A stretch of DNA of 64,000 nucleotides, taken from positions 310,001 to 374,000 of the forward strand of contig NZ_JANLCK010000003.1 in the NCBI RefSeq assembly GCF_024979315.1, read 5' to 3'. Positions within the stretch are counted from its first letter, which is position 1, and every line of letters begins with the position of its first letter. Positions 1-64,000 of the stretch are shown piece by piece. Source of the stretch: Herbiconiux oxytropis. GTDB taxonomy: Bacteria > Actinomycetota > Actinomycetes > Actinomycetales > Microbacteriaceae. The notes beneath the pieces are model-generated. The model was not told where the DNA came from and ran no database searches. It saw only the letters and a list, made by a program, of their open reading frames with translations. Position numbers and translations under genes: made by a program.

Positions 1-1038
1 GGTGCCCGTGAGTCCACGGCCGGAGCCCGAGAGCACCTCCTGCACCCGGTCGACGACGCGGTGCGGCCGGGCCGCGATCTCGGTCATCGCCTGGGTGATC
101 ATGGGGGCCGCCACCCGCGATCCGCGGAGTTGCCAGAGCAGGTAGTGCGGGTCGCACGGGATGCAGTGCCCGCCGACACCGGGCCCCGGATAGAAAGGCA
201 TGAAGCCGTAGGGCTTGGTGGAGGCGGCGGTGATGACGTCGGAGACGTTCAGGTCCATCGACGTGCAGATGTCGGCGAACTCGTTGGCCAGCGCGATGTT
301 GACGGCGCGAAACGTGTTCTCCAGGAGCTTGGTCATCTCGGCGGCCGCGAGGGAGCGCACCCGGTGCACGTCGGTGACGTAGCGCAGCAGGAGGCGGCTG
401 GCCTCCTCCTCGCACTGCGGGGTCGAGCCGCCGACCACGCGCGGGACCTCGTCGTGGCCGAACGACTCGTTGCCGGGGTCGATCCGCTCGGCGCTGAAGG
501 CCACGAAGACATCCGTGCCCACCACGAAGCCGCGCTCGGTGAGGGGCACGACGAGGAGGTCGTCGGTGCAGCCGACGTAGCTCGTGGAGGTGAGCATGAG
601 GGTCTGGCCGGGCGTCACGCGGTCGAGCACGGCCGCGCAGGCAGCCCTCAGCAGCGACAGGTCGGGCACGAGGTGCTCGTCGATGGGCGTGGGGACGCAG
701 ACGATCACCGCCGCCGACGCACGGAGGCGATCCGGATCGCTCGTGAGCTCGAAGTCGGGGTGGTCGAGGGCCGTGCGCAGGCGCTCGTGATCGCCCTCCA
801 GCAGGTCGGCCCGGTCGGAGCGGATGAGGTCGAGCCGCCTGGGCGAGACGTCCAGCGCCAGCACCCGGCTGCCGGCCGCGTGGTAGGCCAGTGCGGTGGG
901 GAGCCCCACGTAGCCGAGGCCCACGACCGCCACGTCGTACTCGAACCCGGGAGCGTGCGCCCCCTCGGCCTCGCGTCTGGCGGGCAGGCCGATCGGTGCC
1001 ACCGGCTCCGGTCGTGTGACGCTCTCGAACGTTGTCAT
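1..1038 (-). CDS. nucleotide-sugar (UDP-sugar) 6-dehydrogenase, 3' part outside window
   Basis: NAD-dependent oxidation of a UDP-hexose (glucose or N-acetylmannosamine) to the uronate for surface-polysaccharide synthesis, in the cytoplasm. The reverse strand encodes 346 codons without a stop. An N-terminal Rossmann motif VVGLGYVGLP lies near residue 30, then SAERIDPGN, the helix motif KLLENTFRAVNIALANEF, and the catalytic-cysteine segment GGHCIPCDPHYL. These are the UDP-glucose/GDP-mannose dehydrogenase family signatures. The family is usually 420-450 residues, so about 80-100 residues lie left of the window. Start ATG at 1038 is preceded by GAGGGG. It diverges from the glycosyltransferase at 1322, so the two probably serve one polysaccharide. 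UDP-ManNAc (WecC) and UDP-glucose (Ugd) specificity cannot be separated by eye. Confidence 0.9.
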   Translation of the reverse strand, partial: MTTFESVTRPEPVAPIGLPARREAEGAHAPGFEYDVAVVGLGYVGLPTALAYHAAGSRVLALDVSPRRLDLIRSDRADLLEGDHERLRTALDHPDFELTSDPDRLRASAAVIVCVPTPIDEHLVPDLSLLRAACAAVLDRVTPGQTLMLTSTSYVGCTDDLLVVPLTERGFVVGTDVFVAFSAERIDPGNESFGHDEVPRVVGGSTPQCEEEASRLLLRYVTDVHRVRSLAAAEMTKLLENTFRAVNIALANEFADICTSMDLNVSDVITAASTKPYGFMPFYPGPGVGGHCIPCDPHYLLWQLRGSRVAAPMITQAMTEIAARPHRVVDRVQEVLSGSGRGLTGT

Positions 1039-1321
1039 GATGATCCCCTCGTTGTCCGGCTCCGGTGCGGAGCTGATGCGGATGCAGGCGTCGAGACGAA
1101 TCGTTCAGCGATCTCGGGCCCCCGGTCACACTGTCGCCACGGGCCCTCCGCTTCGTCAACGCGATCCGGCAGGAGTGCGGTTCCCCACGCCGGAACTGCG
1201 TGCGGATGCGGTGGCAGGGCCGCGGATGCGGTTCACCGCAACGGGAGTGCGGTCACGGACCGCGCGCCGCTGCCCGGCGGTCGGCTACCGTGATCGCAGC
1301 CACGCGAAGGAGGGGGCCGCG
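1039..1321. promoter_or_regulatory. divergent promoter region with TGCGG-N4-CCGCA palindrome
   Basis: This 283-bp gap separates the divergent dehydrogenase and glycosyltransferase. It contains a perfect 14-bp palindrome TGCGGTTCACCGCA at 1227-1240. Related half-sites lie around it: GTGCGGTT at 1175, GTGCGGATGCGG near 1200, and GTGCGGTCA at 1247. The same TGCGG-N4-CCGCA design recurs at 5325-5338 and 5506-5519, before the regulator and deacetylase genes. This suggests an operator shared by the polysaccharide genes. An AAGGAGG ribosome site lies at about 1306-1312. No convincing -35/-10 pair was picked out. Confidence 0.55.
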
Positions 1322-2602
1322 ATGACGACGTTCCTGATCGTGTTCCTGCTCGTGTTCGGGCTGAACACGCTGCTCTGGACGAGCGCCGGACTGATCAGGG
1401 TGATCGCCGGCCGCACCCGCTCGGCGACCCGTCCCCCGAGGCGGGTGCCGTGGTCGAGGCAGGGTCCGGGGCCGACCGTGGGTGACGTGGCCGTGCTCAT
1501 GGCCGCGCACAACGAGGAGGCCGTGATCGGCCACACGCTCGAGGCGCTCGAGGTGTTCGGCCCGGACCTCCGGGTGTTCCTCGTCTCGGACGGCTCGAGC
1601 GACGGCACCGTCGAGATCGCCAGGGACCACGGCGCCGACGTGCTCGACCTCACCGTCAACCGCGGCAAGGCAGGTGCACTCGTGGAGGCCATCCGGCACT
1701 TCCGCCTCGCGGAGCGCTTCGAGGTGCTCCTGCTGCTCGACGCCGACACCCACCTCGCCGCCGACTACTTCGAGACCGGACTTCCGGCCTTCGCCGACGA
1801 CGGGGTCGTCGCGGTGGCAGGCCGGGCCACGACGCTGCTCGTGCCGCGTTCGCCGACCCTCGCCGGGCGCATCCTGCTCGCCTATCGCGAGCGGGTGTAC
1901 ATCGCCATGCAGTACCTTTTCAAATTCGGCCAGGCCGCGCGCTACGCCAACGTCGTGCCGATCGTGCCCGGGTTCGCGAGCATGTATCGCACGCGCATCC
2001 TCGCCGACATCGACATCGAGGTTCCGGGGCTCAAGATCGAGGACTACAACATGACCTTCGAGGTGCACGCGAAGCGCCTCGGCCGGATCGCGTTCCACCC
2101 CCACGCGGCCATCGCCCTCACCCAGGATCCCGACACCCTCGCCGACTACGTCAAGCAGGTGGAGCGCTGGAACCTCGGCTTCTGGCAGACCGTGCTGCGG
2201 CATCGCTTCCACCTGCGCGGATTCTGGTTCGCGCTGCTGCTGTTCATCGCGGAACTGCTCGTGGCGAGCATCGCGCTCGTTCTCGTGCTGCCGGCACTCA
2301 CCGTGTCGGTGGTCGCTTCGCTGGTCCCCGGGTGGTCGTTCCTCGGCGACGCCATCCCTCCGCTCGCGCTCGCGCTCGGCGTGGTGCTGCCCGACTACCT
2401 GCTCACGGTGCTGGCCGCGGTGGTCGCGAGGAGTCGCGCCTACCTGATCTACGGTCTCGTCTTCCCGCTCTTCCGGGTGATCGACGCGATCCTGTGCCTC
2501 GTGGCGCTCTTCAAGGCGGTCTTCGTGCGGAGCTCGGGCCGGTGGAGCAGCCCGTCGCGCCGGCCCACCGCCGTGCCGCACGCCGCGTCAGCCGAGCAGT
2601 GA
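1322..2602 (+). CDS. processive family-2 glycosyltransferase, membrane-bound
   Basis: Probable polysaccharide synthase of the NodC/hyaluronan/poly-GlcNAc synthase type, adding sugar from a nucleotide donor at the inner membrane face. The protein has 426 residues. There is one N-terminal membrane helix (residues 3-30). The catalytic GT-A domain shows DGSSDGT (90-96), DAD (140-142), ED (240-241) and QVERW (279-283); the D, DxD, D and Q-x-x-R-W set is that of processive GT2 enzymes. At least three C-terminal helices span about 298-405. The chosen ATG follows AAGGAGG by 8 bases; an open frame extends upstream to 1016 but is not needed. The last 15 bases overlap the end of the convergent regulator gene. 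The product sugar is not deducible. Confidence 0.9.
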   Translation: MTTFLIVFLLVFGLNTLLWTSAGLIRVIAGRTRSATRPPRRVPWSRQGPGPTVGDVAVLMAAHNEEAVIGHTLEALEVFGPDLRVFLVSDGSSDGTVEIARDHGADVLDLTVNRGKAGALVEAIRHFRLAERFEVLLLLDADTHLAADYFETGLPAFADDGVVAVAGRATTLLVPRSPTLAGRILLAYRERVYIAMQYLFKFGQAARYANVVPIVPGFASMYRTRILADIDIEVPGLKIEDYNMTFEVHAKRLGRIAFHPHAAIALTQDPDTLADYVKQVERWNLGFWQTVLRHRFHLRGFWFALLLFIAELLVASIALVLVLPALTVSVVASLVPGWSFLGDAIPPLALALGVVLPDYLLTVLAAVVARSRAYLIYGLVFPLFRVIDAILCLVALFKAVFVRSSGRWSSPSRRPTAVPHAASAEQ

Positions 2603-5308
2603 GGCGAGGTGGGAGCGGGAGCGCGCTCCCACCTTGCGGTAGATGTGGGTGAGGCGGAGCTCGACCGTGCGCAGCGAGATGTAGAGCTCTCCCGCGATCT
2701 CGCGGTTGCGCAGGCCCCGTCGCACCATCTCGGCGACCTCGCGCTCCTCGGCCTTCAGCAGCGAGAGGATGCTCCCGGGCTCGGGGGAGGAGGCCGGTTC
2801 GGCCGACGCCGCTCGCCGGGCCCAGAGCGTGGCTCCTGCCGCTTCGAACGCCGCGCTCGCGAGGGCTGAGGCGTGCTCGGCGTCTGTGCGCAGGCCCAGC
2901 CGGGTGAGCCGGTCGCTCTGGGCGAGGAGGGTTCGCGCCCGTTCGTAGTCGCCGTCGTGCGCCCGGTTCCCCTCATAGAGCGCCAGTGCATCCAGGAAGA
3001 GCTGGGGTGCTGACTGATCGGGCGCCAGGACGGCCCGCGAGCGGGCGACGGCGCGATCCAGCCACACGCTCGGTCGGCGGGACTGCTGCTCGATCATCCG
3101 CTGCAGCACCTGCTCCCCGTCGCGCAGCCGGCCACCCGCCGCGTACGCCTCCACGAGATTCGCGGTGTGGCGCACGAGCGAGAGGTTGCCGATGTGCGCG
3201 GAGGTGGCGTCCGCGAGCTGCAGCAGCCGAATGGCGGAGGCGTTGTCTCCGTTCAGCAGCGCGTCGGCTCCCTGGAAGCTGTAGAGGCGGGCCAGCGCCG
3301 CGGGATTCCGCTCCGCGGATGCCAGCTCGGCGCATTCCTCGGCGTGAACCGCGGCCTCGGGCCGGCGGCCCTGCGCCAGGGCGTGCCAGGTGATCGCGAG
3401 CGCCCTCGCGGAGTGCTGCTTGACGGTGTCGGCCGTGTCGGCCAGCCAGCCGTCGACCACCGAGTGCGCCCGTCGGAAGTCACCGGCCCGCACCTCGTTG
3501 ATGAAGCCGAGATTCCACGCCCAGTCGACGGCGAGGCGCTCGCTGCGGTGGCCGTGGAACACCACGTTCGTGACCCGGCGGGCCTGGGCGTAGTGCTCGC
3601 GGTAGCTGAGCGTCGTGCCGAACGAGATGAGGGAGGCGGCTGTGAGTGCGTTGAGGGTGTCGGTGCTCATGCGCTGCGGGGCGGCGGCGGCGGCCGGGAG
3701 TCCGTCGACCGCCTCCACCATGCGAGCCGCCTCGGCGAGCTGCGGTGCGGGGCTCGTCGCGGATCCCGGCGTGAACAGCTCGGCGATGCGCAGCCAGGCG
3801 CGCGCCCCGTCGACGTCCCATTTAGCGCTGTGATAGTCGGTGACGAGGCTCAGCAGGGCCGTCGCCCCCTCGGGATCGTCGTCGCCGTGCAGGCTCACCG
3901 AGGCCTCGACCTCGCGCACCGGCACCCGCTGGGTGCGCTCGAACTCGAGGGCGATGCTGGTGCGCGCGAGCACGAGGCTGAAAGCGGGATCCGGTGCGTC
4001 GGGCTGCACGGTCTGCAGGTAGTGGGAGGCGAGATCGAGCTCGCCCGCCGCACTCAGCGCCTCGACGAAGCGGAGCATGAGGGGGTGACGCGATTCGGGA
4101 TCCGAGCCGAGGATGATCGCTCGTTCCGCGAGCTCGACCGAGGCCTCGTTCTCGCCCTCGTGCACGAGATCCGTGGCCGCCGCGATCAGGGCATGGGACA
4201 GGTCGGCGCCGTCGCCCGTGAAGCTCGCGTGCCAGGCCGCCAGGCGCTCGTCGAGCCCCGTGTAGACCTCCGCGAGCTCGCGGTGGAGTTCGCGACGGTG
4301 CTGGGGGCGCAGCTCCCAGTACAGGTAGGAGCGCAGCAGCGGATCGCGAAGGCGCACCACCTGGCCGTGCAGGTCGGCGAGGCCGGCGTCGAGGAGGAGC
4401 TCGAGGCAGTCGCTTCGCTCCAGGTCCTGCCTGGTGAGCGCGCTGAGAAGGTGCAGGGGACCGGCCGAGAGCTCTTGCGCGATCGGCATCGCCTCCCGGG
4501 GGACGGCGTGCAGGCGCTCGAGTGCGGCCGTCCTGCCCGCCTCGGCCGGGCGCAGGGGGAGCACGAGCGGCTCCCGGCCCGTGACCTGATCGTGGTGGAG
4601 GCCGGCGATGGACTGCTCGATCACGAGCGGGATGCCACCGCTGCGCGACGCGACGATCTGCACGGTGCCGTCGTCGGCCGCGTCGCCGAGCTCTCGGCGC
4701 ACGAGCTCCTCGGCCTCTTCTCCGGTCAGGGGAGGCAGCGGAAGGGTCGTGAAGCCCGCCAGCCGCTGCTCGCCGCCCACGGTGGGCACCGTCGTCGTGG
4801 CGGTGGCGGTGGCGGTGGCGGTGGCGGTGGCGGTGGCGGTGGCGGCGGCCGTGGTGGCGGTCGCGACCATCTGCAGGTTGGTGCCCGCCAGGCGGCCGGC
4901 CATGAATCCGATCAAGGTGCGGCTCTCGGAGTCCATCATGTCGAGATCGTCGATCAGCAGCACGAGCGGCGGGAGGTCGAGGCCCCTGAGGAGGGTCAGC
5001 AGGTCGCGGGAGGCGGCGAACATGGTCTGCGGGTCGTTCGAACGGAGGGTGAACCGGCCGGCGAACTCCACCGCGCGCCGGTCGCCGATCGAGGCGAACA
5101 GCGTGCTGAAGCCCGAGAGCGGCCACGCCGACTCGGCGGGGTTGCCGCGCAGCAGCACGGAGTCGACCGCCACGCGCTGTGCGGCCTCGGCGAGCAGACG
5201 GGACTTGCCGATACCGTGCTCGCCGGTGAAGAGGAGTCCGTGCGACGACGGGGCCGCGGTCAGTCGCACGACCTCATCGAGTTCCGGCCCTCGAGCGGTG
5301 AACTGCAT
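2588..5308 (-). CDS. large ATP-binding LuxR-family regulator (LAL type)
   Basis: Transcriptional regulator of the MalT/LAL class, 906 residues: N-terminal AAA/STAND ATPase, helical repeats, C-terminal LuxR helix-turn-helix. Walker A is GEHGIGKS (29-36), Walker B LVLLIDD (115-121), and the HTH lies in the last 65 residues (AEEREVAEMVRRGLRNREIA, then SLRTVELRLTHIYRKV). Start ATG 5308 was preferred to one at 5449 because the extra 47 residues are Pro/Ser/Trp-rich and non-conserved-looking, and the protein then begins just before the ATPase. A 10-bp hairpin and a TGCGG-N4-CCGCA palindrome lie 17-44 bases upstream, suggesting autoregulation. An Ala-Thr repeat sits inside the ATPase domain (see 4799-4840). 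Its place between glycosyltransferase and deacetylase suggests it controls them (inference). Confidence 0.85.
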   Translation of the reverse strand: MQFTARGPELDEVVRLTAAPSSHGLLFTGEHGIGKSRLLAEAAQRVAVDSVLLRGNPAESAWPLSGFSTLFASIGDRRAVEFAGRFTLRSNDPQTMFAASRDLLTLLRGLDLPPLVLLIDDLDMMDSESRTLIGFMAGRLAGTNLQMVATATTAAATATATATATATATATTTVPTVGGEQRLAGFTTLPLPPLTGEEAEELVRRELGDAADDGTVQIVASRSGGIPLVIEQSIAGLHHDQVTGREPLVLPLRPAEAGRTAALERLHAVPREAMPIAQELSAGPLHLLSALTRQDLERSDCLELLLDAGLADLHGQVVRLRDPLLRSYLYWELRPQHRRELHRELAEVYTGLDERLAAWHASFTGDGADLSHALIAAATDLVHEGENEASVELAERAIILGSDPESRHPLMLRFVEALSAAGELDLASHYLQTVQPDAPDPAFSLVLARTSIALEFERTQRVPVREVEASVSLHGDDDPEGATALLSLVTDYHSAKWDVDGARAWLRIAELFTPGSATSPAPQLAEAARMVEAVDGLPAAAAAPQRMSTDTLNALTAASLISFGTTLSYREHYAQARRVTNVVFHGHRSERLAVDWAWNLGFINEVRAGDFRRAHSVVDGWLADTADTVKQHSARALAITWHALAQGRRPEAAVHAEECAELASAERNPAALARLYSFQGADALLNGDNASAIRLLQLADATSAHIGNLSLVRHTANLVEAYAAGGRLRDGEQVLQRMIEQQSRRPSVWLDRAVARSRAVLAPDQSAPQLFLDALALYEGNRAHDGDYERARTLLAQSDRLTRLGLRTDAEHASALASAAFEAAGATLWARRAASAEPASSPEPGSILSLLKAEEREVAEMVRRGLRNREIAGELYISLRTVELRLTHIYRKVGARSRSHLASLLG
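4799..4840. repeat. hexanucleotide tandem repeat (GGCGGT)7 inside the regulator gene
   Basis: Seven perfect GGCGGT units, followed by degenerate units to about 4862. On the coding (minus) strand they read GCC ACC, giving an alternating Ala-Thr stretch between Walker B and the rest of the ATPase domain. Unit length is a multiple of three, so slippage would change linker length without a frameshift. Confidence 0.85.
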
Positions 5309-5628
5309 ATGGGGTCTCCATCCGTGCGGTGCTCCGCATCGTTGCGGAGCACGTGATGACGGCACCCCACGCGCCGGCCATCCCGAATTCCAGGATCCAC
5401 TCGGGATGGGCGGATCCGTGAGAAATAGGTATTGATTACTCAGGCACATTGTGACCCCGCCCCTGCTGTCGGATCCAGATTCTCAGGCCGCGATCAGCCG
5501 AATAGTGCGGAGAACCGCAATGCGACCGCAGCCCAATCGTGCGGGAAACGACCTGGGCACGCCCCCCGGCGCGCTGTTAGCTTCCCCCACGAGACGGGTT
5601 CGTCTCCACGACGCAGGGGGTATTTCCG
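5309..5628. promoter_or_regulatory. divergent control region between regulator and deacetylase
   Basis: This 320-bp gene-free stretch holds three things. A perfect 10-bp hairpin (GTGCTCCGCA, loop TCGT, TGCGGAGCAC) lies at 5329-5352, just upstream of the regulator start. TGCGGTGCTCCGCA lies at 5325-5338 and TGCGGAGAACCGCA at 5506-5519, two copies of the palindrome also found at 1227. A second half-palindrome TGCGACCGCA follows at 5521. The middle part (5400-5460) is AT-richer than its surroundings and may carry the promoters, but no clear consensus pair is visible. No small ORF here looks real. Confidence 0.55.
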
Positions 5629-8199
5629 ATGTCCGAGAGATCATTCGCAGAGAGGCTCGCCACGGTGGGTCTCGCCGTCGCGGCGGCGCTGTCGCTGACC
5701 GGCGTCGCCGCCGGTGTCGTGGCCACAGCGCCCCCGGCTGCAGCCGCGGGCAACACGGTCGTGTCGCTCACCTTCGACGACGGCAACGACGACCAGCTCG
5801 CCGCCGCCGCCACGATGAACGGCAAGGGCCTGAAGGGCACGTTCTACGTGATCTCGGGATCGGTGGGCCAACCCGGGTACTTCACCCAGGCGAACCTGCA
5901 GACCCTCTACGCGTCGGGGAACGAGATCGGCGGGCACACCGTGCACCACCAGGATCTCACCACGCTCTCCTCCGTCGACATCTCCCGGGAGGTGTGCAAC
6001 GACCGGGTCAACCTCACCGGTTGGGGGTTCCCGGTGACGAGCTTCGCCTACCCGTTCGCCGCCGTGAACGACGCCGCCCAGGCAGAGGTGGCCGCCTGCG
6101 GTTACAACAGTGCTCGCGGCCTCGGCGACCTCAAGACACCGCCGGGCACCGGATGCCCCGACTGCGACGTCTCGGAGTCCATCCCGCCGGCGAACCCCAT
6201 GCTCACCGCGGCCGCCGACCAGGTCGACAGCACCTGGGACCTGGCCGCGCTGCAGTCGCGGGTCACCCAGGCCGACGCCGTCGGAGGATGGGTGCAGCTC
6301 ACCTTCCACCACATCTGCGCCTCCACGTGCGACACGGCTCCCGCCAACGCGACCATCAGTGCCGAGCTGTTCGACCAGTTCACGACCTGGCTGGCGGACT
6401 GGCAGACCGCGGGCAACGGCGCGGTCAAGACCGTGAACGAGGTCGTCGGCGGCGCCGTGAAGCCCGTCGTGGCCGGCCCGCCGCTGGCCCCACCGCCCGG
6501 GCCCGGCGAGAACGGCGCCCCCAACCCGAGCCTCGAGACCCCGGGCACCGTCACCGATCTGCCCGCCTGCTGGTGGGGATCGCAGTTCGGCACCAACAGC
6601 CCCGTGTTCTCGACCGTGTCGCCCGGGCGCACCGGCAGCGTCGCCCAGAAGGTCACCATGACGAACTACGTCGACGGCGATGCGAAGCTGCTCGCGATGT
6701 TCGACGAGTCCGGATGCTCGCCGAGCGTCACACCGGGAGCCACCTATTCGATGCGGGCGTTCTACATGTCGACCGCCAACACCCAGTTCGCCGTCTACAC
6801 CCGGAGCACGGCCGGGGTCTGGTCGTACTGGACCTCGAGCCCGCTGTTCCTGCCCGCCTCGATCTACACCGAGGCGAACTACACGACCCTGCCGATCCCC
6901 GCCGACGTCACGGGCATCAGCTTCGGGCTGAACATCACGGCCAACGGTGAGCTCATCACCGATGACTACGCCTTCTACGACAGCAACGGAGCGCCGCTCT
7001 ACGCCCTCAGCCCCGTGCTGCCGACGGTGGCGGGCACGGCGAAGGTCGGCCAGGTGCTGACAGCCACCGTGGCGCCGTGGGCCCCCGCACCCGTCGACCT
7101 CGCCTACCAGTGGAATGCCGCAGGCGTCGCGATCGCCGGGGCCACCGCGCTGACCTACACGCCCGTGGCGACCGACGTCGGCAAGGCGATCACCTTCACC
7201 GTCAACGGCACGAAGGCCGGCTACGACCCGCTGTCGGCGACCTCCGTGGCGACGGCGCCCGTGGTGACCGCCGTGCCGCCGACGAACCCGCCCACCCCGG
7301 GCACGAGCATCCGCTATGCGGGAGCCGACCGGTACGCCGTGGCGGCCGCGGTCTCGGCCGGTGTGTTCTCACCCGGTGTCGCCGTGGCCTACGTGGCCTC
7401 GGGCGAGACCTTCCCCGACGCCCTCTCGGGCGGAGCGGCTGCCGGAAAGCTCGGCGGGCCGGTGCTGCTGGTCACGAAGGACTCGGTGCCCCCAGCAGTC
7501 AAGGCCGAACTCGACCGTCTGAATCCGCAGAAGATCGTGGTGCTCGGCGGGATCGACACCATCTCGGCGGCGGTCGTGAACGCGGTCAAGCCCTATGGAA
7601 CCACGAGCAGGGTCTCGGGCGCCGACCGCTACGCCACCTCGGCCGCGATCTCGGCGAGCGTGTTCGCACCGAACGCACCCGTCGTCTACGTGGCCTCCGG
7701 GCTCACCTTCCCCGACGCCCTCTCGGGCGGCGCGGTGGCCGGAAGGCTGGGTGCACCCGTGCTCCTGGTGTCCCAGAACAGCGTTCCGGCCGTCATCGCG
7801 ACCGAGCTCGCCCGCCTCAAGCCCGCGAAGATCGTGGTGCTCGGCGGCACGGCGACCGTCTCGGAATCCGTCAAGGCGACCCTGCAGAAGTCGGCACCGA
7901 CGACACGGATCGCGGGAGCCGACCGCTATGCGGTCTCGGCCGGGATCTCGAAGAGCGCGTTCTCGGCGGGAGTCCCCGTGGTCTACGTGGCGTCGGGCCA
8001 GACGTTCCCGGATGCGCTCTCGGGCGCGGCGGCCGCGGCGAAGCAGGGCGGGCCGGTGCTCCTGGTCACCCGGGACTCCATCCCGTCGACGGTCGCCGCC
8101 GAGCTCGACCGACTCAACCCGAAGAAGATCGTGGTGCTCGGCGGCACGGCCTCCGTGTCGGCCGCGGTCGCCACGGCGCTCAACGCCTACCTGACCTAG
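5629..8199 (+). CDS. exported NodB polysaccharide deacetylase with three CWB2 cell-wall repeats
   Basis: Secreted, wall-anchored deacetylase of 856 residues. Signal peptide with Ala-rich cleavage region near residue 40. The NodB homology domain shows TFDDG (48-52; metal Asp51), GGHTVHH (101-107; His103 and His107 of the H-x3-H metal site) and FAYPFA (family catalytic segment). A jelly-roll-like carbohydrate-binding stretch spans about 295-460, then an Ig-like module with YQWNAAGVAIAGAT. Three putative-cell-wall-binding repeat 2 modules begin near 561, 662 and 760, each with GADRYA and FPDALSG and ending KIVVLGG. CWB2 modules hold clostridial surface proteins on anionic wall polymers. The substrate may be the polysaccharide made by the neighbouring glycosyltransferase (inference). 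A strong hairpin terminator follows. Confidence 0.9.
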   Translation: MSERSFAERLATVGLAVAAALSLTGVAAGVVATAPPAAAAGNTVVSLTFDDGNDDQLAAAATMNGKGLKGTFYVISGSVGQPGYFTQANLQTLYASGNEIGGHTVHHQDLTTLSSVDISREVCNDRVNLTGWGFPVTSFAYPFAAVNDAAQAEVAACGYNSARGLGDLKTPPGTGCPDCDVSESIPPANPMLTAAADQVDSTWDLAALQSRVTQADAVGGWVQLTFHHICASTCDTAPANATISAELFDQFTTWLADWQTAGNGAVKTVNEVVGGAVKPVVAGPPLAPPPGPGENGAPNPSLETPGTVTDLPACWWGSQFGTNSPVFSTVSPGRTGSVAQKVTMTNYVDGDAKLLAMFDESGCSPSVTPGATYSMRAFYMSTANTQFAVYTRSTAGVWSYWTSSPLFLPASIYTEANYTTLPIPADVTGISFGLNITANGELITDDYAFYDSNGAPLYALSPVLPTVAGTAKVGQVLTATVAPWAPAPVDLAYQWNAAGVAIAGATALTYTPVATDVGKAITFTVNGTKAGYDPLSATSVATAPVVTAVPPTNPPTPGTSIRYAGADRYAVAAAVSAGVFSPGVAVAYVASGETFPDALSGGAAAGKLGGPVLLVTKDSVPPAVKAELDRLNPQKIVVLGGIDTISAAVVNAVKPYGTTSRVSGADRYATSAAISASVFAPNAPVVYVASGLTFPDALSGGAVAGRLGAPVLLVSQNSVPAVIATELARLKPAKIVVLGGTATVSESVKATLQKSAPTTRIAGADRYAVSAGISKSAFSAGVPVVYVASGQTFPDALSGAAAAAKQGGPVLLVTRDSIPSTVAAELDRLNPKKIVVLGGTASVSAAVATALNAYLT

Positions 8200-8221
8200 C
8201 AGGCGGGCCGACGGGAACCGG

Positions 8222-8249
8222 CCGCCGATCGCCTCTCGGCGGTCGGCGG
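8222..8249. terminator. hairpin terminator between convergent genes
   Basis: Stem CCGCCGATCGCC (8222-8233), loop TCTC, partner arm ending TCGGCGG (8249). It gives 12 pairs with one G-U and sits in the 66-bp gap between the deacetylase end and the Asp23-like gene end on the opposite strand, so it can serve both. Confidence 0.75.
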
Positions 8250-8265
8250 TCTCGTCGTGCCGGGC

Positions 8266-8559
8266 TCAGCCGACCTGCGCCACCAGGATCCGGATGCGCG
8301 GCGTGAGGGAGGCGGCGGCCAGGTGGTCGGCCAGCGCGGCGTAGACCGCGCGGCAGGTGGCGACGGCCGGAGCCGACGCGCTCACGCCGATGGTGAGCGT
8401 GACGTCGTCGTCGGTGACGATGACCGCATCCGGAGCGGTGCCCGTGACCAGCCCGATGGCGGTGCCGATCACCGCTCCGGGCGCGTTCAGGGTCGGAAAG
8501 ACCCCGGTCACCCCCGGCACGGCCTCGGCGACCGACTGCAGCTCGCTCGCGAGACTCAT
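8266..8559 (-). CDS. small Asp23-like partner protein
   Basis: A 97-residue cytosolic protein with alternating hydrophobic strand segments (AVIVTDDDVTLTIGVSA) followed by a helix with ACR-like spacing and RIRILVAQVG at the end. This resembles the second, shorter Asp23/Gls24-type subunit often encoded after an Asp23 gene in Actinobacteria. It overlaps the upstream Asp23 gene by ATGA (8559-8556), so it is translationally coupled as the third gene of the sigma-factor operon. No catalytic motif is visible; role inferred from context only. Confidence 0.6.
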   Translation of the reverse strand: MSLASELQSVAEAVPGVTGVFPTLNAPGAVIGTAIGLVTGTAPDAVIVTDDDVTLTIGVSASAPAVATCRAVYAALADHLAAASLTPRIRILVAQVG

Positions 8560-9167
8560 CGCTCCTCCTCCGCGTCATCGCCGGCGGGCGGCCGCGGCGG
8601 GGCATGGTGCACGTCGACGACCGTGACGTCGACGGCAGCGATCAGGAGATCGGTGTGCAGCGCGAGGGCCGAGCGCACGGCCTCGCGGAGGAGCTCGGTC
8701 GTGGCCGGGATCGGGTGACCGAAGTAGGCGGTGGCTTCGAGGGCGACCGTGATGGGCTCGCCCGGCACGGTGACGTCGCCCTCGAGCGCGGTGCGGCCCA
8801 CGATGAGCCCGTCGACCGTGTCGGCGGCGGCGCGCACGAGGCCGCGCACCGAGCCCTCGGTGATGCCGAGGTCGGCGGCGGGGTCGGGGTGCTCGATCGG
8901 GATGCGCCTCCCGGCCCTGGCCTCGCGGCCGATGTTGGCCAGGATGCCGCCGATCCAGTTCTCGTCCGGTTCCGGCTCCTCCGATGCCTCGGCCTCGAGC
9001 AGCCGGAGCGACGCCGAACGGAGCCGCTCGAGAGCGTCGAGGGCGATGCGGCAGCCGGGGGAGTTCTCGATCGAGGGGTCGTAGGGCTTGCGGTCGGCAT
9101 CGAGGTAGTCGCTGAGCTCTTCGATCGTGTGCCCGTCGAGATCGTCGCGGTCGTCGTTCATCGCCAT
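8556..9167 (-). CDS. Asp23/Gls24 family envelope-stress protein
   Basis: The protein has 203 residues. An acidic N-terminal part (about 1-70) with a helix ECF-partner proteins often carry is followed by an Asp23/Gls24 domain: GSVRGLVRAAADTVDG, then VTVPGEPITVALEATAYFG, then a helix and TDLLIAAVDVTVVDVH. Asp23 proteins are associated with cell-envelope stress. The start overlaps the sigma gene stop: ATG at 9167, or a second ATG at 9161 in an exact ATGA overlap. The N-terminal helix could bind the sigma factor as an anti-sigma, but this is inference. Confidence 0.75.
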   Translation of the reverse strand: MAMNDDRDDLDGHTIEELSDYLDADRKPYDPSIENSPGCRIALDALERLRSASLRLLEAEASEEPEPDENWIGGILANIGREARAGRRIPIEHPDPAADLGITEGSVRGLVRAAADTVDGLIVGRTALEGDVTVPGEPITVALEATAYFGHPIPATTELLREAVRSALALHTDLLIAAVDVTVVDVHHAPPRPPAGDDAEEER

Positions 9168-9724
9168 CCCTCCATCTCCCGGATCAGATTCTTGCGTGCG
9201 CGTGCGATCAGGCCCCTGACGGTCGACACGGGGAGTTCCAGCTCCGCGCCGATGTCGATGTAGCTGTAACCCGCGATCTCACGCAGCACCCAGCAGCGGC
9301 GTTGATCCTCCGGCAGCTCGGAGAGGGCCCTTGAGAGCGCTTCATCGAGCGAGGCGGCCTGCGCCTTCGCATGCGGTGACTGCGACTCGGGCGCCGCGTA
9401 CTCGGCCACCGCGTCGATGTCGGCGTGCTCACGACGCCGACGGATGCGGTCGATGCTGCGGTTGCCCACGATGCGCATGAGCCAGGTCTTGACGCTCGCA
9501 GGGTCGGCGAGCTCGGGCAGCTTCGACCAGGCCTGCACGAAGGCCTCCTGCACCACGTCGTCGACATCCGCGTTCGAGTTCAGGATGCGGCGGGCGTACA
9601 CGCGCATCAGCCGGCCGTACCGGCGCACGATGGCCTCGAACGCGCGCACGTCGCCCTCGGCGGCGCGTACGGCGAGGGTGCGGTCGTCGGCCTCGTCGAG
9701 GTCGCGCGGCCGGATCTCACTCAT
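9158..9724 (-). CDS. ECF RNA polymerase sigma factor
   Basis: Extracytoplasmic-function sigma-70 factor, 188 residues from the preferred ATG at 9724 (GGATGGGG ribosome site). Sigma-2: RRYGRLMRVYARRILNSNAD, DVVQEAFVQAW and a -10-recognition helix ending RIVGNRSIDRIRRRRE. Sigma-4: LSELPEDQRRCWVLREIAGY and STVRGLIARARKNLI. A longer start at 9790 would overlap the ribokinase promoter (TTGACA at 9777). It heads an operon with the two Asp23-type genes. That gene set suggests an envelope-stress regulon. Confidence 0.88.
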   Translation of the reverse strand: MSEIRPRDLDEADDRTLAVRAAEGDVRAFEAIVRRYGRLMRVYARRILNSNADVDDVVQEAFVQAWSKLPELADPASVKTWLMRIVGNRSIDRIRRRREHADIDAVAEYAAPESQSPHAKAQAASLDEALSRALSELPEDQRRCWVLREIAGYSYIDIGAELELPVSTVRGLIARARKNLIREMEGWR

Positions 9725-9776
9725 CACCCCATCCAACACCCTGGCGCGCGGGATCGGGTGCGGATCTTCTTCCGCC

Positions 9777-9805
9777 TTGACACTGGACATCTATGGACAT
9801 ATTGT
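9777..9805 (+). promoter_or_regulatory. promoter of the sugar operon
   Basis: A perfect -35 TTGACA (9777-9782), 17-bp spacer, then TATTGT (9800-9805) as -10, about 46 bp before the kinase start. It is the best sigma-70-type promoter in the window. The spacer is filled with repeat motifs (next entry), the layout of a repressor-controlled promoter. Confidence 0.7.
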
Positions 9806-9826
9806 CTTCATGTTCACAGTTGTTCA
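9784..9826. promoter_or_regulatory. repeated operator motifs over the sugar-operon promoter
   Basis: TGGACAT occurs at 9784-9790 and 9794-9800, exactly 10 bp apart. TGTTCA occurs at 9811-9816 and 9821-9826, also 10 bp apart. The two motifs are roughly inverted (TGNACA against TGTNCA). GACA-TAT-TGTC (9796-9806) spans the -10 region. The likely ligand-responsive binder is the GntR/UTRA protein at 15799; a related ATAGACAT lies just before that gene (15768-15775), consistent with autoregulation. Confidence 0.5.
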
Positions 9827-9850
9827 TGCACAAGGAAGTGGCGCGATTCA

Positions 9851-10771
9851 ATGAAGATCGCAGTGGTCGGCAGCTACGGCGCCGGACTGACAATGCGGGT
9901 GCCGAAGGCGCCCGGGGCCGGGGAGACGGTCTCAGGCGGATCGTTCGATGAGGGTCCAGGCGGCAAGGGCTCGAACCAGGCCATCGGAGCCGCGAGGCTC
10001 GGAGCCGAGGTGGCGTTCCTCACTGCCATCGGCGACGACGCGTTCGGTCGTGCCGCCGTCGGGCTCTGGCACGACGAGGGGATCGACGCGTCGAAGGTCG
10101 TCACCGGCCGGGGTGCCACCATGGTGGGCTTCATCCTCGTCGAGCCTTCGGGCGAGAACCGCATCGCGATCGCCTCCGGCGCCCTCGACGAGCTCGACGC
10201 CTCCGCGGTGCGGAGCTTCGCCGATGAGATCGCGGCAGCCGACGTGCTCGTGGTCTCGATGGAGATCCCCGAGGAAGCGGTGCTGGAGGCACTCCGGATC
10301 GGCCGCGAGTGCGGCACGACCACGGTGCTGAACCCCGCACCGGCCCGCCCGCTGCCCACGGAGGCCTGGGCCCTGATCGACGTCATCACCCCCAACCAGA
10401 CCGAGGCGCCGGTGCTGCTCGGCCTCGCAGCCACGAAGACAGCCGGTGACGAGGAGCTCGTGCGGGCACTGCAGGAGCGCACCCGCGGGTGCGCCATCCT
10501 CACCAGGGGCGCCGGCGGTTCCCTGCTCTGCGAGGCCGACGGGACCGTCACCGTGATCGACCCCGTTCCCGTGGCCCACGTGGTCGACACCACCGGCGCC
10601 GGCGACTCCTACACCGCGGCCCTCGCGGTGGCGATCGGCGAGGGCAGGCCGCTCGCCGAGGCGGCCCGGTTCGCTGCGGCTGCCGGCGCCCACGCCGTCA
10701 CGATCGCGGGCGTCATACCGTCGCTCCCCACCCGTTCCGACCTGCCCTCCCCGATTGGAAGCACCCGATGA
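9851..10771 (+). CDS. ribokinase-like PfkB carbohydrate kinase
   Basis: ATP-dependent phosphorylation of ribose, deoxyribose or a similar imported pentose, 306 residues. PfkB signatures: GGKGSNQAIGAARLG (residues 38-52) and DTTGAGDSYTAALA near 245, including the anion-hole GAGD with the catalytic Asp. ILTRGAGG forms the ATP-site strand. Start ATG 9851 follows AAGGAAG. It is the first gene of a tight operon with an ABC transporter, RbsD and a DeoC-like aldolase, so deoxyribokinase activity is as likely as ribokinase. It overlaps the permease gene by ATGA. Confidence 0.88.
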   Translation: MKIAVVGSYGAGLTMRVPKAPGAGETVSGGSFDEGPGGKGSNQAIGAARLGAEVAFLTAIGDDAFGRAAVGLWHDEGIDASKVVTGRGATMVGFILVEPSGENRIAIASGALDELDASAVRSFADEIAAADVLVVSMEIPEEAVLEALRIGRECGTTTVLNPAPARPLPTEAWALIDVITPNQTEAPVLLGLAATKTAGDEELVRALQERTRGCAILTRGAGGSLLCEADGTVTVIDPVPVAHVVDTTGAGDSYTAALAVAIGEGRPLAEAARFAAAAGAHAVTIAGVIPSLPTRSDLPSPIGSTR

Positions 10772-11769
10772 CCACCGCCACCGCACCGACGCGCTCGGCC
10801 TCCTTCGATCCGCGCAAGCTCCTCCGTGCACGGGAGGCGGGTGTCTTCGCCGCCCTCGTGCTCCTGTTCGTGCTCGGCGTGGTGCTCTCGCCGAGCTTCG
10901 TGCAGCCGGGCAACCTGCTCTCGGTCGGCCAGCAGGTGGCGCAGATCGGGATCATGGCCGTGGGCGCGACCTTCGTGATCATCAACGGCGAGATCGACCT
11001 CTCGGTGGGCTCGATCTACGCGCTCTCGGCCATCACGACCGGTATGGCGATCGCCGCAGGCACCCCCTGGCCGCTCGCGATCGGGATCGGCGTCGTCGTC
11101 GGCGCGGTGGCCGGCCTCCTCAACGGGCTCGCGGTGGTGCTGCTCGGGGTGCCCTCGTTCATCGTGACCCTCGGCAGCCTCAGCATCTTCCGCGGTGCCG
11201 CCCTGCTCATCTCCGACGGCGCCCCGATCTCGCTCTCCAGCGAGCAGCCCGGCGTGGCCGAGTTCACCCTCATCGGTCAGGGGCGGCTGTTCGGCGTGGT
11301 GCCGATGCAGCTCATCATCTTCGCCGCGATCGCCGCAATCGGCATCATCCTGCTCTCGCGCTCCCGGCTCGGCTTCAACACCTACGCGGTGGGTGGCAAC
11401 CAGGAGTCGGCGCGGCTCGTGGGCATCCACGTCAAGCGCGTGAAGCTGACGGCCTTCGTGCTCTCCGGCGTCACGGCGGGCATCGCGGGCGTGCTCGGCC
11501 TCTCGTTCCTCTCCTACGTGCAGGGCGTCACCGGAACGGGCCTCGAGCTCACCGTCATCTCGGCCGTGATCATCGGAGGCGCGGCGCTGTTCGGCGGCTC
11601 CGGAACGATGTGGGGCACCATCATCGGCGTCGTCTTCATCGGACTGCTGCAGAACATCCTCAACATCAACGGGATCTCGTCGTTCTGGCAGACCGTCGTG
11701 ACCGGCCTCGTGATCGTGGCGGCCGTCGCCGCCGACACCTGGCAGCGCAAGCGCAAGACCAGGGCCTGA
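10768..11769 (+). CDS. ribose-type ABC transporter permease
   Basis: Inner-membrane permease (BPD_transp_2 / RbsC-AraH family) of 333 residues with eight to ten hydrophobic segments. Family landmarks are GEIDLSVGSIYAL, a loop NGLAVVLLGVPSFIVTLG, the cytoplasmic EAA-like segment AVGGNQESARLVGI that docks the ATPase, and GGSGTMWGTIIGVVFIGLLQN near the C terminus. The start overlaps the kinase stop (ATGA at 10768-10771). It pairs with the binding protein and double ATPase that follow. Confidence 0.93.
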   Translation: MTTATAPTRSASFDPRKLLRAREAGVFAALVLLFVLGVVLSPSFVQPGNLLSVGQQVAQIGIMAVGATFVIINGEIDLSVGSIYALSAITTGMAIAAGTPWPLAIGIGVVVGAVAGLLNGLAVVLLGVPSFIVTLGSLSIFRGAALLISDGAPISLSSEQPGVAEFTLIGQGRLFGVVPMQLIIFAAIAAIGIILLSRSRLGFNTYAVGGNQESARLVGIHVKRVKLTAFVLSGVTAGIAGVLGLSFLSYVQGVTGTGLELTVISAVIIGGAALFGGSGTMWGTIIGVVFIGLLQNILNINGISSFWQTVVTGLVIVAAVAADTWQRKRKTRA

Positions 11770-11831
11770 TCCCTCCCGACTCGCACCACCACCATCCCGA
11801 ACAGCACCAGGACATCAACGAAGGAGTGACC

Positions 11832-12863
11832 ATGTCCATCACACGCACCGCCCGCAGGCTTCTGGCCGTCGGGGCGATCGCCGCCACCACCGCACTCGCC
11901 GTGAGCGGCTGCGGAGCCATCACCACGGGCAACGAGCCCGCCGCGGGTGGCGACGGCGGCTTCCAGCTCGCCGGCTACATCCAGGAGCGGATCGACTCCG
12001 GCGAACCGCTGCGCATCAAGCTCAGCTACCACGACCCCTCGCTCGCCTTCGCGACCCCGATCAGCGCGGGCATGGACCGAGCCGGGGAGGAGCTCGGCGC
12101 CGACGTGCAGCTGATCGGACCCACCGGAGGCGACGCCGCCAAGCAGGTCTCCGAGCTGCAGACGCTCATCCAGCAGGAGTCCGTCGACGGCCTCGCGGTC
12201 TCGTCCGCCTCGAGCGATGCCCTGAAACCCGTCATCGCCCAGGCCTACGACGCCGGCATCCCGATCATCTCGTTCAACACCGACAACCCCGACTCGAAGC
12301 AGATGGGCTTCGTGGGCCAGGACCTCAAGGCCTCCGGCCAGTCCGAGGCCGAGGAGCTCGTGACGCTGCTCGGCGAGGGCGCGACCGGCAAGGTCGTCGT
12401 GTTCTCGCTCGACACCGGCGCCGGCTGGTCGAACGACCGCTTCAGCGGCTTCGAGGAGGGCATCTCGGGCTCCGGCCTCGAGGTGATGGGGCCGGTGAAC
12501 GTGGGCAACGAGCCCAACGCCGCCTACAACACCGTGGAGTCGACCATGGCGGGCGCCGGCGACGTCGTCGCGATCGCGGGCCTGGACTGCTGCAGCACCA
12601 CGGCCGCCGCGAAATGGGTCGAGCAGTCGGGCAACACCGGGAAGATCACCATGGTCGGCTTCGACCTGCTGCCGCAGACCGCCGACTTCGTGAAGAACGG
12701 GGTGGTCTCGTTCACGATCAGCCAGAACCCCGAGGAGCAGGGCTACCAGGCGGTGAAGGTGCTCTACGACTTCCTCGTCGACGGCACCGAGATCTCGGGC
12801 GTCGACACCGGTGCCCAGTTCATCTCGGCCGAGAACCTGGCTGAAGCGACGGTGGAAGGCTGA
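11832..12863 (+). CDS. sugar-binding lipoprotein of the ABC transporter
   Basis: Periplasmic-binding-protein-like lipoprotein (RbsB/LacI fold, peripla_BP_4) of 343 residues. Signal peptide with lipobox LAVSGC and lipidated Cys near residue 27. SASSDALKPVIAQAYDAGIP and the strand FVGQDLKASGQ are typical. NEPNAAYNTVESTM and QNPEEQGYQAVKVLYDFL mark the second lobe. AAGGAG precedes the ATG by 6 bases; the 62-bp gap from the permease is the longest in the first part of the operon. The TGATG overlap couples it to the ATPase. Ligand presumed to be a pentose or related sugar. Confidence 0.92.
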   Translation: MSITRTARRLLAVGAIAATTALAVSGCGAITTGNEPAAGGDGGFQLAGYIQERIDSGEPLRIKLSYHDPSLAFATPISAGMDRAGEELGADVQLIGPTGGDAAKQVSELQTLIQQESVDGLAVSSASSDALKPVIAQAYDAGIPIISFNTDNPDSKQMGFVGQDLKASGQSEAEELVTLLGEGATGKVVVFSLDTGAGWSNDRFSGFEEGISGSGLEVMGPVNVGNEPNAAYNTVESTMAGAGDVVAIAGLDCCSTTAAAKWVEQSGNTGKITMVGFDLLPQTADFVKNGVVSFTISQNPEEQGYQAVKVLYDFLVDGTEISGVDTGAQFISAENLAEATVEG

Positions 12864-14440
12864 TGACCGCGCTCCCTCCGCTCGCCGAGCGCGCCGGCAC
12901 GGCCGGGGCGACCGCCCCCGCCATCCGCATCGAGCACCTCAGCCGCAGTTTCGGCCCGGTGCGCGCCCTCGAGGACGTGAGCTTCGACGTGACCCGCGGC
13001 GAGGTGACCGCTCTGCTGGGCGAGAACGGTGCGGGCAAGTCGACGCTGCTGAAGATCCTCGCCGGCCTCCAGCCGCCGAGCGGAGGGAGCGTCACCGCCT
13101 TCGGCGACGCCGTCGACTCGTACGACCCCAACACCATGCTCACCCGCTACGGAATCGCGATCGTGCCCCAGGAGCTCTCGCTCCTGCCCGATCGGAGCGT
13201 CGCCAAGAACATCCTCGCCGGCATCGAGCCGGGCAACCGGCTGTTCCCATCCCGACGGCGGATGATCGAGCGTGCGGTCGAGCTCCTCGGCGAGCTCGAC
13301 CTCCGAGTCGACCCCGATGCGCCCGTCCGCACCCTCGACCTCGCCACCCAGCAGCTCGTGGTCGTCGCCCGCTCGATCGCCCGCGACTGTCGCGTGCTCA
13401 TCCTCGACGAGCCCACGGCGATGCTCACCCCGGCCGAGTCCGATCGGCTGTTCGCGCTCATGGCGACCCTCAAGGCGAAGGGCACCACCATGGTCTACGT
13501 CTCGCACCGCATGCCCGAGGTCTTCCAGCTCGCCGACCGCATCGAGGTGCTCCGCGACGGCAGGCACGTCGCCTCGTGGCGCCGCGAGGAGGTGACTCCC
13601 GAGCAGGCGGTCGCCGCCATGGTCGGTCGCGAGCTCGGTCGGTTCACGAGCCGTGCCGAGCTCTCACCGGCGGCCACGGCGGCGGACGGTCGCCGCGCCG
13701 CGCCCGCCCTGCGGGTGTCGGGCCTCAGCGGGCGGCGCCACCACGGTGTCGACCTCGAGGTGCGGCCGGGGGAGATCCTCGGCATCGCCGGCCTCCCGGA
13801 CAGCGGCCGGGTCGAGCTGCTGCACAACCTCTTCGGCGGCGACAAGGGCACCGGCGGCACCGTCGAACTGCTCGGTGCACCCTATGAGAACCGCAGCACC
13901 ATCGCGAGCGTCGACCGCCGCCTCGGCTTCGTGCCGGGAGAGCGGCGTGCTCAGGGCCTGCTCACGACGATGAGCGTGGCCGAGAACGTGGGCGTGCTCA
14001 CCGTCAAGGCGCTCACCCGGGCGGGGCTCGTGCGCCGCAGCGCCTTCGAGAAGAACGCCGCCACCCTCGCCCAGGGCTTCCGCGTGAAGACCGCGTCGAT
14101 GGACCAGCCGATCACGAACCTCTCCGGGGGCAATCAGCAGAAGGCGATGCTCGCCAGGTGGATCGCCATCGACCCCGCCGTGCTCATCCTCGACGAGCCC
14201 ACCCGCGGGGTGGATGTGGGCGCCAAGGCCGAGATCTACGAGCAGCTGTTCGCCCTCGCCGATCGCGGCGTGGCGATCATCTGCTCCTCCTCCGACCTGC
14301 CCGAGCTCCTCACGGTGACCGACCGGATCGCCGTGATGGCCGAGGGCCGTGTCGTCGACGTGGTGCCCACCAGGGCCGCGACCGAGGAGTCGATCATGAC
14401 CGCCGCCACCGGCGCCGTGACGCACCCTGCCACCGCCTGA
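12863..14440 (+). CDS. double-domain sugar ABC transporter ATPase
   Basis: RbsA/MglA-type tandem ATPase, 525 residues. Domain 1: Walker A GENGAGKS, Q-loop PQEL, a poor signature (DLATQQLVVVARSIA), Walker B VLILDEPTAML, switch YVSHRM. Domain 2: degenerate Walker A (GLPDSGRVELL), good signature LSGGNQQK and Walker B VLILDEPTRGVDVG. This asymmetry is normal for the family: only some sites hydrolyse ATP. TGATG overlap with the binding-protein gene shows co-translation. Confidence 0.93.
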   Translation: MTALPPLAERAGTAGATAPAIRIEHLSRSFGPVRALEDVSFDVTRGEVTALLGENGAGKSTLLKILAGLQPPSGGSVTAFGDAVDSYDPNTMLTRYGIAIVPQELSLLPDRSVAKNILAGIEPGNRLFPSRRRMIERAVELLGELDLRVDPDAPVRTLDLATQQLVVVARSIARDCRVLILDEPTAMLTPAESDRLFALMATLKAKGTTMVYVSHRMPEVFQLADRIEVLRDGRHVASWRREEVTPEQAVAAMVGRELGRFTSRAELSPAATAADGRRAAPALRVSGLSGRRHHGVDLEVRPGEILGIAGLPDSGRVELLHNLFGGDKGTGGTVELLGAPYENRSTIASVDRRLGFVPGERRAQGLLTTMSVAENVGVLTVKALTRAGLVRRSAFEKNAATLAQGFRVKTASMDQPITNLSGGNQQKAMLARWIAIDPAVLILDEPTRGVDVGAKAEIYEQLFALADRGVAIICSSSDLPELLTVTDRIAVMAEGRVVDVVPTRAATEESIMTAATGAVTHPATA

Positions 14441-14498
14441 ACCGCGCCTGCAGAACCCCGAACCAGCCCGTATCCGTCAGACCCGGAAGGACACCACC

Positions 14499-14954
14499 AT
14501 GAAGCGCACCGGAATCCTCAACGCCCCGCTCAGCGGAGCCCTGGCCACCCTCGGCCACACCGACCTGATCCTCGTGGTCGACGCCGGCTTCCCCATTCCG
14601 GAGGACGCGAACCGCATCGACCTCGCGATCGCCGAGAACCTTCCGGACCTCCGCACCGTGCTCGCACTCATCGCCCGCGAGCTCGTGGTCGAGGGCGTCG
14701 TGCGGGCCGAGGACGTCCCCTCGAACAACCCCCGCCTCGACGAGTGGCTGAAGTCCACCTTCGACGGGGCCGAGTTCACCACCCGCAGCCACGCCGACGT
14801 GCTCGGCGAGCTCGCCCGGCAGGCCAAGGTCATCGTGCGCACCGGGGCCTTCGAGCCCTGGGGCAACATCGGCCTCTTCTGCGGCGTCGACGTTCCGAGA
14901 TGGTTCGGCGGCGACGGCGTGATCGCGCCCTCCTACTACGCCGACAAGCTCTGA
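14499..14954 (+). CDS. rbsD: D-ribose pyranase (RbsD/FucU mutarotase family)
   Basis: Converts beta-pyranose to beta-furanose forms of ribose (or a related sugar) so the kinase can use it. At 151 residues it matches the family (about 130-150). It begins MKRTGILN with GHTDLILVVDAGFPIP (His19 region, catalytic in E. coli RbsD), then LDEWLKSTF and VIVRTGAFEPWGNI near the end. GGAAGG precedes the ATG. Position between transporter ATPase and aldolase confirms a furanose-phosphate route. Confidence 0.9.
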   Translation: MKRTGILNAPLSGALATLGHTDLILVVDAGFPIPEDANRIDLAIAENLPDLRTVLALIARELVVEGVVRAEDVPSNNPRLDEWLKSTFDGAEFTTRSHADVLGELARQAKVIVRTGAFEPWGNIGLFCGVDVPRWFGGDGVIAPSYYADKL

Positions 14955-15013
14955 CACCCCTCCCATCTTCGGGCGGCATCCGCCACCCGCCGAAAGAAAG
15001 CGAAATCCCCATC

Positions 15014-15721
15014 GTGACCGACACGACCACGAGCCCTCTCGAGCTCACCCCGGCCGAACTCGCCCCCTACATCCAGCACACCAAGATCGAGCTCGGCTCC
15101 ACCCGTGACGAGATGATCGCACACGCCCGCGAGTCGGCGGAGCACGGCTTCAACGCCGCCATGGTGCCCGCATCCTGGGTGCCGCTCGTCGCCGCCGAAC
15201 TGAGGGGCACAGGCGTGGGCATCGCCTCCGCGCTCGACTTCCCCACCGTGGGCGTCATGACGAGCGCGGGCAAAGCCGCCGAGGCCGCCGAGATCGCGCG
15301 CCTCGGCGCCACTCAGCTCGACATCGGAGTGCAGATCGGATGGCTGAAGAGCGGCATGTTCGACGAGTTCCGGGAGGACATCGCCGGCGTCGTGCGCGCC
15401 TCCGGCATCCCGGTGAAGGTGATGCTCGAACTACCGCTGCTCACCGAGGCCGAGAAGGAGGCCGCCGTGGAGCTCTCGATGGAGGCCGGCGCCGCCTACC
15501 TCAAGAACGCCTCGAGCGGCGCCGTCGAGGTGGCGAACCCCGACAGCGTGCGCTACCTCGTGGAGCGCGCCCGCCCCGGCGTGCTCGTGAAGGCCTCCGG
15601 CTCGATCAAGAGCTTCCCGCAGGCGAAGGCCCTGCTCGCGGCGGGCGCAGTGCTGCTCGGCACGAGCGCCGGGATCTCGATCATCACCGACACCGGCGAC
15701 GACGCGACCTCGAGCTACTGA
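15014..15721 (+). CDS. DeoC-like deoxyribose-phosphate aldolase
   Basis: Class I aldolase predicted to split 2-deoxyribose-5-phosphate (or a similar ketose/aldose phosphate) into acetaldehyde-type and triose-phosphate products. It has 235 residues from GTG 15014 (purine-rich AAAGAAAGCG upstream). By alignment from memory to E. coli DeoC, D103 (LDIGVQIG) corresponds to D102, K164 (YLKNASSG) to the Schiff-base K167 and K193 (VLVKASGS) to K201, so the catalytic triad is intact. Surrounding loops differ (NASSG rather than TSTG), so the substrate may differ. The stop is followed within 7 bases by the operon terminator. Confidence 0.82.
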   Translation: MTDTTTSPLELTPAELAPYIQHTKIELGSTRDEMIAHARESAEHGFNAAMVPASWVPLVAAELRGTGVGIASALDFPTVGVMTSAGKAAEAAEIARLGATQLDIGVQIGWLKSGMFDEFREDIAGVVRASGIPVKVMLELPLLTEAEKEAAVELSMEAGAAYLKNASSGAVEVANPDSVRYLVERARPGVLVKASGSIKSFPQAKALLAAGAVLLGTSAGISIITDTGDDATSSY

Positions 15722-15727
15722 CCGACC

Positions 15728-15765
15728 GGTTCCGGCCCTGAGCATTTGCGCTCCGGGCCGGAACC
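15728..15765 (+). terminator. operon terminator hairpin
   Basis: Perfect 11-bp arms GGTTCCGGCCC (15728-15738) and GGGCCGGAACC (15755-15765). Inside, after one mismatch, GAGC/GCTC pair around a 6-base loop. It lies directly after the aldolase stop and 34 bp before the GntR gene, so the regulator is probably expressed separately. Confidence 0.85.
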
Positions 15766-15798
15766 TCATAGACATGCCTCTAGGGGGCAGGAGGATCC

Positions 15799-16563
15799 AT
15801 GACCGGCAGCGAGCCGACGATCGCCGACGCGGCCATCAACCGCGAAGCCCCCGTGGCGATCCATGCCCAGATCTCGGAGCGCATCCGCAACCGGATCGCG
15901 CGCGGGGAGTGGCCCGCCCACTACCGGCTGAAGAGCGAGCCGGAGATCGCCGCCGATCTCGGCGTGAGCCGGGGAACGGTGCGCCGAGCGCTCGCCACCC
16001 TGATCGAGGAGGGGCTCCTGCGCCAGGTGCGCGGGCGGGGCACCTTCGTGACCTCGATGACCTTCGAGCCCTCCATCGCCCAGCGGCTCTCGACCCTTTC
16101 CGAGGACTTCTCGGCGCAGGGGATCCTCTTCGACACCTCGGTGCTGTTCCATGGGCTCGTGGCCCCGCCGCAGCCCGTCGCGGCTCTCCTGGACCTCCCG
16201 GTCTCGGGCACGGTGTTCCAGCTCGACCGGCTGCGCTCCACCGGCGGATCGGCCGTCACCCTGCTCGGCAACTTCGTGCGCAGCGACCTCGTTCCGGGGA
16301 TCGACGACTTCGACTTCGCGGGCGCGAGCCTCTTCGGCACCCTTGAGGGCCACTACGGGCTGAAGATCGGCACGGCCAGGCGCACCTTCAGCGCCGAGGC
16401 CGCCACGGAGGCCGTGGCCGAGGCGCTCGCGGTTCCCGTGGGGGCGCCTGTGCAGTACCTGCAGCAGGTGACGTACCTCACCGACGGACGACCGATCGAG
16501 TACTCGGACGTGTGGATCCAGAGCGAGCGGCTCAAGGTCACCTCGCTGCTGTCGCGGCGCTAG
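15799..16563 (+). CDS. GntR/UTRA-family transcriptional regulator
   Basis: Probable ligand-responsive repressor of the upstream sugar operon. The 254-residue protein has a winged HTH at about 20-85 (IHAQISERIRNRIARGEW, EPEIAADLGVSRGTVRRAL, LLRQVRGRGTFV) and a C-terminal UTRA effector domain ending IEYSDVWIQSERLKV. AGGAGG precedes the ATG by 4 bases. The leader contains ATAGACAT, resembling the ATGGACAT repeats in the operon promoter at 9784-9800. Confidence 0.88.
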   Translation: MTGSEPTIADAAINREAPVAIHAQISERIRNRIARGEWPAHYRLKSEPEIAADLGVSRGTVRRALATLIEEGLLRQVRGRGTFVTSMTFEPSIAQRLSTLSEDFSAQGILFDTSVLFHGLVAPPQPVAALLDLPVSGTVFQLDRLRSTGGSAVTLLGNFVRSDLVPGIDDFDFAGASLFGTLEGHYGLKIGTARRTFSAEAATEAVAEALAVPVGAPVQYLQQVTYLTDGRPIEYSDVWIQSERLKVTSLLSRR

Positions 16564-16594
16564 GCATCGCCTCGGCGGCTGGATTCAGGTTCGG

Positions 16595-17221
16595 ATGTCA
16601 CATTCCGAAGCCCCGAGGACATTACAGAATATGCAGCAAGAATCGGGGTCGAGCGAGGTCTCGCTGTGGACCGCCTGCCGAGAAGGCGACCAATCGGCCT
16701 TCGGCTGCCTCTTCGACCTTCACAAGGACCGGGTGTTCCGCCATGCATTTCGACTTCTGGCAGACAGAAGCGATGCGGAGGACATCTTGGGAACGGTGTT
16801 CTTCGAGTTGTGGCGCAAACGCGACACCGTCCACGTCGTCGACGGTTCTCTACTGCCGTGGCTCCTGCTCACCGCGACGAACTCAGCGCTGAATCTGCGG
16901 CGTGCGACACGCCGCTATCGACACCTCCTGAGCAGGCTCCCGCGTGAAGACCACGAGCTCTCCGCCGAAGATCAGGTATATCTGCGCTCGAACGGCCTGA
17001 GTCCTGAGCTGGACGATGCTCTTCGCGGATTGAACCCGACAGACCAGGGGCTCGTCGCACTCGTGATCATCGAGGGCTACCCGATCGCCGAAGCCGCGAT
17101 GGCGTTGGAGATCGGTCCCTCGGTCGCCCGTAAACGATTGTCGCGCCTGCGCGTCAGACTTCGCGAGAGTCTCTCCGGCGCATCCACAGTCGACCTCGCC
17201 CTCGAAGGGAACGGATCATGA
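16595..17221 (+). CDS. ECF sigma factor, second of the window
   Basis: Sigma-70 family ECF factor of up to 208 residues. Sigma-2: FGCLFDLHKDRVFRHAFRLL, DAEDILGTVFFELWRKRD and NSALNLRRATRRYRHL. Sigma-4: LDDALRGLNPTDQGLVALVI, YPIAEAAMALEIGPSVARKR. Start is uncertain: ATG 16595 has no clear ribosome site, while ATG 16631 is preceded by GAGGA. It overlaps the next gene by ATGA. GC content and codon choice are visibly lower than in the flanking operons, hinting at a separate origin. No classical anti-sigma gene adjoins; the membrane protein that follows may fill that role. Confidence 0.85.
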   Translation: MSHSEAPRTLQNMQQESGSSEVSLWTACREGDQSAFGCLFDLHKDRVFRHAFRLLADRSDAEDILGTVFFELWRKRDTVHVVDGSLLPWLLLTATNSALNLRRATRRYRHLLSRLPREDHELSAEDQVYLRSNGLSPELDDALRGLNPTDQGLVALVIIEGYPIAEAAMALEIGPSVARKRLSRLRVRLRESLSGASTVDLALEGNGS

Positions 17222-17988
17222 ACGAACCGATAGTGAGCCAGAAGTTTGCGGATGCGCTGCGCATTGCTCTGATGGAGAATGCAGTCCCCTCGCGGCGGCC
17301 GGCGCGCCGACGGTTGTGGATGGGGACTGCGGCAGTCGCGGTGCTCGCGCTGACAGGAACTGCGGGAGTGGCGGCGGCTCGCCTCATGGCACCACCCGGG
17401 ACTCCCATCGAGGCTTCCCTCTCCGAGGCCGTGCACGGGACGTTCATCGGCACCGGCACCCTCGACCTGGGCCCCGTTCCGGAGGGCGCGACCCACATCA
17501 AGATCATCGTGACGTGCCTCAGCCCGGGAACATTCACCTTCGGAGAATTCGGCACGATGACGTGCCGGGAGCCAGACGTGAACGACCAGACGTGGGGCGC
17601 TGTGCCCTTGGGCCTCGATCAACAACACACCATCACTCTGGAGACATCTCCGACGGCGTCCTGGTCCATATCGGCCCACTACACGAAGACTGTCGAGACC
17701 GAGTGGGGCGTGAACGAGGCGGGTCAGACCTTCGGTGCGCCGAAGGGCGACAGCAATCCCGACCTCATCCCCGTGACGGCCACGAACGGAGAACGCGGAT
17801 ACCTGCGCCTGGAGGACTACGAGTCGGACGACCTGGAGGGCTGGACGATGGAGGACGCAACCGAGTTCATCGAGGGCGCCAACCGCCTCGACCGCCACCT
17901 GCCCGTCTACGAATCCGACGGATCCACGGTGATCGGCGAGTTCCTGCTCCCTGGAACGGACTCCTCCCTGGTCTTCCGCCAGCGGTAG
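17218..17988 (+). CDS. membrane-anchored exported protein, possible anti-sigma or sigma target
   Basis: 256 residues: a 32-residue cytosolic N terminus, a membrane helix (about 33-55, WMGTAAVAVLALTGTAGVAA), and an extracytoplasmic part. A cysteine pair (VTCLSP, MTCREP) probably forms a disulfide. The C-terminal region has an actinobacterial surface motif: VNEAGQTFG, PDLIPVTATNGERGYL, then LPVYESDGSTVIGEF. The same set recurs in the next gene. ATGA overlap with the sigma gene and the N-in/C-out layout suit an unusual anti-sigma factor, but there is no zinc-type or RskA-like motif, so the role is open. Confidence 0.7.
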   Translation: MNEPIVSQKFADALRIALMENAVPSRRPARRRLWMGTAAVAVLALTGTAGVAAARLMAPPGTPIEASLSEAVHGTFIGTGTLDLGPVPEGATHIKIIVTCLSPGTFTFGEFGTMTCREPDVNDQTWGAVPLGLDQQHTITLETSPTASWSISAHYTKTVETEWGVNEAGQTFGAPKGDSNPDLIPVTATNGERGYLRLEDYESDDLEGWTMEDATEFIEGANRLDRHLPVYESDGSTVIGEFLLPGTDSSLVFRQR

Positions 17989-18056
17989 TTGACGAAAGCT
18001 CAGTTAAGTTGGCATGATGGTCGTGCCCAGCCATCGGCCGATCAACGGGGGACTTA

Positions 18057-18843
18057 ATGTCAGCACGAGACAAAGTGCGGTTGCGCGCTCGGCGGCAGAC
18101 GGCGTCGGCCATCGCGGCGACTGCGGTCGCCGCCGTCATCGTCACGTCTGCAAGCAGCGCGAGCGCTCAGACGGGACCGGTCACCGGGTGGTCCACGGGA
18201 CTGAATCACTTCGTCTATTTCAACCAGGCGAACGTCAATGTCCTCGGCGCGAGCGCGGTGACGTTCGCTTCGTCACGGGGCATTCCGACTCCGAACCAGT
18301 ATGCAGTCGCGAAGGCTCAGCTGCTCGACGAGTGGGGCGTCTATTGTGTCGGCCCCCAGGTCTTCAGCTCGTACCCGAATGGGGCGGCTTCGACGTCGTG
18401 TCATATCAATCACACATCGTTCGCTTCGCAAGGGATCGTGTGGGGTTGGACGGGTGTCCAATGGCGCAAGCAGACCACGTATCGTCTTTGGTACGACCGC
18501 GGGGCCGGTGCGCGCGGAGCGACAACACGGGACGAAACGCCTGAGTGGCCGGTGAACGCGACAGGACAGACGTACGGGAACGGCGCCCTCGCCGCATCCG
18601 CCGAGGAATTCCCCGACCTGATCACCGCCACCGCCACGAACGGTCAGCGCGGATATGTGGTGAACGCCGACCTGAACGAGGCGTCGGGGGAGGGCGTCCT
18701 CGCGCAGGGGTGCTTCGCCGGATTCGGTCTCTGCCTGGATGGAAGGCGCTGCGGGCGGCGACCGCACTCTTCCCGTGTACGACTCCGACGGGTCGACGGT
18801 CCTGGGGGAGTTCCTCATCCCCGCCGCCGAAGTGACCGAGTAG
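18057..18843 (+). pseudogene. exported protein with frameshift near 18707-18710
   Basis: Signal peptide (to about residue 38, ASSASAQ), then a secreted domain with two cysteines (YCVGPQ, TSCHINH) and the motif set VNATGQTYG, FPDLITATATNGQRGYVV shared with the preceding gene. The initial frame then loses homology and runs on to 19043, through the neighbouring gene. The expected ending LPVYDSDGSTVLGEFLIP and a TAG at 18841 lie in the next frame. Deleting one G from GGGG at 18707-18710 joins the two exactly. It is either a real frameshift or a sequencing error in the G run. Starts at ATG 18057 after GGGG. Function unknown. Confidence 0.7.
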
Positions 18844-18850
18844 GGGAGCC

Positions 18851-19666
18851 TCAGGCGCCGGCCGGGGCTATCGCGTGGTGGCGGCCGATGGGGAGCATGA
18901 GGGGCTTGCCCGAGACCGGGTCGGGGATGACGCGGCTGTCGAGGCCGAACACCGTGCGCACGACATCCTCGGTGAGCACCGCGGTGGGGTCGCCCGCCGC
19001 GTGCACCCGGCCGCCCGCGAGCGCCACCAGGTGGTCGGCGTAGCGCGCAGCGAGGTTGAGGTCGTGCAGCACCATCACGATCGTGGTGCCGCGCCGCCGG
19101 TTGAGGTCGGTGAGGAGGTCGAGCACCTCCACCTGGTGGCTCACGTCGAGGAACGTCGTCGGCTCGTCGAGCAACAGCAGCTCGGTCTGCTGGGCGAGGG
19201 CCATGGCGATCCACACCCGCTGGCGCTGGCCGCCGGAGAGCTCGTCGACGGGGCGGTCGGCGAGGCCCGCGGTGTCGGTCGCGTCGAGGGCGTCGGCCAC
19301 CGCCGCGTCGTCGGCGGCGCTCCAGCGCGTGAAGATGCCCTGGTGCGGATGCCTGCCCCGGCCCACGAGATCCGACACCGTGATGCCCTCGGGTGCGATG
19401 GGCGACTGCGGGAGGAGCCCCATGGTGCGGGCGAGCTGCTTGGCCGGCATCCGGTGCACCTCCTTGCCGTCGAGCAGCACGTGACCGGTGCGCGGCGCGA
19501 GCAGTCGCGACATGGAGCGCAGCAGCGTGGACTTGCCACAGGCGTTGGCGCCCACGATGGCGGTCACCCTCCCGGGCGGCACCTCGAGGTCGAGCCCCTC
19601 GATGACCGTGCGGTCGCCGTAGCCCAGCGAGAGCGCCTCGGCGGTCAGGCGGTGGTCGGTGGTCAC
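18851..19666 (-). CDS. iron-siderophore ABC transporter ATPase
   Basis: FecE/FepC-type ATPase of 271 residues: Walker A GANACGKS, Q-loop PQSP, signature LSGGQRQRVWIAMAL, Walker B LLLLDEPTTFLD, switch VLHDLNLAARYAD. GTG start at 19666 overlaps the upstream permease stop by 4 bp (GTGA) and follows GGGAGG. Last gene of a four-gene iron operon; its stop lies 7 bp from the end of the convergent frameshifted gene, with no separate terminator visible. Confidence 0.93.
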   Translation of the reverse strand: MTTDHRLTAEALSLGYGDRTVIEGLDLEVPPGRVTAIVGANACGKSTLLRSMSRLLAPRTGHVLLDGKEVHRMPAKQLARTMGLLPQSPIAPEGITVSDLVGRGRHPHQGIFTRWSAADDAAVADALDATDTAGLADRPVDELSGGQRQRVWIAMALAQQTELLLLDEPTTFLDVSHQVEVLDLLTDLNRRRGTTIVMVLHDLNLAARYADHLVALAGGRVHAAGDPTAVLTEDVVRTVFGLDSRVIPDPVSGKPLMLPIGRHHAIAPAGA

Positions 19667-20757
19667 AGGGAGCCTCCCCGGCGGTTGGAACGGATGATGA
19701 GGTAGATCAGGTACGGCGCCCCGAGCACACCCGTGATGACACCGACCGGGTAGCGCGTGCCGAACGCGAACTGGCCCACGAAGTCGGCCACGAGCACGAG
19801 CAGCGCCCCCACGAGCCCTGCCGGCACGAGCAGCGGCGTGCCTGGGCCGACGAGACGCGACGCGATGGGCCCGGCGAGGAACGCCACGAACGCGATCGGT
19901 CCGCACGCCGCGGTGGCGAAAGCGATGAGGCCCACGGCGGTGACGATCGCGATGAGCCTCGTGCGATCCACCCGCACCCCGAGGGCCGACGCGGTGTCGT
20001 CGCCGAGCTGCGTGGTGCCGAGGTTTCGGGACTGGCCGAGCAGCACCGGCGTGAGCACGGCGAGGGCCACGACGACGGGCACGACCTGCGACCAGCTCGT
20101 GCCGTTGAGGCTGCCGGTGAGCCAGCGCTCGGCCTCCTGCAGATCCCACTGCGCTGCCTGGGAGAGCACGTACGCCGTGATGCTGTTGAGCATCGCCGCC
20201 ATGCCGATCCCGATCAGGATGAGCCGGGTGCCGGCCACACCGCTGCGATACGAGAGCGCGTAGATCAGGATGGCGACGACGAGCCCCGCCACGATGGCGA
20301 ACGCCGACACCGCCGTGGAGCCGAGCGAGAGCGTGACGATGGCGAAGGCCGCCGCGGCGCTCGCGCCGGAGCTGATGCCGATGATGTCGGGGCTCGCGAG
20401 CGGATTGCGGAGCATCGTCTGGAAGGTGACGCCGCCGAGGCCGAAGCAGAGCCCTGCGAGCACCGCGAGGCTCGCCCGGGGCAGGCGCAGGCGGCCGACC
20501 GTGAACGTGGCACCGGGCACGTCGCCGCCGAACATGACGGTGACGACGTCTGCCGGCGGGTAGAAGGTCTTGCCCACCATGAGGGAGACGGCGAACACCA
20601 CCAGGATGAGGGCGCTGAGCACGGCGATGACGATGCCGGCCCGCCGGTGGCGGAGCCGACGGCTGCGGGCCACCGCCTGCGCGGTCGAGAGGCTGGGGGA
20701 ATCGTCGCGCGCCTCGGCGGGTGGTGTGCCCTCGCCCGCCGCGATGACCGCGCTCAC
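19663..20757 (-). CDS. iron-siderophore ABC permease (FecCD family), second subunit
   Basis: 364-residue membrane protein of the FecCD family with about ten helices. Landmarks: LPRASLAVLAGLCFGLGGVT, RNPLASPDIIGISSGASAAA, LGDDTASALGV, ACGPIAFVAFLAGPIASRLVG and VGVITGVLGAPYLIYLI. The long hydrophilic N terminus (about 35 residues) precedes the first helix. GTG start 20757 overlaps the first permease gene stop by 4 bp. It forms a heterodimer with that subunit. Confidence 0.92.
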   Translation of the reverse strand: MSAVIAAGEGTPPAEARDDSPSLSTAQAVARSRRLRHRRAGIVIAVLSALILVVFAVSLMVGKTFYPPADVVTVMFGGDVPGATFTVGRLRLPRASLAVLAGLCFGLGGVTFQTMLRNPLASPDIIGISSGASAAAAFAIVTLSLGSTAVSAFAIVAGLVVAILIYALSYRSGVAGTRLILIGIGMAAMLNSITAYVLSQAAQWDLQEAERWLTGSLNGTSWSQVVPVVVALAVLTPVLLGQSRNLGTTQLGDDTASALGVRVDRTRLIAIVTAVGLIAFATAACGPIAFVAFLAGPIASRLVGPGTPLLVPAGLVGALLVLVADFVGQFAFGTRYPVGVITGVLGAPYLIYLIIRSNRRGGSL

Positions 20758-21827
20758 AGGGCTCGCACCTTCTGCCGCCGCACGATCCAGATGAACACCG
20801 GCGCCCCGATGAGCGCCGTGATGATGCCCACGTCGATCTCGGAGGGCCGAGCCACGATGCGGCCGAGCACGTCGGCGCCCGTGAGGAGCGCCGCACCGAC
20901 GACGGCCGAGAACGGCACCAGCCCGCGGTGGTCGACGCCCACGATGAGCCGGCAGGCGTGCGGCACCACGAGGCCGACGAACGCGATGGGTCCGCACACC
21001 GCGGTGGCGGCACCGCACAGCACGACCGAGCCGAGGGCCGCGGCGCCGCGGGTGAGGGCTACGCGCTCGCCGAGGCCGGCCGCGAGCTCGTCGCCGAGGG
21101 CGAGGGAGTTGAGGCCCTTGGCCGAGAGCAGGCAGATGACGAATCCGGCCAGCAGGAAGGGCAGCACCTGGTTCAGGGCCGTGAAGGTGGCTCCGCCCAC
21201 GCCGCCGATGAGCCACGCCCTGGCGGCCTCGCCGATGTCGGCGCGCGGCAGCACGACGGCGCTGATGAACGAAGCGAGCGCGGCCGAGGTGGCGGCCCCC
21301 GCGAGAGCGAGCTTGAGCGGTGTGGCACCGCCGCGCCCGAGGGAGCCCACGGTGTAGACGAAGACGGCCGCGACGGCGGCGCCGCCGATGGCGACCCAGA
21401 TCTGGGTGGTGGCCGAGGAGAGCCCGACGAAGGCGATGAACGTCACGACGGCGAGCGAGGCGCCCATGTTGATGCCGAGCACGCCGGGGTCGGCGAGCGG
21501 ATTGCGCGTGACGCCCTGCATGACGGCTCCCGAGACGGCGAGGGCTGCGCCGACGAGCACCGCCACGAGGGTGCGGGGGATGCGGGTGGCGACGGCGGCG
21601 GGGCCGAAACCCTCGGTCTGCCCGCCGAGCGCGGAGAGCACGTCGCCCCACTCGACCTCGCGGGAGCCGACGAGCACGGAGGCCGCCATGACGGCACCGA
21701 GCACCGCGAGCGAGATGACGAGCCCGAGGGCGCGCACGCGCCTCGGGCGCCGCACGACGGCGGCGCCCGAGGGAGGAGGCGGGGTGGCGGTCTTCAGGGC
21801 CGTCACCGCATCCGGGACTCGGCTCAC
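20754..21827 (-). CDS. iron-siderophore ABC permease (FecCD family), first subunit
   Basis: 357-residue FecCD permease: IPRTLVAVLVGAALAVSGAV, RNPLADPGVLGINMGASLAV, LGDELAAGLGERV, VCGPIAFVGLVVPHACRLIV and DVGIITALIGAPVFIWIV. GTG start at 21827 overlaps the binding-protein gene by GTGA. The membrane part carries the iron-chelate imported from the binding lipoprotein. Confidence 0.92.
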   Translation of the reverse strand: MSRVPDAVTALKTATPPPPSGAAVVRRPRRVRALGLVISLAVLGAVMAASVLVGSREVEWGDVLSALGGQTEGFGPAAVATRIPRTLVAVLVGAALAVSGAVMQGVTRNPLADPGVLGINMGASLAVVTFIAFVGLSSATTQIWVAIGGAAVAAVFVYTVGSLGRGGATPLKLALAGAATSAALASFISAVVLPRADIGEAARAWLIGGVGGATFTALNQVLPFLLAGFVICLLSAKGLNSLALGDELAAGLGERVALTRGAAALGSVVLCGAATAVCGPIAFVGLVVPHACRLIVGVDHRGLVPFSAVVGAALLTGADVLGRIVARPSEIDVGIITALIGAPVFIWIVRRQKVRAL

Positions 21828-22861
21828 TTGGCCTTGTCGGCGGCCGCGGCCAGCAGCTCGAGGTAGTCGTCGAGCACCCACGAGATCGACAGCGGGGTGG
21901 GGTTCGCGGCGGTGCCGAGCGGGCTCGTGCCCGGGAGGCTCACGATCGAGCCGTTCGCCACGGCGGGCACCTGCGAGAGCAGCGGGTCGCCCTCGAGGGT
22001 CGTGACGAGGTCGTCGCCGCCGTAGGTGACGATGAGGTCGACGTCGGCGAAGGTGTCGGCCTGCTCCGAGCTCACCGTGAGCGAGAAGTTCTCGGTGGTG
22101 GCGGAGGCATCGGCGATGCTCTTCGGGGTCGACAGGCCGAGGTCCTCGAAGAAGGCGGCGCGGGTGTCGTGCGTCGTGTAGAAGCTGACCTCGCTGAGGT
22201 CGGCGGTGTCGACGTGGGTGAGGAACATGGCCGAGGTGCCCTCGAGCTGCGGGTACTCCGCAGCCGAGTCGGCGATCTCCTGCTCGAGCTCGGCGATGAG
22301 GGCGTCGCCCTCCTCGGCGAGGCCGAGGCCCTCGCTGTTGAGGTGGATCATGTCGCGCCACGAGGTTCCCCACGCGGTCTCGGGGTAGGCCACGACGGGG
22401 GCGATCTCGCTCAGGGTGTCGTAGTCCTCCTGCGTGAGCCCCGAGTAGGCGGCGAGGATGACATCCGGAGCGGTGTCGGCCACGGCCTCGAAGTCGATGC
22501 CGTCGGTCTCGTCGAACAGCACGGGCGTCTCGGCGCCGAGCTCCTCGAGCTTCTCGTCGACCCAGGGCAGCACGCCGTCGCCGTCGTCGTCGCCGAAGTT
22601 GGCCGCGGCCATGCCGACGGGCACGATGCCGAGGGCGAGCGGCACCTCGTGGTTGGCCCAGTTGACGGTGGCGACGCGCTCGGGCTTCGTCTCGATCGTG
22701 GTGGTGCCGAGGGCGTGCTCGATGGTGATGGGCGTGAACTCCGTGTCCCCACCGGCGGCGGCGGAGCCGTCCGAACCGGAGGAGGGGGTGGAGCACGCGG
22801 CGAGGCCGGCGGTGAGCAGGGCTGCCGTCGAGAGAGCGAGCAGTCGAGAAGCGCGGGGCAT
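21824..22861 (-). CDS. iron-siderophore-binding lipoprotein
   Basis: FepB/FhuD-type (peripla_BP_2) binding lipoprotein of 345 residues. Signal peptide with lipobox LAAC (Cys22). Typical segments: TIETKPERVATVNWANHEVP, FEAVADTAPDVILAAYSGLT, LSISWVLDDYLELL. First gene of the iron operon; a double DtxR/IdeR-type iron box begins 9 bp upstream of the ATG, so expression should rise when iron is scarce. Confidence 0.92.
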   Translation of the reverse strand: MPRASRLLALSTAALLTAGLAACSTPSSGSDGSAAAGGDTEFTPITIEHALGTTTIETKPERVATVNWANHEVPLALGIVPVGMAAANFGDDDGDGVLPWVDEKLEELGAETPVLFDETDGIDFEAVADTAPDVILAAYSGLTQEDYDTLSEIAPVVAYPETAWGTSWRDMIHLNSEGLGLAEEGDALIAELEQEIADSAAEYPQLEGTSAMFLTHVDTADLSEVSFYTTHDTRAAFFEDLGLSTPKSIADASATTENFSLTVSSEQADTFADVDLIVTYGGDDLVTTLEGDPLLSQVPAVANGSIVSLPGTSPLGTAANPTPLSISWVLDDYLELLAAAADKAK

Positions 22862-22869
22862 GGGGGCCT

Positions 22870-22893
22870 TTCGGTTAGGATTGCCTAACCGAA
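22870..22893. promoter_or_regulatory. double DtxR/IdeR iron box
   Basis: A perfect palindrome with 10-bp arms TTCGGTTAGG and CCTAACCGAA and a 4-base centre. It can be read as two 19-bp DtxR sites offset by 5 bp: TTCGGTTAGGATTGCCTAA (22870-22888) and TTAGGATTGCCTAACCGAA (22875-22893). Read in the better orientation, each matches 15 of 19 positions of the consensus TTAGGTTAGGCTAACCTAA, as I recall it. It lies immediately upstream of the iron-binding lipoprotein gene. Confidence 0.8.
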
Positions 22894-22974
22894 CCTAGTC
22901 GACGTCGAGATGGCCTGCAAATGGGTCGCCTCGAAGTGTGACATCTGAGGTCCGGCGCACGTCCTACAAGACGG

Positions 22975-23006
22975 GCGCCCCATCCGTCCCCCACCGGGTG
23001 GGGCGC
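22975..23006. other. hairpin in the leader before the Pls-like gene
   Basis: Inverted arms GCGCCCCA (22975-22982) and TGGGGCGC (22999-23006) with a 16-base loop, 44 bp before the synthetase start. It could be a 5' leader hairpin or a regulator site. No clear promoter was identified in the 188-bp gap. Confidence 0.4.
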
Positions 23007-23049
23007 TCCTCGCGCCTCGCGCGATCGTCGTTAACCTTCCTGGTGCACA

Positions 23050-26000
23050 ATGTCCGCCATGCCCGACAGCACCCCGCACCTCCAGCCCGAACTCGACCGG
23101 GCCTCGGGGGCGGCGTCACCCCGCACCCTGATCGACGTGCTGCGAGCCGCGACGGCGCGGAATCCCGAGGCATCGGCCCTGGAGGATGCGCAGGGTGCCC
23201 TGAGCTACCGCGAGCTGATGGCGCGCGTGCATGCGACCGCCGCCGAGCTCCACGAGGCCGGTGTGCGGCGCGGTGACCGCGTCGGCATCCGGATGGAATC
23301 GGGGCGGCGCGAGCTCTACATCGCCATCCTCGCGGTGCTCGCGGCAGGTGCCGCCTACGTGCCGGTCGATGCCGACGACCCCGAGGAGCGGGCCGAGCTC
23401 GTGTTCGGCGAGGCGCGCGTAGCGGGCATCATCACGGGCACGGGGGAATTCGCCCCTGCGGAGACGGAGACGGAGACCGCGCCGGAGCGGGCGGCCAGGC
23501 TCTTCGCCCGTGGCGAGCCGCACGCGAGCACGGCGTCGCTCCCCGTGGTCTCGCCGCCCGAGCCCGAGGACGACGCCTGGATCATCTTCACCTCCGGCTC
23601 CACGGGCACCCCCAAGGGTGTGGCCGTGACCCACCGCTCCGCCGCCGCCTTCGTCGACGCCGAGTCGCAGCTGTTCCTCACCGGGGAGCCGATCGGCCCC
23701 GGCGACCGTGTGCTCGCGGGGCTCTCGGTGGCCTTCGACGCCTCGTGCGAGGAGATGTGGCTCGCCTGGGCGCACGGCGCCTGCCTCGTGCCCGCGCCGC
23801 GCTCGCTCGTGCGCAGCGGCATGGACCTGGGGCCCTGGCTCGTGACCCGCGACATCACGATCGTCTCGACCGTTCCCACGCTCGCGGCCCTCTGGCCCGT
23901 GGAGTCGCTCGAGAACGTGCGGCTGCTCATCTTCGGCGGTGAGGCCTGCCCGCCCGAGCTCGGCGAGCGGCTCGCGAGCGGCGGCCGGGAGGTCTGGAAC
24001 ACGTACGGGCCCACCGAGGCCACCGTGGTCGCGTGCGCCGCGCCGCTCGGCGGCCCGGGACCGGTGCGGATCGGGCTCCCGCTCGAGGGCTGGACCCTCG
24101 CGGTGGTCGACGGCGACGGCGCCCGTGTGGCCCCCGGCGAGGTCGGCGAGCTCATCATCGGGGGAGTGGGCCTCGCGCGCTATCTCGACCCCGAGAAGGA
24201 TGCCGAGAAGTACGCCGCCATGCCCTCGCTCGGCTGGGAGCGCGCCTATCGCAGCGGCGACCTCGTGCGCTACGACCCCGAGGGACTCGTGTTCCAGGGC
24301 CGCGCCGACGACCAGGTGAAGGTGGGCGGCCGGCGGATCGAGCTCGGCGAGATCGAGTCGGCCCTGCAGGGCCTCCCGGGGGTCTCGGGTGCCGCCGTGG
24401 CGGTGCGCACGACCGGCGCGGGCAACCAGGTGCTCGTGGGGTACGTCGTGGCGGCCGATCCGGCGTCGTTCGACCGGGAGACCGCCGTGGCGCGGCTGCG
24501 CGAGGAACTGCCGGCGGCGCTCGTGCCGCTCGTGGCCGTGCTGGAGGACCTCCCCACCCGAACCTCCGGGAAGGTCGACAAGGCCGCCCTGCCCTGGCCG
24601 CTGCCCGCCGGCGCCGGCTCCGGCGACGCCTCGGAGGGCGAGGGCGGCTTCGGGCCCGACGCCGATCCGATGCTCGTGCGGGTGGCCGGGCTCTGGACCG
24701 ACGTGCTCGGCGTGCCGGTCACCGACCCGGCCGCCAACTTCTTCGACCTCGGCGGCGGCTCGCTCGCGGCGGCCCAGCTCGTGGCCGGCCTCCGCCGCAT
24801 CGACCCGGGCTTCACGGTCGCCGACGTGTACTCCCATCCGCGCCTCGGTGCCGTGGCCGCCGAGCTCTCGGTGCGGGTCGGTGCGGCGGATGCTGACGAG
24901 GCCGACACCGCCGGCGGGCGGGCCTCCTCAGCGCCCGTGGCCGAGACCCCGCTCCGGATGCGCGTGCTGCAGACCCTGCTCGGCATCCCCCTGTTCGTGC
25001 TCGCGGGCCTGCGCTGGCTCGTCTACCTCTTCACCGCCACGGCCGTGCTCACGGCCGTCGGCGGCTTCGGCTTCCTGCCGACCGTGCCGCTCTGGCTCCT
25101 GATCGTCGGTCTCGTGCTCTTCGCCACGCCGTTCGGCCGCATGGGCATTTCAGTCATCGCCTCGCGGCTGCTCCTCCGGGGCCTCCGCCCCGGCAACCAC
25201 CCGCGGGGCGGCCGGTGGCACCTCCGACTCTGGCTCGCCGAGCAGATCGCGCACCAGGTCGGAGCCGTGAGCCTCGCCGGAGCGCCGTGGATCAACTACT
25301 ACGCCCGCGCCCTCGGCGCCCGCATCGCCGACGACGTCGACCTGCACTCGCTGCCGCCGGTCACCGGCATGCTCACGGTGGGTCGCGGCGCCTCGATCGA
25401 GCCCGAGGTCGACCTGTCGGGCTACTGGATCGACGGCGACACGGTGCGGGTGGGCGCGGTGCGCGTGGGCGCCGGCAGCACGGTGGGCGCCCGCAGCTCG
25501 CTGCTGCCGGGCACCCGCATCGGCAAGCGCGCCGAGATCGAGGCCGGCTCCTCGGTCTTCGGGCGCGTGCCCTCCGGACAGCGCTGGGCAGGCTCGCCCG
25601 CCCGTCGCGTGGGCAAGGCCCGCGACTGGTGGCCGTCCGCGCGCCCTGCTCGCGGCTCCAGGTGGCTCGTGGCCTACGGCGCCTCCTCGGTGGTGATGGC
25701 GGCTGTTCCGCTCATCGCCTACGCCTCGGGCGGCGCGGTGCTCGCCGTCTTCCTCCGCGACTCCGCCACCCTCGGCGAGGCCGCCGGCCGGGCCGCGCTC
25801 GGTCTCGTGCCCGGCGTGCTCGTGGCCGGCGTCGTGCTCGCCGGGCTCGTGCTCGTGCTCACCCGGCTCCTCGGCCTCGGCGTCTCCGAGGGGGTGCACG
25901 CCGTGCGCGGCCGCGTGGGCTGGCAGCTCTGGGCCACCGAGCGCCTGCTCGACCTCTCGCGCACCGTGCTCTTCCCGCTCTACTCCGGTCTCTTCACCCC

Positions 26001-27129
26001 CGTCTGGCTCAGGCTCCTCGGCGCCCGCATCGGGCGCGACGTCGAGGCCTCGACCGTGCTTCTCATCCCCGCCATGACCACGGTGCACGACGGCGCCTTC
26101 CTCGCCGACGACACGCTCGTGGGCGCCTACGAGCTCGGCGGCGGCTGGATGCGCGTGGCGCGCGCCCAGATCGGCGAGCGGGCCTTCCTCGGCAACTCGG
26201 GCATGGCCGCGGCCGGGCACTCCGTGCCGCGGGACGGCCTCGTGGCCGTGCTCTCGGCCGCTCCCCGCAAGGCGAAGGCGGGCTCGTCGTGGCTCGGCTC
26301 CCCGCCCGTGCGCCTCCGCCGCACGGTCAACGCCGCCGACGCGAGCCGCACCTACGCCCCGCCGGCCCGGCTCAAGGTCGCGCGCATCCTGTGGGAGCTC
26401 CTGCGCATCGTGCCGGTCATCGTGACCTGCGCCCTCGGCGTCTCGGTGCTGTTCGTGCTCGCCGCCCTCACCGCGTGGGCGGGGGTGCTCGTGGCGGCAC
26501 TGCTCTCGGGCGTGGTGCTGCTCGCGGCCGGAGCGGTGGCCGCGGCCGTCAGCACCGTGGCCAAGTGGGTGCTGATCGGGCGGATCCGGGCCGGTGAGCA
26601 TCCGCTCTGGTCGTCGTTCGTGTGGCGGAGCGAGGTGTCGGACACCTTCACCGAGATGGTCGCCGCACCCTGGTTCGCCGAGGCCGCCGCCGGCACCCCC
26701 GCCCTCGTCTGGTGGCTGCGGAGCCTCGGTGCGAGGATCGGCCGGGGCGTCTGGATCGACACCTACTGGCTGCCTGAGGCCGACCTCGTGACCCTGGGGG
26801 ACGCCACGACGGTCAACCGCGGATGTGTGGTTCAGACGCATCTGTTCCATGATCGAGTGATGAGCCTCGACACGGTCACCCTCGACGACGGCGCCACGCT
26901 CGGCCCGCACAGCGTCATCCTGCCCGCCGCCCGCATCGCCGCGCAGGGCACCGTGGGGCCCGCCTCGCTCGTGATGCGGGGGGAGCTCGTGCCCGAGGGC
27001 AGCCGCTGGAGCGGCAACCCGATCGGGCCGTGGCGCGAGGTGCGCACCTCCGACTACGGCGCGCACCCGCCGACGCCGGCCGACGCCGGGGCCGGGGCCG
27101 GATCCGCCGTGCGCACGGTGGTCGCGTGA
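23050..27129 (+). CDS. Pls/PosA-type single-module non-ribosomal peptide synthetase (A-T-membrane-LbH)
   Basis: 1359-residue membrane peptide synthetase, by layout like streptomycete epsilon-poly-L-lysine synthetase. Adenylation domain about 25-520: IIFTSGSTGTPKG (178-190), FDAS (229-232), NTYGPTE (317-323), YRSGDLVRYD (400-409), A10 Lys508. Carrier domain with DLGGGSLAA, phosphopantetheine Ser571. About six helices in pairs (around 640-700, 870-950, 1115-1170) alternate with three hexapeptide left-handed beta-helix regions (about 750-860, 985-1080, 1225-1335), the family's C-terminal domain thought to make peptide bonds. No condensation or thioesterase domain, no HHxxxDG. Pocket residues D230 A231 E234 T277 I294 G296 T318 V326 V327 K508 suggest a diamino acid. 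Alternative ATG at 23059. GTGA overlap with the peptidase gene. Confidence 0.88.
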   Translation: MSAMPDSTPHLQPELDRASGAASPRTLIDVLRAATARNPEASALEDAQGALSYRELMARVHATAAELHEAGVRRGDRVGIRMESGRRELYIAILAVLAAGAAYVPVDADDPEERAELVFGEARVAGIITGTGEFAPAETETETAPERAARLFARGEPHASTASLPVVSPPEPEDDAWIIFTSGSTGTPKGVAVTHRSAAAFVDAESQLFLTGEPIGPGDRVLAGLSVAFDASCEEMWLAWAHGACLVPAPRSLVRSGMDLGPWLVTRDITIVSTVPTLAALWPVESLENVRLLIFGGEACPPELGERLASGGREVWNTYGPTEATVVACAAPLGGPGPVRIGLPLEGWTLAVVDGDGARVAPGEVGELIIGGVGLARYLDPEKDAEKYAAMPSLGWERAYRSGDLVRYDPEGLVFQGRADDQVKVGGRRIELGEIESALQGLPGVSGAAVAVRTTGAGNQVLVGYVVAADPASFDRETAVARLREELPAALVPLVAVLEDLPTRTSGKVDKAALPWPLPAGAGSGDASEGEGGFGPDADPMLVRVAGLWTDVLGVPVTDPAANFFDLGGGSLAAAQLVAGLRRIDPGFTVADVYSHPRLGAVAAELSVRVGAADADEADTAGGRASSAPVAETPLRMRVLQTLLGIPLFVLAGLRWLVYLFTATAVLTAVGGFGFLPTVPLWLLIVGLVLFATPFGRMGISVIASRLLLRGLRPGNHPRGGRWHLRLWLAEQIAHQVGAVSLAGAPWINYYARALGARIADDVDLHSLPPVTGMLTVGRGASIEPEVDLSGYWIDGDTVRVGAVRVGAGSTVGARSSLLPGTRIGKRAEIEAGSSVFGRVPSGQRWAGSPARRVGKARDWWPSARPARGSRWLVAYGASSVVMAAVPLIAYASGGAVLAVFLRDSATLGEAAGRAALGLVPGVLVAGVVLAGLVLVLTRLLGLGVSEGVHAVRGRVGWQLWATERLLDLSRTVLFPLYSGLFTPVWLRLLGARIGRDVEASTVLLIPAMTTVHDGAFLADDTLVGAYELGGGWMRVARAQIGERAFLGNSGMAAAGHSVPRDGLVAVLSAAPRKAKAGSSWLGSPPVRLRRTVNAADASRTYAPPARLKVARILWELLRIVPVIVTCALGVSVLFVLAALTAWAGVLVAALLSGVVLLAAGAVAAAVSTVAKWVLIGRIRAGEHPLWSSFVWRSEVSDTFTEMVAAPWFAEAAAGTPALVWWLRSLGARIGRGVWIDTYWLPEADLVTLGDATTVNRGCVVQTHLFHDRVMSLDTVTLDDGATLGPHSVILPAARIAAQGTVGPASLVMRGELVPEGSRWSGNPIGPWREVRTSDYGAHPPTPADAGAGAGSAVRTVVA

Positions 27130-28439
27130 CCGGGCGCGGTGTCGCATTCTCCGGGGATCCCTACACGCCGGGCATCGGCACCTGGTCGTACCGCGTGCAC
27201 TCCTACGACCTCGAGCTCGACTACCGGATCGAGACGAACCGCCTCGACGGCGTCGCCCGGATCAGCGGCGAGGCCGTCGTCGACCTCCCCGCCATCCTGC
27301 TCGACCTCTCGAAGCTCAAGGCCACGAAGGTCCGGCTCGACGGCAGGCGGCTGCAGCGGATCACGCAGAACACGCACACCCTCACCGTGCGGCCGGATGC
27401 ACCCATCCCGGCCGGCACCCGCTTCGAGCTCGAGATCGAGTACGGCGGCAGGCCGGGCCCCCGCAGGAGCGCGTGGGGCCCGATCGGCTGGGAGGAGCTC
27501 GCCGACGGCGTGCTCACGGCCTCGCAGCCCTCGGGTTCGTCGACCTGGTTCCCCTGCAACGACCGGCCGGGCGACAAGGCGAGCTATCGCATCCGCCTCA
27601 CCGCCGACCAGGACTACACCGTGGTCTGCAGCGGCACCCTCACCGAGCAGCGCACCCGGAGCGGGCGCACCACCTGGGTCTACGACCAGCCCCGGCCCAC
27701 GGCCGCCTACCTCGCGACCGTGCAGATCGGGCAGTACCTGCGGCGGACAGACGACTCCGGCGCCGTGCCCGTCGACTACGCGTTCCCGGCCGAGCTCGAG
27801 GGGCGGCTGCGGGCCGACTTCTCGCCGCTGCCGCACATGCTCGACTTCTTCGCGCGGGAGTTCGGCCCGTACCCCTTCGACCGCTACGGCGTGGTCGTGA
27901 CCGCCGACGAGCTCGAGATCCCGCTCGAGGCGCAGGCGATGGCCATCTTCGGGGCCAATCACGTCGACGGCGCGGGCGGATCCGAGCGGCTGATCGCGCA
28001 CGAGCTCGCGCATCAGTGGTTCGGCAACAGCGTGGGCGTGGCGGCCTGGAAGGACATCTGGCTCAATGAGGGCTTCGCCTGCTACGCCGAGTGGCTGTGG
28101 TCGGAGGAGCGCGGCGGGTCACCGGCGGCGCAGCTCGCCCAGGAGCACTACCTGCGGCTGCGGCAGGCGCCGCAGGACCTCGTGATCGGCGAGCCGGGGG
28201 CTGCCTCGATGTTCGACGACCGCGTCTACAAGCGCGGCGCCCTCACGCTGCACTTCCTGCGCGCCGAGATCGGCGACCCCGCGTTCTTCGCGCTGCTGCA
28301 GGCCTGGACGAGCGAGCACGCGCACTCCACGAGCGACACCGCCGCCTTCGTGGCCCTCGCCGAGGAGCACGCGGGCCATCCGCTCGCCGCCTTCTTCGAC
28401 GCCTGGCTGAACCACCCCGCCCTGCCCTCGCTCGCCTGA
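27126..28439 (+). CDS. M1-family zinc metallopeptidase coupled to the Pls-like synthetase
   Basis: 437-residue gluzincin: HELAH (292-296) and Glu315 give the HExxH-x18-E zinc site, and the VYKRGALTLHFLR segment supplies the catalytic Tyr. The exopeptidase GxMEN motif is replaced (LEIPLEAQAMA), seen in some short M1 members. The C-terminal ARM domain of long aminopeptidases is absent. No signal peptide, so cytosolic. GTG start overlaps the synthetase stop (GTGA), tying translation of the two. In epsilon-poly-lysine producers the polymer-degrading enzyme is a zinc aminopeptidase (from memory), so this enzyme may trim or protect against the polymer (inference). Confidence 0.85.
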   Translation: MTGRGVAFSGDPYTPGIGTWSYRVHSYDLELDYRIETNRLDGVARISGEAVVDLPAILLDLSKLKATKVRLDGRRLQRITQNTHTLTVRPDAPIPAGTRFELEIEYGGRPGPRRSAWGPIGWEELADGVLTASQPSGSSTWFPCNDRPGDKASYRIRLTADQDYTVVCSGTLTEQRTRSGRTTWVYDQPRPTAAYLATVQIGQYLRRTDDSGAVPVDYAFPAELEGRLRADFSPLPHMLDFFAREFGPYPFDRYGVVVTADELEIPLEAQAMAIFGANHVDGAGGSERLIAHELAHQWFGNSVGVAAWKDIWLNEGFACYAEWLWSEERGGSPAAQLAQEHYLRLRQAPQDLVIGEPGAASMFDDRVYKRGALTLHFLRAEIGDPAFFALLQAWTSEHAHSTSDTAAFVALAEEHAGHPLAAFFDAWLNHPALPSLA

Positions 28440-28503
28440 TTCGGCTAGTGTCGAGTGGACACGACGTGCCCCGTTCTGGGGCACCCGGATCAAGGAGGAT
28501 CAC

Positions 28504-29724
28504 GTGTCATCGAACAGAGCCGTCGCCTACAAGGGCCCTGGGGTCGTCGAGGTCATCGACATCGACTACCCCGAATTCGAGCTGAAGGACGGACCGGGGG
28601 TGAACCCGGCCAACGTGGGCCGGAAGGTCCCCCACGGCGCCATCCTGCGCACCGTCGCCACCAACATCTGCGGATCGGACCAGCACATGGTGCGCGGTCG
28701 CACCACCGCGCCCTCCGACCTCGTGCTCGGCCACGAGATCACCGGCGAGGTGGTGGAGGTCGGTCCCGACGTGGAGTTCGTGAAGGTGGGCGACATCGTC
28801 TCGGTGCCGTTCAACATCGCCTGCGGCCGCTGTCGCAACTGCAAGGAGCGCAAGACCGGCATCTGCCTGAACGTGAACCCGGATCGCCCCGGCAGCGCCT
28901 ACGGCTACGTCGACATGGGCGGCTGGGTCGGCGGGCAGGCCGAGTTCGTGCTCGTGCCCTACGCCGACTGGAACCTGCTGGTGTTCCCGGACCGCGACCA
29001 GGCGCTCGAGAAGGTCATGGATCTCACGATGCTCTCGGACATCTTCCCGACCGGCTTCCACGGAGCCGTCACCGCGGGTGTCGGCGTCGGCTCCACGGTG
29101 TACGTCGCGGGAGCGGGCCCCGTGGGCCTCGCTGCCGCGACCGGTGCCATGCTGCTGGGTGCCGCCGCCGTGATCGTGGGCGACATGAACGAGGAGCGGC
29201 TGGCCCAGGCGCGCAGCTTCGGCTGCGAGACGATCGACCTCACGAAGGGCGACCCGGCCGAGCAGATCGAGCAGATCCTCGGCGTGCCCGAGGTCGACTG
29301 CGGCGTGGACGCCGTGGGCTTCGAGGCGCGAGGGCACGGCGGCGACTCGGGGCACGAGGCCCCGGCCACGGTGCTGAACTCGCTCATGGACATCACGGCC
29401 GCGGGTGGTGCCCTCGGCATCCCGGGCCTCTACGTCACGGGTGACCCGGGCGGCATCGACGACGCCGCCAAGAAGGGCGCGCTCTCGCTCAGCCTCGGCA
29501 CGGGCTGGGCGAAGTCGCTCTCGTTCACCACCGGGCAGTGCCCCGTGATGAAGTACAACCGCGGGCTCATGATGGCGATCCTGCACGACAGGGTGCACAT
29601 CGCGAAGAACGTCAACGCCACGGCGATCACGCTCGAGGATGCGCCGCGCGGCTACGCGGAGTTCGACGCGGGAGCCGCGCAGAAGTACGTGCTGAACCCC
29701 AACGGGTACCTCGACGCCGCGTAG
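28504..29724 (+). CDS. fdhA: glutathione-independent formaldehyde dehydrogenase-like zinc enzyme
   Basis: 406-residue zinc medium-chain dehydrogenase of the FdhA type (Pseudomonas formaldehyde dismutase/dehydrogenase, about 400 residues). Catalytic zinc ligands Cys56 (NICGSDQH) and His77-Glu78 (GHEITGEV). Structural zinc cysteines 107, 110, 113 and 121 (CGRCRNCKERKTGIC). Rossmann motif GAGPVGLAAA. The insert around AYGYVDMGGWVGGQAEFVLV is typical. GTG start with AAGGAGG 5 bases upstream. It oxidises formaldehyde or other short aldehydes with tightly bound NAD. It is probably a separate unit from the synthetase locus it interrupts. Confidence 0.85.
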   Translation: MSSNRAVAYKGPGVVEVIDIDYPEFELKDGPGVNPANVGRKVPHGAILRTVATNICGSDQHMVRGRTTAPSDLVLGHEITGEVVEVGPDVEFVKVGDIVSVPFNIACGRCRNCKERKTGICLNVNPDRPGSAYGYVDMGGWVGGQAEFVLVPYADWNLLVFPDRDQALEKVMDLTMLSDIFPTGFHGAVTAGVGVGSTVYVAGAGPVGLAAATGAMLLGAAAVIVGDMNEERLAQARSFGCETIDLTKGDPAEQIEQILGVPEVDCGVDAVGFEARGHGGDSGHEAPATVLNSLMDITAAGGALGIPGLYVTGDPGGIDDAAKKGALSLSLGTGWAKSLSFTTGQCPVMKYNRGLMMAILHDRVHIAKNVNATAITLEDAPRGYAEFDAGAAQKYVLNPNGYLDAA

Positions 29725-29766
29725 GCGTTCCGGCGGGTTCTGCCGGGTTTCGGCGGGTCCCGTCCG

Positions 29767-30543
29767 CTACCGGCGGGCGGCGTGCTCGAGCTCGGCGAGC
29801 TCGAGGCGCCGCCAGCTGGTGAGCGGCACCACGGGCTTCTTCTTGAGGGCGCCCGCCAGGCGCACCGCCACGCTCGCGCGGAGGGCGGGGTCGAGCCGCA
29901 GGTCGGCCACGGCGTACTCGCCGGCCTCGGCGTCGCGGCCCGCCGTGGCCTCGATCGCGCCGTCGCGCGTGCGGATGAGCACGTCGGCCGGGTCGAGCGC
30001 GAGGCCGCGGCCGTCGGCCTTGACGACCGCCTCGAGGCGGGTCCAGTGCTGGATGGGCTCCCACTGCCGGCCGGCGGGCCGCGACGCCGTGGGCACGAGG
30101 GCCGTGACGGCCGCGAGCTGCTCGACCGTGGCATCCGCCGCCTCGATGTCGATGCCCACGGGCCCGCGCCAGGTGGCGGCGACCGCCACGCCTGCGGGGG
30201 AGTGGGCCACGCTCACGCTGATCGGGCGGCCCTTCGGTGAGGCGAGCGCGAGCTGCGGGCGGCCGTGCGGTCCGCCGCACACCGCGCAGTGCGCCGTGAC
30301 CACCAGGTCGACCGGATGCACGGGGTCGCCACCGCGGGCGAGCGCGTGCTCCGAGACGAGCTCGGCGGCGAGCACCCGGAGGGCTGCGCGGCCGACCACG
30401 AAGCGCGTGGCCGCCGCCTCGTCCGTGGTGGCCGCACGGCGCATCCGCTCGTCGTCGCCGAGGAACGGGGCGAGGGCCTCGACGTCGGCTGGGCCCGTGC
30501 CCGCCGGCAACGGGGTCCAGCGCACGTGCACCCGGGGGGTCAT
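29767..30543 (-). CDS. 4'-phosphopantetheinyl transferase (Sfp type)
   Basis: Transfers phosphopantetheine from CoA to the carrier Ser of peptide or polyketide synthases. 258 residues, Sfp-like length. Signatures: FVVGRAALR (substrate segment), SVSVAHSPAGVAVA, GPVGIDIEA (Mg-binding Asp/Glu) and WTRLEAVVKADGRGL (WTxxEAxxKA). Four cysteine/histidine residues (TAHCAVCGGPHG) are usual in this actinobacterial branch. Overlaps the polyphosphate kinase gene by ATGA. It is the only such enzyme in the window and lies 2.6 kb from the Pls-like carrier domain, its probable client. Confidence 0.88.
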   Translation of the reverse strand: MTPRVHVRWTPLPAGTGPADVEALAPFLGDDERMRRAATTDEAAATRFVVGRAALRVLAAELVSEHALARGGDPVHPVDLVVTAHCAVCGGPHGRPQLALASPKGRPISVSVAHSPAGVAVAATWRGPVGIDIEAADATVEQLAAVTALVPTASRPAGRQWEPIQHWTRLEAVVKADGRGLALDPADVLIRTRDGAIEATAGRDAEAGEYAVADLRLDPALRASVAVRLAGALKKKPVVPLTSWRRLELAELEHAARR

Positions 30544-31460
30544 CGGGCCGGCCGCTGCTCGCCGCGCTCGTAGATGTCGGCGGCAGACCCGACGATCTTC
30601 GTGTCGGTCTCGCCGACGACCTCCACGTCTTTGTCGTCGTAGTCGAAGCGGTTGAGCACGAAGCGCATGGCCTCGAGTCGTGCGCGCTTCTTGTCGTTCG
30701 ACTTCACGACGGTCCAGGGCGCATCGGCGGTGTCGGTGGCCTCGAACATGGCCTCCTTGGCCCGGGTGTAGCGGTTCCACTTGTCGAGCGACTCGAGGTC
30801 CATGGGCGAGAGCTTCCACTGCCGCACCGGATCGACCATGCGGATGGCGAAGCGCGTGCGCTGCTCCTCGGCCGAGACCGAGAACCAGAACTTCACGAGG
30901 TCTATGCCGTCGCCCGCGAGCATCGACTCGAACAGCGGCACCTGGCGGATGAACTCGTCGTACTGCGCATCGGTGCAGAAGCCCATGACGCGCTCGACGC
31001 CCGCCCGGTTGTACCAGGAGCGGTCGAACAGCACCATCTCGCCGGCCGCCGGGAGGTGGGCGACGTAGCGCTGGAAGTACCACTCGGTCGACTCGCGCTC
31101 CGTGGGCTTCTCGAGCGCCACCACGCGCGCGCCGCGGGGGTTGAGGTGCTCGGTGAAGCGCTTGATCGTGCCGCCCTTGCCTGCGGCATCACGGCCCTCG
31201 AACACCACCACGAGGCGGCGGCCGCCGCGCTTGATCCAGTTCTGGAGCTTGAGGAGCTCGATCTGCAGGAGGCGCTTGGAGGCCTCGTACTCGGTGCGGC
31301 TCATCCGCTCGTCGTAGGGGTAGCCCTCGCGCCAGGTGTCGACGAGGCTGCCGTCGGTGCGCACGAGCACGGGGTCGTCATCGTCGTCGTCGAGCACCGT
31401 GAAGCCGAGGAGGTCGTCGAGTTCCGCCGGAACAGGCCGGCCGCTGAAGAGGGTCGTCAC
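30540..31460 (-). CDS. ppk2: polyphosphate kinase 2 (PPK2)
   Basis: Uses polyphosphate to phosphorylate ADP or GDP (class I PPK2), 306 residues. Walker A EGRDAAGKGG (88-97), Walker B FDRSWYNR (145-152, Asp146), lid WKLSPMDLESLDKWNRYTRA, and WYFQRYVAHLP. An acidic run (LDDDDDDP) lies in the N terminus. Its stop overlaps the phosphopantetheinyl transferase start, a pairing that suggests shared control. A role in feeding ATP to polymer synthesis is speculative. Confidence 0.9.
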   Translation of the reverse strand: MTTLFSGRPVPAELDDLLGFTVLDDDDDDPVLVRTDGSLVDTWREGYPYDERMSRTEYEASKRLLQIELLKLQNWIKRGGRRLVVVFEGRDAAGKGGTIKRFTEHLNPRGARVVALEKPTERESTEWYFQRYVAHLPAAGEMVLFDRSWYNRAGVERVMGFCTDAQYDEFIRQVPLFESMLAGDGIDLVKFWFSVSAEEQRTRFAIRMVDPVRQWKLSPMDLESLDKWNRYTRAKEAMFEATDTADAPWTVVKSNDKKRARLEAMRFVLNRFDYDDKDVEVVGETDTKIVGSAADIYERGEQRPAR

Positions 31461-31484
31461 AGCGGGTACGGTAGCGGCCGGAGG

Positions 31485-32540
31485 TTAACGGCGGGTGCCG
31501 CGGGTGGGCGGCAGCGGCGCCCGGGTGCGGAGGCCGGCTCGGCGGCCCCACCAGATGCTGAAGAAGGCCGCGCCGAGCACGAGGGCCATCGGCAGGAGCA
31601 TGAACGGGCCCGCGGTGCCCGCGCCGCGCTCGAAGACCTGATCCGTCTGGCTCATCAGGGCGGTGGGGATGAGGAGCAGCAGGTTGTTCACGGCGTGCAC
31701 CAGCACGGGCGCCTCGAGACCGCCGGTGCCGCGGGCGGCGATCGAGGCCGCGGCGCCGAAGACGAAGTAGTAGGCGATGAGCCAGGGGTCGCCCGCCACA
31801 TGGGCGAGCGAGAACAGGCCGCCCGAGACCAGCGTGCCCACCACGAAGGCCGCGATCGGGTTGCGGAACCAGGAGCCGACCGAGCGCTGGATGAGACCGC
31901 GCGCGCCGAACTCCTCGCCCGCCGACTGCAGCGGGGTCGTGAAGACCACGACGAGCACCATGGCGATGACGGTGCCCGTGAGCGCGATCGGCTCGATCGG
32001 GCCGAGGGCGACCGAGATGCCCACGTAGACGATCCAGACGGGCACGATCACGAGGGCCAGCCGGCCGAACCAGCGCCACCGGAAGCGGCCCTCGACCGAG
32101 CTCAGCCAGCGCGGCCGCACGCCGAAGAGCGCCCACTGGATGAGCATGGAGAGCGGCCAGAGGCTCGCGAGCGCGAGGTTGTTCGCGAGCATCAGTGCGG
32201 GGGTGAGCTGGGTGAGGGCGGCGCCTGTGGTGAGGTTGTCGACGGTGTAGCTGCCCACGGCGAGGTCGATCAGCATGGCGACGAGGCCGAACACGATCGA
32301 GGCGACGAAGTAGGCGACCACGAGCAGCGCGATCGAGACCGCGCCGCGCCACCAGGCGGGTGCGGCGCGCAGCGCATGGTCGTAGGTGAACTCGGCGCTC
32401 GCGGCGGCCGGCCCGGGAGCCGGTGCGTCCTTGAGCACAGGTGCCGGCTCGCTGCCGGGTGCGGCGGCGTGAGTTGCCGCACCCGGTGCCCCGGGTGCGG
32501 TGGGAGGCCAGGGCGGGGTCGTGGGTGACGAGTCGCTCAT
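31485..32540 (-). CDS. CPBP-family intramembrane glutamic protease
   Basis: 351-residue membrane protein with a Pro/Ala-rich cytosolic N terminus (1-50) and about eight helices. Abi/CPBP motifs: EEFGARG (209-215; Glu209, Glu210, Arg214), FSLAH (243-247) and HAVNN (282-286). This matches Rce1-like CAAX prenyl-protease relatives; bacterial members have roles in bacteriocin immunity or protein scaffolding. Single gene between PPK2 (25 bp away) and a hairpin region. Confidence 0.85.
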   Translation of the reverse strand: MSDSSPTTPPWPPTAPGAPGAATHAAAPGSEPAPVLKDAPAPGPAAASAEFTYDHALRAAPAWWRGAVSIALLVVAYFVASIVFGLVAMLIDLAVGSYTVDNLTTGAALTQLTPALMLANNLALASLWPLSMLIQWALFGVRPRWLSSVEGRFRWRWFGRLALVIVPVWIVYVGISVALGPIEPIALTGTVIAMVLVVVFTTPLQSAGEEFGARGLIQRSVGSWFRNPIAAFVVGTLVSGGLFSLAHVAGDPWLIAYYFVFGAAASIAARGTGGLEAPVLVHAVNNLLLLIPTALMSQTDQVFERGAGTAGPFMLLPMALVLGAAFFSIWWGRRAGLRTRAPLPPTRGTRR

Positions 32541-32622
32541 GCCTCCAGGCTAGGCGCGCTGCGCCCCCGACGCCTCCGCCCGACGACGGAGCCCCCTCCG
32601 CCGCGCGGCGGGCCGTCCGCCT

Positions 32623-32655
32623 CGCCGACTTGACACAAGATGTGCCAAGTCGGCG
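32623..32655. terminator. long intergenic hairpin after the FBP gene
   Basis: CGCCGACTTG (32623-32632) pairs with CAAGTCGGCG (32646-32655). Inside, CACA/TGTG pair across a 3-base loop after one mismatch. A further GACTT-CT-GTCAAGTC lies at about 32667-32681. Located 40 bp after the FBP gene stop (reading leftwards), so probably its terminator; it may also belong to a repeated palindrome family. Confidence 0.6.
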
Positions 32656-32694
32656 GTCTTGGGCGTGACTTCTGTCAAGTCGCGGGGCGGGTGG

Positions 32695-33252
32695 CTAGGA
32701 CGTGGGGGGTGCGGCCGGGTCGAGGACAGCGCGAGCGAAGGCCGCGACGCGGGTGCGGAGGCTCGCGATGCGGTCGGTGCGCGCGGCCTCCACGTCGAAG
32801 CCGACGTAGGCGGTGGCCGGGAGCTTGCGCACGTTGGTCGAGCACTCGAAGCTCGAGCACACGAGGCTCGCGATCGTGTTGCCGTTCCGGCCCGCGGGGC
32901 CGGAACGGCGCGCGCTGAAGAGCACCACGTCGTTGGGCAGCTGCACGTCCTGGCAGAGGGAGCACTGGGCGCGCGTGCGGGGGCTCGCCTCGGCCTGCTT
33001 GAGCATGACGCCGATGAGCTCGGGCACACCGGCGCTCCCGGTCGAGCCGGGGCCGGCACCGTCGTCGCCGTCCGGGCCGACGGGCACGACGGCGTAGGCG
33101 CGCCGGGCTATCCGGCGGTCACGCCAGCCGAGGTAGTCGAGCCGGGCGAAGTCGAGGGTCTCGAATCCGTCCGGCAGAGTGAGGTCGCTGAGCTCCTTGC
33201 GCGAGGTGTTCACGAAGGAGGCGCGGAGGGTCTTCTCGTCGAGGGGTTGCAT
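32695..33252 (-). CDS. FBP treble-clef zinc-finger protein (EF-G-binding type)
   Basis: 185-residue protein with an N-terminal segment RASFVNTSRKELSDLTLP and a C-terminal treble-clef zinc finger (CSLCQDV and CSSFECS cysteines). These are the features of the actinobacterial FBP domain related to FusB-type elongation-factor-G-binding proteins. Start ATG 33252 (MQPLDEKTLR) was chosen over the longer frame because the family begins there. It may rescue EF-G at ribosomes (family knowledge). Two hairpin-forming stretches lie in the 219-bp gap upstream (33253-33471); nothing else is visible there. Confidence 0.8.
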   Translation of the reverse strand: MQPLDEKTLRASFVNTSRKELSDLTLPDGFETLDFARLDYLGWRDRRIARRAYAVVPVGPDGDDGAGPGSTGSAGVPELIGVMLKQAEASPRTRAQCSLCQDVQLPNDVVLFSARRSGPAGRNGNTIASLVCSSFECSTNVRKLPATAYVGFDVEAARTDRIASLRTRVAAFARAVLDPAAPPTS

Positions 33253-33477
33253 GGGTGTCCGATCGGTCGTGCCCGTGCGGCGCCGCGTCGGCGGGGCCAC
33301 GGGCGAAAAGAGAGGGGGATGCGGGGTGGGGAGGGCTCTACCTGCCACCGGCGAAAGCGCCGCCGGTGACCTCCTGACGCCCCGAGGGCACCGCATCCGA
33401 TCGAAGACTCACCCCTCCACGATACGTCCGATGACGGCGGGAGCGCATCTTCGGCCGTCGGGACGTACCGTGTGAGC

Positions 33478-33963
33478 ATGAGTGATGAGACGACATCCGG
33501 ATCGGCCTCGCCCGCGGCACCCCGCGTGAAGCAGCTGCGGCTGGTGGTGGAGGCGGAGGACTTCGAGGCCGCGCTCGCGTTCTACCGCGACGTTCTGGGG
33601 CTCGAGCCGCAGGCGGCGTTCGAGGGCGAGGGCGGGGCGCAGGTCGCCATCCTGCACGCGGGAGCCGCGACGCTCGAGCTCGCGAACCCGGCGCAGGTGC
33701 GCATGATCGACGGGATCGAGACCGAAGGCGGCCGGAGCGACCGGCTGCGCGTGGCGTTCGAGGTCGACGACGCGGTGGAGGCGACCGAGCGGCTCGTGGC
33801 CGGCGGCGCCGAGCTCGAGGCGGAGCCTCGCGAGACGCCCTGGCGCTCGCTCAACGCGCGACTGCGGGGGCCGGCGGGGCTGCAGGTGAGCCTTTTCCAG
33901 GAGCTCGAGCCGCTCGAGGAGCGCACCGCCCGCGACGGCTTCCAGCCGGGGACGACCGAGTAA
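33478..33963 (+). CDS. VOC-superfamily (glyoxalase/bleomycin-resistance fold) protein
   Basis: 161 residues with one VOC beta-alpha-beta-beta-beta repeat: VKQLRLVVEAEDFEAALAFY, DVLGLEP, VAILHAGAATLELAN and RVAFEVDDAVEATERLVAGG. Metal-binding residues cannot be assigned confidently. A GTG two codons upstream (33472) is an alternative start. Monocistronic, followed by a hairpin element; the specific reaction is unknown. Confidence 0.8.
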   Translation: MSDETTSGSASPAAPRVKQLRLVVEAEDFEAALAFYRDVLGLEPQAAFEGEGGAQVAILHAGAATLELANPAQVRMIDGIETEGGRSDRLRVAFEVDDAVEATERLVAGGAELEAEPRETPWRSLNARLRGPAGLQVSLFQELEPLEERTARDGFQPGTTE

Positions 33964-33968
33964 CGGTG

Positions 33969-34016
33969 GAAATGCGCGACAGCGACCCCGTAGAGGCCGT
34001 TGGTGTCGCGCACTTC
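33969..34016. repeat. dispersed intergenic hairpin, copy 1
   Basis: Arms TGCGCGACA (33973-33981) and TGTCGCGCA (34004-34012) enclose a centre containing CGACCCCGTAGAGGCCGTTG. The flanks, centre and layout match a second element at 52625-52671 (GAAAT, arm, CGACCCCGTA, GGC, GT, GGT, arm). Both copies lie between convergent genes, where they may act as bidirectional terminators. Confidence 0.7.
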
Positions 34017-34064
34017 TCCCGGAACACGGCTGCTTCGAGCCGACGGTGATCTCCAACTACAGCA

Positions 34065-35366
34065 TCAGCCGAGGGGCGCCGCGAGGGCGAGCGGGAGCTC
34101 GTAGCGGGCGGTGCCGACGGTGAAGGCGGCGGAGCCGGTGGGGTCGCCCGCCGCGCCCGTCGTGCGCGGCTCGAGCCGGACCTCGGTCGTGATGGGGGTG
34201 TCGCCGAAGACGACCGCGGTGAGGTCGGCGGTCGCGACGGCGTCGATGGACTCGGAGGACGCGGACTCGGAGGATGCGGACTCGGAGGAAGCGGTGCCGG
34301 TGTCAGCGCCGGCGTAGCTGCCGAACGACTGCCCGGCTGTCGAGAGCCGCACCTCGCGGAGGCCCGCCTGAGCCGACGCGAGCAGGGCGCGGGTGGTCGC
34401 GAAGCGCGCGTCGATCGACTCCGTGCCGAGCACGACCGCGATGAGCGTGACCGGCGACGACCCCACCGTCACGACTGCCGAGGTGAGCAGCGTGGCGCCG
34501 GCGTAGGTGGTGGAGCCGGTCTTGAGGCCGTCGACCCCGCCCTCGCCGAGCAGCACGTTCTGGTTCACGATGGTGCCGAGGTCGGGCTGTTCGTAGGAGG
34601 CCAGACCGGCGATGGCCGCGAGCGCCGGATCGGCGTGCGCGAGCGCGCCCACCCGCAGCAGGTCGGCCGTGGTGCTCGCGCTGCCCGGATCGAGTCCGCT
34701 CGCGTCGGCGAGGGTCGTTGCCGTCAGCCCCTGCTCGGCGAGCCAGGCGCGGGCCGCCTCGAGGTAGGCGTCGGTCGAGCCGAAGGCCCACGCGGCCGCC
34801 GTCTCGGCGTAGTTGTTGGCGCTCGTGAGCAGCGTGATCGCGAGAGCGTCGTGCAACGAGACCTGCTGCCCCTCGAACATCGGCTCGACGAACTGGCCGA
34901 TGGCCTCGATGGCCTCGGTGCGTTCGACGTCGGCGGCTCCGAGGGTGATGGTGGGTCCGGGGTCGCCGGGGCCGGCCAGCGGATGCGCGTCGAGCACCAC
35001 GAGCGACGTGATGACCTTCGTGATGCTCGCGATGGGCACGGTGGCCGTCTCGCCGCCCTGACCGAGCACCTGCACCGAGCCGTCGGCGCCCGCGATGCCG
35101 ACCGCTCCCGCTCCGACAGCCGGGAACTCCAGCACCGCCGCCGGACCGGGATCGATGGCGGGTGGCGCCGGGCTCGCCACGGCTGTCGGCACCGCGGTCG
35201 TCACGGCGGGCCCCGCTGCTCCCGCTCCGCAGCCGCTCACGCCGAGCGCGACAGCGACCCCCAACGCACCCGCCGCCACCAACACCGAACCCCAGCGACC
35301 ACCCCGGGGGCCACGGCGGCGCCAGGAGCGGGGACGAGCGGAGGCGAGGCGGTCGAGCGAGGGCAT
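34065..35366 (-). CDS. D-alanyl-D-alanine carboxypeptidase (DacA/PBP5-like)
   Basis: 433-residue exported serine peptidase acting on peptidoglycan stem peptides. N-terminal signal-anchor at about 26-46 with a possible lipobox (LGVSGC). Active-site motifs: SITK (114-117), SAN (182-184), KTG (282-284). The C-terminal domain (about 335-433) holds a Ser-Glu-Ala-Ser repeat linker (near 355-372) before a beta-rich domain. No C-terminal amphipathic anchor is evident, so the N-terminal segment probably tethers it. Confidence 0.88.
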   Translation of the reverse strand: MPSLDRLASARPRSWRRRGPRGGRWGSVLVAAGALGVAVALGVSGCGAGAAGPAVTTAVPTAVASPAPPAIDPGPAAVLEFPAVGAGAVGIAGADGSVQVLGQGGETATVPIASITKVITSLVVLDAHPLAGPGDPGPTITLGAADVERTEAIEAIGQFVEPMFEGQQVSLHDALAITLLTSANNYAETAAAWAFGSTDAYLEAARAWLAEQGLTATTLADASGLDPGSASTTADLLRVGALAHADPALAAIAGLASYEQPDLGTIVNQNVLLGEGGVDGLKTGSTTYAGATLLTSAVVTVGSSPVTLIAVVLGTESIDARFATTRALLASAQAGLREVRLSTAGQSFGSYAGADTGTASSESASSESASSESIDAVATADLTAVVFGDTPITTEVRLEPRTTGAAGDPTGSAAFTVGTARYELPLALAAPLG

Positions 35367-35431
35367 CCGGCGAGTCTAGGCACGTCGCTCTGGGAGAACC
35401 ACGGGACGGACTGCGTGACAGACTGATCGCT

Positions 35432-36082
35432 GTGACACGACGCATCGCCGGCGCCCTCCGCCTGATCGTGGGCCTCGGGCTCGCTGTGACCATCGGCATC
35501 CAGATCGGCGACCGCGTCGCGAACGACGCCTTCGACCCGTGGGAGTACTTCAGCTACTTCACCATCCAGACGAGCCTCTTCAACATCGTCGTGCTCGTGG
35601 TGGGAGGGGTGCTCGCCCTGCGTCTGGCACGCGATCCGCAGCTCTACACGACCGTGCGGATGGCGGCGCTCACCTACGCGATCGTCACCGCCGCCGTCTA
35701 CAACGTGCTCCTGCGCTTCGTGCCGCCCACCGGCTACCCCGGGCTCGACTGGCCCAACGAGGTCGTGCACGTGTGGGTGCCGATCATCCTCGTGCTGGAC
35801 TGGCTGCTCACCCCCGGCCGCCCGGCGCTGCCCTGGCGCTCGCTCTGGATCGTGCCCATCTACCCGGTGGCATGGGCGATCTACTCGTTCGCCCGCGCGG
35901 CCGCGAGCGGCGGCCGGATCTACCCCTACCCGTTCCTGAATCCGGCCACCGACGGCTGGATCAGCGTGATCGCGTACATCGTGGGCCTCACGCTCTTCCT
36001 CGTGGGCCTCGGTGCACTGGCCGTGCTCTACTCGCGGCGCGTCGGCGGCTCGCGCAGGCTCAGCGGCCCTGGCGTTTCTTGA
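35432..36082 (+). CDS. Pr6Pr/FAR-17a-like six-helix membrane protein
   Basis: 216 residues with about six helices. Pattern NDAFDPWEYFSYFTIQTSLF, AALTYAIVTAAVYNVLLRF, PNEVVHVWVPIILVLDWLL and YPYPFLNP matches the Pr6Pr membrane family (AIG1/FAR-17a-related; conserved Thr and His seen in the hydrolase relatives). GTG start at 35432; in-frame upstream sequence is the antisense of the carboxypeptidase. Its end overlaps the convergent gene by 23 bp. Function unknown in bacteria. Confidence 0.8.
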   Translation: MTRRIAGALRLIVGLGLAVTIGIQIGDRVANDAFDPWEYFSYFTIQTSLFNIVVLVVGGVLALRLARDPQLYTTVRMAALTYAIVTAAVYNVLLRFVPPTGYPGLDWPNEVVHVWVPIILVLDWLLTPGRPALPWRSLWIVPIYPVAWAIYSFARAAASGGRIYPYPFLNPATDGWISVIAYIVGLTLFLVGLGALAVLYSRRVGGSRRLSGPGVS

Positions 36083-36449
36083 AGGGCTTCGGCTCGCCCT
36101 TCACCACGGGAGCGCGACCCCGGCCCTTCGAGGCCTTCGCCCGGCCCCCGGCCTTGGCTGCGGGCGCAGGAGCCTTCGCCACGGCCGCACGCGCGGCGGG
36201 CCGGTAGGCGATCCCGGCGGCCGTGAGCTCGACCCGCGGCTTGGCGCCCGGATCGGCGGAACCGGCGGAATCGCCGGGCTCCGCACCCTCCGCCACGATC
36301 TCGCGCACGAGCTGCTCCCCGCGCAGCTGCTCGAGTTCGGCGACGGATGCCTGGATCGTCGCCCGCGAGACGTGCGCCGCGTTGGCCGCCCGCGACCAGT
36401 CGCCCTCGTCGGCGACCGCGAGAAAATGCCGGATCTGGCTGATGTCCAC
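36060..36449 (-). CDS. short LysR-type HTH protein with basic tail
   Basis: 129 residues from GTG 36449. The first 50 residues are a LysR-like winged HTH (SQIRHFLAVADEGDWSRAAN, AAHVSRATIQASVAELEQL). No LysR effector domain follows; instead there is an Ala/Lys/Arg-rich tail ending KPFKKRQGR. The tail could bind DNA non-specifically. Start codon is uncertain and the ribosome site weak. Divergent from the dGTPase gene 48 bp away. Confidence 0.65.
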   Translation of the reverse strand: MDISQIRHFLAVADEGDWSRAANAAHVSRATIQASVAELEQLRGEQLVREIVAEGAEPGDSAGSADPGAKPRVELTAAGIAYRPAARAAVAKAPAPAAKAGGRAKASKGRGRAPVVKGEPKPFKKRQGR

Positions 36450-36497
36450 GGCGACAAGGCTACGGCAGGGTCGGATGACCTGCGGTAGAAAGGGCAG

Positions 36498-38144
36498 ATG
36501 AACCACGAAACCGCCGAGAACAGGGCACCGGAGCCCCGCGAACCGGAGCCCCGCGAACCGGAGCTCGGGCCGGGCGATGCCCGCGTGTGCCGCCGTCAGC
36601 CCGAGGAGCTCGACGAGATCCAGCAGTCCGGCCGCCACCCCGAGTACCGCGTCGACCTCGAGCGGGTGCGCTTCTCGCCCTACTTCTCCCGGCTCTCCGC
36701 CGTCACCCAGGTCATCTCCCAGGCGGGAGCGAGCCCGCTCATCCACAACCGCTTGACGCACTCGCTCAAGGTCACCGCCGTGGCCAGGACCATCGCGGTG
36801 GCCGTCGACCGCACGCTCGTGGGCTCGGCCCCGTCGCTCTCGGGCGAGCTCGCACCGGGCGGATGCGATGCCGTCGTGGTGCAGGCGGCCGCCAGCGCGC
36901 ACGACCTGGGGCATCCGCCGTTCGGGCACCTCGGCGAGAACGTGCTCAACCGGATCGCCCGCGAGACCCTCGGCCTCGCCGACGGTTTCGAGGGCAACGC
37001 CCAGACCTATCGCATCGTCGCGGCCCTCGACGTGTGCGACGCCGCCGCCGCCGGCCTCAACCTCACCGCGGCCGTGCGTGCGGGCCTCGCGAAGTACCCG
37101 TGGACCCCGGCGCTCGAGGGCCTCGGCTTCGACGCCTCGCCGGGAGGCGCCCGCGACCTCGCGCCCTCCGACCTGCCGCCCGGCCTCAAGCGCGTGGGCG
37201 AGACGGTGGTGGCGCGCAAGTACTCCGCCTACTTCCTCGAGCAGGACGACCTCGACCAGGCGCGCGCCTCGGCGCCCGCGCTGCCGCCGTGGGCGCAGAC
37301 GCTCGAGTGCTCGGTGATGGACATCGCCGACGACATCGCGTACTCCATCCACGACGTCGACGACTTCTACCGCGCCGGCATCCTCAGCCAGGTGGCCGTG
37401 GCGCGGGAGTTCCGCGGCTTCATCGACAACGCCGCAGCCCTCCGCCGACTCGACACCCCCGAGCTCGAGCTCGGCCGCACGCGGGACAGGGCGGGTGAGA
37501 GCCTCGAGGCGCTGCGCCGCAAGATCCACCGCGACGACCCCTGGATCGCCGACGACGACGCCTTCGAGGCCGCCGTGCGCGTGGTCACGGAGGAGCTCGT
37601 GGAGGGGCTGCTCTCCACGGTCTTCGACGGCTCGATCGCGGCCGAGCGGCGGCTCTCGAGCTTCACCAGCCGGTGGATCGCGCACTTCGGCCGCTCGGTC
37701 GTGGCCGCTCCCACGGGCACGCCGCGCACGGGCCTGATCTCGCTCGACCGCAGGGCCTGGCACGAGGTGAAGGTGATGAAGTTCGTGCACAAGCAGTTCA
37801 TCCTCAACCGGCCCGACGTCGCGATGTACCAGCGCGGACTCAGCCGGGTGCTCGTCGACCTCGTGAGCGCCTTCACCGAGTGGCTCGACGACGTGCACGA
37901 CCAGAAGCGCGTGCCGCGGCGGCTGATCGAGATGGTCGAGCTCGCCACGGCCGGTTACGCGCGCCTGGCCACCACGAGGCCGCACCTGCTCGAGGACACG
38001 TCGGGGGATGCGCTGCGCCGGCTCGGCCGCGGCCGCGGCGTGATCGACTACGTCGCCTCGCTCTCGGACGGCCAGGCCATCGCGGTGGCGGAGGCCCTGA
38101 ACGGCCGCACCGACCGGCTGTGGGACATCGGGCAGAGCTTGTGA
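36498..38144 (+). CDS. dgt: deoxyguanosinetriphosphate triphosphohydrolase (dGTPase)
   Basis: HD-domain hydrolase of 548 residues that removes triphosphate from dGTP or other dNTPs. Metal ligands: His88 (NRLTHSLKV), His134-Asp135 (AHDLGHPPFGH), and DIADDIAYSIHDVDD. RFSPYFSRLSAVTQV is the family N-terminal signature. The first 30 residues are a Pro-Arg-Glu repeat coded by a 15-bp tandem duplication (36528-36557). AAAGGG precedes the ATG. It stands alone as a nucleotide-pool enzyme; such enzymes also limit phages in some hosts. Confidence 0.9.
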   Translation: MNHETAENRAPEPREPEPREPELGPGDARVCRRQPEELDEIQQSGRHPEYRVDLERVRFSPYFSRLSAVTQVISQAGASPLIHNRLTHSLKVTAVARTIAVAVDRTLVGSAPSLSGELAPGGCDAVVVQAAASAHDLGHPPFGHLGENVLNRIARETLGLADGFEGNAQTYRIVAALDVCDAAAAGLNLTAAVRAGLAKYPWTPALEGLGFDASPGGARDLAPSDLPPGLKRVGETVVARKYSAYFLEQDDLDQARASAPALPPWAQTLECSVMDIADDIAYSIHDVDDFYRAGILSQVAVAREFRGFIDNAAALRRLDTPELELGRTRDRAGESLEALRRKIHRDDPWIADDDAFEAAVRVVTEELVEGLLSTVFDGSIAAERRLSSFTSRWIAHFGRSVVAAPTGTPRTGLISLDRRAWHEVKVMKFVHKQFILNRPDVAMYQRGLSRVLVDLVSAFTEWLDDVHDQKRVPRRLIEMVELATAGYARLATTRPHLLEDTSGDALRRLGRGRGVIDYVASLSDGQAIAVAEALNGRTDRLWDIGQSL

Positions 38145-38258
38145 CCGCGCGGCGCATCCGGATGCCCGGCCAGGGCGGGGAGACGGCGCGCCGCGGGGAA
38201 CTACGTGCGCGCGGCAGGGCGCTTCTCCGGCGCCGTCGACCTCTGCCATGATTCCCGC

Positions 38259-38573
38259 ATGCTGATCTCGACGATGAACGATGTCCCCGGCCGCCAGATC
38301 ACCGAGGTGCTGGGCGAGGTGACCGGCGTGACCGTGCGCTCGCGGAACGCCGGCGTGCAGTTCGGTGCGGGTCTGAAGTCCCTCGTGGGCGGCGAGCTCG
38401 CCGGGCTCACGAAGCAGCTCATGCAGAGCCGCGAGGAGGCGAAGCAGCGCCTCATCGAGGCCGCCCAGGCCGTGGGGGCCGACGCCGTCATCGCGATGCG
38501 CTTCGACGCGAGCGAGGTGGGGCAGAACGCGCAGGAGGTCGTCGCCTACGGCACCGCGGTGAAGCTGGGCTGA
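38259..38573 (+). CDS. YbjQ/UPF0145 heavy-metal-binding-domain protein
   Basis: 104-residue YbjQ-family protein: MLISTMNDVPGRQI, EVTGVTVRSRNAG, REEAKQRLIEAAQAVGADAV, and EVVAYGTAVKL. It matches the usual 103-107 residues. Pentameric beta-rich family of unclear role, sometimes called heavy-metal binding. Single gene; weak ribosome site. Confidence 0.88.
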   Translation: MLISTMNDVPGRQITEVLGEVTGVTVRSRNAGVQFGAGLKSLVGGELAGLTKQLMQSREEAKQRLIEAAQAVGADAVIAMRFDASEVGQNAQEVVAYGTAVKLG

Positions 38574-38602
38574 GCCTCAGGCCGGGCGGACGGGCGGGCG
38601 CG

Positions 38603-40699
38603 TCACATCACCGCGCCGAAGTAGCTGTACTTCACGAAGACCTCGCTGGCGAGCCCGGCCTCCTCGAGCACGCCCTGCACGGCGGTGAGCATGTACTGGG
38701 AGTCCCAGCCCATGTAGAGGTGGTGCTCGTCGTCGAGCCGATCCCACTGCCCGTTCCACGCCTCCGCCTCGTAGACGGGCCCGCCGCGGCGGGCGCTGAA
38801 CGAGACGACGCTCTCGCGTGAATCGGCCCAGAGCCGCTTGAAGACGCGGTTGAAGAGGTACTTGACGTCGTAGACCTCCCAGTGCTCGCCGCGGTACTCC
38901 ACGTAGTCCCACTCGCGCTCCCAGCCGCGCGGCCAGCCCCGGCGGCGGATGGCGTCGAGCACGGGGGTGAGGTCGTCGTCGTCGATGTAGCCGCGGCCGG
39001 CGGCGGGGAGCGGGCGCGGCCAGACCTCGAGGAAGCGTTCGGAGAGCTGCACCGTGCGCTCGGCGATCGCCGCGGTGCCCCAGGCGGGCGTGCCGGCGAG
39101 CTGCGCCGTGAGGGGCACCGTGCTCGAAGCGTAGAGGGCGCGCTTCTCGGGGTAGGAGAGGTCGAAGGCGCGCTCGGCGAGCCCGCGCTCGAGCAGCGTG
39201 AGGTTGCCGAGGGTGCCGGAGAGCGCTCGGTGGCTGTTCTGCTCGTCGTCGGAGTAGTCGGCGAAGCGGCGCTCGCCGTCTCCCGACCAGTCGTCGGAGG
39301 GCGCGGCGGGCACGATCCACTCGAGGTCGAGCGGCTCGGCGGGGTCCGCTCCCGCTCCCGCGATCCGGCCGAGCACATACGCGGCGTGGGGCAGCTCGCT
39401 GAACTTCAGGGCCACCTTCACCCGCTCGTCCGACGGCGTGATGCGGGCGATCGCACGCACGAGGGCATCGCCGCCCTCGGCCCTGGCACGGCACAGCCGT
39501 GCCACGAGGCGTGCGGTGCCGATGCCCACGACCGTGCGCCGGAGCAGCAGCGACTGCACCTGCCGGACGAGCAGCACGAGCGATGCGCGCTCGGCGGATG
39601 CGCGAGAGTACTCGAGGTAGGCCGGCATGACGAGCGGGTACGTGCCCTTGCCGAACACCGCTAGCCCGCGCAGCTCGTGCGCCACCTCGGGGTCGGGCTC
39701 GAGCTCGGGCTCGAGCAGCACGCGGTAGGCGGCGGAGTGGTCGCGCCACTCGGCGGCCTGCTCCCGGAGCGAGCCGAGCTCGAGGCGCGGGAACACCTGC
39801 CGGAACGCGTCGTAGACCTCGCGCCCGCCGCCCGCGGCGACCTCGCGCCCGGTCTTCATCACGAGGTAGTGCCGCCAGAACGCCGCGATCGAGTCGCCCG
39901 TGTTCTGCTCGATCGGCAGCCAGAACGACTCCTCGATCTCGGTCTGCTCGGCGTGCGAGAGCCCCATCAGCACGTAGTTGTGGATGAGCTCGTGGTCGAG
40001 CAGGGGAGCGCCCGTGGAGTTCAGGCTCTCGAAGATCTGCTGCGCGTTGGCGTCGGCACCGAGCGTGATGGCCACGTGCTCGAGCTTCTGCAGGCCGCGC
40101 CAGATGCGCGGCACCTCCGAGGCGCGCACCTGGCTGCGGAAGAAGGCGTAGTTGTCGTCGAAGCGCGAGTCGCGCACGCGCTCGTCGGCGCCGAGGCGAT
40201 CGAGCACGACGCTCTCGAAGACGTCGGCCCAGGCACGGTGCGGACGGAGCTTGGTGCGCCCGATGCGAGCGGTTGCGGTTGCGGTTGCGGCCGCGGCGTC
40301 GGCACCCGCGTCGCTCCCGCCCGCCGGGCTCGCCCGCACGAGCACCCGCGCGAGTTCCTCCGCGAGCGCGTCGTCGTGCCCGGCGACGGTGTGGTGGAGT
40401 GCGGCGATGAGGAGCATGAGCGTGGTGATGCGCTGCTGGCCGTCGATCAGCACGAGCTCGGAGCCGTGGGCGCTCCGCTCGTCGGCGCTCGCCCCGGTCG
40501 AGAGGATCGAGCCGATGAAGTGGGTGTGCGCGTCGCGCGAGTCCGCCACGGCGCGGATGTCGCCGAGCAGCTGCTCGCAGCCGCCGATGTCCCACCGGTA
40601 CTGCCGCTGGTACACCGGCACGACGATGGTGGTCTCCGGTCGAGAGAGCCAGGCGATGGTGTTGACGGCGGTGGCTTCGACGTTCGTGGCGGTGACCAT
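38603..40699 (-). CDS. DUF262-family (GmrSD-like) protein with degenerate DUF1524 nuclease motif
   Basis: 698 residues. The N-terminal DUF262 ParB-like NTPase part has PVYQRQYRWD (28-37) and IDGQQRITTL (85-94), the nucleotide site in GmrS/SspE/BrxU relatives. The C-terminal DUF1524 part has LGNLTLLERGL and PEKRALYASS, but the expected His motif (EHI-x-P) reads LEWIVP with Trp461, so the HNH nuclease looks inactive or altered. A further domain follows (about 565-698) with DDEHHLYMGWDSQYML. Such proteins restrict modified phage DNA; no partner defence gene adjoins. Confidence 0.75.
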   Translation of the reverse strand: MVTATNVEATAVNTIAWLSRPETTIVVPVYQRQYRWDIGGCEQLLGDIRAVADSRDAHTHFIGSILSTGASADERSAHGSELVLIDGQQRITTLMLLIAALHHTVAGHDDALAEELARVLVRASPAGGSDAGADAAAATATATARIGRTKLRPHRAWADVFESVVLDRLGADERVRDSRFDDNYAFFRSQVRASEVPRIWRGLQKLEHVAITLGADANAQQIFESLNSTGAPLLDHELIHNYVLMGLSHAEQTEIEESFWLPIEQNTGDSIAAFWRHYLVMKTGREVAAGGGREVYDAFRQVFPRLELGSLREQAAEWRDHSAAYRVLLEPELEPDPEVAHELRGLAVFGKGTYPLVMPAYLEYSRASAERASLVLLVRQVQSLLLRRTVVGIGTARLVARLCRARAEGGDALVRAIARITPSDERVKVALKFSELPHAAYVLGRIAGAGADPAEPLDLEWIVPAAPSDDWSGDGERRFADYSDDEQNSHRALSGTLGNLTLLERGLAERAFDLSYPEKRALYASSTVPLTAQLAGTPAWGTAAIAERTVQLSERFLEVWPRPLPAAGRGYIDDDDLTPVLDAIRRRGWPRGWEREWDYVEYRGEHWEVYDVKYLFNRVFKRLWADSRESVVSFSARRGGPVYEAEAWNGQWDRLDDEHHLYMGWDSQYMLTAVQGVLEEAGLASEVFVKYSYFGAVM

Positions 40700-40819
40700 A
40701 GGCGTCGAGTGTAATGGATGAGAACACGCGCGAACCTGCTCGGGGCCCTCTCAGGGCACCGATGTTAGGGTGACCTTAGTTGGACCTGTTAAAACGTGCT
40801 GGTCCACCGACGAAAGGAC

Positions 40820-41605
40820 ATGGCGATCGTCATGGCATACATCACATCAGCAGCGCTGGAAGAGACCGGCTACGTCGTGCTCGACAAGTACGACCGGGAG
40901 ATGGATCCCCGGGAGTGGCTCGACATCGAGTACAACGACTGGAAGTCCTCGGGCGACACCCGGTTCGCTCCTCTGGCGAGCGCCAAGGGCGAGATCGAGT
41001 GCAACGGCTTCTGGAACCACAAGCCGCCGCGCACCGACAAGGACGGCGTCTGGATCGACTCGCAGACCGCGAAGGCGCCCGACCTCACCCGCCGCGCCCA
41101 GGAGCCCGGCGCCAATGTCGGCCGCTGCCGCGTGATCGAGCTGCAGCCGAACACCTACGCCGACTGCCTCTACAACCTGCACCAGGACGACAACAACCGC
41201 CTGAACCCGGACGGCACCGGCTGGGTCGTGCGCGGCTTCTTCAACCTGACCGACGACAAGGACAGCTACTTCGTGCTGCGCCACAACCGCACCGACCCCG
41301 AGGGCGAGGTGCGCATCGCGCTCCCCGCCGGTGCGCAGCTCATCGTCGACACCCAGCGCCTCTGGCACGCCGCCACCCACCCCGGTGACTCGGCGCGCTA
41401 CTGCCTCATCACCTCGTGGGAGTCTGGCCCCGAGCTCGACGCCTACATCGAGAAGTACAACGGCGTGAACCACGTCGAGAGCGTGGCCGTGCCTCAGGAC
41501 GAGCTCGACGCCGGCCAGGCGGAGCAGTCGCGCCGTCTCGCCGCCCGCGCCGCCGCCCTCGCGGCGCGCGGTCAGGCCGAGAAGCTCGTCATGAGCGAGG
41601 CCTGA
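40820..41605 (+). CDS. possible 2-oxoglutarate/Fe(II)-type oxygenase of an uncharacterised actinobacterial family
   Basis: 261 residues, cytosolic, from ATG 40820 (AAAGGA 4 bases upstream). Candidate facial triad for a double-stranded beta-helix oxygenase: HQD (121-123), then LWHAATHPGD (His183 or His187), then RYCLITSW (Arg193, possible 2-oxoglutarate carboxylate anchor). Strands VVRGFFNLTDDKDSYFVLRH and AGAQLIVDTQRL fit the fold. The C terminus is an Ala/Arg helix. No recognised substrate. Leader has TTAGGGTGACCTTAG (40765-40779), only weakly like an iron box. Assignment rests on motif order alone. Confidence 0.55.
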   Translation: MAIVMAYITSAALEETGYVVLDKYDREMDPREWLDIEYNDWKSSGDTRFAPLASAKGEIECNGFWNHKPPRTDKDGVWIDSQTAKAPDLTRRAQEPGANVGRCRVIELQPNTYADCLYNLHQDDNNRLNPDGTGWVVRGFFNLTDDKDSYFVLRHNRTDPEGEVRIALPAGAQLIVDTQRLWHAATHPGDSARYCLITSWESGPELDAYIEKYNGVNHVESVAVPQDELDAGQAEQSRRLAARAAALAARGQAEKLVMSEA

Positions 41606-41650
41606 TCCTCGAACACCCCTGACCGCCGGCCTCGCGCTCGGCGTTCGCTC

Positions 41651-41681
41651 GGAAGCCCCGGCCCCTTCGGCCGGGGCTTCC
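41651..41681. terminator. perfect 13-bp bidirectional terminator
   Basis: GGAAGCCCCGGCC (41651-41663), loop CCTTC, GGCCGGGGCTTCC (41669-41681). Lies between the convergent oxygenase-like and nitronate monooxygenase genes and can stop both. Confidence 0.85.
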
Positions 41682-41687
41682 CCCGTC

Positions 41688-42752
41688 TCAGGCGGGGTCC
41701 GCGGCGCTGTCGGTGAGGAGCGCGTGGAACAGGGTGCGGGCATCCGTGTGGCGGGCGAGGGCCGCCGACTGCCCCGCCCAGAGCGAGAGCAGCTCGCGGT
41801 CGCCGCGCTCGGCCGCCGTGGGGCGGAAGCGGCCGGTGAGCCAGTTCTGCACCGGGAACGGCGCAGGATCGCTGATCTCCTGCGTGAGCCGGTTGGGGAG
41901 GCCCCGTGCGAGGCGCCCGCTCAGTGCCCTGGTCAGCACGGTCGAGCGCGATTCGGGGGTGCCGAGCGCATCGCGGTGGGCCGCGGATGCCGCCGACTGG
42001 CCGGTCGCGAGGAACGCCGTGCCCACCTGCACGGCCACAGCCCCGAGCTCGAAGGCCGCGCGCACGCCACGGGCATCCGCTATGCCGCCCGCCGCGACCA
42101 CGGGCACGCCCACCGCGTCGGCGACCTGCGGGAGCAGCGAGAACAGGCCCACGAGCGACTCCTCGGCGGGCCGGAGGAACGACACCCGGTGCCCGCCGGC
42201 CTCGGCGCCGCTCGCCACGATCGCGTCGGCCCCGGCCGCCTCGAGCGCCACGGCCTCCTCGACCGTCGTGGCGGTGCCGATCAGACGGATGCCGAGTGCG
42301 TGGGCGGCATCGACGAAACCCGGATCCGGAAGCCCGAAGACCACGCTCACCGCGGCCGGCCGCGCCTCGAGCACGGCCTCGAGCTGCTCCTCGACCGGCG
42401 GCAGGTAGTGCTCTGGCCGGTCGGGGTGCGGCAGCCCGAGCTCGTCGAAGTAGCGGCGGAGCGGATCGAGGTGGCGGGCGAACGCCTCGTCGTCCGGTTG
42501 GGGCGCGACCTCTCCCGGCACCGGCAGCCAGAGGTTGAGCGCGAACGGCCGGTCGGTGCGGGCGCGGAGGGCGGCCGCCGTCTCGCGGATGCGCACCGCG
42601 TCGTAGCCGTAGAGGCCGTACGACCCGAGGCCGCCCTCCTCGGAGACGACGGCGGTGAGCTCCACCGACGAGAGCCCGCCGAACGCCCCCAGCACGATCG
42701 GCTGCTCGATGCCGAGCAGGCGGGTGAACGACGTCGGTGCGCTGCGGCTCAT
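41688..42752 (-). CDS. nitronate monooxygenase-like FMN enzyme
   Basis: 354-residue TIM-barrel flavoprotein of the nitronate monooxygenase / 2-nitropropane dioxygenase family. FMN-site segments: PIVLGAFGGLSSVELTAVV (N-terminal), GADAIVASGAEAGGHR (phosphate loop and catalytic-His region), VPVVAAGGIADARGVRAAF and ELGAVAVQVGTAFL. Oxidises nitroalkane anions such as propionate-3-nitronate, or acts as a general flavin reductase. ATGA overlap with the upstream acetyltransferase gene shows co-translation. Confidence 0.88.
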   Translation of the reverse strand: MSRSAPTSFTRLLGIEQPIVLGAFGGLSSVELTAVVSEEGGLGSYGLYGYDAVRIRETAAALRARTDRPFALNLWLPVPGEVAPQPDDEAFARHLDPLRRYFDELGLPHPDRPEHYLPPVEEQLEAVLEARPAAVSVVFGLPDPGFVDAAHALGIRLIGTATTVEEAVALEAAGADAIVASGAEAGGHRVSFLRPAEESLVGLFSLLPQVADAVGVPVVAAGGIADARGVRAAFELGAVAVQVGTAFLATGQSAASAAHRDALGTPESRSTVLTRALSGRLARGLPNRLTQEISDPAPFPVQNWLTGRFRPTAAERGDRELLSLWAGQSAALARHTDARTLFHALLTDSAADPA

Positions 42753-43558
42753 GCCCGCCTCCAGCGGTAGGGGGTGGTGGTCGAGACCTTGACGAGGCCG
42801 GAGCGCTCGAGGATGGGGCGGGAGAACTCGGTGGAGTCGCTGTGGATGAGCGAGGCTCCGGCCCCGAGCGCCGATCGGGCCCGCGCCGCGGTGAGGGCAC
42901 GGTAGAGGCCGCGGCCGCGCCACTCGGAGACGACCGCGCCGCCCCAGATGCCGGCGAAGGCGGTGCCGGCCACCGGCTCGAGGCGACCGGCGCCGAGCAT
43001 GCGGCCGTCGGCCTCGGCGACCCACAGCTCCATGCCGTCGGCGCGCTCGAGGCGCCGCAGCAGCGCGTCGGCCATCTCCTCCGAGACGGGATCGCCGAAG
43101 ACCGCGTCGGCCATGGCGCTCATCGCGCGCACGTCGGCCTCCGTGGTCACCCGGCGGAGGATCACGCCCGAGGGGAGGGGGACGTCGACCGCCAGCGCCT
43201 GGGCGTCGCCGATCATGATCGACTCGGTCTCGTCGGGTGCGAAGCCGTGCTCGAGCAGCGCCACGGCGAGACCGGGCGCCGCGTCGTGGCCGCGGGTCTT
43301 CCACTCGACGCGGGTGATCCCGGGATCGGCGCGATAGTGCTCGAGCGCACCGGCGACGAGTTCCCGGATCTCCACCCGCCCCGTTCCGCCGAGGTCGCGG
43401 TAGGTCACGAATCCGCGGCCGTGCGCGAAGGTCACGAGCCGCAGCGGCCCGAGAGCGGTCACCGAGAGCTGGCTCGGGGTCTCGGCCTCGCCGCGCAGCT
43501 GCTCGTCGTAGGCGGCGAGGAGGAGAGCAGTGCGGTCGGCGGGCGGGGCGGAGTCCAT
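42749..43558 (-). CDS. GNAT-family N-acetyltransferase
   Basis: 269 residues. The C-terminal half holds the GNAT fold: LRRVTTEADVRAMSAMADAV, ELWVAEADGRMLGAGRL, and the acetyl-CoA loop VVSEWRGRGLYRALTAAR (R-G-x-G-x-Y). The N-terminal half (1-130) is a partially degenerate second GNAT-like part. Acceptor unknown. First gene of a two-gene unit with the nitronate monooxygenase. Confidence 0.82.
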   Translation of the reverse strand: MDSAPPADRTALLLAAYDEQLRGEAETPSQLSVTALGPLRLVTFAHGRGFVTYRDLGGTGRVEIRELVAGALEHYRADPGITRVEWKTRGHDAAPGLAVALLEHGFAPDETESIMIGDAQALAVDVPLPSGVILRRVTTEADVRAMSAMADAVFGDPVSEEMADALLRRLERADGMELWVAEADGRMLGAGRLEPVAGTAFAGIWGGAVVSEWRGRGLYRALTAARARSALGAGASLIHSDSTEFSRPILERSGLVKVSTTTPYRWRRA

Positions 43559-43653
43559 GCGCCCAGTCCATCACACGGCCGGTGGTGGCAGGCGGATCGG
43601 GCGGCGGGCGCGGCGCGGTGGTGGCGGGGGCGGGCCGGTGGTTCAATGGCGTC

Positions 43654-44088
43654 ATGGCCACACCGTCCGACGAGATCGACGCCCTCATCCAGAAGCATCC
43701 CGACTGGCGCGGTGAGGCGCTCGCGCGCATGCGCGCGGTCATCGTGGGGGTCGACCCGGCCATCGTGGAGGAGTGGAAGTGGATGGGCTCGCCCGTGTGG
43801 GAGCTCGACGGCATCCTCGTGGTGGGCGACATCTTCAAGGCCAAGGTCAAGCTCGGATTCCTCTACGGCGCCTCTCTCGACGACCCGCACGGGCTCTTCA
43901 ACGGCGAGCTCGGCGGCAACCAGCGGCGCTCGGTTGAGCTCTTCGAGGGCGACACCGTCGACGAGAACGCATTCGCCCAGCTCGTGCGCGAGGCGATCGC
44001 GTTCAACACCCGGAAGCGCGCCGACGCGGCCGCGAAGAAGGCGGCGAGCCGGAAGGCCGCCCCGAAGAAAGAGGCATCGGATGTCTGA
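43654..44088 (+). CDS. DUF1801-domain protein
   Basis: 144 residues: EIDALIQKHPDWRGEALARM, VEEWKWMGSPVWELDG, then KAKVKLGFLYGASLDDP, typical of the DUF1801/YdhG group whose fold resembles an iron-sulfur-assembly or ligand-binding barrel. Lys/Ala-rich tail (KRADAAAKKAASRKAAPKKE) may bind nucleic acid. Overlaps the next small gene by 8 bp. Function unknown. Confidence 0.8.
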   Translation: MATPSDEIDALIQKHPDWRGEALARMRAVIVGVDPAIVEEWKWMGSPVWELDGILVVGDIFKAKVKLGFLYGASLDDPHGLFNGELGGNQRRSVELFEGDTVDENAFAQLVREAIAFNTRKRADAAAKKAASRKAAPKKEASDV

Positions 44089-44260
44089 GCGCACCCATGA
44101 CGAGAAGCGTCACGACCAGCTGACCACGGCTCCCAAGTCGACCGAGGACGACGCGGCGCCGCGCATCGACGTCACCGACGCCGGAGACGGCGTCACGCGG
44201 ATCGACGTGCGCGACGACGCGGCCGTGCGCCCGGGCGGCGACCCCGACCTCGTCGACTGA
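44081..44260 (+). CDS. small acidic hypothetical protein
   Basis: 59 residues, rich in Asp, Thr and Arg with APRIDVTDAGDGVTRIDVRD. No known domain. The AAGAAAGAGG ribosome site and overlap with the DUF1801 gene support translation. It is probably disordered. Confidence 0.5.
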   Translation: MSERTHDEKRHDQLTTAPKSTEDDAAPRIDVTDAGDGVTRIDVRDDAAVRPGGDPDLVD

Positions 44261-44293
44261 GCCCGCCGCCGGAGCCGGGCCCGCCGGCAACCG

Positions 44294-45115
44294 TTACGCC
44301 GTCGGGTCGTCGAGCGCGTCGAGCGCCGCCACGTCGTCGGCCGAGAGCTCGAAGTCGAGCTGGGCGTTCTCCACGATCCGCGACGGCGTCGTCGACTTCG
44401 GCAGCGGCAGCGTGCTCTTCTCGAGCGCGTAGCGCAGGCACACCTGCGCCACCGAACGGCCGAGCCGATCCGCGATGCCCTTGAGCTCCTCGTTCTCGAG
44501 CAGCTCACCCGTGGCGAGCGGCGAGTAGGCCTCCACGAGCACATCGTGCTCGCGGCACCAGTTCACGGTCTCGGGCTGCGTGTTGCCCACGAACCAGCGG
44601 ATCTGGTTGGCGTGCGGCATCACGCCGGTCGCCTCCACGATCGACTCCAGGTGCGGCACCTCGAAGTTGGAGACCCCGATGGCGCGGCTGCGGCCGGCCT
44701 CGTGGATGCCGTTCAGCACTGTCCACGCGGCGATGTTGCCTGCCGTGTAGTCGGCGCCCATCTCCTCCCACGGCCAGGGCGCGTGGATGAGGTAGAGGTC
44801 GACGTAGTCGAGTGCGAGCTCGGACATCGTCTTCTCGAACGCCGCCTCGGCCGACGCGGTGTCCTTCGCCTGGGCGGGCAGTTTCGTGGTCACGAAGATC
44901 TGGTCGCGAGGGATGCCGCTGTCGCGGATCGCGCGACCCACGCTCTTCTCGTTGTCGTAGGCGCGCGCGGTGTCGATGTGCCGGTACCCGGCCTCGAGCG
45001 CTGCCGCGACGGAGTCGTAGGTCTCGGGGCCGTCGGGGATCTGCCAGGTGCCGAAGCCGATCTTGGGGATCTCGACGCCGTTGGAGAGGGTGTAGGTGTC
45101 AGTCAGTGCGGGCAT
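44294..45115 (-). CDS. aldo/keto reductase
   Basis: NADPH-dependent carbonyl reductase (AKR5-like), 273 residues. Catalytic tetrad Asp48, Tyr53, Lys78 and His111 intact (GYRHIDTARAY, TTKLP, YLIHAPWP). The cofactor site is marked by IGVSNF, AYSPLA and PLPKSTTPSRIVEN. Probably a 2,5-diketo-gluconate-type reductase or methylglyoxal reductase; substrate not set by sequence. Same strand as, and 19 bp after, the glucose-6-phosphate dehydrogenase-like gene, which could supply NADPH. Confidence 0.9.
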   Translation of the reverse strand: MPALTDTYTLSNGVEIPKIGFGTWQIPDGPETYDSVAAALEAGYRHIDTARAYDNEKSVGRAIRDSGIPRDQIFVTTKLPAQAKDTASAEAAFEKTMSELALDYVDLYLIHAPWPWEEMGADYTAGNIAAWTVLNGIHEAGRSRAIGVSNFEVPHLESIVEATGVMPHANQIRWFVGNTQPETVNWCREHDVLVEAYSPLATGELLENEELKGIADRLGRSVAQVCLRYALEKSTLPLPKSTTPSRIVENAQLDFELSADDVAALDALDDPTA

Positions 45116-45134
45116 GCTTTCACGCTACGCCCGA

Positions 45135-46571
45135 TCACCAGCCCTCGGGGCCCGCGGATCCGGCCTCGTACTCCTCCAGCGGCGTGGCGCCCTCGGCCCA
45201 CGCGTTCAGCACGGGGGTGACGATCCGCCAGCACTGCTCGGCCACGTCGCCGCGCACCGAGAGCAGCGTGTCCTGCTGCAGGATGCCGGCGAGCACCTGG
45301 GCGTAGGGTCCCAGCACGGGGGCGGAGGGGGCGGCACGCAGAGCGGAGCCCTCGAGGCCGCCGAGCTCGCCCGCGCTGTTGAGCACCACTCCCAGATCGA
45401 TCGATCCGTCGGTGAGTGAGATCCGGAGCGCCGTGCCGAGGCCCGCCCCTTCGGGTGCCTCGAGTCCCTCGGGCGGCCGCGTGTCGCGGAAGTGCACCGC
45501 GACCTCGGCGCGCGGGCTGCCGATGGCCTTGCCCGAGCGCAGCACGAACGGCACGCCCTGCCAGCGCGGCACGTCGATCTGCAGCACGATCTGGGCGAGC
45601 GTCTCGGTGCCTCGCGAGGCGTCCACGCCCTCCTCGTCGACGTAGGAGGGGAAGAAGCGGTCGTCGACGCGGCCCTCGGTGTAGCGGGCGCGACGGGCGG
45701 TGGAGGGGTCGTCGCGCCAGAGCCGCACGGCGCCGAGCACCTCCGCCACGCGGTCGTGCACCTCGGGGGCGGTCACGGCGGCCGGGCGCTCCATGGCCGT
45801 GAGCGCGAGCACCATGAGCAGGTGGCTCTGCAGCATGTCACGGAGTGCACCCGTGCTGTCGTAGAAGGCGGCGCGGCCCTCGAGACCCAGCTCCTCGTCG
45901 AAGACGATCTCGACCCGTTCGATGCTCGCGGCGCTCCAGCCGGCCTCGAACAGGGCGTTGCCGAAACGGAGCCCGAGCATGCCGAGCACGGTCGATTCGC
46001 CGAGGAAGTGGTCGATGCGCCACAGCCGCTCCTCCGGCACGACCGCCGCGAGCTCCTCGTTGAGGGCCTGGGCGTCGGCGAGGTCCTCACCGAAGGGCTT
46101 CTCGATGGCCACGAGGAGGTCGTCCGGCAGGTCGCCGGCCACATCGAGCGCGGCGAGGGACTCCGCCACCGTGCGGCCCATCGACGGCGGCAGGGCCACG
46201 TAGAGCACGGGGGAGGTGGGGCAGGCGTCGATCAGGGCCTTGAGCTCGGCCGGGTCGGAGGCGTCGGTGGGCACGAACTCCGCGGTGCTCGCGAGCTCCT
46301 CGACGCTCTGCTCACCGATGCCGGCGGCCTCAAGGCTCCGCCGCACGAGACCCTGCCACTCCTCACGCGACTGCGGGGTGCGAGCGGCTCCCACGACGCG
46401 GAGCTCGAGCGGGTTGCGGGCCTCACGTGCGGCATCGAGCACCTGGCCGAGCCCGGGCAGCAGCAGGCGCTCGGTGAGGTCGCCGCCGGCGCCGAGGATG
46501 GCGATGGTGCGGGCCGTCGTCTCGATGGTCGTCGCATCCGGGATGCCGGTCTGATCGGTCTCGGACATCAT
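45135..46571 (-). CDS. divergent glucose-6-phosphate 1-dehydrogenase
   Basis: 478 residues (usual 480-510). Nucleotide motif GAGGDLTERLLLPGL (28-42; GASGDL in typical enzymes), IEKPFGEDL, RIDHFLG (185-191) and GALRDMLQSHLLMVLALTAM with the catalytic His. The invariant Lys of DHYLGK is Glu192 here (DHFLGE), a residue that contacts substrate phosphate in known enzymes, so kinetics or substrate may differ. Probably a paralogue of the main Zwf. Gives NADPH near an aldo/keto reductase. Alternative start one codon in (46568). Confidence 0.8.
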   Translation of the reverse strand: MMSETDQTGIPDATTIETTARTIAILGAGGDLTERLLLPGLGQVLDAAREARNPLELRVVGAARTPQSREEWQGLVRRSLEAAGIGEQSVEELASTAEFVPTDASDPAELKALIDACPTSPVLYVALPPSMGRTVAESLAALDVAGDLPDDLLVAIEKPFGEDLADAQALNEELAAVVPEERLWRIDHFLGESTVLGMLGLRFGNALFEAGWSAASIERVEIVFDEELGLEGRAAFYDSTGALRDMLQSHLLMVLALTAMERPAAVTAPEVHDRVAEVLGAVRLWRDDPSTARRARYTEGRVDDRFFPSYVDEEGVDASRGTETLAQIVLQIDVPRWQGVPFVLRSGKAIGSPRAEVAVHFRDTRPPEGLEAPEGAGLGTALRISLTDGSIDLGVVLNSAGELGGLEGSALRAAPSAPVLGPYAQVLAGILQQDTLLSVRGDVAEQCWRIVTPVLNAWAEGATPLEEYEAGSAGPEGW

Positions 46572-46743
46572 GCGCCTCCGTGGTCGTGCGGTGTGGGTGC
46601 CCGGTGTGGGCGCTCGGTGTGGGGTGCTCGCCGGGCGTTCGCCGCCCTCCCGACCCTAGCCAGGTCGGCCCGGATCGGCCCGCGCCCGGAAACGGTCGCC
46701 GCACGGGTTGACCTGGGGTGCGCCGAGTGGGATCCTCGACGCC

Positions 46744-47127
46744 ATGTCGATCCCCACACCCGTCGATCCGCCCCAGCTGCCGCAGAGCCCGGCCTTCGCG
46801 CACGGGATGCTCGTGCCGTCCGGCCCGCTGCTGTTCGTGGGCGGGCAGAACGGCATCGACGGCCACGGAGCGCTGCTCGAGGGGCTGAGGGCCCAGACCG
46901 AGCAGGCCCTTCGCAACGTGCTGGCCGTGCTGGCCGAGGCGGGCACGGGGCCCGAGCACGTCGCCCGGATGTCGATCTACCTCGCGCCGGGGGTCGACCC
47001 CATGGAGGCCTTCGCCGCGAGTGCGGCGGTGTGGGGGCAGCGCCGCACGGCCGTCACGGTGCTCACCGTGGCGCCCGCGAAGCCCGGCGCGCTCGTCGAG
47101 ATCGAGGCCGTCGCGACGCTGCCCTGA
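46744..47127 (+). CDS. RidA/YjgF-family enamine/imine deaminase-like protein
   Basis: 127 residues: GPLLFVGGQNGID, TEQALRNVLAVLAEAG, HVARMSIYLAPG and PAKPGALVEIEAVATL. The Arg of canonical RidA (last part, EIEAIA-type) is not obvious, so this is one of the non-canonical RidA subgroups. ATG 46744 chosen; upstream in-frame TTG at 46708 is less likely. Confidence 0.82.
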   Translation: MSIPTPVDPPQLPQSPAFAHGMLVPSGPLLFVGGQNGIDGHGALLEGLRAQTEQALRNVLAVLAEAGTGPEHVARMSIYLAPGVDPMEAFAASAAVWGQRRTAVTVLTVAPAKPGALVEIEAVATLP

Positions 47128-47145
47128 GGCGGGCGAGCAGCCGGC

Positions 47146-47925
47146 TCAGTTGAGGGCCGGGGTGTCCTCGGGGATGACGCCGGTCCCGTAGAGGTCGGCC
47201 GCCACGTCGCGGAGGGCGCGGAGGGCGACGCGCTGCGTGAACGGGCCGTAGGAGATGCGGGCCACGCCGAGCGCCTCGTAGTCGGCGGCGGGGAGGGCGC
47301 CCGGGGCGCCGATCACCGAGAGCCGGCCGCGGCCGAGGCCCTCCACGAGCGCCTCGACGTCGTCGCGGGTGAGGGCTCCGGGCACAAAGACCAGGGGAGC
47401 GCCCGCCTCGAGGAACGCGCGCCCGCGGGCGATCGCATCCGCGATGCTCTCGCTCTTGGGGCGGTCGCCGCCGCGCACGATGGCGTCGGTGCGGGCGTTG
47501 AGCTGGAAGTCGACGCCCTCGGCTTCGGCAGCCTTCATGATCGCGCTCACGCGCGCGACGGACTCGTCGAACGGGCGCAGCCGGTCTTCGACGTTGGCGC
47601 CCACGATGCCGAAGCCGATGGCGCGGCGGATGGTCTCGGCCGGGTCGGCGTAGCCGTCGTCGAGGTCGGCCGTCACGGGCAGGTCCACCGCATCGGCGAC
47701 GACCTTCGCGCCCGCGAGGGCGAGCTCGAGCGGCATGCCGCCGTCGTCGTAGCCGTAGGCGGCGGCGATGGAGTGGCCGGCCGTGGCGATGGCACGGGTC
47801 TCGGGCAGGGCCGCGACCGTCTTGGCGCTGATCGCATCCCAGACGTTCACCACCCTCAGGATCTCGGGGGCCTCGTGGAGGGCCTTCAACTGAAGGGCGA
47901 GATCGGCGGTCGAGGGTGTGCTCAT
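47146..47925 (-). CDS. isocitrate lyase/PEP mutase-superfamily protein
   Basis: 259-residue TIM-barrel enzyme of the PEP mutase/2-methylisocitrate lyase superfamily. Segments: RVVNVWDAISAKTVAALP, VTADLDDGYADP (metal site), ANVEDRL, and FQLNARTDAIV. The lyase KKCGH motif is absent, so oxaloacetate-decarboxylase, phosphonopyruvate-hydrolase or related activity is more likely. Reads in the same direction as the SCO1664-family gene, 124 bp downstream of it. Confidence 0.8.
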   Translation of the reverse strand: MSTPSTADLALQLKALHEAPEILRVVNVWDAISAKTVAALPETRAIATAGHSIAAAYGYDDGGMPLELALAGAKVVADAVDLPVTADLDDGYADPAETIRRAIGFGIVGANVEDRLRPFDESVARVSAIMKAAEAEGVDFQLNARTDAIVRGGDRPKSESIADAIARGRAFLEAGAPLVFVPGALTRDDVEALVEGLGRGRLSVIGAPGALPAADYEALGVARISYGPFTQRVALRALRDVAADLYGTGVIPEDTPALN

Positions 47926-48049
47926 GATTCGGGTCTTCCTTCGCGGTTCTGGCCGGAGGGCCGGCGGGGCTGCTGCGGGGACAGCATGACTCCAGTGAAC
48001 CGCTCCTGGCCGCCGAGCGGGGCGGATGAGACGACTTCGGACGGTGCTC

Positions 48050-48883
48050 TCAGAACAGCGGCCACGGCACGGCGGGCATGTCGCCCTCCGGCCCGGGGAA
48101 TCGTGCCTCTCGCTCGAGACGATCGCAGCGCCGCTCGAGGGCCTCGATCTCGGTGGGCAGGATGTGCGCGGCGAGCGCTTCGCCCAGGTCGCCGGCGAGG
48201 GCGAGCCGCAGCCGGGCGAGGCCCTCGAGCTCATCGGGGTCGAGCGGCTCGTCGAGCCAGCCCCAGAGCACGGTGCGCAGCTTGTGCTCCTCGTGGAACG
48301 CGAGACCGTGGTCGACACCGTGGCGATGGCCGTCGGGCATCGCGAGCACGTGCCCGCCCTTCCGGTCGGCGTTGTTCACCACCACGTCGAAGACCGCCAT
48401 GCGGCGGAGCGCTGCGGAGTCCTCGTGCAGGAGCACGACGGCACGACCCTCCTCGTCACGGCCCTCGAAGACCGGGCGCCATCCGGTCTCGGGCACGTCG
48501 TCGGCGTCGACGAGGTCCACGGGGTGCTGCTCCGGATCCGCGTTCTGCCACAGCTGCACCATGCCGGGGCCGAGGGGGCCGTCGCGGAGGAGGGTGGGCG
48601 GCACGACGTTCCAGCCGAGCGCCTCGGAGACGAGGAACGCGGCGACCTCGCGGCCGGCGAGCGTGCCGTCCGGGAAGTCCCAGAGAGGGCTCTCGCCGCG
48701 CACGGGCTTGTAGACCACCTCGGTGCCGTCGATGCGGCCGAGGAAGGTGGCGTTGGAGGCCGTCGTGATGCGGCCCACGAGCTCGAGCTCGCCGTTCGGC
48801 ACGCCGCTCAGGGGTTCGCCGGGCGTGACACCGGGGGCTGCGCTCGAGGCTGCGCCGTCGGGTTCGCCCGGGCCCACGGTCAC
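48050..48883 (-). CDS. SCO1664-family kinase-like protein
   Basis: 277 residues of the actinobacterial SCO1664 family, with distant PI3/4-kinase-like features: VVYKPVRGESPLWDFP (ATP Lys), GREVAAFLVSEALGWNVVPP, FDVVVNNADRKGGHVL (catalytic-loop-like NNADRK) and GVDHGLAFH (DxG-like metal segment). GTG start overlaps the DUF3090 gene stop by 4 bp. In many Actinobacteria this gene, DUF3090 and the histidine phosphatase form a fixed trio, often beside mycothiol gene mshC (from memory). Confidence 0.85.
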   Translation of the reverse strand: MTVGPGEPDGAASSAAPGVTPGEPLSGVPNGELELVGRITTASNATFLGRIDGTEVVYKPVRGESPLWDFPDGTLAGREVAAFLVSEALGWNVVPPTLLRDGPLGPGMVQLWQNADPEQHPVDLVDADDVPETGWRPVFEGRDEEGRAVVLLHEDSAALRRMAVFDVVVNNADRKGGHVLAMPDGHRHGVDHGLAFHEEHKLRTVLWGWLDEPLDPDELEGLARLRLALAGDLGEALAAHILPTEIEALERRCDRLEREARFPGPEGDMPAVPWPLF

Positions 48884-49458
48884 AGGTCGTCGGCGACCGG
48901 GCAGATGTGACCCTGGGGGTCCATCGGCGTGCCGCAGAGCGGGCAGAGCGGGCGGCCCGCCCCGACGACCTCGCGCGTGCGCTTGGCGAAGGCGCGGGCG
49001 GTGCCGACCGGCATGCCCACCCGCAGCACCTCGGAGGGCTCGACGAGGGACTCGAGCTGGCTGATGCTCTCGATCGACTCGGGATCGAAGTCGGCGTCGT
49101 CGATCTCCTGCACCGGGAAGGCCTCGACCACGATCTGCACGGTCGAGGGATCCCAGCCGAGGCTCATGGCCCCGGCGCGGAACTGCTCGTCGAGCGGAAG
49201 CTCCAGCGGGTCGTTGTCGACGAGCTCGACCGGGGTCGTGGCGGGAACGCTGAACGGGTTGCCGTCGCCCACCATGAGCTCGTCGAGGATCTCGTCGATC
49301 TTCTCGGCGAGGAGCGCCGACTGCTCCTTCTCGAGGGCGACGCTCATGATCTGCGCGCGCGAGCGCACCTGGAGGTAGAAGGTGCGGGCGCCCGGGAGGC
49401 CGATCGTGCCGATGACGACCCGGTCCGGCCAGACGAACTCGTGAGCGATGGTGGGCAT
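48880..49458 (-). CDS. DUF3090 protein with C-terminal zinc ribbon
   Basis: 192 residues, DUF3090/SCO1663-like: HEFVWPDRVVIGTIGLPGAR, FYLQVRSRAQIMSVALEKEQ and FRAGAMSLGWDP. The C terminus has CPLCGTPMDPQGHICP, a probable zinc ribbon. Middle gene of the trio; stop overlaps the next gene (GTGA). Function unknown. Confidence 0.9.
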   Translation of the reverse strand: MPTIAHEFVWPDRVVIGTIGLPGARTFYLQVRSRAQIMSVALEKEQSALLAEKIDEILDELMVGDGNPFSVPATTPVELVDNDPLELPLDEQFRAGAMSLGWDPSTVQIVVEAFPVQEIDDADFDPESIESISQLESLVEPSEVLRVGMPVGTARAFAKRTREVVGAGRPLCPLCGTPMDPQGHICPVADDL

Positions 49459-49541
49459 GCGCCCATCCTACGAGCGGCGGGCGGCCCTGCCACCCCACGC
49501 GCGCACAGGTGCGGTGTAGATGCGGGCCGTATCCCGGTCCG

Positions 49542-50246
49542 TCAGGCGGGGGCGTGGCCGGCGCCGCCGCCCACGGGGGCGCCCGCCGGATCCGGGGCGG
49601 GAGCCGCCCGGAGCCAGGAGAGGTCGCCCGCTTCGGTGTTGGTGGCGACGACCTCGGGCCGGGCGGAGCTGTAGCGCACGATCGAGAGCGAGGCGGGGCC
49701 CACGCCGATCCGCTGGAACAGGTCGAGGTGGAGGCCGAGTGCATCCGCCAGCAGCGACTTGATGACGTCACCGTGGCTCACGGCCACCCACACCGCCTGC
49801 GGACCGTGCTCGGCCTCGATCTCGGCATCACGGCGACGGACGGCCGCGACCGCTCTGGCCTGCATGGCCGCCATCGACTCGCCGCCCGGGAAGACGACGG
49901 CCGAGGGCTGGGACTGCACGACCTTCCAGAGCGGCTCCTCGGCGAGTTCGCGGAGGAGGCGCCCCGTCCAGTCGCCGTAGCCGCACTCGGTGATGCCGTC
50001 GTCGAGCTCGAAGGCCGGTGCCGGCGATGCGCTCTGCTCGGCGAGGATCGCCGCGGCCGTCTGGCGGCAGCGCTCCAGAGGGCTCGAGACGACGGCCGCG
50101 AGCGGAACCGCCGCCAGCCGTCGGGCGGCGACGGCGGCCTGCTCGACACCCACCTCGTCGAGGCGCACCCCTTCGGAGCGGCCGGCGAGGATGCCCGTGG
50201 CGTTCGCGGTGGTGCGCCCGTGCCGCACGAGGATGACAGTGGCCAT
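49542..50246 (-). CDS. histidine phosphatase (MSMEG_4193-type phosphomutase-like)
   Basis: 234 residues with the phosphohistidine motif LVRHGRT (6-12; His9), SSPLERCRQTA, the acid/base region ITECGYGDWTGR and the second His in AVSHGDVIKSLLADAL. First gene of the DUF3090/SCO1664 trio, 83 bp upstream of DUF3090. Tail is Gly/Ala/Pro-rich. Substrate unknown. Confidence 0.88.
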   Translation of the reverse strand: MATVILVRHGRTTANATGILAGRSEGVRLDEVGVEQAAVAARRLAAVPLAAVVSSPLERCRQTAAAILAEQSASPAPAFELDDGITECGYGDWTGRLLRELAEEPLWKVVQSQPSAVVFPGGESMAAMQARAVAAVRRRDAEIEAEHGPQAVWVAVSHGDVIKSLLADALGLHLDLFQRIGVGPASLSIVRYSSARPEVVATNTEAGDLSWLRAAPAPDPAGAPVGGGAGHAPA

Positions 50247-50276
50247 GCCGCTCAGCCTACGGGAGCGGCCGGGGCG

Positions 50277-51155
50277 TCACCTGGCGCTGCGGAAGTGCTC
50301 CAGGAGGGCCGGGACGATGAGGTCCCAGGTCTCGGGTGGTGGGAACTGGTGGCCGAGGCCGGGGACCGGCAGCAGGCGCGCATCCGGGATCTCGCGGGCG
50401 AGCGCTTCGCCGTGGGCGAGGGGGAACAGCGGATCTTCGGTGCCGTGCACCACGAGGGTGGGCACCGCGATCTCGGCGAGCTGGGCACGGGTGCCGGAGG
50501 CCGAGGGGATGCCCCAGTGGTTGGCGCCGGCCTCGACGTCGATCGAGCGATCGAACACGCGGCCGGCGATGCGCCGGATGCGCTGCTCGTCGACGGGGAT
50601 CGTGCCGCCGAACCGACTCTCGTCGGCGAGCGTCGAGCGGACGTAGGCCTCGCGGACGCTCGGCGCGCCCTCGTCGTCGGGTTGCGACGGGGCGTCGAAC
50701 GAGGCGGCGAGCTCGGCCGACATCGGCGGCAGGTCGTCGCCGCCCGGGCTCGTCGAGAGGAGGGAGAGCGAGGCGAGCGTCTCGGGGTGGGCGATGGCGA
50801 GCTGCTGCGCCAGTCCGCCGCCGAGCGAGAGGCCGACGACGTGGGCGGGCGTGAGCTCGAGGGCCCGGATGAGCGCCGTGAGATCCTCGACGAGGTCGTC
50901 GCCCGTGTAGTCGGGCTGGCCGAGCGGGCGGGTGGTGGAGCGGCCGGTGTCGCGGAGGTCGTAGCGCACGACGCGGTGACCGCCGGCCGCGAGGGCCTCA
51001 CAGAACGCGTCGTCCCACCAGTCCGAGGCCGACGACGCACCCGGCACGAGCACGACGCCCTGGCCCCCTTCGTCGCCGAACTCTGCGATGCACAGGTCGA
51101 CCCCGTTCACTCGCAGCATCCGCTCGCCGTGGCGCTCGTGCAGCTCTTCTCGCAT
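50277..51155 (-). CDS. alpha/beta hydrolase
   Basis: 292 residues from ATG 51155 (an in-frame ATG at 51188 adds 11 unlikely residues). Nucleophile elbow GLSLGGG (Ser), acid in HGTEDPLFP, His in PGLGHQFP, oxyanion segment LVPGASSASDWWDDAF. Resembles 3-oxoadipate enol-lactonase/haloalkane-dehalogenase-like esterases. Monocistronic; substrate unknown. Confidence 0.85.
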   Translation of the reverse strand: MREELHERHGERMLRVNGVDLCIAEFGDEGGQGVVLVPGASSASDWWDDAFCEALAAGGHRVVRYDLRDTGRSTTRPLGQPDYTGDDLVEDLTALIRALELTPAHVVGLSLGGGLAQQLAIAHPETLASLSLLSTSPGGDDLPPMSAELAASFDAPSQPDDEGAPSVREAYVRSTLADESRFGGTIPVDEQRIRRIAGRVFDRSIDVEAGANHWGIPSASGTRAQLAEIAVPTLVVHGTEDPLFPLAHGEALAREIPDARLLPVPGLGHQFPPPETWDLIVPALLEHFRSAR

Positions 51156-51271
51156 GCCTTCATGGTGCCGTATGTGGACACTGTTCACAATGCCTGCTGT
51201 GCCGTGTTCTGGGGGGACCGCGTTGCCGGATCGTGACCGTTCCGGCGCAGGGCGGCTGGGATACTGAGCCC

Positions 51272-51679
51272 ATGCGTATCTCGAAGTTCATCGCCGTCGC
51301 GGGGATCGTGGCCGTCGTCGTGGGGCTCAGCGCCTGCAGCTCCACTCCCGCCGAGACCTCGTCGTCCTCGTCGGACGCTCCGATCGGCGGCGACGTGATC
51401 ACGCCGCTGACCATGGAGGCCGACGACCTGCAGGGGGAGATCGTCGACCTCGTGGTGGGGCAGGTGCTCAACATCAACACCGGTGATCTGGCGACCGACA
51501 GCTACACGGGAGAGGTCGCCGACACGTCGGTGGCGTCGTTCGTGAAGGGGACCTCGGGCGGGAGCGCCGAGACGAACCCGGGCGTGGAGGCGCTCGCCGT
51601 GGGTGAGACCGAGGTGACGCTCACGAACGCCGACGGCGGCATCCAGCCGCTCACCTTCACGGTCGTCGTCGCCGAGTAG
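51272..51679 (+). CDS. small exported lipoprotein with Ig-like fold
   Basis: 135 residues. Signal peptide and lipobox LSAC (Cys22), a Ser-rich linker, then a single beta domain (VVGQVLNINTGDLATDSYTG, VEALAVGETEVTLTNAD, LTFTVVVAE). The pattern resembles bacterial Ig-like or chagasin-type inhibitor folds; the latter would need loops not clearly present. Start ATG 51272 rather than GTG 51233. Confidence 0.75.
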   Translation: MRISKFIAVAGIVAVVVGLSACSSTPAETSSSSSDAPIGGDVITPLTMEADDLQGEIVDLVVGQVLNINTGDLATDSYTGEVADTSVASFVKGTSGGSAETNPGVEALAVGETEVTLTNADGGIQPLTFTVVVAE

Positions 51680-51688
51680 CGGGCGGCG

Positions 51689-51940
51689 TCAGCCGGCGGC
51701 GATCGCCGCTCCGGCCGCCGCGCCCATGACGCCGGCAAGGGCCGGGTTGGGGCCGAGGCCCTGGGCGTGGAACTTTCCGTCGGGCGTGAACCACGCCTCG
51801 AGGCCGTCGGGGTTGAAGGGCTGATCGAGCTTCTTCAGATGCGCGCCGACATCTCTGAGGTAGTACCGGAGCTCTCCGCCGACCGTGCGGCGCTCCGTGT
51901 GCTGCGAGGCCTCGAGCTGCTCATGGGTGGGTTCCGTCAT
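51689..51940 (-). CDS. small hypothetical protein
   Basis: 83 residues: TVGGELRYYLRDVGAHLKKL, QPFNPDGLEAWFTPDGKFHA, then a Gly/Ala-rich C-terminal helix that could enter a membrane. No family recognised. Divergent from the uracil-DNA glycosylase-like gene, 37 bp apart. Confidence 0.55.
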   Translation of the reverse strand: MTEPTHEQLEASQHTERRTVGGELRYYLRDVGAHLKKLDQPFNPDGLEAWFTPDGKFHAQGLGPNPALAGVMGAAAGAAIAAG

Positions 51941-51977
51941 GGCACCGATGCTAGCGGCATCGGTGCAGACTGGTGGG

Positions 51978-52559
51978 GTGGGCGTGTTCGACGAGATCCG
52001 GGCACAGGTCGCCGCGCATCCGACGAACGCCTGGGCCACCGAGGCCGGCTTCGAGCCGCTCGTCGTGGCCTCCGAGCGATCACGCGTGCTCATCATCAGC
52101 CAGGCGCCCGGTCGGCTCGCGCAGGAGACCGGCATCCCCTGGAACGACCCGAGCGGAGTGCGCCTGCGTTCGTGGCTCGGGATGACGGACGCCGAGTTCT
52201 ACGACCCCGAGAACGTGGCGATCGTGCCGATGGACTTCTACTTTCCGGGCAAGGGCGCGAGCGGTGACGCACCGCCCAGGCGCGGTTTCGCCGAGGCGTG
52301 GCATCCGCTCGTGCTGGAGCAGCTCGTCGACGTGCGGCTGACCATCCTCATCGGCGCCTACGCCCAGAAGCACTACCTCGGCGCTCGCCGAGGCCCCACG
52401 CTCACCGACACCGTGCGGCGGGCCGAGAGCTACCTGCCGCTGTTCCCGATCGTGCACCCGTCACCGCTCGCGCGCGGCTGGCGCAGCGCCAACCCCTGGT
52501 TCGAGGCCGAGACCGCCCCGCGCCTCGCGCAGCTCGTGCGGAAGGCGCTCGCCACCTGA
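51978..52559 (+). CDS. uracil-DNA glycosylase-superfamily protein
   Basis: 193 residues. UDG-fold motifs: VLIISQAPGRLAQETGIPWN (water-activating loop region), strand TILIGAYAQKHYLG, and the C-terminal HPSPLARGWRSANPWF (His motif). It matches the single-domain uracil-DNA-glycosylase-family proteins found in Actinobacteria. Start is uncertain: GTG 51978 or GTG 51984. Base-excision repair role inferred. Confidence 0.8.
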   Translation: MGVFDEIRAQVAAHPTNAWATEAGFEPLVVASERSRVLIISQAPGRLAQETGIPWNDPSGVRLRSWLGMTDAEFYDPENVAIVPMDFYFPGKGASGDAPPRRGFAEAWHPLVLEQLVDVRLTILIGAYAQKHYLGARRGPTLTDTVRRAESYLPLFPIVHPSPLARGWRSANPWFEAETAPRLAQLVRKALAT

Positions 52560-52624
52560 GCGCTCACGCCCGCCATCCGAGCGTCTGAGACCTCGCGAGG
52601 TCGTCGATCCGACGTGTAAGTGCA

Positions 52625-52671
52625 GAAATTCGTGAGACCGACCCCGTATACGGCGTCGGTCTCACGATTTC
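52625..52671. repeat. dispersed intergenic hairpin, copy 2
   Basis: Perfect 12-bp arms CGTGAGACCGAC (52631-52642) and GTCGGTCTCACG (52655-52666) around CCCGTATACGGC, flanked by GAAAT and ATTTC. Related in layout and sequence to 33969-34016. It separates two convergent genes. Confidence 0.75.
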
Positions 52672-52677
52672 GCGTAG

Positions 52678-52890
52678 TTACGCCTTCTTCTTGAGCGACT
52701 CGGGCTTGTGCACGGCCTCGCGGCCGGACTTGTCGCTCTTCACGAGGTACTGGGGGTCGTCGTCGTCGGCGCGCACGGTGCGGCCCGCCGCCTCGGTGTC
52801 GGAGGTGATCTTCTTCTCGACCTTGCCGGAGGTGGTGGTGCCGTGGGTCTTCCAGGAGACCTCGTCGCCACGGGAGAGTTCGTCTGCCAT
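52678..52890 (-). CDS. DUF2945/HVA1-type TUDOR-like protein
   Basis: 70 residues: RGDEVSWKTHGTTTSGKVEK, ADDDDPQYLVKSDKSGREAV, HKPESLKKK. This is the full hypervirulence-associated TUDOR domain (DUF2945), common in Actinobacteria; role unknown. GAACTCTCCCG on the plus strand reads CGGGAGAG within the coding start; a ribosome site is not obvious. Confidence 0.85.
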   Translation of the reverse strand: MADELSRGDEVSWKTHGTTTSGKVEKKITSDTEAAGRTVRADDDDPQYLVKSDKSGREAVHKPESLKKKA

Positions 52891-52900
52891 GCGGCCGACG

Positions 52901-53116
52901 CTACTCCTGACGGTCGACCCTCGGCACGTTCCTCAGGCGGAAGGCGTTCACCAGGTTGCCGATGCCGGCTGCGAAGAGTCCGCCGCCGATCCAGGAGATC
53001 CAATGCAGCCACTGCGGCGCCCCGCCGTCGATCTCGAGGGTGAGGATGATGGTGAGCGCCGCCACCCCCACGACGATGAAGGTGATGGCGATGGCGAGGC
53101 GGGCTCCGAAGGTCAC
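52901..53116 (-). CDS. small two-helix membrane protein
   Basis: 71 residues with helices at about 5-26 (LAIAITFIVVGVAALTIILT) and 38-58 (LHWISWIGGGLFAAGIGNLV). No known family. Located just upstream of, and on the same strand as, the DUF2945 gene. Confidence 0.55.
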   Translation of the reverse strand: MTFGARLAIAITFIVVGVAALTIILTLEIDGGAPQWLHWISWIGGGLFAAGIGNLVNAFRLRNVPRVDRQE

Positions 53117-53201
53117 AGCGCGATGCTAGCAACGGCTCGCAGAGCAGAGCGCATCCACGCGGACGCACCACGGTGAATTCCGTGGTGCGCGACGGCTCGC
53201 G

Positions 53202-54344
53202 TCAGCGGGAGGTTCCGCCGGTGCTCGCACCCGGGCGCAAGCGGATGAGGCGCTGCGGGCCGTCCTCCTCGAGCTCGGCGAGGTCTCCGCGCGACGAGAG
53301 GAAGTCGGTGAACGAGCGGTAGCCGAGGGGCTTCTCGTTGAACGACGGATCCATCCGGCGCATCTGGTTCTTGACGGTGCCCGTGTTGAGCCATTCGTCG
53401 GCGTCGCCCTTGGCGTGGCCGATCTGCAGGGCGCGCACGAGCAGCTCGGTGGCGACGGTCTGCGGATCGATGTCGTCGGCCGGCTCGGGCTCGTCGTAGG
53501 GGGCGTCGTCGGTGTGGGAGAACATCGGGATCGTGGGGGCGCGGCGGGTGCGCGTGGCGGCGGTCTCCTGCTCGGGTGCGTCGGCTGCATCCGTGCCCTG
53601 ACCGGCGTCGGCACCGGTGCTCGAACCGGCACCCGTGCTCGTGGCCGGCGAGGAGGCCCGGCGGCGGCCACCGCGCGAGGAGCCGGAGGAGCTGGCGGAA
53701 CCGGAGCCGCCCCCGGTGCCGGCCTCGGCCGACGTCGAGCGCGAGGCCGGGGCCACGGCGGTGACCTTCTCGATGCCCGGGAGGGAGTCGTAGTCCTCGA
53801 ACTCGTCGCACGCCGCGGCGAGGGAGGTGCTCGTGGAGCCGGCCACGCCGATGCCCACCACGAACCGGCCGAGGCGCTTCGACTTCTGCGCGAGTGCGAT
53901 GTAGTCGGAGTCGCCCGCGACGATGATCACGTGGGTGAGGTCGGGAAGGCGGAAGAGATCCTCCACCACGTCGACCGCGAGGCGGATGTCGGCACCGTTC
54001 TTGGTGCCGCGGGTGGTGGTGGTGAAGAGCTGGGTGAGGTCGACGGCGCGCGACATGAGCTGGCGCTGGTAGGCGGCGTTCACGGGCACCGACCAGTCGG
54101 CGTAGGCGCGGTTGACCACGAGCGTGCCGAACGAGGCGGCGAAGTCGATGATGGCGTTGAAGTCGACCGTGGCCGCCGCGAGCCGTGCGGCGACCTCGGG
54201 GTCGGCATCCTGGCTCTTCTTGTCGAAGTCGCGGATGCCGTCGCGCTGGAAGGCGTTGCGGCCGTGCAGCTGCTGGTAGCGCGAGATGACGATGTTGTCG
54301 AAGTCGATGTACAGGCCGACTCGGGCGTCGTTGGGTTCGGTCAT
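53202..54344 (-). CDS. NYN-domain RNase-like protein with OST-HTH/LOTUS domain
   Basis: 380 residues. NYN (PIN-like, DUF88) domain 1-190 with Asp14 and Asp16 (GLYIDFDNI), GADIRLAVDVVEDL and VAGDSDYIALAQ as acidic metal site. A Ser/Gly/Ala-rich linker of about 90 residues (SASSSGSSRGGRRRASS). C-terminal LOTUS-like domain (ATELLVRALQIG, KNQMRRMDPSFNEKPLGYRS, FTDFLSS). Such proteins are thought to cut or bind RNA. GAGGAGG ribosome site upstream of ATG 54344. The low-complexity linker is longer than usual. Confidence 0.85.
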   Translation of the reverse strand: MTEPNDARVGLYIDFDNIVISRYQQLHGRNAFQRDGIRDFDKKSQDADPEVAARLAAATVDFNAIIDFAASFGTLVVNRAYADWSVPVNAAYQRQLMSRAVDLTQLFTTTTRGTKNGADIRLAVDVVEDLFRLPDLTHVIIVAGDSDYIALAQKSKRLGRFVVGIGVAGSTSTSLAAACDEFEDYDSLPGIEKVTAVAPASRSTSAEAGTGGGSGSASSSGSSRGGRRRASSPATSTGAGSSTGADAGQGTDAADAPEQETAATRTRRAPTIPMFSHTDDAPYDEPEPADDIDPQTVATELLVRALQIGHAKGDADEWLNTGTVKNQMRRMDPSFNEKPLGYRSFTDFLSSRGDLAELEEDGPQRLIRLRPGASTGGTSR

Positions 54345-54435
54345 GGTTCTCCTCCTCGGCGACCGGCGGGCTGTCGCGATCGGATGCCTCCAGTCTGGCA
54401 CGACCCGCTGGGAGGCCACGGCCGGTGGGCAGAGG

Positions 54436-54903
54436 TCACGCCAGCTCGAGCTCGTAGTAGAGGGCGCGGGGGCCGGAGCCGCGGCCTTCGTGGCAGTCGA
54501 AGCCGCGCTTCTCGTAGACGTGTCGGGCGGCTTCGTCGTCCTCGCTCGTGTTGAGGTCGAGGTAGGTGGCACCGCGCCCCCGCGCGTGCTCGATCACACC
54601 CTCGAGGAACGCGGTCCCGATGCCGCGGCCGCGATGGCCGGGCTGCACGGAGAACTCGGCCAGATACGCTTCCGTGTCGGCGCTCCACGTCGAGATCCTG
54701 AACCGCAGCACGGCCACGCCCCTGGCGCTCCCGCCACCGGCGACGAGCAGCACGCTCGTGTCCCCGCTCGCCACGAGTCGCCCGAGGTGCCCCGCGAGCC
54801 ACCCGGCCTCCGGCGCCGGATCCCCGTACTCCGCATTGAAGTCCACCAGGAGCCGCGCGGCGTCCTGGAATCCGCCCGCGTCGTCCACCACCCGTACCGA
54901 CAT
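54436..54903 (-). CDS. GNAT-family N-acetyltransferase
   Basis: 155 residues from ATG 54903 (GAGGGAG site upstream). Single GNAT domain: ARLLVDFNAEYG, SVLLVAGGGSARGVAVLRF, acetyl-CoA motif VQPGHRGRGIGTAFLEGVIE, then DLNTSEDDEAARHVYEKRGF. It resembles aminoglycoside- or Rim-type acetyltransferases; acceptor unknown. Confidence 0.85.
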   Translation of the reverse strand: MSVRVVDDAGGFQDAARLLVDFNAEYGDPAPEAGWLAGHLGRLVASGDTSVLLVAGGGSARGVAVLRFRISTWSADTEAYLAEFSVQPGHRGRGIGTAFLEGVIEHARGRGATYLDLNTSEDDEAARHVYEKRGFDCHEGRGSGPRALYYELELA

Positions 54904-55014
54904 GTTGCGCTCCCTCTTCGTCACCTCTGCTGCACATCCAGCCCTAAGGCGACTGTCCTCCACAACTCGTACTCGCCGGGCGATCCGCGGGTCAACATCC
55001 AGAACGTGCGCGGC

Positions 55015-55233
55015 ATGGCCAAGCCCCATCAGGTGAAGCAGCTGCTGGCAGCAGACGTGGTCGCCGAGATGGAGGCGGGCGGTGAGACACCGCCGGGAGC
55101 CCTGGCCGACCGCAGTTCTTCGGGTCGGTTCGTGGTCCGCATCCCCGCCGAGGTGCATCGGAGACTCGCGATCGAGGCCGCCGAGCAGAACGTCTCGCTC
55201 AACCGCCTGGTCTCGGCGCGCCTTGCCGGATGA
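55015..55233 (+). CDS. HicB-type ribbon-helix-helix antitoxin, short form
   Basis: 72 residues from ATG 55015 (GTG 55006 also possible; weak ribosome site). GETPPGALADRSSSGRFVVR and IPAEVHRRLAIEAAEQNVSL with NRLVSARLAG match the C-terminal DNA-binding half of HicB antitoxins. The N-terminal toxin-binding half is missing and no HicA toxin adjoins. It may be a stand-alone repressor, perhaps of the cassette that starts 133 bp downstream. Confidence 0.65.
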   Translation: MAKPHQVKQLLAADVVAEMEAGGETPPGALADRSSSGRFVVRIPAEVHRRLAIEAAEQNVSLNRLVSARLAG

Positions 55234-55239
55234 CGACGG

Positions 55240-55272
55240 TTCCGCGGGGAAACGCGGATGCTTCCCCGGGAA
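55240..55272. promoter_or_regulatory. two palindromes upstream of the cassette promoter
   Basis: TTCCGCGGGGAA (55240-55251) and TTCCCCGGGAA (55262-55272) are both TTCC-GGAA palindromes, centres about 21-22 bp apart (two helical turns), each followed by A-N-GCG. They sit just upstream of the -35 box at 55280. Candidate binders are an activator encoded elsewhere or the HicB-like protein next door. Confidence 0.5.
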
Positions 55273-55279
55273 AGCGCGT

Positions 55280-55309
55280 TTGACGACGGGAGCTTCCTCT
55301 CTTTAGCGT
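55280..55309 (+). promoter_or_regulatory. promoter of the oxidoreductase cassette
   Basis: TTGACG (55280-55285), 18-bp spacer, TAGCGT (55304-55309), fitting the actinobacterial -35/-10 pattern. The first start codon is 58 bp downstream, after a short hairpin (GAGGGCG...CGCCCTC) and an AAAGGAG site. Confidence 0.6.
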
Positions 55310-55366
55310 GATCGAGGGCGTCCGGCACGAGCGGGCGCCCTCGTCATCAGGCAAAGGAGCACGACG

Positions 55367-55870
55367 ATGAGCGCACGAGGCGGAGTCCCCGGCATCGAGG
55401 ACCGGATGGCCATCGACGACCTGTACAGCGAGTACCTCTGGGCGCTCGACACCCACGACATCGACCGGTACGTGGGCACGTTCTGGCCGGACGCGCGGTT
55501 CGTGGAGACGCAGCTCGACGGGACGGTCGAGACGTGGACGGGGGCACCGAGCATCCGTGCGTTCTCGGAGGGCCACTTCGGCGGCTACCGCGGGCACCAG
55601 CACCGGGAGTCGAACCGGCTCTACACCGCCGGGGAGGCCGGCCGCAGCTGGGACGTGCGCTCCTACTGGTTCACGAGCCACCGCGAGGCCGGCTCCGGCG
55701 AGGTCTCGTTCAGCTCGACCGGTCATTCGCGCGACGTCGTGGAGTGCCGCGACGGGCAGTGGCGGTTCGTGCAGCGCTGGGTGGAGCGCTGGCCGGGCGA
55801 CGTCGCGCATCCGCTCGCCGAGGCGCAAGCAGGAGCGAACGCCGAGGCGACCGCCGGCGCGGGAGCTTGA
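55367..55870 (+). CDS. NTF2/SnoaL-like protein, first copy
   Basis: 167 residues with a cone-shaped NTF2-like fold: MAIDDLYSEYLWALDTHDID, YVGTFWPDARFVET, RESNRLYTAGEAG, and QWRFVQRWVERWPG. Relatives act as small isomerases, cyclases or dehydratases, or as the small subunit of ring-hydroxylating dioxygenases. Pairs with a paralogue at 59952 (shared LWALDT, TFWP, QHR-SN-LY). First gene of the seven-gene cassette; AAAGGAG upstream. Stop is 1 bp before the next GTG. Confidence 0.78.
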   Translation: MSARGGVPGIEDRMAIDDLYSEYLWALDTHDIDRYVGTFWPDARFVETQLDGTVETWTGAPSIRAFSEGHFGGYRGHQHRESNRLYTAGEAGRSWDVRSYWFTSHREAGSGEVSFSSTGHSRDVVECRDGQWRFVQRWVERWPGDVAHPLAEAQAGANAEATAGAGA

Positions 55871-55871
55871 G

Positions 55872-57416
55872 GTGGCGGCAGACGACACCGCACCCGCCGC
55901 ACTGCTGCTCGAGCGCGCCGCCGATCTGATCGGAGCGCAGAACGTCTCGCGCGCCGACGACGTCGACGACTACCTCGACTCCTACGCCCTCGGCGACAGC
56001 CGGGCGTTCCTTCCCGCCGGCGCCGTGCGCCCGGGCGAGGTCGCCGAGGTGCAGGCCGTCGTGCGCCTGGCCAACGAGCTCCGGGTGCCGCTCTGGCCGA
56101 TCGGCCGCGGCAAGAACCTCGGCTACGGCGGCCCCGCGCCGAGGCAGTCCGGCAGCGTCGTGATCGACCTCTCGCGCCTGAACCGGGTGCTCGAGGTCGA
56201 CGACGAGACCGCCTACGCCCTCGTGGAGCCCGGCGTGAGCTTCTTCGAGCTGCACGAGGCCCTGCTCGAGCGCGGTTCCCGGCTCTGGGCCTCGGTGCCC
56301 GACCTCGGCTGGGGGAGCGTCGTGGGCAACGCGCTCGAGCGCGGCTACGGCTACACGGCCCACGGCGACCACCAGCAGTTCATCTGCGGCATGGAGGTGG
56401 TGCTGCCGACCGGCGAGCTCATCCGCACCGGCATGGGCGCGTTGCCCGGATCCGAGACGTGGCCGCTCTACCGAGGTGGCTTCGGGCCGGGCTTCGAGGG
56501 GCTGTTCCTGCAGTCGAACCTCGGCATCGTGGTGAAGATGGGGGTGTGGCTCATGCCGCGACCCGAGCGCTTCGCCGCCTGCCGGCTCATGATCGACGAC
56601 GAGGATGCGCTGCCGCAGCTCGTCGACGCCATCCGCGAGCTCAAGCTCGACAAGACCATCGACGGGGTCGTGAACGCCGCCAACGCCGTGGGGGTGGCCG
56701 CCGGCCTCTCGCCGCGGGAGCGCTGGTACGACGGCGAGGGCGTGGTGCCGGATGACGTCGTGCAGGTGCTCGCCGACGACCTGGGTCTCGGCCGCTGGAA
56801 CATCAAGTGCGCCCTCTACGGCTCGGATGCGCTGCTCGACCTCAAGGAGGAGCGGCTTCGGCGCGCGATCGAGGCGCTGCCGGGCGGCCGCGTGGTGGTG
56901 AACCGCTACGACGGCGACGCCACGGCCGCCGAGGTCGCCCCTGGCGACCACTTCGCCGCCGGCATCCCGGGCATGCTCCTCGCCGACGGCGTGCGCTGGC
57001 GGGCGAACGGCCCCACGGGAGCGCACATCGGCCTGTGCCCGGTGTCGCCTCTCACCGGGAAGCACGTGGCCGCGGCGTCTCGCATCATGCGCACCCACAT
57101 CGAGGCGGCGGGCTTCGACTACATCGGCGGCTGGCTCGCCACCGACCGGCACGCGGTCAACGTCTTGATGATCTTCTTCGACGCCGCCGATCCGGTGGAG
57201 TCGGAGAAGGTGCGCACGGCCTTCGCCGAGCTCGTGCCCCTTCTCGCGGCCGAGGGCTACGGGGAGTACCGGGCGCATCTGGAGTTCATGGACGCCGTGG
57301 CCGACCAGTTCAGCTGGAACGACCACGCCCTCCGCGAGTTCACCCGCACGCTCAAGGCGGCGGTCGACCCGAACGGCGTCCTCGCCCCCGGCAAGCAGGG
57401 GATCTGGCCCCGGTGA
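55872..57416 (+). CDS. VAO-type FAD-linked oxidase/dehydrogenase (4-cresol dehydrogenase/vanillyl- or eugenol-oxidase-like)
   Basis: 514 residues, as in 4-cresol dehydrogenase flavoprotein and bacterial eugenol oxidase. PP-loop FAD motif RVPLWPIGRGKNLGYGG, VIDLSRLNRVLEVDDETAYA, ERGYGYTAHGDHQQFICGME, VVLPTGELIRTGMGALPGS, and C-terminal DPNGVLAPGKQGIWP. The family oxidises para-alkylphenols or vanillyl alcohols with a covalently held FAD. GTG 55872 is the first start in frame after the NTF2 stop; GTGA overlap to the next gene. No cytochrome subunit adjoins, so oxygen may be the acceptor. Exact substrate unknown. Confidence 0.85.
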   Translation: MAADDTAPAALLLERAADLIGAQNVSRADDVDDYLDSYALGDSRAFLPAGAVRPGEVAEVQAVVRLANELRVPLWPIGRGKNLGYGGPAPRQSGSVVIDLSRLNRVLEVDDETAYALVEPGVSFFELHEALLERGSRLWASVPDLGWGSVVGNALERGYGYTAHGDHQQFICGMEVVLPTGELIRTGMGALPGSETWPLYRGGFGPGFEGLFLQSNLGIVVKMGVWLMPRPERFAACRLMIDDEDALPQLVDAIRELKLDKTIDGVVNAANAVGVAAGLSPRERWYDGEGVVPDDVVQVLADDLGLGRWNIKCALYGSDALLDLKEERLRRAIEALPGGRVVVNRYDGDATAAEVAPGDHFAAGIPGMLLADGVRWRANGPTGAHIGLCPVSPLTGKHVAAASRIMRTHIEAAGFDYIGGWLATDRHAVNVLMIFFDAADPVESEKVRTAFAELVPLLAAEGYGEYRAHLEFMDAVADQFSWNDHALREFTRTLKAAVDPNGVLAPGKQGIWPR

Positions 57417-58630
57417 CGTCGACGCGAGCCCTCGTGGCGCGGGGCGACGGATCCGCTCCGCGCCTGATCGAGGTCGAGCTCGACCCGGTGGGGCCGGGGG
57501 AGGTGCTCGTGGAGCTGCACGCCTCGGCGGTGTGCCGCACCGAGCTGCTGACGGTGGATCCGCCTGGGGCGGCGGGCGATGCGCCAGGCGCGGACGCGGC
57601 GAACGAGGCGGATGGCACGGGTGGCGGATGGGACGCCGCGAGCGGCGCATCCGGGGGCCGACTGACCGTGCTCGGGCACGCCGCCTCCGGGGAGGTCGTC
57701 GAGGTCGGCGCAGGAGTCGGCCGGCTGCGGCCCGGCGACCGCGTGGTGGTGGTCGGCACGCACCAGTGCGGCGAGTGCTTCTACTGCCGGAACGGGGCGC
57801 CCGGCGCCTGCGAGAAGATCTTCGAGCACATGGAGCGCCGCGTGGGCGAGACCGTCGACGGCGAGGTCGTGTGGGGCGACGGCGGCATCGGCAGCCACGC
57901 CGAGCGCCTCGTCTACCCGCAGTCGAACCTCGTGCGGGTCGAGGGAGCGGTGCCACCCGAGCAGCTCGCCCTGCTCGGCTGCGGCGTGACCTCGGGCCTC
58001 GGGAGCGTGCTCGAGGTCGCGGGCGTGCGGCCGGGGCAGTCCGTCGCGGTCTCCGGATGCGGCCACCTCGGCCTGTGGATGGTGCAGGCCGCCCGGCTCG
58101 CGGGGGCCACGACCGTGATCGCGATCGATCCGGATCCCTGGCGACGCGAGCGCGCCCTCGATCTCGGCGCCACCCACACCCTCGACGGATCCGGCGACGT
58201 GCCCGCCGCCGTGCGCGCCCTCACCGAGGGTCGCGGGGCCGACGTGGGACTCGAGGCGGCCGGAACGACCCTCGCCATGCGGCAGTCGTTCGAGGCCACC
58301 CGCTACGGCGGCGTCGTGGTGCCGACCGGCCTCGAGAGCCTCACCGCCGAGGTGACGCTGAGCAACCTGCAGTACGCGCTCTCGTCGCGCACGATCGCCG
58401 GCTCGCAGTGCGGCGGGGGAGACGTGCGCCGGATCGTGCCCGAGTACGAGCAGCTGCTCGCCCGCGGCGCGCTCCGGCCCGATGCCATCATCACGGCGCG
58501 CTACCCCCTCGAGGCGGGTGCCGACGCATACCCGGCGCTCGCCGACCCGAGGCAGCTCACCGGCGTCGTCCTGATGCCGACCACTCCGACCCTCATTCCC
58601 ACGACAGCGATCCCCGAGGAGACACCATGA
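57413..58630 (+). CDS. zinc-dependent medium-chain alcohol dehydrogenase
   Basis: 405 residues. Catalytic Cys41 (VCRTELL) and His89 (LGHAASGEV; the usual GHE Glu is Ala90). Structural zinc cysteines 119, 122, 125 and 133 (CGECFYCRNGAPGAC). Rossmann SGCGHLGLWMVQAA. An Ala/Gly/Asp-rich insert (about 50-83) replaces the usual loop, so this is a divergent member. Could oxidise an alcohol formed by the upstream VAO-type enzyme. GTGA and ATGA overlaps on both sides. Confidence 0.85.
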   Translation: MTSTRALVARGDGSAPRLIEVELDPVGPGEVLVELHASAVCRTELLTVDPPGAAGDAPGADAANEADGTGGGWDAASGASGGRLTVLGHAASGEVVEVGAGVGRLRPGDRVVVVGTHQCGECFYCRNGAPGACEKIFEHMERRVGETVDGEVVWGDGGIGSHAERLVYPQSNLVRVEGAVPPEQLALLGCGVTSGLGSVLEVAGVRPGQSVAVSGCGHLGLWMVQAARLAGATTVIAIDPDPWRRERALDLGATHTLDGSGDVPAAVRALTEGRGADVGLEAAGTTLAMRQSFEATRYGGVVVPTGLESLTAEVTLSNLQYALSSRTIAGSQCGGGDVRRIVPEYEQLLARGALRPDAIITARYPLEAGADAYPALADPRQLTGVVLMPTTPTLIPTTAIPEETP

Positions 58631-59955
58631 GCACCAGCAGCACCGGACCGGCGACCTCGTTCGACCGCGACGCCACCGAGCACGAGGTGGTGGAGTGGGC
58701 GCGCTCGCTCAAGGAGCTCATCCGCTCGCAGCAGGACGAGGCGGAGGAGCGCGGGCACTACTCCACCCAGGTGCACGAGCGCATGCAGGAGCTCGGCCTC
58801 AACCACCTCCTCACTCCGCGCCGCTTCGGCGGGCTCGAGGTGTCGCTGAAGACGTGGCTGCGGGTCGTGATCGAGATCTCGGCCGCGGATCCCGGATCGG
58901 GCTGGTGCTACTGCCTCGGCCACTCCCACAACATCCAAGCGGCGGCGCTCTGGCCCGAGTCGGTGCAGCGCGAGGCGTTCGCGGCGCCCGAGGGCTACTT
59001 CCGCTCGTCGCACAGCCTCTCGCCCGCGGGCACGGCGCGGAAGGTCGAGGGCGGCTACGAGCTCACCGGGGTCTCGCGCTACCAGTCGGGATCGCCGTTC
59101 TCGACCCACGCGATCGTGTTCGTGACGGTCGAGGGCGAGACGGACGCCGCGGGCCGGCCCCGCACCGCGCAGGTGCTGCTGCCGCGCTCGGCCTACACCC
59201 CTCTCGACGACTGGGGCCAGGGGCGCGTGCTCGGCATGAGGGCGAGCGGCTCCAACTCGGTGGCGTTCGAGCGGGCGCTCGTGCCGGCCGAGCATCTGGT
59301 TCCGGCCACCTGGGCGGGCGAGATCGATCCGGCCGAGACCGGGGCCGCCCTGCACGGCAACCCGATGTACGTCGGCAGCGTGCAGGCGTTCCTCGGTGCC
59401 GAGCTCGCCGCGGTCACGGTGGGGGCAGCGCGGGCGGCGCTCGACGAGTGGGAGGAGCTCTCCCGCGTGCGGAAGGCTCCGCTGCCCCCGTTCGCGCTCC
59501 GCGACCACGACCCCGCGAGCCAGCGAATCTTCGGAGAGGCGTCGATCAAGGCCGACGCCGCCGAGGCCATCCTGATGCAGGTCGCCGACACCATCGCCGA
59601 GTGGTCGGAGGCCTTCGTGCTCCGCGGCGCCCCGCTGACGCGAGGCATGGACACGCGGCTGAACGGCCTCACGCTCGAGGCCGGGCGGCTCGCCGCCGAG
59701 GCCGTCGACCTGCTGTTCCAGTCGGCGGGAAGCTCCGAGGCGAGGCCAGGGCGGCGGATGGAGCGGTACGCGCGCGACATCATGATGTACCGCACGCACG
59801 CGGCGGCGCAGTACGGGGTGTGGATGCAGGGCATCGGCGCCACGATCCTCGGCGTGCAGCGCTCGGCGTTCGACATGCCGGATGCGGTGCCGGCGGGCGG
59901 TGCCGCGCCTGCCGCTGGTGGGGCGCCGGCCGACACCGCAGGCACCCGGGCGTGA
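58627..59955 (+). CDS. acyl-CoA-dehydrogenase-like flavoprotein (group D monooxygenase type)
   Basis: 442 residues in the acyl-CoA dehydrogenase fold group that includes HsaA, HpaB-like and other FMN/FADH2-dependent monooxygenases. Segments: ELGLNHLLTPRRFGGLEVSL, SAADPGSGWCYCLGHSHNI, GYELTGVSRYQSGSPFSTHA and RLNGLTLEAGRLAAEAVDLL. No clear catalytic Glu base of true acyl-CoA dehydrogenases was located, and SGWCYCLG fits the monooxygenases. A reductase partner is not in the window. C-terminal 20 residues are Ala/Gly-rich. ATGA/GTGA overlaps on both sides. Confidence 0.78.
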   Translation: MSTSSTGPATSFDRDATEHEVVEWARSLKELIRSQQDEAEERGHYSTQVHERMQELGLNHLLTPRRFGGLEVSLKTWLRVVIEISAADPGSGWCYCLGHSHNIQAAALWPESVQREAFAAPEGYFRSSHSLSPAGTARKVEGGYELTGVSRYQSGSPFSTHAIVFVTVEGETDAAGRPRTAQVLLPRSAYTPLDDWGQGRVLGMRASGSNSVAFERALVPAEHLVPATWAGEIDPAETGAALHGNPMYVGSVQAFLGAELAAVTVGAARAALDEWEELSRVRKAPLPPFALRDHDPASQRIFGEASIKADAAEAILMQVADTIAEWSEAFVLRGAPLTRGMDTRLNGLTLEAGRLAAEAVDLLFQSAGSSEARPGRRMERYARDIMMYRTHAAAQYGVWMQGIGATILGVQRSAFDMPDAVPAGGAAPAAGGAPADTAGTRA

Positions 59956-60527
59956 GCGCGGGTGGGAGCCCGGGAGTCAGTGCGGGCCTGAGTTCCGGCG
60001 GCGGTTCCGGCCGCGGTTCCGGATCGGTGAGAGCTGTGCCCGGCGCCGAGGAGCGGGCCGCCATCGCCGATCTCCTCCACTCCGGGCTCTGGGCGCTCGA
60101 CACGGGCGACCTCGGGCTCTACCTCGCGACGTTCTGGCCCGAGGCCGACTTCAGCGAGGTCGGCCCGGACGGTGTGCGGCGGTCGTGGACGGGGATCGAC
60201 GAGATCCGCGCGATGTCGGAGCCGCGGTTCGACGGGCCGAGCCGCACGCAGCACCGGCTGTCGAATCACCTCTACGACGCGCGGGCGAAGGCCGGCATCC
60301 CGGATGCACGGGGCTGGACGGTGTGGTCGTACTGGCTCACCTCGGTGCGCGATCCGGAGACCGGCGAGGTGGAGCTGCGGATGAGCGGTCACCTGCGTGA
60401 CGAGGTCGAGGAGCGCGGGGGCGAGTGGCGGCTGATCGGGCGGCACCTGGACGGGTGGCCCGACGACCTCGCGCATCCGTTCGCCGCCCCGGCCGAGGAC
60501 CTCGACCTGGACGGATCGACGTCGTGA
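59952..60527 (+). CDS. NTF2/SnoaL-like protein, second copy
   Basis: 191 residues from GTG 59952 (GTGA overlap). The first 30 are a Gly/Ser linker, so a later GTG (60027) is possible. Core: LLHSGLWALDTGDLGLYLAT, FWPEADFSEVG, TQHRLSNHLYDARAKAG and WRLIGRHLDGWP. Clear paralogue of 55367. The pair may form a heteromer or act at successive steps. Confidence 0.75.
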   Translation: MSAGGSPGVSAGLSSGGGSGRGSGSVRAVPGAEERAAIADLLHSGLWALDTGDLGLYLATFWPEADFSEVGPDGVRRSWTGIDEIRAMSEPRFDGPSRTQHRLSNHLYDARAKAGIPDARGWTVWSYWLTSVRDPETGEVELRMSGHLRDEVEERGGEWRLIGRHLDGWPDDLAHPFAAPAEDLDLDGSTS

Positions 60528-61456
60528 GGGGCTTCGAGGGCGAGGTGGCGGTCGTCACGGGCGGCGGGTCGGGCATCGGTCGCGCCATCGCGGCGGAGCT
60601 CGTGCGGGCGGGGGCGCGGGTGGCGGTGGCCGACATCGATGCCGACGCGGCCGAGCGTGCAGCCCGTGAGCTCGGCGTAGAGGCCTTCCAGGTCGACGTG
60701 AGCTCGACGTCGAGCGTGCAGGCGCTCGCCGCGGGCGTGCGGGACAGGTTGGGCCCCGCTGCCGTGCTCGTGAACAACGCCGGGGTCGCCTCGGCGGCGC
60801 CGCTCGAGCGCATGACCGACGCCGACTGGGACTGGCTCCTCGGGGTGAACCTCTCCGGAACGATCCACGGCGTCACGGCCTTCCTGCCGCAGCTGCGGCA
60901 GACGCGTGGGCGCATCCTGAACACCGGGTCGATGGCGGGGCTCTCGCCGGATGCCGGCATGGGCGGCTACGGCACCACGAAGTTCGCGGTGACCGCCTAC
61001 ACCGAGGTGCTCGCCGAGGAGCTCGCGGCCGACGGGATCGCGGTGACCCTCCTCGCACCGGGACCCGTGCGCACGGCGCTCGGCTCGAGCTCGCGCAACC
61101 GGCCGGGTTCGGCGGGCGCCGGCGGCGCGGTCGACGCTGGCGCGGGTGGACTCGACGGGGCCGCGGATCGCGGGCTGGTCGACGTCGATCTCGCGGCGGG
61201 AGATGGCGCCGGGCTCCGCTGGATCACCGCCGAGGAGGTGGCCGCGGTGGCTCTCGACGCTCTCCGCGACGGCCGCCGCTACGCCATCACCCACCCGGAC
61301 TGGGCGCACGTCGTGCACGCCCGCCACTGCGCCATCGAGAAAGCCTTCGCGGACGCCCTGGCACACGAGCAGGAATCGAGAAGCACCGAGCGGGAGACGG
61401 GCGCTAGCGTGGGATCCGACGCCGACACCGACCAGGACCAGGGGACCACGCGATGA
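60524..61456 (+). CDS. short-chain dehydrogenase/reductase
   Basis: 310 residues: cofactor TGGGSGIG (12-19), VNNAG (83-87), catalytic Ser136 (NTGSMAG), Tyr149 and Lys153 (GYGTTKF). A Gly/Ala/Asp-rich insert (about 192-225) lies before the C-terminal lid, and the tail is unstructured. Asp at the end of beta-2 (VAVADIDAD) predicts NAD. Overlaps on both sides (GTGA, ATGA). Confidence 0.88.
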   Translation: MRGFEGEVAVVTGGGSGIGRAIAAELVRAGARVAVADIDADAAERAARELGVEAFQVDVSSTSSVQALAAGVRDRLGPAAVLVNNAGVASAAPLERMTDADWDWLLGVNLSGTIHGVTAFLPQLRQTRGRILNTGSMAGLSPDAGMGGYGTTKFAVTAYTEVLAEELAADGIAVTLLAPGPVRTALGSSSRNRPGSAGAGGAVDAGAGGLDGAADRGLVDVDLAAGDGAGLRWITAEEVAAVALDALRDGRRYAITHPDWAHVVHARHCAIEKAFADALAHEQESRSTERETGASVGSDADTDQDQGTTR

Positions 61457-61905
61457 GTGCACAGGCCACGGCCGACGACGGATTCTCGGCCGAGGAGCGC
61501 GCCGCCATCAAGGAGCGCGCCGCCGAGCTCAAGGCACAGGGCCGGAGTGGCAAGGCGGCGGAGAAGGCCGCCGCCGAGGCGGAGACGATGTCCCAGAAGA
61601 TCGCGGGCATGCCGGAGCCCGACCGCGGAATGGCCGAGCGGCTGCACGAGATCGTCACCGAGGTCGCGCCCGACCTCGCCCCGAAGCTCTTCTACGGTCA
61701 GCCGGCGTGGACACGCGGCGGCAAGCCCGTGGTGTTCTTCCGCAGCGGCCAGCAGGACAAGGAGCGCTACTCCACCCTCGGCTTCAGCTCGCAGGCCGCC
61801 CTCGACGACGAGAGCGGGCTCTGGCCCACCTCCTATGCTCTCAGCCGCATCGACGACGCGTCGGCCGCCACGATCGCCGACCTGGTGAAGCACGCCGCCG
61901 GCTGA
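61453..61905 (+). CDS. DUF1801-like protein closing the cassette
   Basis: 150 residues. The first half is a charged Ala/Lys/Glu helix (ERAAELKAQGRSGKAAEKAA). The second half is YdhG/DUF1801-like: RLHEIVTEVAPDLAPKLFYG, QPAWTRGGKPVVFFRSGQQD, YALSRIDDASAATIADLV. No catalytic motif. ATGA overlap with the SDR gene makes it the seventh coupled gene. The 3' end lies inside a 22-bp repeat. Confidence 0.75.
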   Translation: MSAQATADDGFSAEERAAIKERAAELKAQGRSGKAAEKAAAEAETMSQKIAGMPEPDRGMAERLHEIVTEVAPDLAPKLFYGQPAWTRGGKPVVFFRSGQQDKERYSTLGFSSQAALDDESGLWPTSYALSRIDDASAATIADLVKHAAG

Positions 61906-61949
61906 GCTCGCGCACGCTGCCGGCTGAGCCCGCGCACGCCGCAGGCTGG
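61891..61949. repeat. 22-bp tandem repeat at the end of the DUF1801-like gene
   Basis: Two 22-bp units (61891-61912 and 61913-61934) that differ at two bases, plus a partial third unit to 61949. Core CACGCYGCCGGCTGAGCYCG. The first unit carries the gene's last codons and TGA, so a local duplication copied the gene end into the intergenic space. Confidence 0.8.
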
Positions 61950-61988
61950 CCTGCTGCGTATTCCGACCGCCTGCGCGACCCGGCGCTT

Positions 61989-62017
61989 CACACTCGTTCA
62001 CACGGTGTAACAGTGTG
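61989..62017. promoter_or_regulatory. imperfect dyad upstream of the FAD oxidoreductase
   Basis: CACACT (61989-61994) and AGTGTG (62012-62017) flank ACAC-G-GTGT (62000-62008), giving a nested inverted repeat 45 bp before the start. It contains GTAACA (62007-62012), a motif seen again at 63311 and, inverted, at 63357. A regulator site is plausible. Confidence 0.4.
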
Positions 62018-62061
62018 TCGGCCGAGGCGGCCGCGGTGGGCGCCGTCCCTACTGTCGGAGC

Positions 62062-63297
62062 ATGGTCCTCTCCGTCGACACCGTGATCGTGGGCGGCGGC
62101 GCTCTCGGCTCCGCGGCCGCCTGGCAGCTCGCCCGGCGCGGCGCCGAGGTGCTCGTGCTCGAACAGAGCCCGGCAGCCGGCCCCCAGCCCGCCGCCGGCT
62201 CCGAAAGCCCCGGCGGCCCCGCCGAGCCCGCTGCCGCAGCCTTCTCCGCGCATCCCTTCCTCGTCGCCTCCGCCGACTCGGTGCGGCTCGCGATGCTCCG
62301 CGAAGCGGTCCCGGAGTGGGCCGAACTCGAGGCCTCGAGCGAGCGTCCGCTCGTCTGGCGCACCGGAGCGGCGCTGCACGGCGCCGTGCCCGATCTCGAC
62401 GTCCTCACCGAGCTCGTGCAGCGCTTCGGCTTCGAGGCCGAGGCGCTGCCGGCCGCCGAGGCCGAGCGGCGCTGGCCGGGCCTGGTGTTCGAGGAGCGGG
62501 TGCTCTCGACACCGGGTGCCGGGTCGGTCGACCCGGTCGCCGCCGTCGCCTCGCTCCGCCGGGCGGCGGCCGAAGAGGGCGCCGAGTTCCGCCACGGCCA
62601 TCGCGTCACCCGGGTGCGTGTGCTCGGCGACGACGAGGTGCGACTGGAGGTGCAGCCCGTCGACGCCGAGGGCGAGCCGGCGGGCAGCGGCGAGGTCGTC
62701 GTGGCACGGCAGGCCGTCTTCGCCGTGGGGGTCTGGACCAGCAAGCTGCTCGGCCGGGTGATCGCCCTTCCGCACACGATCGTGGGCCGCAGCCAGCCCA
62801 CCCGGTACAGCCGCAAGCATCCGCTCGAGGAGCCCTGGCCCGTGCTCAGCCATCGGCCGGAGCCCGGCTCCCGCCGCCACCGGTCGTGGCCGGGGGCCCT
62901 CGACGCGGTGCCCGACCCCTCGGGAGTCGTGCTGCGCTGGCGCGACGTGGGCAAGGTCGTCGACCCCGATGCCGGGCCTGCGCGACCGGATCCGCGTCAG
63001 CGCACGGCCCTTCAACGCTACCTGCGGGAGTGGCTGCCGGGAGCGGATCCGGAGGGGGCGGTCGAGACCTGGTCGGTGTTCGCCCGCACGGCCGACACCC
63101 AGTTCGTGATCGACCGGATCGGGCCCGTCGTCGTGGGGGCGGGGCTGCCCGAGCGCGGTTTCGCGTTCGTGCCGGCCGTCGGCCGCATCCTCGCCGACCT
63201 CGCCGAGGGCTCGGGCGGCAACGGCCCCGGAGGCCCACGGAGTGCTGCCGGGCCCGCCCGGTTCTCCTTGCTGCCGAGTCGTCGTGAACGCTCCTGA
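62062..63297 (+). CDS. FAD-dependent amine oxidoreductase (DadA/sarcosine-oxidase-like)
   Basis: 411 residues of the DAO family. N-terminal FAD motif VIVGGGALGSAAAWQLARRG, EVLVLEQ at the ribose site. A Pro/Ala/Gly insert (about 40-65) follows. Substrate domain with LRRAAAEEGAEFRHGHRVTR and AVGVWTSKLLGRV. C-terminal FAD strand VVVGAGLPERGFAFVPAVGR. It oxidises an amino acid or N-methyl amine; substrate unknown. The peptide-type binding lipoprotein downstream may belong to the same pathway. Confidence 0.83.
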   Translation: MVLSVDTVIVGGGALGSAAAWQLARRGAEVLVLEQSPAAGPQPAAGSESPGGPAEPAAAAFSAHPFLVASADSVRLAMLREAVPEWAELEASSERPLVWRTGAALHGAVPDLDVLTELVQRFGFEAEALPAAEAERRWPGLVFEERVLSTPGAGSVDPVAAVASLRRAAAEEGAEFRHGHRVTRVRVLGDDEVRLEVQPVDAEGEPAGSGEVVVARQAVFAVGVWTSKLLGRVIALPHTIVGRSQPTRYSRKHPLEEPWPVLSHRPEPGSRRHRSWPGALDAVPDPSGVVLRWRDVGKVVDPDAGPARPDPRQRTALQRYLREWLPGADPEGAVETWSVFARTADTQFVIDRIGPVVVGAGLPERGFAFVPAVGRILADLAEGSGGNGPGGPRSAAGPARFSLLPSRRERS

Positions 63298-63310
63298 GGC
63301 GTCGTCCGGC

Positions 63311-63362
63311 GTAACACTCGCGCCGTTCCGACGCCTGCATGACGCAATGCGCGCTTTGTTAC
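63311..63362. promoter_or_regulatory. spaced GTAACA inverted repeat
   Basis: GTAACA (63311-63316) and TGTTAC (63357-63362), each followed or preceded by GCGC-rich sequence, 40 bases apart in the 205-bp gap upstream of the binding lipoprotein. GTAACA also lies at 62007-62012. Weak evidence for a common regulator; no convincing promoter was found. Confidence 0.3.
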
Positions 63363-63502
63363 CGGCGGCTTTCCGGGCGGCCCCGGCCCGGCCCTAGCGT
63401 GTCCGGCGAGGCACACGGCTTCGGCGCATCCGGATCCGGATCGATGCAGATCGAGCAGGTCGAGGGATGCGCAGATCGATGGATGGAAGGACGGTTCTCG
63501 GC

Positions 63503-64000
63503 ATGAGGACGAACAGATGGTTGGGGGTCGGAGCGGCCCTCGTGGCGGCAGCAGTGGTGCTGAGCGGATGCTCGAACCCCGCCGGCGCCGAGGACACGCA
63601 GGCCGCCGCGGGTGAGCCGCAGTACGGCGGAGACCTCGTGGTGGGGCTCTACCTCGAGCCGCTCGCGCTCGACCCGCATCGCCAGGGCTACTGGGAGACC
63701 TACCGCGTCTCGAACAACATCTTCGAGGGTCTGACCCGCGAGGACACGACCGACACCACGGGGCCGACCGAGATCCAGCCGGCGCTCGCCACCGACTGGT
63801 CGGTGAGCGACGACGGCACGACCTGGACCTTCGACCTCCGTGACGGCGTGACATTCCACGACGGCAGCGACTGGAACGCCGAGGCCCTCGACAAGAACGT
63901 GCGCCGCATCAGCGACCCGACCTACGAGTTCTACGACGAGTCGAGCGCCGCCAAGCTCAAGCAGTGGTTCGGCACCCTCACGAGCGGCACCGTGGTCGAC
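63503..64000 (+). CDS. family-5 (peptide/nickel-type) ABC solute-binding lipoprotein, truncated by window end
   Basis: 166 codons visible. Signal peptide and lipobox LSGC (near Cys23), then GEPQYGGDLVVGLYLEPLAL, the family-5 pattern NNIFEGLTRED, and IQPALATDWSVSDDGTTWTF followed by LRDGVTFHDGS. These are the N-terminal landmarks of DppA/OppA/NikA proteins (about 500-550 residues). GGAAGG precedes ATG 63503. Permeases and ATPases presumably follow outside the window. Confidence 0.9.
   Translation, partial: MRTNRWLGVGAALVAAAVVLSGCSNPAGAEDTQAAAGEPQYGGDLVVGLYLEPLALDPHRQGYWETYRVSNNIFEGLTREDTTDTTGPTEIQPALATDWSVSDDGTTWTFDLRDGVTFHDGSDWNAEALDKNVRRISDPTYEFYDESSAAKLKQWFGTLTSGTVVD

Follow-up and report, generated by a model that had tools for sequence, protein, structure and literature searches.

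The locus analysed here raises the question of what its large synthetase gene makes, which of the neighbouring genes take part, and whether the genes together form a system not previously described, as the preliminary description of this DNA had proposed. The locus lies in a stretch of 64,000 nucleotides from Herbiconiux oxytropis (the window), and the genome from which the window is taken has a size of 4.1 Mb and is 98% complete. Our answer is that the locus is very probably an ordinary pls-pldII operon, in which a phosphopantetheinyl transferase (PPTase) primes the synthetase Pls, and epsilon-poly-L-lysine, an antimicrobial polymer, is made, exported and trimmed by the coupled M1 peptidase. 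The features on which this answer is based are collected in Table 1. Papers are cited by PMC number, each for the portions of its text that were available.

Table 1. Features of the locus, numbered from the first letter of the window
Feature	Positions	Strand	Basis
pls, predicted epsilon-poly-L-lysine synthetase, 1359 aa	23050..27129	+	A-T plus TIGR02353 terminal domain
Adenylation domain, Pls residues 32-508	23143..24573	+	Pfam; pocket letters = 7WEW
Thiolation (carrier) domain, Pls residues 544-605, motif LGGGS	24679..24864	+	Pfam PP-binding
Pls/PosA terminal domain, residues 639-1325, presumed polymerisation/export part	24964..27024	+	TIGR02353, hydropathy, AlphaFold2
pldII-like M1 zinc peptidase, 437 aa	27126..28439	+	Pfam, HELAH zinc site
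Glutathione-independent formaldehyde dehydrogenase	28504..29724	+	TIGR02819, 752 bits vs cut-off 637
Sfp-type phosphopantetheinyl transferase (PPTase)	29767..30543	-	ACPS superfamily match
Polyphosphate kinase 2 (PPK2)	30540..31460	-	ATGA-coupled to PPTase gene

The open reading frames and a domain search confirm the basic arrangement that had been read from the sequence, in which the gene of an adenylation-thiolation (A-T) synthetase overlaps that of an M1 zinc peptidase by GTGA and is followed, about 1.3 kb past the peptidase, by the PPTase and PPK2 genes, which overlap by ATGA on the minus strand. The synthetase is present in all 16 Herbiconiux genomes (in pieces in G007 and as a fragment only in G008), a distribution which makes the locus more than a chance occurrence; the locus of G014, whose Pls is 95-97% identical, is a near twin. 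The formaldehyde dehydrogenase gene between the peptidase and the PPTase was absent from the preliminary description. It was rejected as a part of the locus, since among the Herbiconiux stretches searched it is found there only in the window and in G014. The divergent siderophore-uptake genes at 18851-22861 were likewise set aside as partners, since of 17 sequences only those of the window and G014 had the binding-protein frame next to pls, and a defence-system reading was rejected after Pls, M1, PPTase and PPK2 gave no PADLOC match at E up to 0.001.

The assignment of the synthetase to its family is based on the A-T module and on the region that follows it. Pfam places AMP-binding at residues 32-377, AMP-binding_C at 434-508 and PP-binding at 544-605, and the five Pfam families that match Pls at E up to 0.001 include neither a condensation nor a thioesterase domain, which bears out the earlier reading of a single module lacking both. 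The C-terminal region, for which a comparison with TIGR02353 had been suggested, matches that family clearly over residues 639-1325 (726.9 bits against a cut-off of 423.1, E-value 2.5e-218, profile positions 1-695 of 695). Pls therefore has the arrangement by which a Pls/PosA (NAPAA) synthetase is defined, namely a single A-T module followed by a TIGR02353 match above the curated cut-off.

The terminal domain had also been described as containing paired membrane helices and three hexapeptide beta-helix regions. Residues 614-1359 were modelled with AlphaFold2 from 42 sequences (mean pLDDT 87.6, pTM 0.88), and this model, together with a hydropathy scan, gives three pairs of membrane helices and as many beta-helices. 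The long helix pairs lie at about 635-708, 870-942 and 1106-1175 in the model, with short strands grouped in a block behind each pair. Pfam supports only one hexapeptide stretch above its cut-off, but the model bears out the paired helices of the earlier description and has strand blocks in three places. When the modelled domain is compared with the PDB by Foldseek, the matches are to serine, maltose and other hexapeptide-type acetyltransferases and are partial and weak (best E 1.5e-4, TM on query 0.12), and there is no whole-domain fold match among the 50 matches listed, for which the TM on query is at most 0.14. The modelled fold agrees with the published model of PosA, the delta-poly-L-ornithine synthetase of Acinetobacter baumannii, a member of the same family in which helix pairs and beta-helices likewise number three (PMC10522769).

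The peptidase encoded next to Pls (P0002) matches PF01433 and PF17900 over their cut-offs. In an alignment of 140 rows (139 sequences and P0002), the zinc ligands H292, H296 and E315 and the catalytic E293 (HELAH, 292-296) are kept in every row, and so are E268, Y368 and R370, where we take E268 to be the glutamate that binds the amino end and Y368 to be the catalytic tyrosine of M1 enzymes. Two more distant M1 homologs (40%) lie elsewhere in the source genome. Among solved structures the sequence comes nearest to two short M1 peptidases, 6a8z and 6iff (about 430 residues aligned, 7.3e-49), which are nevertheless distant; their source organism is presumably Deinococcus, and we know of no link between the Deinococcus short M1 peptidase and a Pls.

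The gene order in relatives, which the preliminary description had named as a check, shows that the neighbour is kept. It lies next to Pls in all 16 Herbiconiux genomes, in all 80 named loci drawn as the best 80 of 591 (within 170 bases in 75 of them), and, of 16 additional loci hand-picked from 95 class-level matches, in 15; the miss is L167, with a Pls that is 43% identical, where the stretch around pls holds no M1 homolog. The junction is a frame-checked four-nucleotide stop/start overlap in 85 of 139 loci, a set that includes the best 80 of 591, while 22 have a one-nucleotide overlap whose frame is unchecked and 32 fall into neither class. Extra genes separate Pls from M1 in Tsukamurella and Williamsia (gaps of 637-2155), an arrangement absent from the window.

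A broader measure of association is provided by 199 genomes of the Microbacteriaceae, in which pls is found in 81, the PPTase in 89, M1 in 80 and PPK2 in 82; these counts depend on E cut-offs chosen by us (1e-100 for pls, 1e-60 for M1, 1e-10 for the PPTase and 1e-80 for PPK2) and on a scoring that covered some of the first-look candidates only, and the Fisher tests applied to them ignore kinship. An M1 of the window type at E up to 1e-60 occurs in 80 of the 81 genomes with pls and in none of the 118 without it, weaker M1 relatives in pls-negative genomes being uncounted; in all 80 genomes that have both, the distance from M1 to the pls match is at most 144 bases. The PPTase is present in 80 of the 81 pls-positive genomes, as against 9 of the 118 pls-negative ones. 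Both partners are missing from a single pls-positive genome, G143, where a single Pls match, confined to residues 192-451, lies inside a 259-kb contig, and which we infer to carry a decaying locus that has lost pls, M1 and PPTase. At the level of genera, pls occurs in 40, every one of which also has the PPTase, while 4 have the PPTase but no pls, and 41 have neither.

The PPTase itself is a borderline member of its superfamily by score (ACPS superfamily, 25.6 bits, just over the cut-off of 25.0), and G130, D132, W167, E171, A172 and K175 are invariant in the 16 sequences aligned. It is found in 15 of the 16 Herbiconiux stretches and in the window, and hence in all 16 genomes, the one stretch that lacks it, L023, being a piece of G007 without the M1 side. 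Of the named loci (best 80 of 591), 35 have a PPTase homolog, all of them in genera that we take to belong to the Micrococcales, and in Nocardia, Rhodococcus and Mycobacterium no PPTase homolog is seen in the stretch around pls.

The near-strict co-occurrence of pls and the PPTase across the 199 genomes names a likely activator of Pls, and the content of the source genome leads in the same direction. A search with PF00550 at E up to 0.01 finds two carrier domains there, that of Pls and a fatty-acid-type ACP, which was named by eye from its place between FabH- and FabF-like frames, and PF01648 has two matches, a short frame of AcpS size and the PPTase of the window. Because the genome shows these two carrier domains and one Sfp-type PPTase, the PPTase probably activates the carrier domain of Pls. 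The link to the locus that had been suggested from gene position is therefore supported both by the family counts and by the source genome, in which no third carrier domain was found. No description of a pls-linked PPTase was found in titles and abstracts, in a body of literature largely without subscription journals and mostly without full texts, nor in the available portions of PMC4361855, PMC11078359 and PMC4668381.

The alternative which survives best is that the PPTase serves the genome as a general activator and stands beside pls by chance. We consider this unlikely. In 71 of 80 pls-positive genomes a PPTase match lies within 6 kb of pls (the nearer one was taken where a genome has two), although the remaining 9 have none within that distance and would fit a general activator, and no third carrier domain that a general activator might serve was found in the source genome. 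The 9 pls-negative genomes that carry a PPTase favour the alternative at first sight, but in 7 of them a different carrier-domain gene is found no more than about 7 kb from a PPTase, the exceptions being G093 and G146; four of these seven neighbours are two EntF-like NRPS, one frame of the acetoacetyl-CoA-ligase type and one frame without a match. The behaviour of the PPTase where pls is absent from a genus that otherwise has it is divided: at least 10 such genomes were identified, with 98 pls-negative genomes outside the count, and the PPTase is also gone from 6 of the 10 and kept in 4.

The preferred reading, that of an operon for epsilon-poly-L-lysine, depends further on the substrate of the adenylation domain. 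The closest solved relative of Pls by sequence is 7WEW, the crystallised adenylation domain of an epsilon-poly-L-lysine synthetase (4.4e-185), to which the corresponding domain of Pls is 64% identical over aligned positions. The pocket positions, for which we took the gramicidin synthetase pattern to be a suitable guide, were assigned by eye as D230, A231, E234, S273, I294, G296, T318, V326, V327 and K508, and the resulting code, DAESIGTVVK, is identical to that of 7WEW. The spacing of these positions is consistent with that of the PosA residues in PMC10522769. Of 139 Pls rows long enough to include the pocket, 138 have the same code, the exception being L058 with Val at position 5; this count leans towards a single pocket, since the best 80 of 591 loci that it includes were selected partly by the string CEEMWLAW, and it also includes L035-L062, the best-scoring loci of the family pls scan; several genomes are counted twice.

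In the family as a whole, Ala at the second pocket position is reported to go with lysine, Met with ornithine, and Phe with DAP or DAB (PMC10522769). The pocket of the window Pls points to lysine and not to ornithine or diaminobutyrate, and the predicted product is epsilon-poly-L-lysine. The earlier claim of a cationic isopeptide polymer made by a Pls-type synthetase with a coupled M1 peptidase can accordingly be retained as a prediction, supported by the TIGR02353 match, the pocket and the gene order. It is quite improbable that the synthetase makes delta-poly-ornithine, gamma-poly-diaminobutyrate or beta-poly-diaminopropionate instead: the synthetases of such polymers are indeed members of the family and have Asp at the first and Glu at the third pocket position in common with it (PMC10522769), but the second position is occupied by Ala, the residue of lysine synthetases, and not by Met or Phe, all ten positions are those of 7WEW, and a paralog of the Phe type (DFECLSVVTK), which occurs in G085 and G147, has no more than 31% identity with the window Pls. 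PosA itself has the pocket DMEHNGTVSK, as against DAESIGTVVK in the window (PMC10522769), and the word "peptidase" does not occur in the main text of that paper.

A role for PPK2 had been proposed as well, with polyphosphate as energy source or counter-ion of the polymer, but the counts do not support it. Among the 14 Herbiconiux genomes in which the position can be read, PPK2 adjoins the PPTase in 7, the window included, and at E up to 1e-80 it is found in 48 of 81 pls-positive and 34 of 118 pls-negative Microbacteriaceae genomes, so that the family-wide association is weak. On account of this patchy neighbourhood and weak association PPK2 was rejected as a functional partner; it is a local neighbour and not a conserved part of the pls system. 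A polymer-polyphosphate system, with PPK2 as the source of ATP or polyphosphate as the counter-ion, is the least probable of the alternatives, for although the ATGA overlap in the window, the seven adjoining cases in Herbiconiux, a downstream PPK2 in L064 and a PPK2 adjoining the PPTase in G059, G129 and G183 would fit it, in the remaining seven Herbiconiux genomes no PPK2 was found adjoining the PPTase, the best PPK2 of G006 and G010 lies on another contig, and the family-wide association is that given above.

A locus of this kind is not a new system, contrary to what had been proposed, since such operons have been published for S. albulus (PMC4361855, PMC9223678) and for Corynebacterium variabile (PMC8117764), NAPAA clusters in Herbiconiux have previously been listed from antiSMASH (PMC10011130), and Pls homologs have been listed for Microbacterium (PMC8117764). 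The S. albulus locus resembles that of the window in the kind of synthetase and in the peptidase gene that comes next, pls and pldII overlapping by four nucleotides and forming an operon (PMC4361855); it differs in that a PPTase gene lies close by in the window. PldII is cited as a polymer-degrading enzyme (PMC8117764), and its repression in S. albulus leads to chains of over 40 (PMC9223678). The window M1 is likened to PldII by gene order and description, and the bridge at the level of sequence is L153. Its Pls, of those retrieved the nearest to 7WEW, has 78% identity with that structure in the adenylation domain, and the gene that comes next encodes an M1 42% identical to P0002. The metal ligands modelled for PldII (D44, T45, D173 and K174; PMC9223678) do not fit an M1 site, which counts against the likeness.

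The two peptidases also differ in location. PldII of S. albulus is reported outside the membrane (PMC9223678), whereas the window M1 shows no export signal. A simple hydropathy scan, which used no trained predictor and covered up to 60 residues upstream of open-frame position 16 whatever the true start, finds no hydrophobic N-terminus in the window M1 or in 138 of 139 rows overall, L153 alone being Tat-like. Because no export signal is seen, the Herbiconiux M1 most likely acts inside the cell.

The C. variabile system shares with the window an operon of pls and a peptidase gene, and its product was identified as epsilon-poly-L-lysine by expression in S. coelicolor (PMC8117764). C. variabile belongs to another family of the Actinomycetota, and the likeness to the window is drawn from its published description. 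It formed no polymer of its own, and polymer appeared once the gene had been placed behind an S. albulus promoter in Streptomyces (PMC8117764); the Herbiconiux locus may for this reason be silent. No report of a polymer produced from pls in the Microbacteriaceae was found in the literature searched.

The mechanism suggested by these results for the Herbiconiux operon may be described as follows. The PPTase would convert the carrier domain of Pls to its holo form, and the adenylation domain, to judge from the identity of its pocket residues, would activate L-lysine. The membrane-embedded terminal domain would then link the lysines through their side-chain amino groups to give epsilon-poly-L-lysine and pass the polymer across the membrane, as is reported for the family. 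The coupled M1, most likely working inside the cell in the absence of an export signal, would hydrolyse the polymer from its amino end, and would in this way set the chain length and protect the producer, as has been proposed for PldII of S. albulus.

The significance of the locus lies in part in its product, since epsilon-poly-L-lysine is a food preservative (PMC8117764), and its producers outside Streptomyces have been little tested. Two of the observations may be additions to the literature: the PPTase as a near-obligate partner of pls in the Microbacteriaceae, and the lack of an apparent export signal in the peptidase, from which an intracellular role seems likely. For the family as a whole, we regard as evenly balanced the more specific proposal that the Microbacteriaceae possess a unit of three genes which are kept or lost together, consisting of Pls, a cytosolic PldII-like M1 that trims or detoxifies the polymer, and a PPTase that has Pls as its only client in the source genome. 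If this proposal is correct, loss of the PPTase would abolish polymer formation and have no further consequence, and transfer of the whole unit could yield a production host.

Two of the genomes compared, G085 and G147, contain a second synthetase of the Pls family (on the fetched stretches L195 and L196), which has the pocket DFECLSVVTK at both loci. The Phe at position 2 of this pocket is like that of the synthetases for DAP or DAB, and a PPTase homolog lies close to the second synthetase in both genomes. Genome G199 also has a 31% match.

Features beside pls and second synthetases
Feature	Location	Strand or orientation	Remarks
Genes for ABC uptake of the siderophore type, encoding a binding protein, permeases and an ATPase	window 18851-22888	divergent from pls	assigned by eye
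Palindrome TTAGGATTGCCTAA	window 22875-22888		iron-box-like
Second Pls-family synthetase	L195 4355-9418	+	TIGR02353, 664.8 bits
Second Pls-family synthetase	L196 1612-5898	-	pocket DFECLSVVTK

The binding-protein frame adjoins pls only in the window and its near twin G014, among the 17 sequences compared (the Herbiconiux stretches, including the window). The palindrome accompanies these uptake genes and resembles an iron box.

The match to Pls at L197 (G143:C8:20000-32000) spans residues 192-451 only, with 81% identity, and is probably a remnant of pls; neither M1 (1e-60) nor the PPTase (1e-10) was found in the G143 genome at the survey cut-offs. At L167 (G583), where the Pls is 43% identical to that of the window, no M1 homolog was found within the 9.8 kb fetched.

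Other genera carry an additional frame between pls and M1, in each case recognized by eye. In Williamsia (L135 and L136) this is a DoxX-like membrane frame on the opposite strand. In Tsukamurella (L113 and L120) it is an acetyltransferase-like (GNAT) frame on the same strand, and the gap between pls and M1 at L124 is equal to that at L120. The Tsukamurella frame might encode an enzyme for which the polymer is a substrate.
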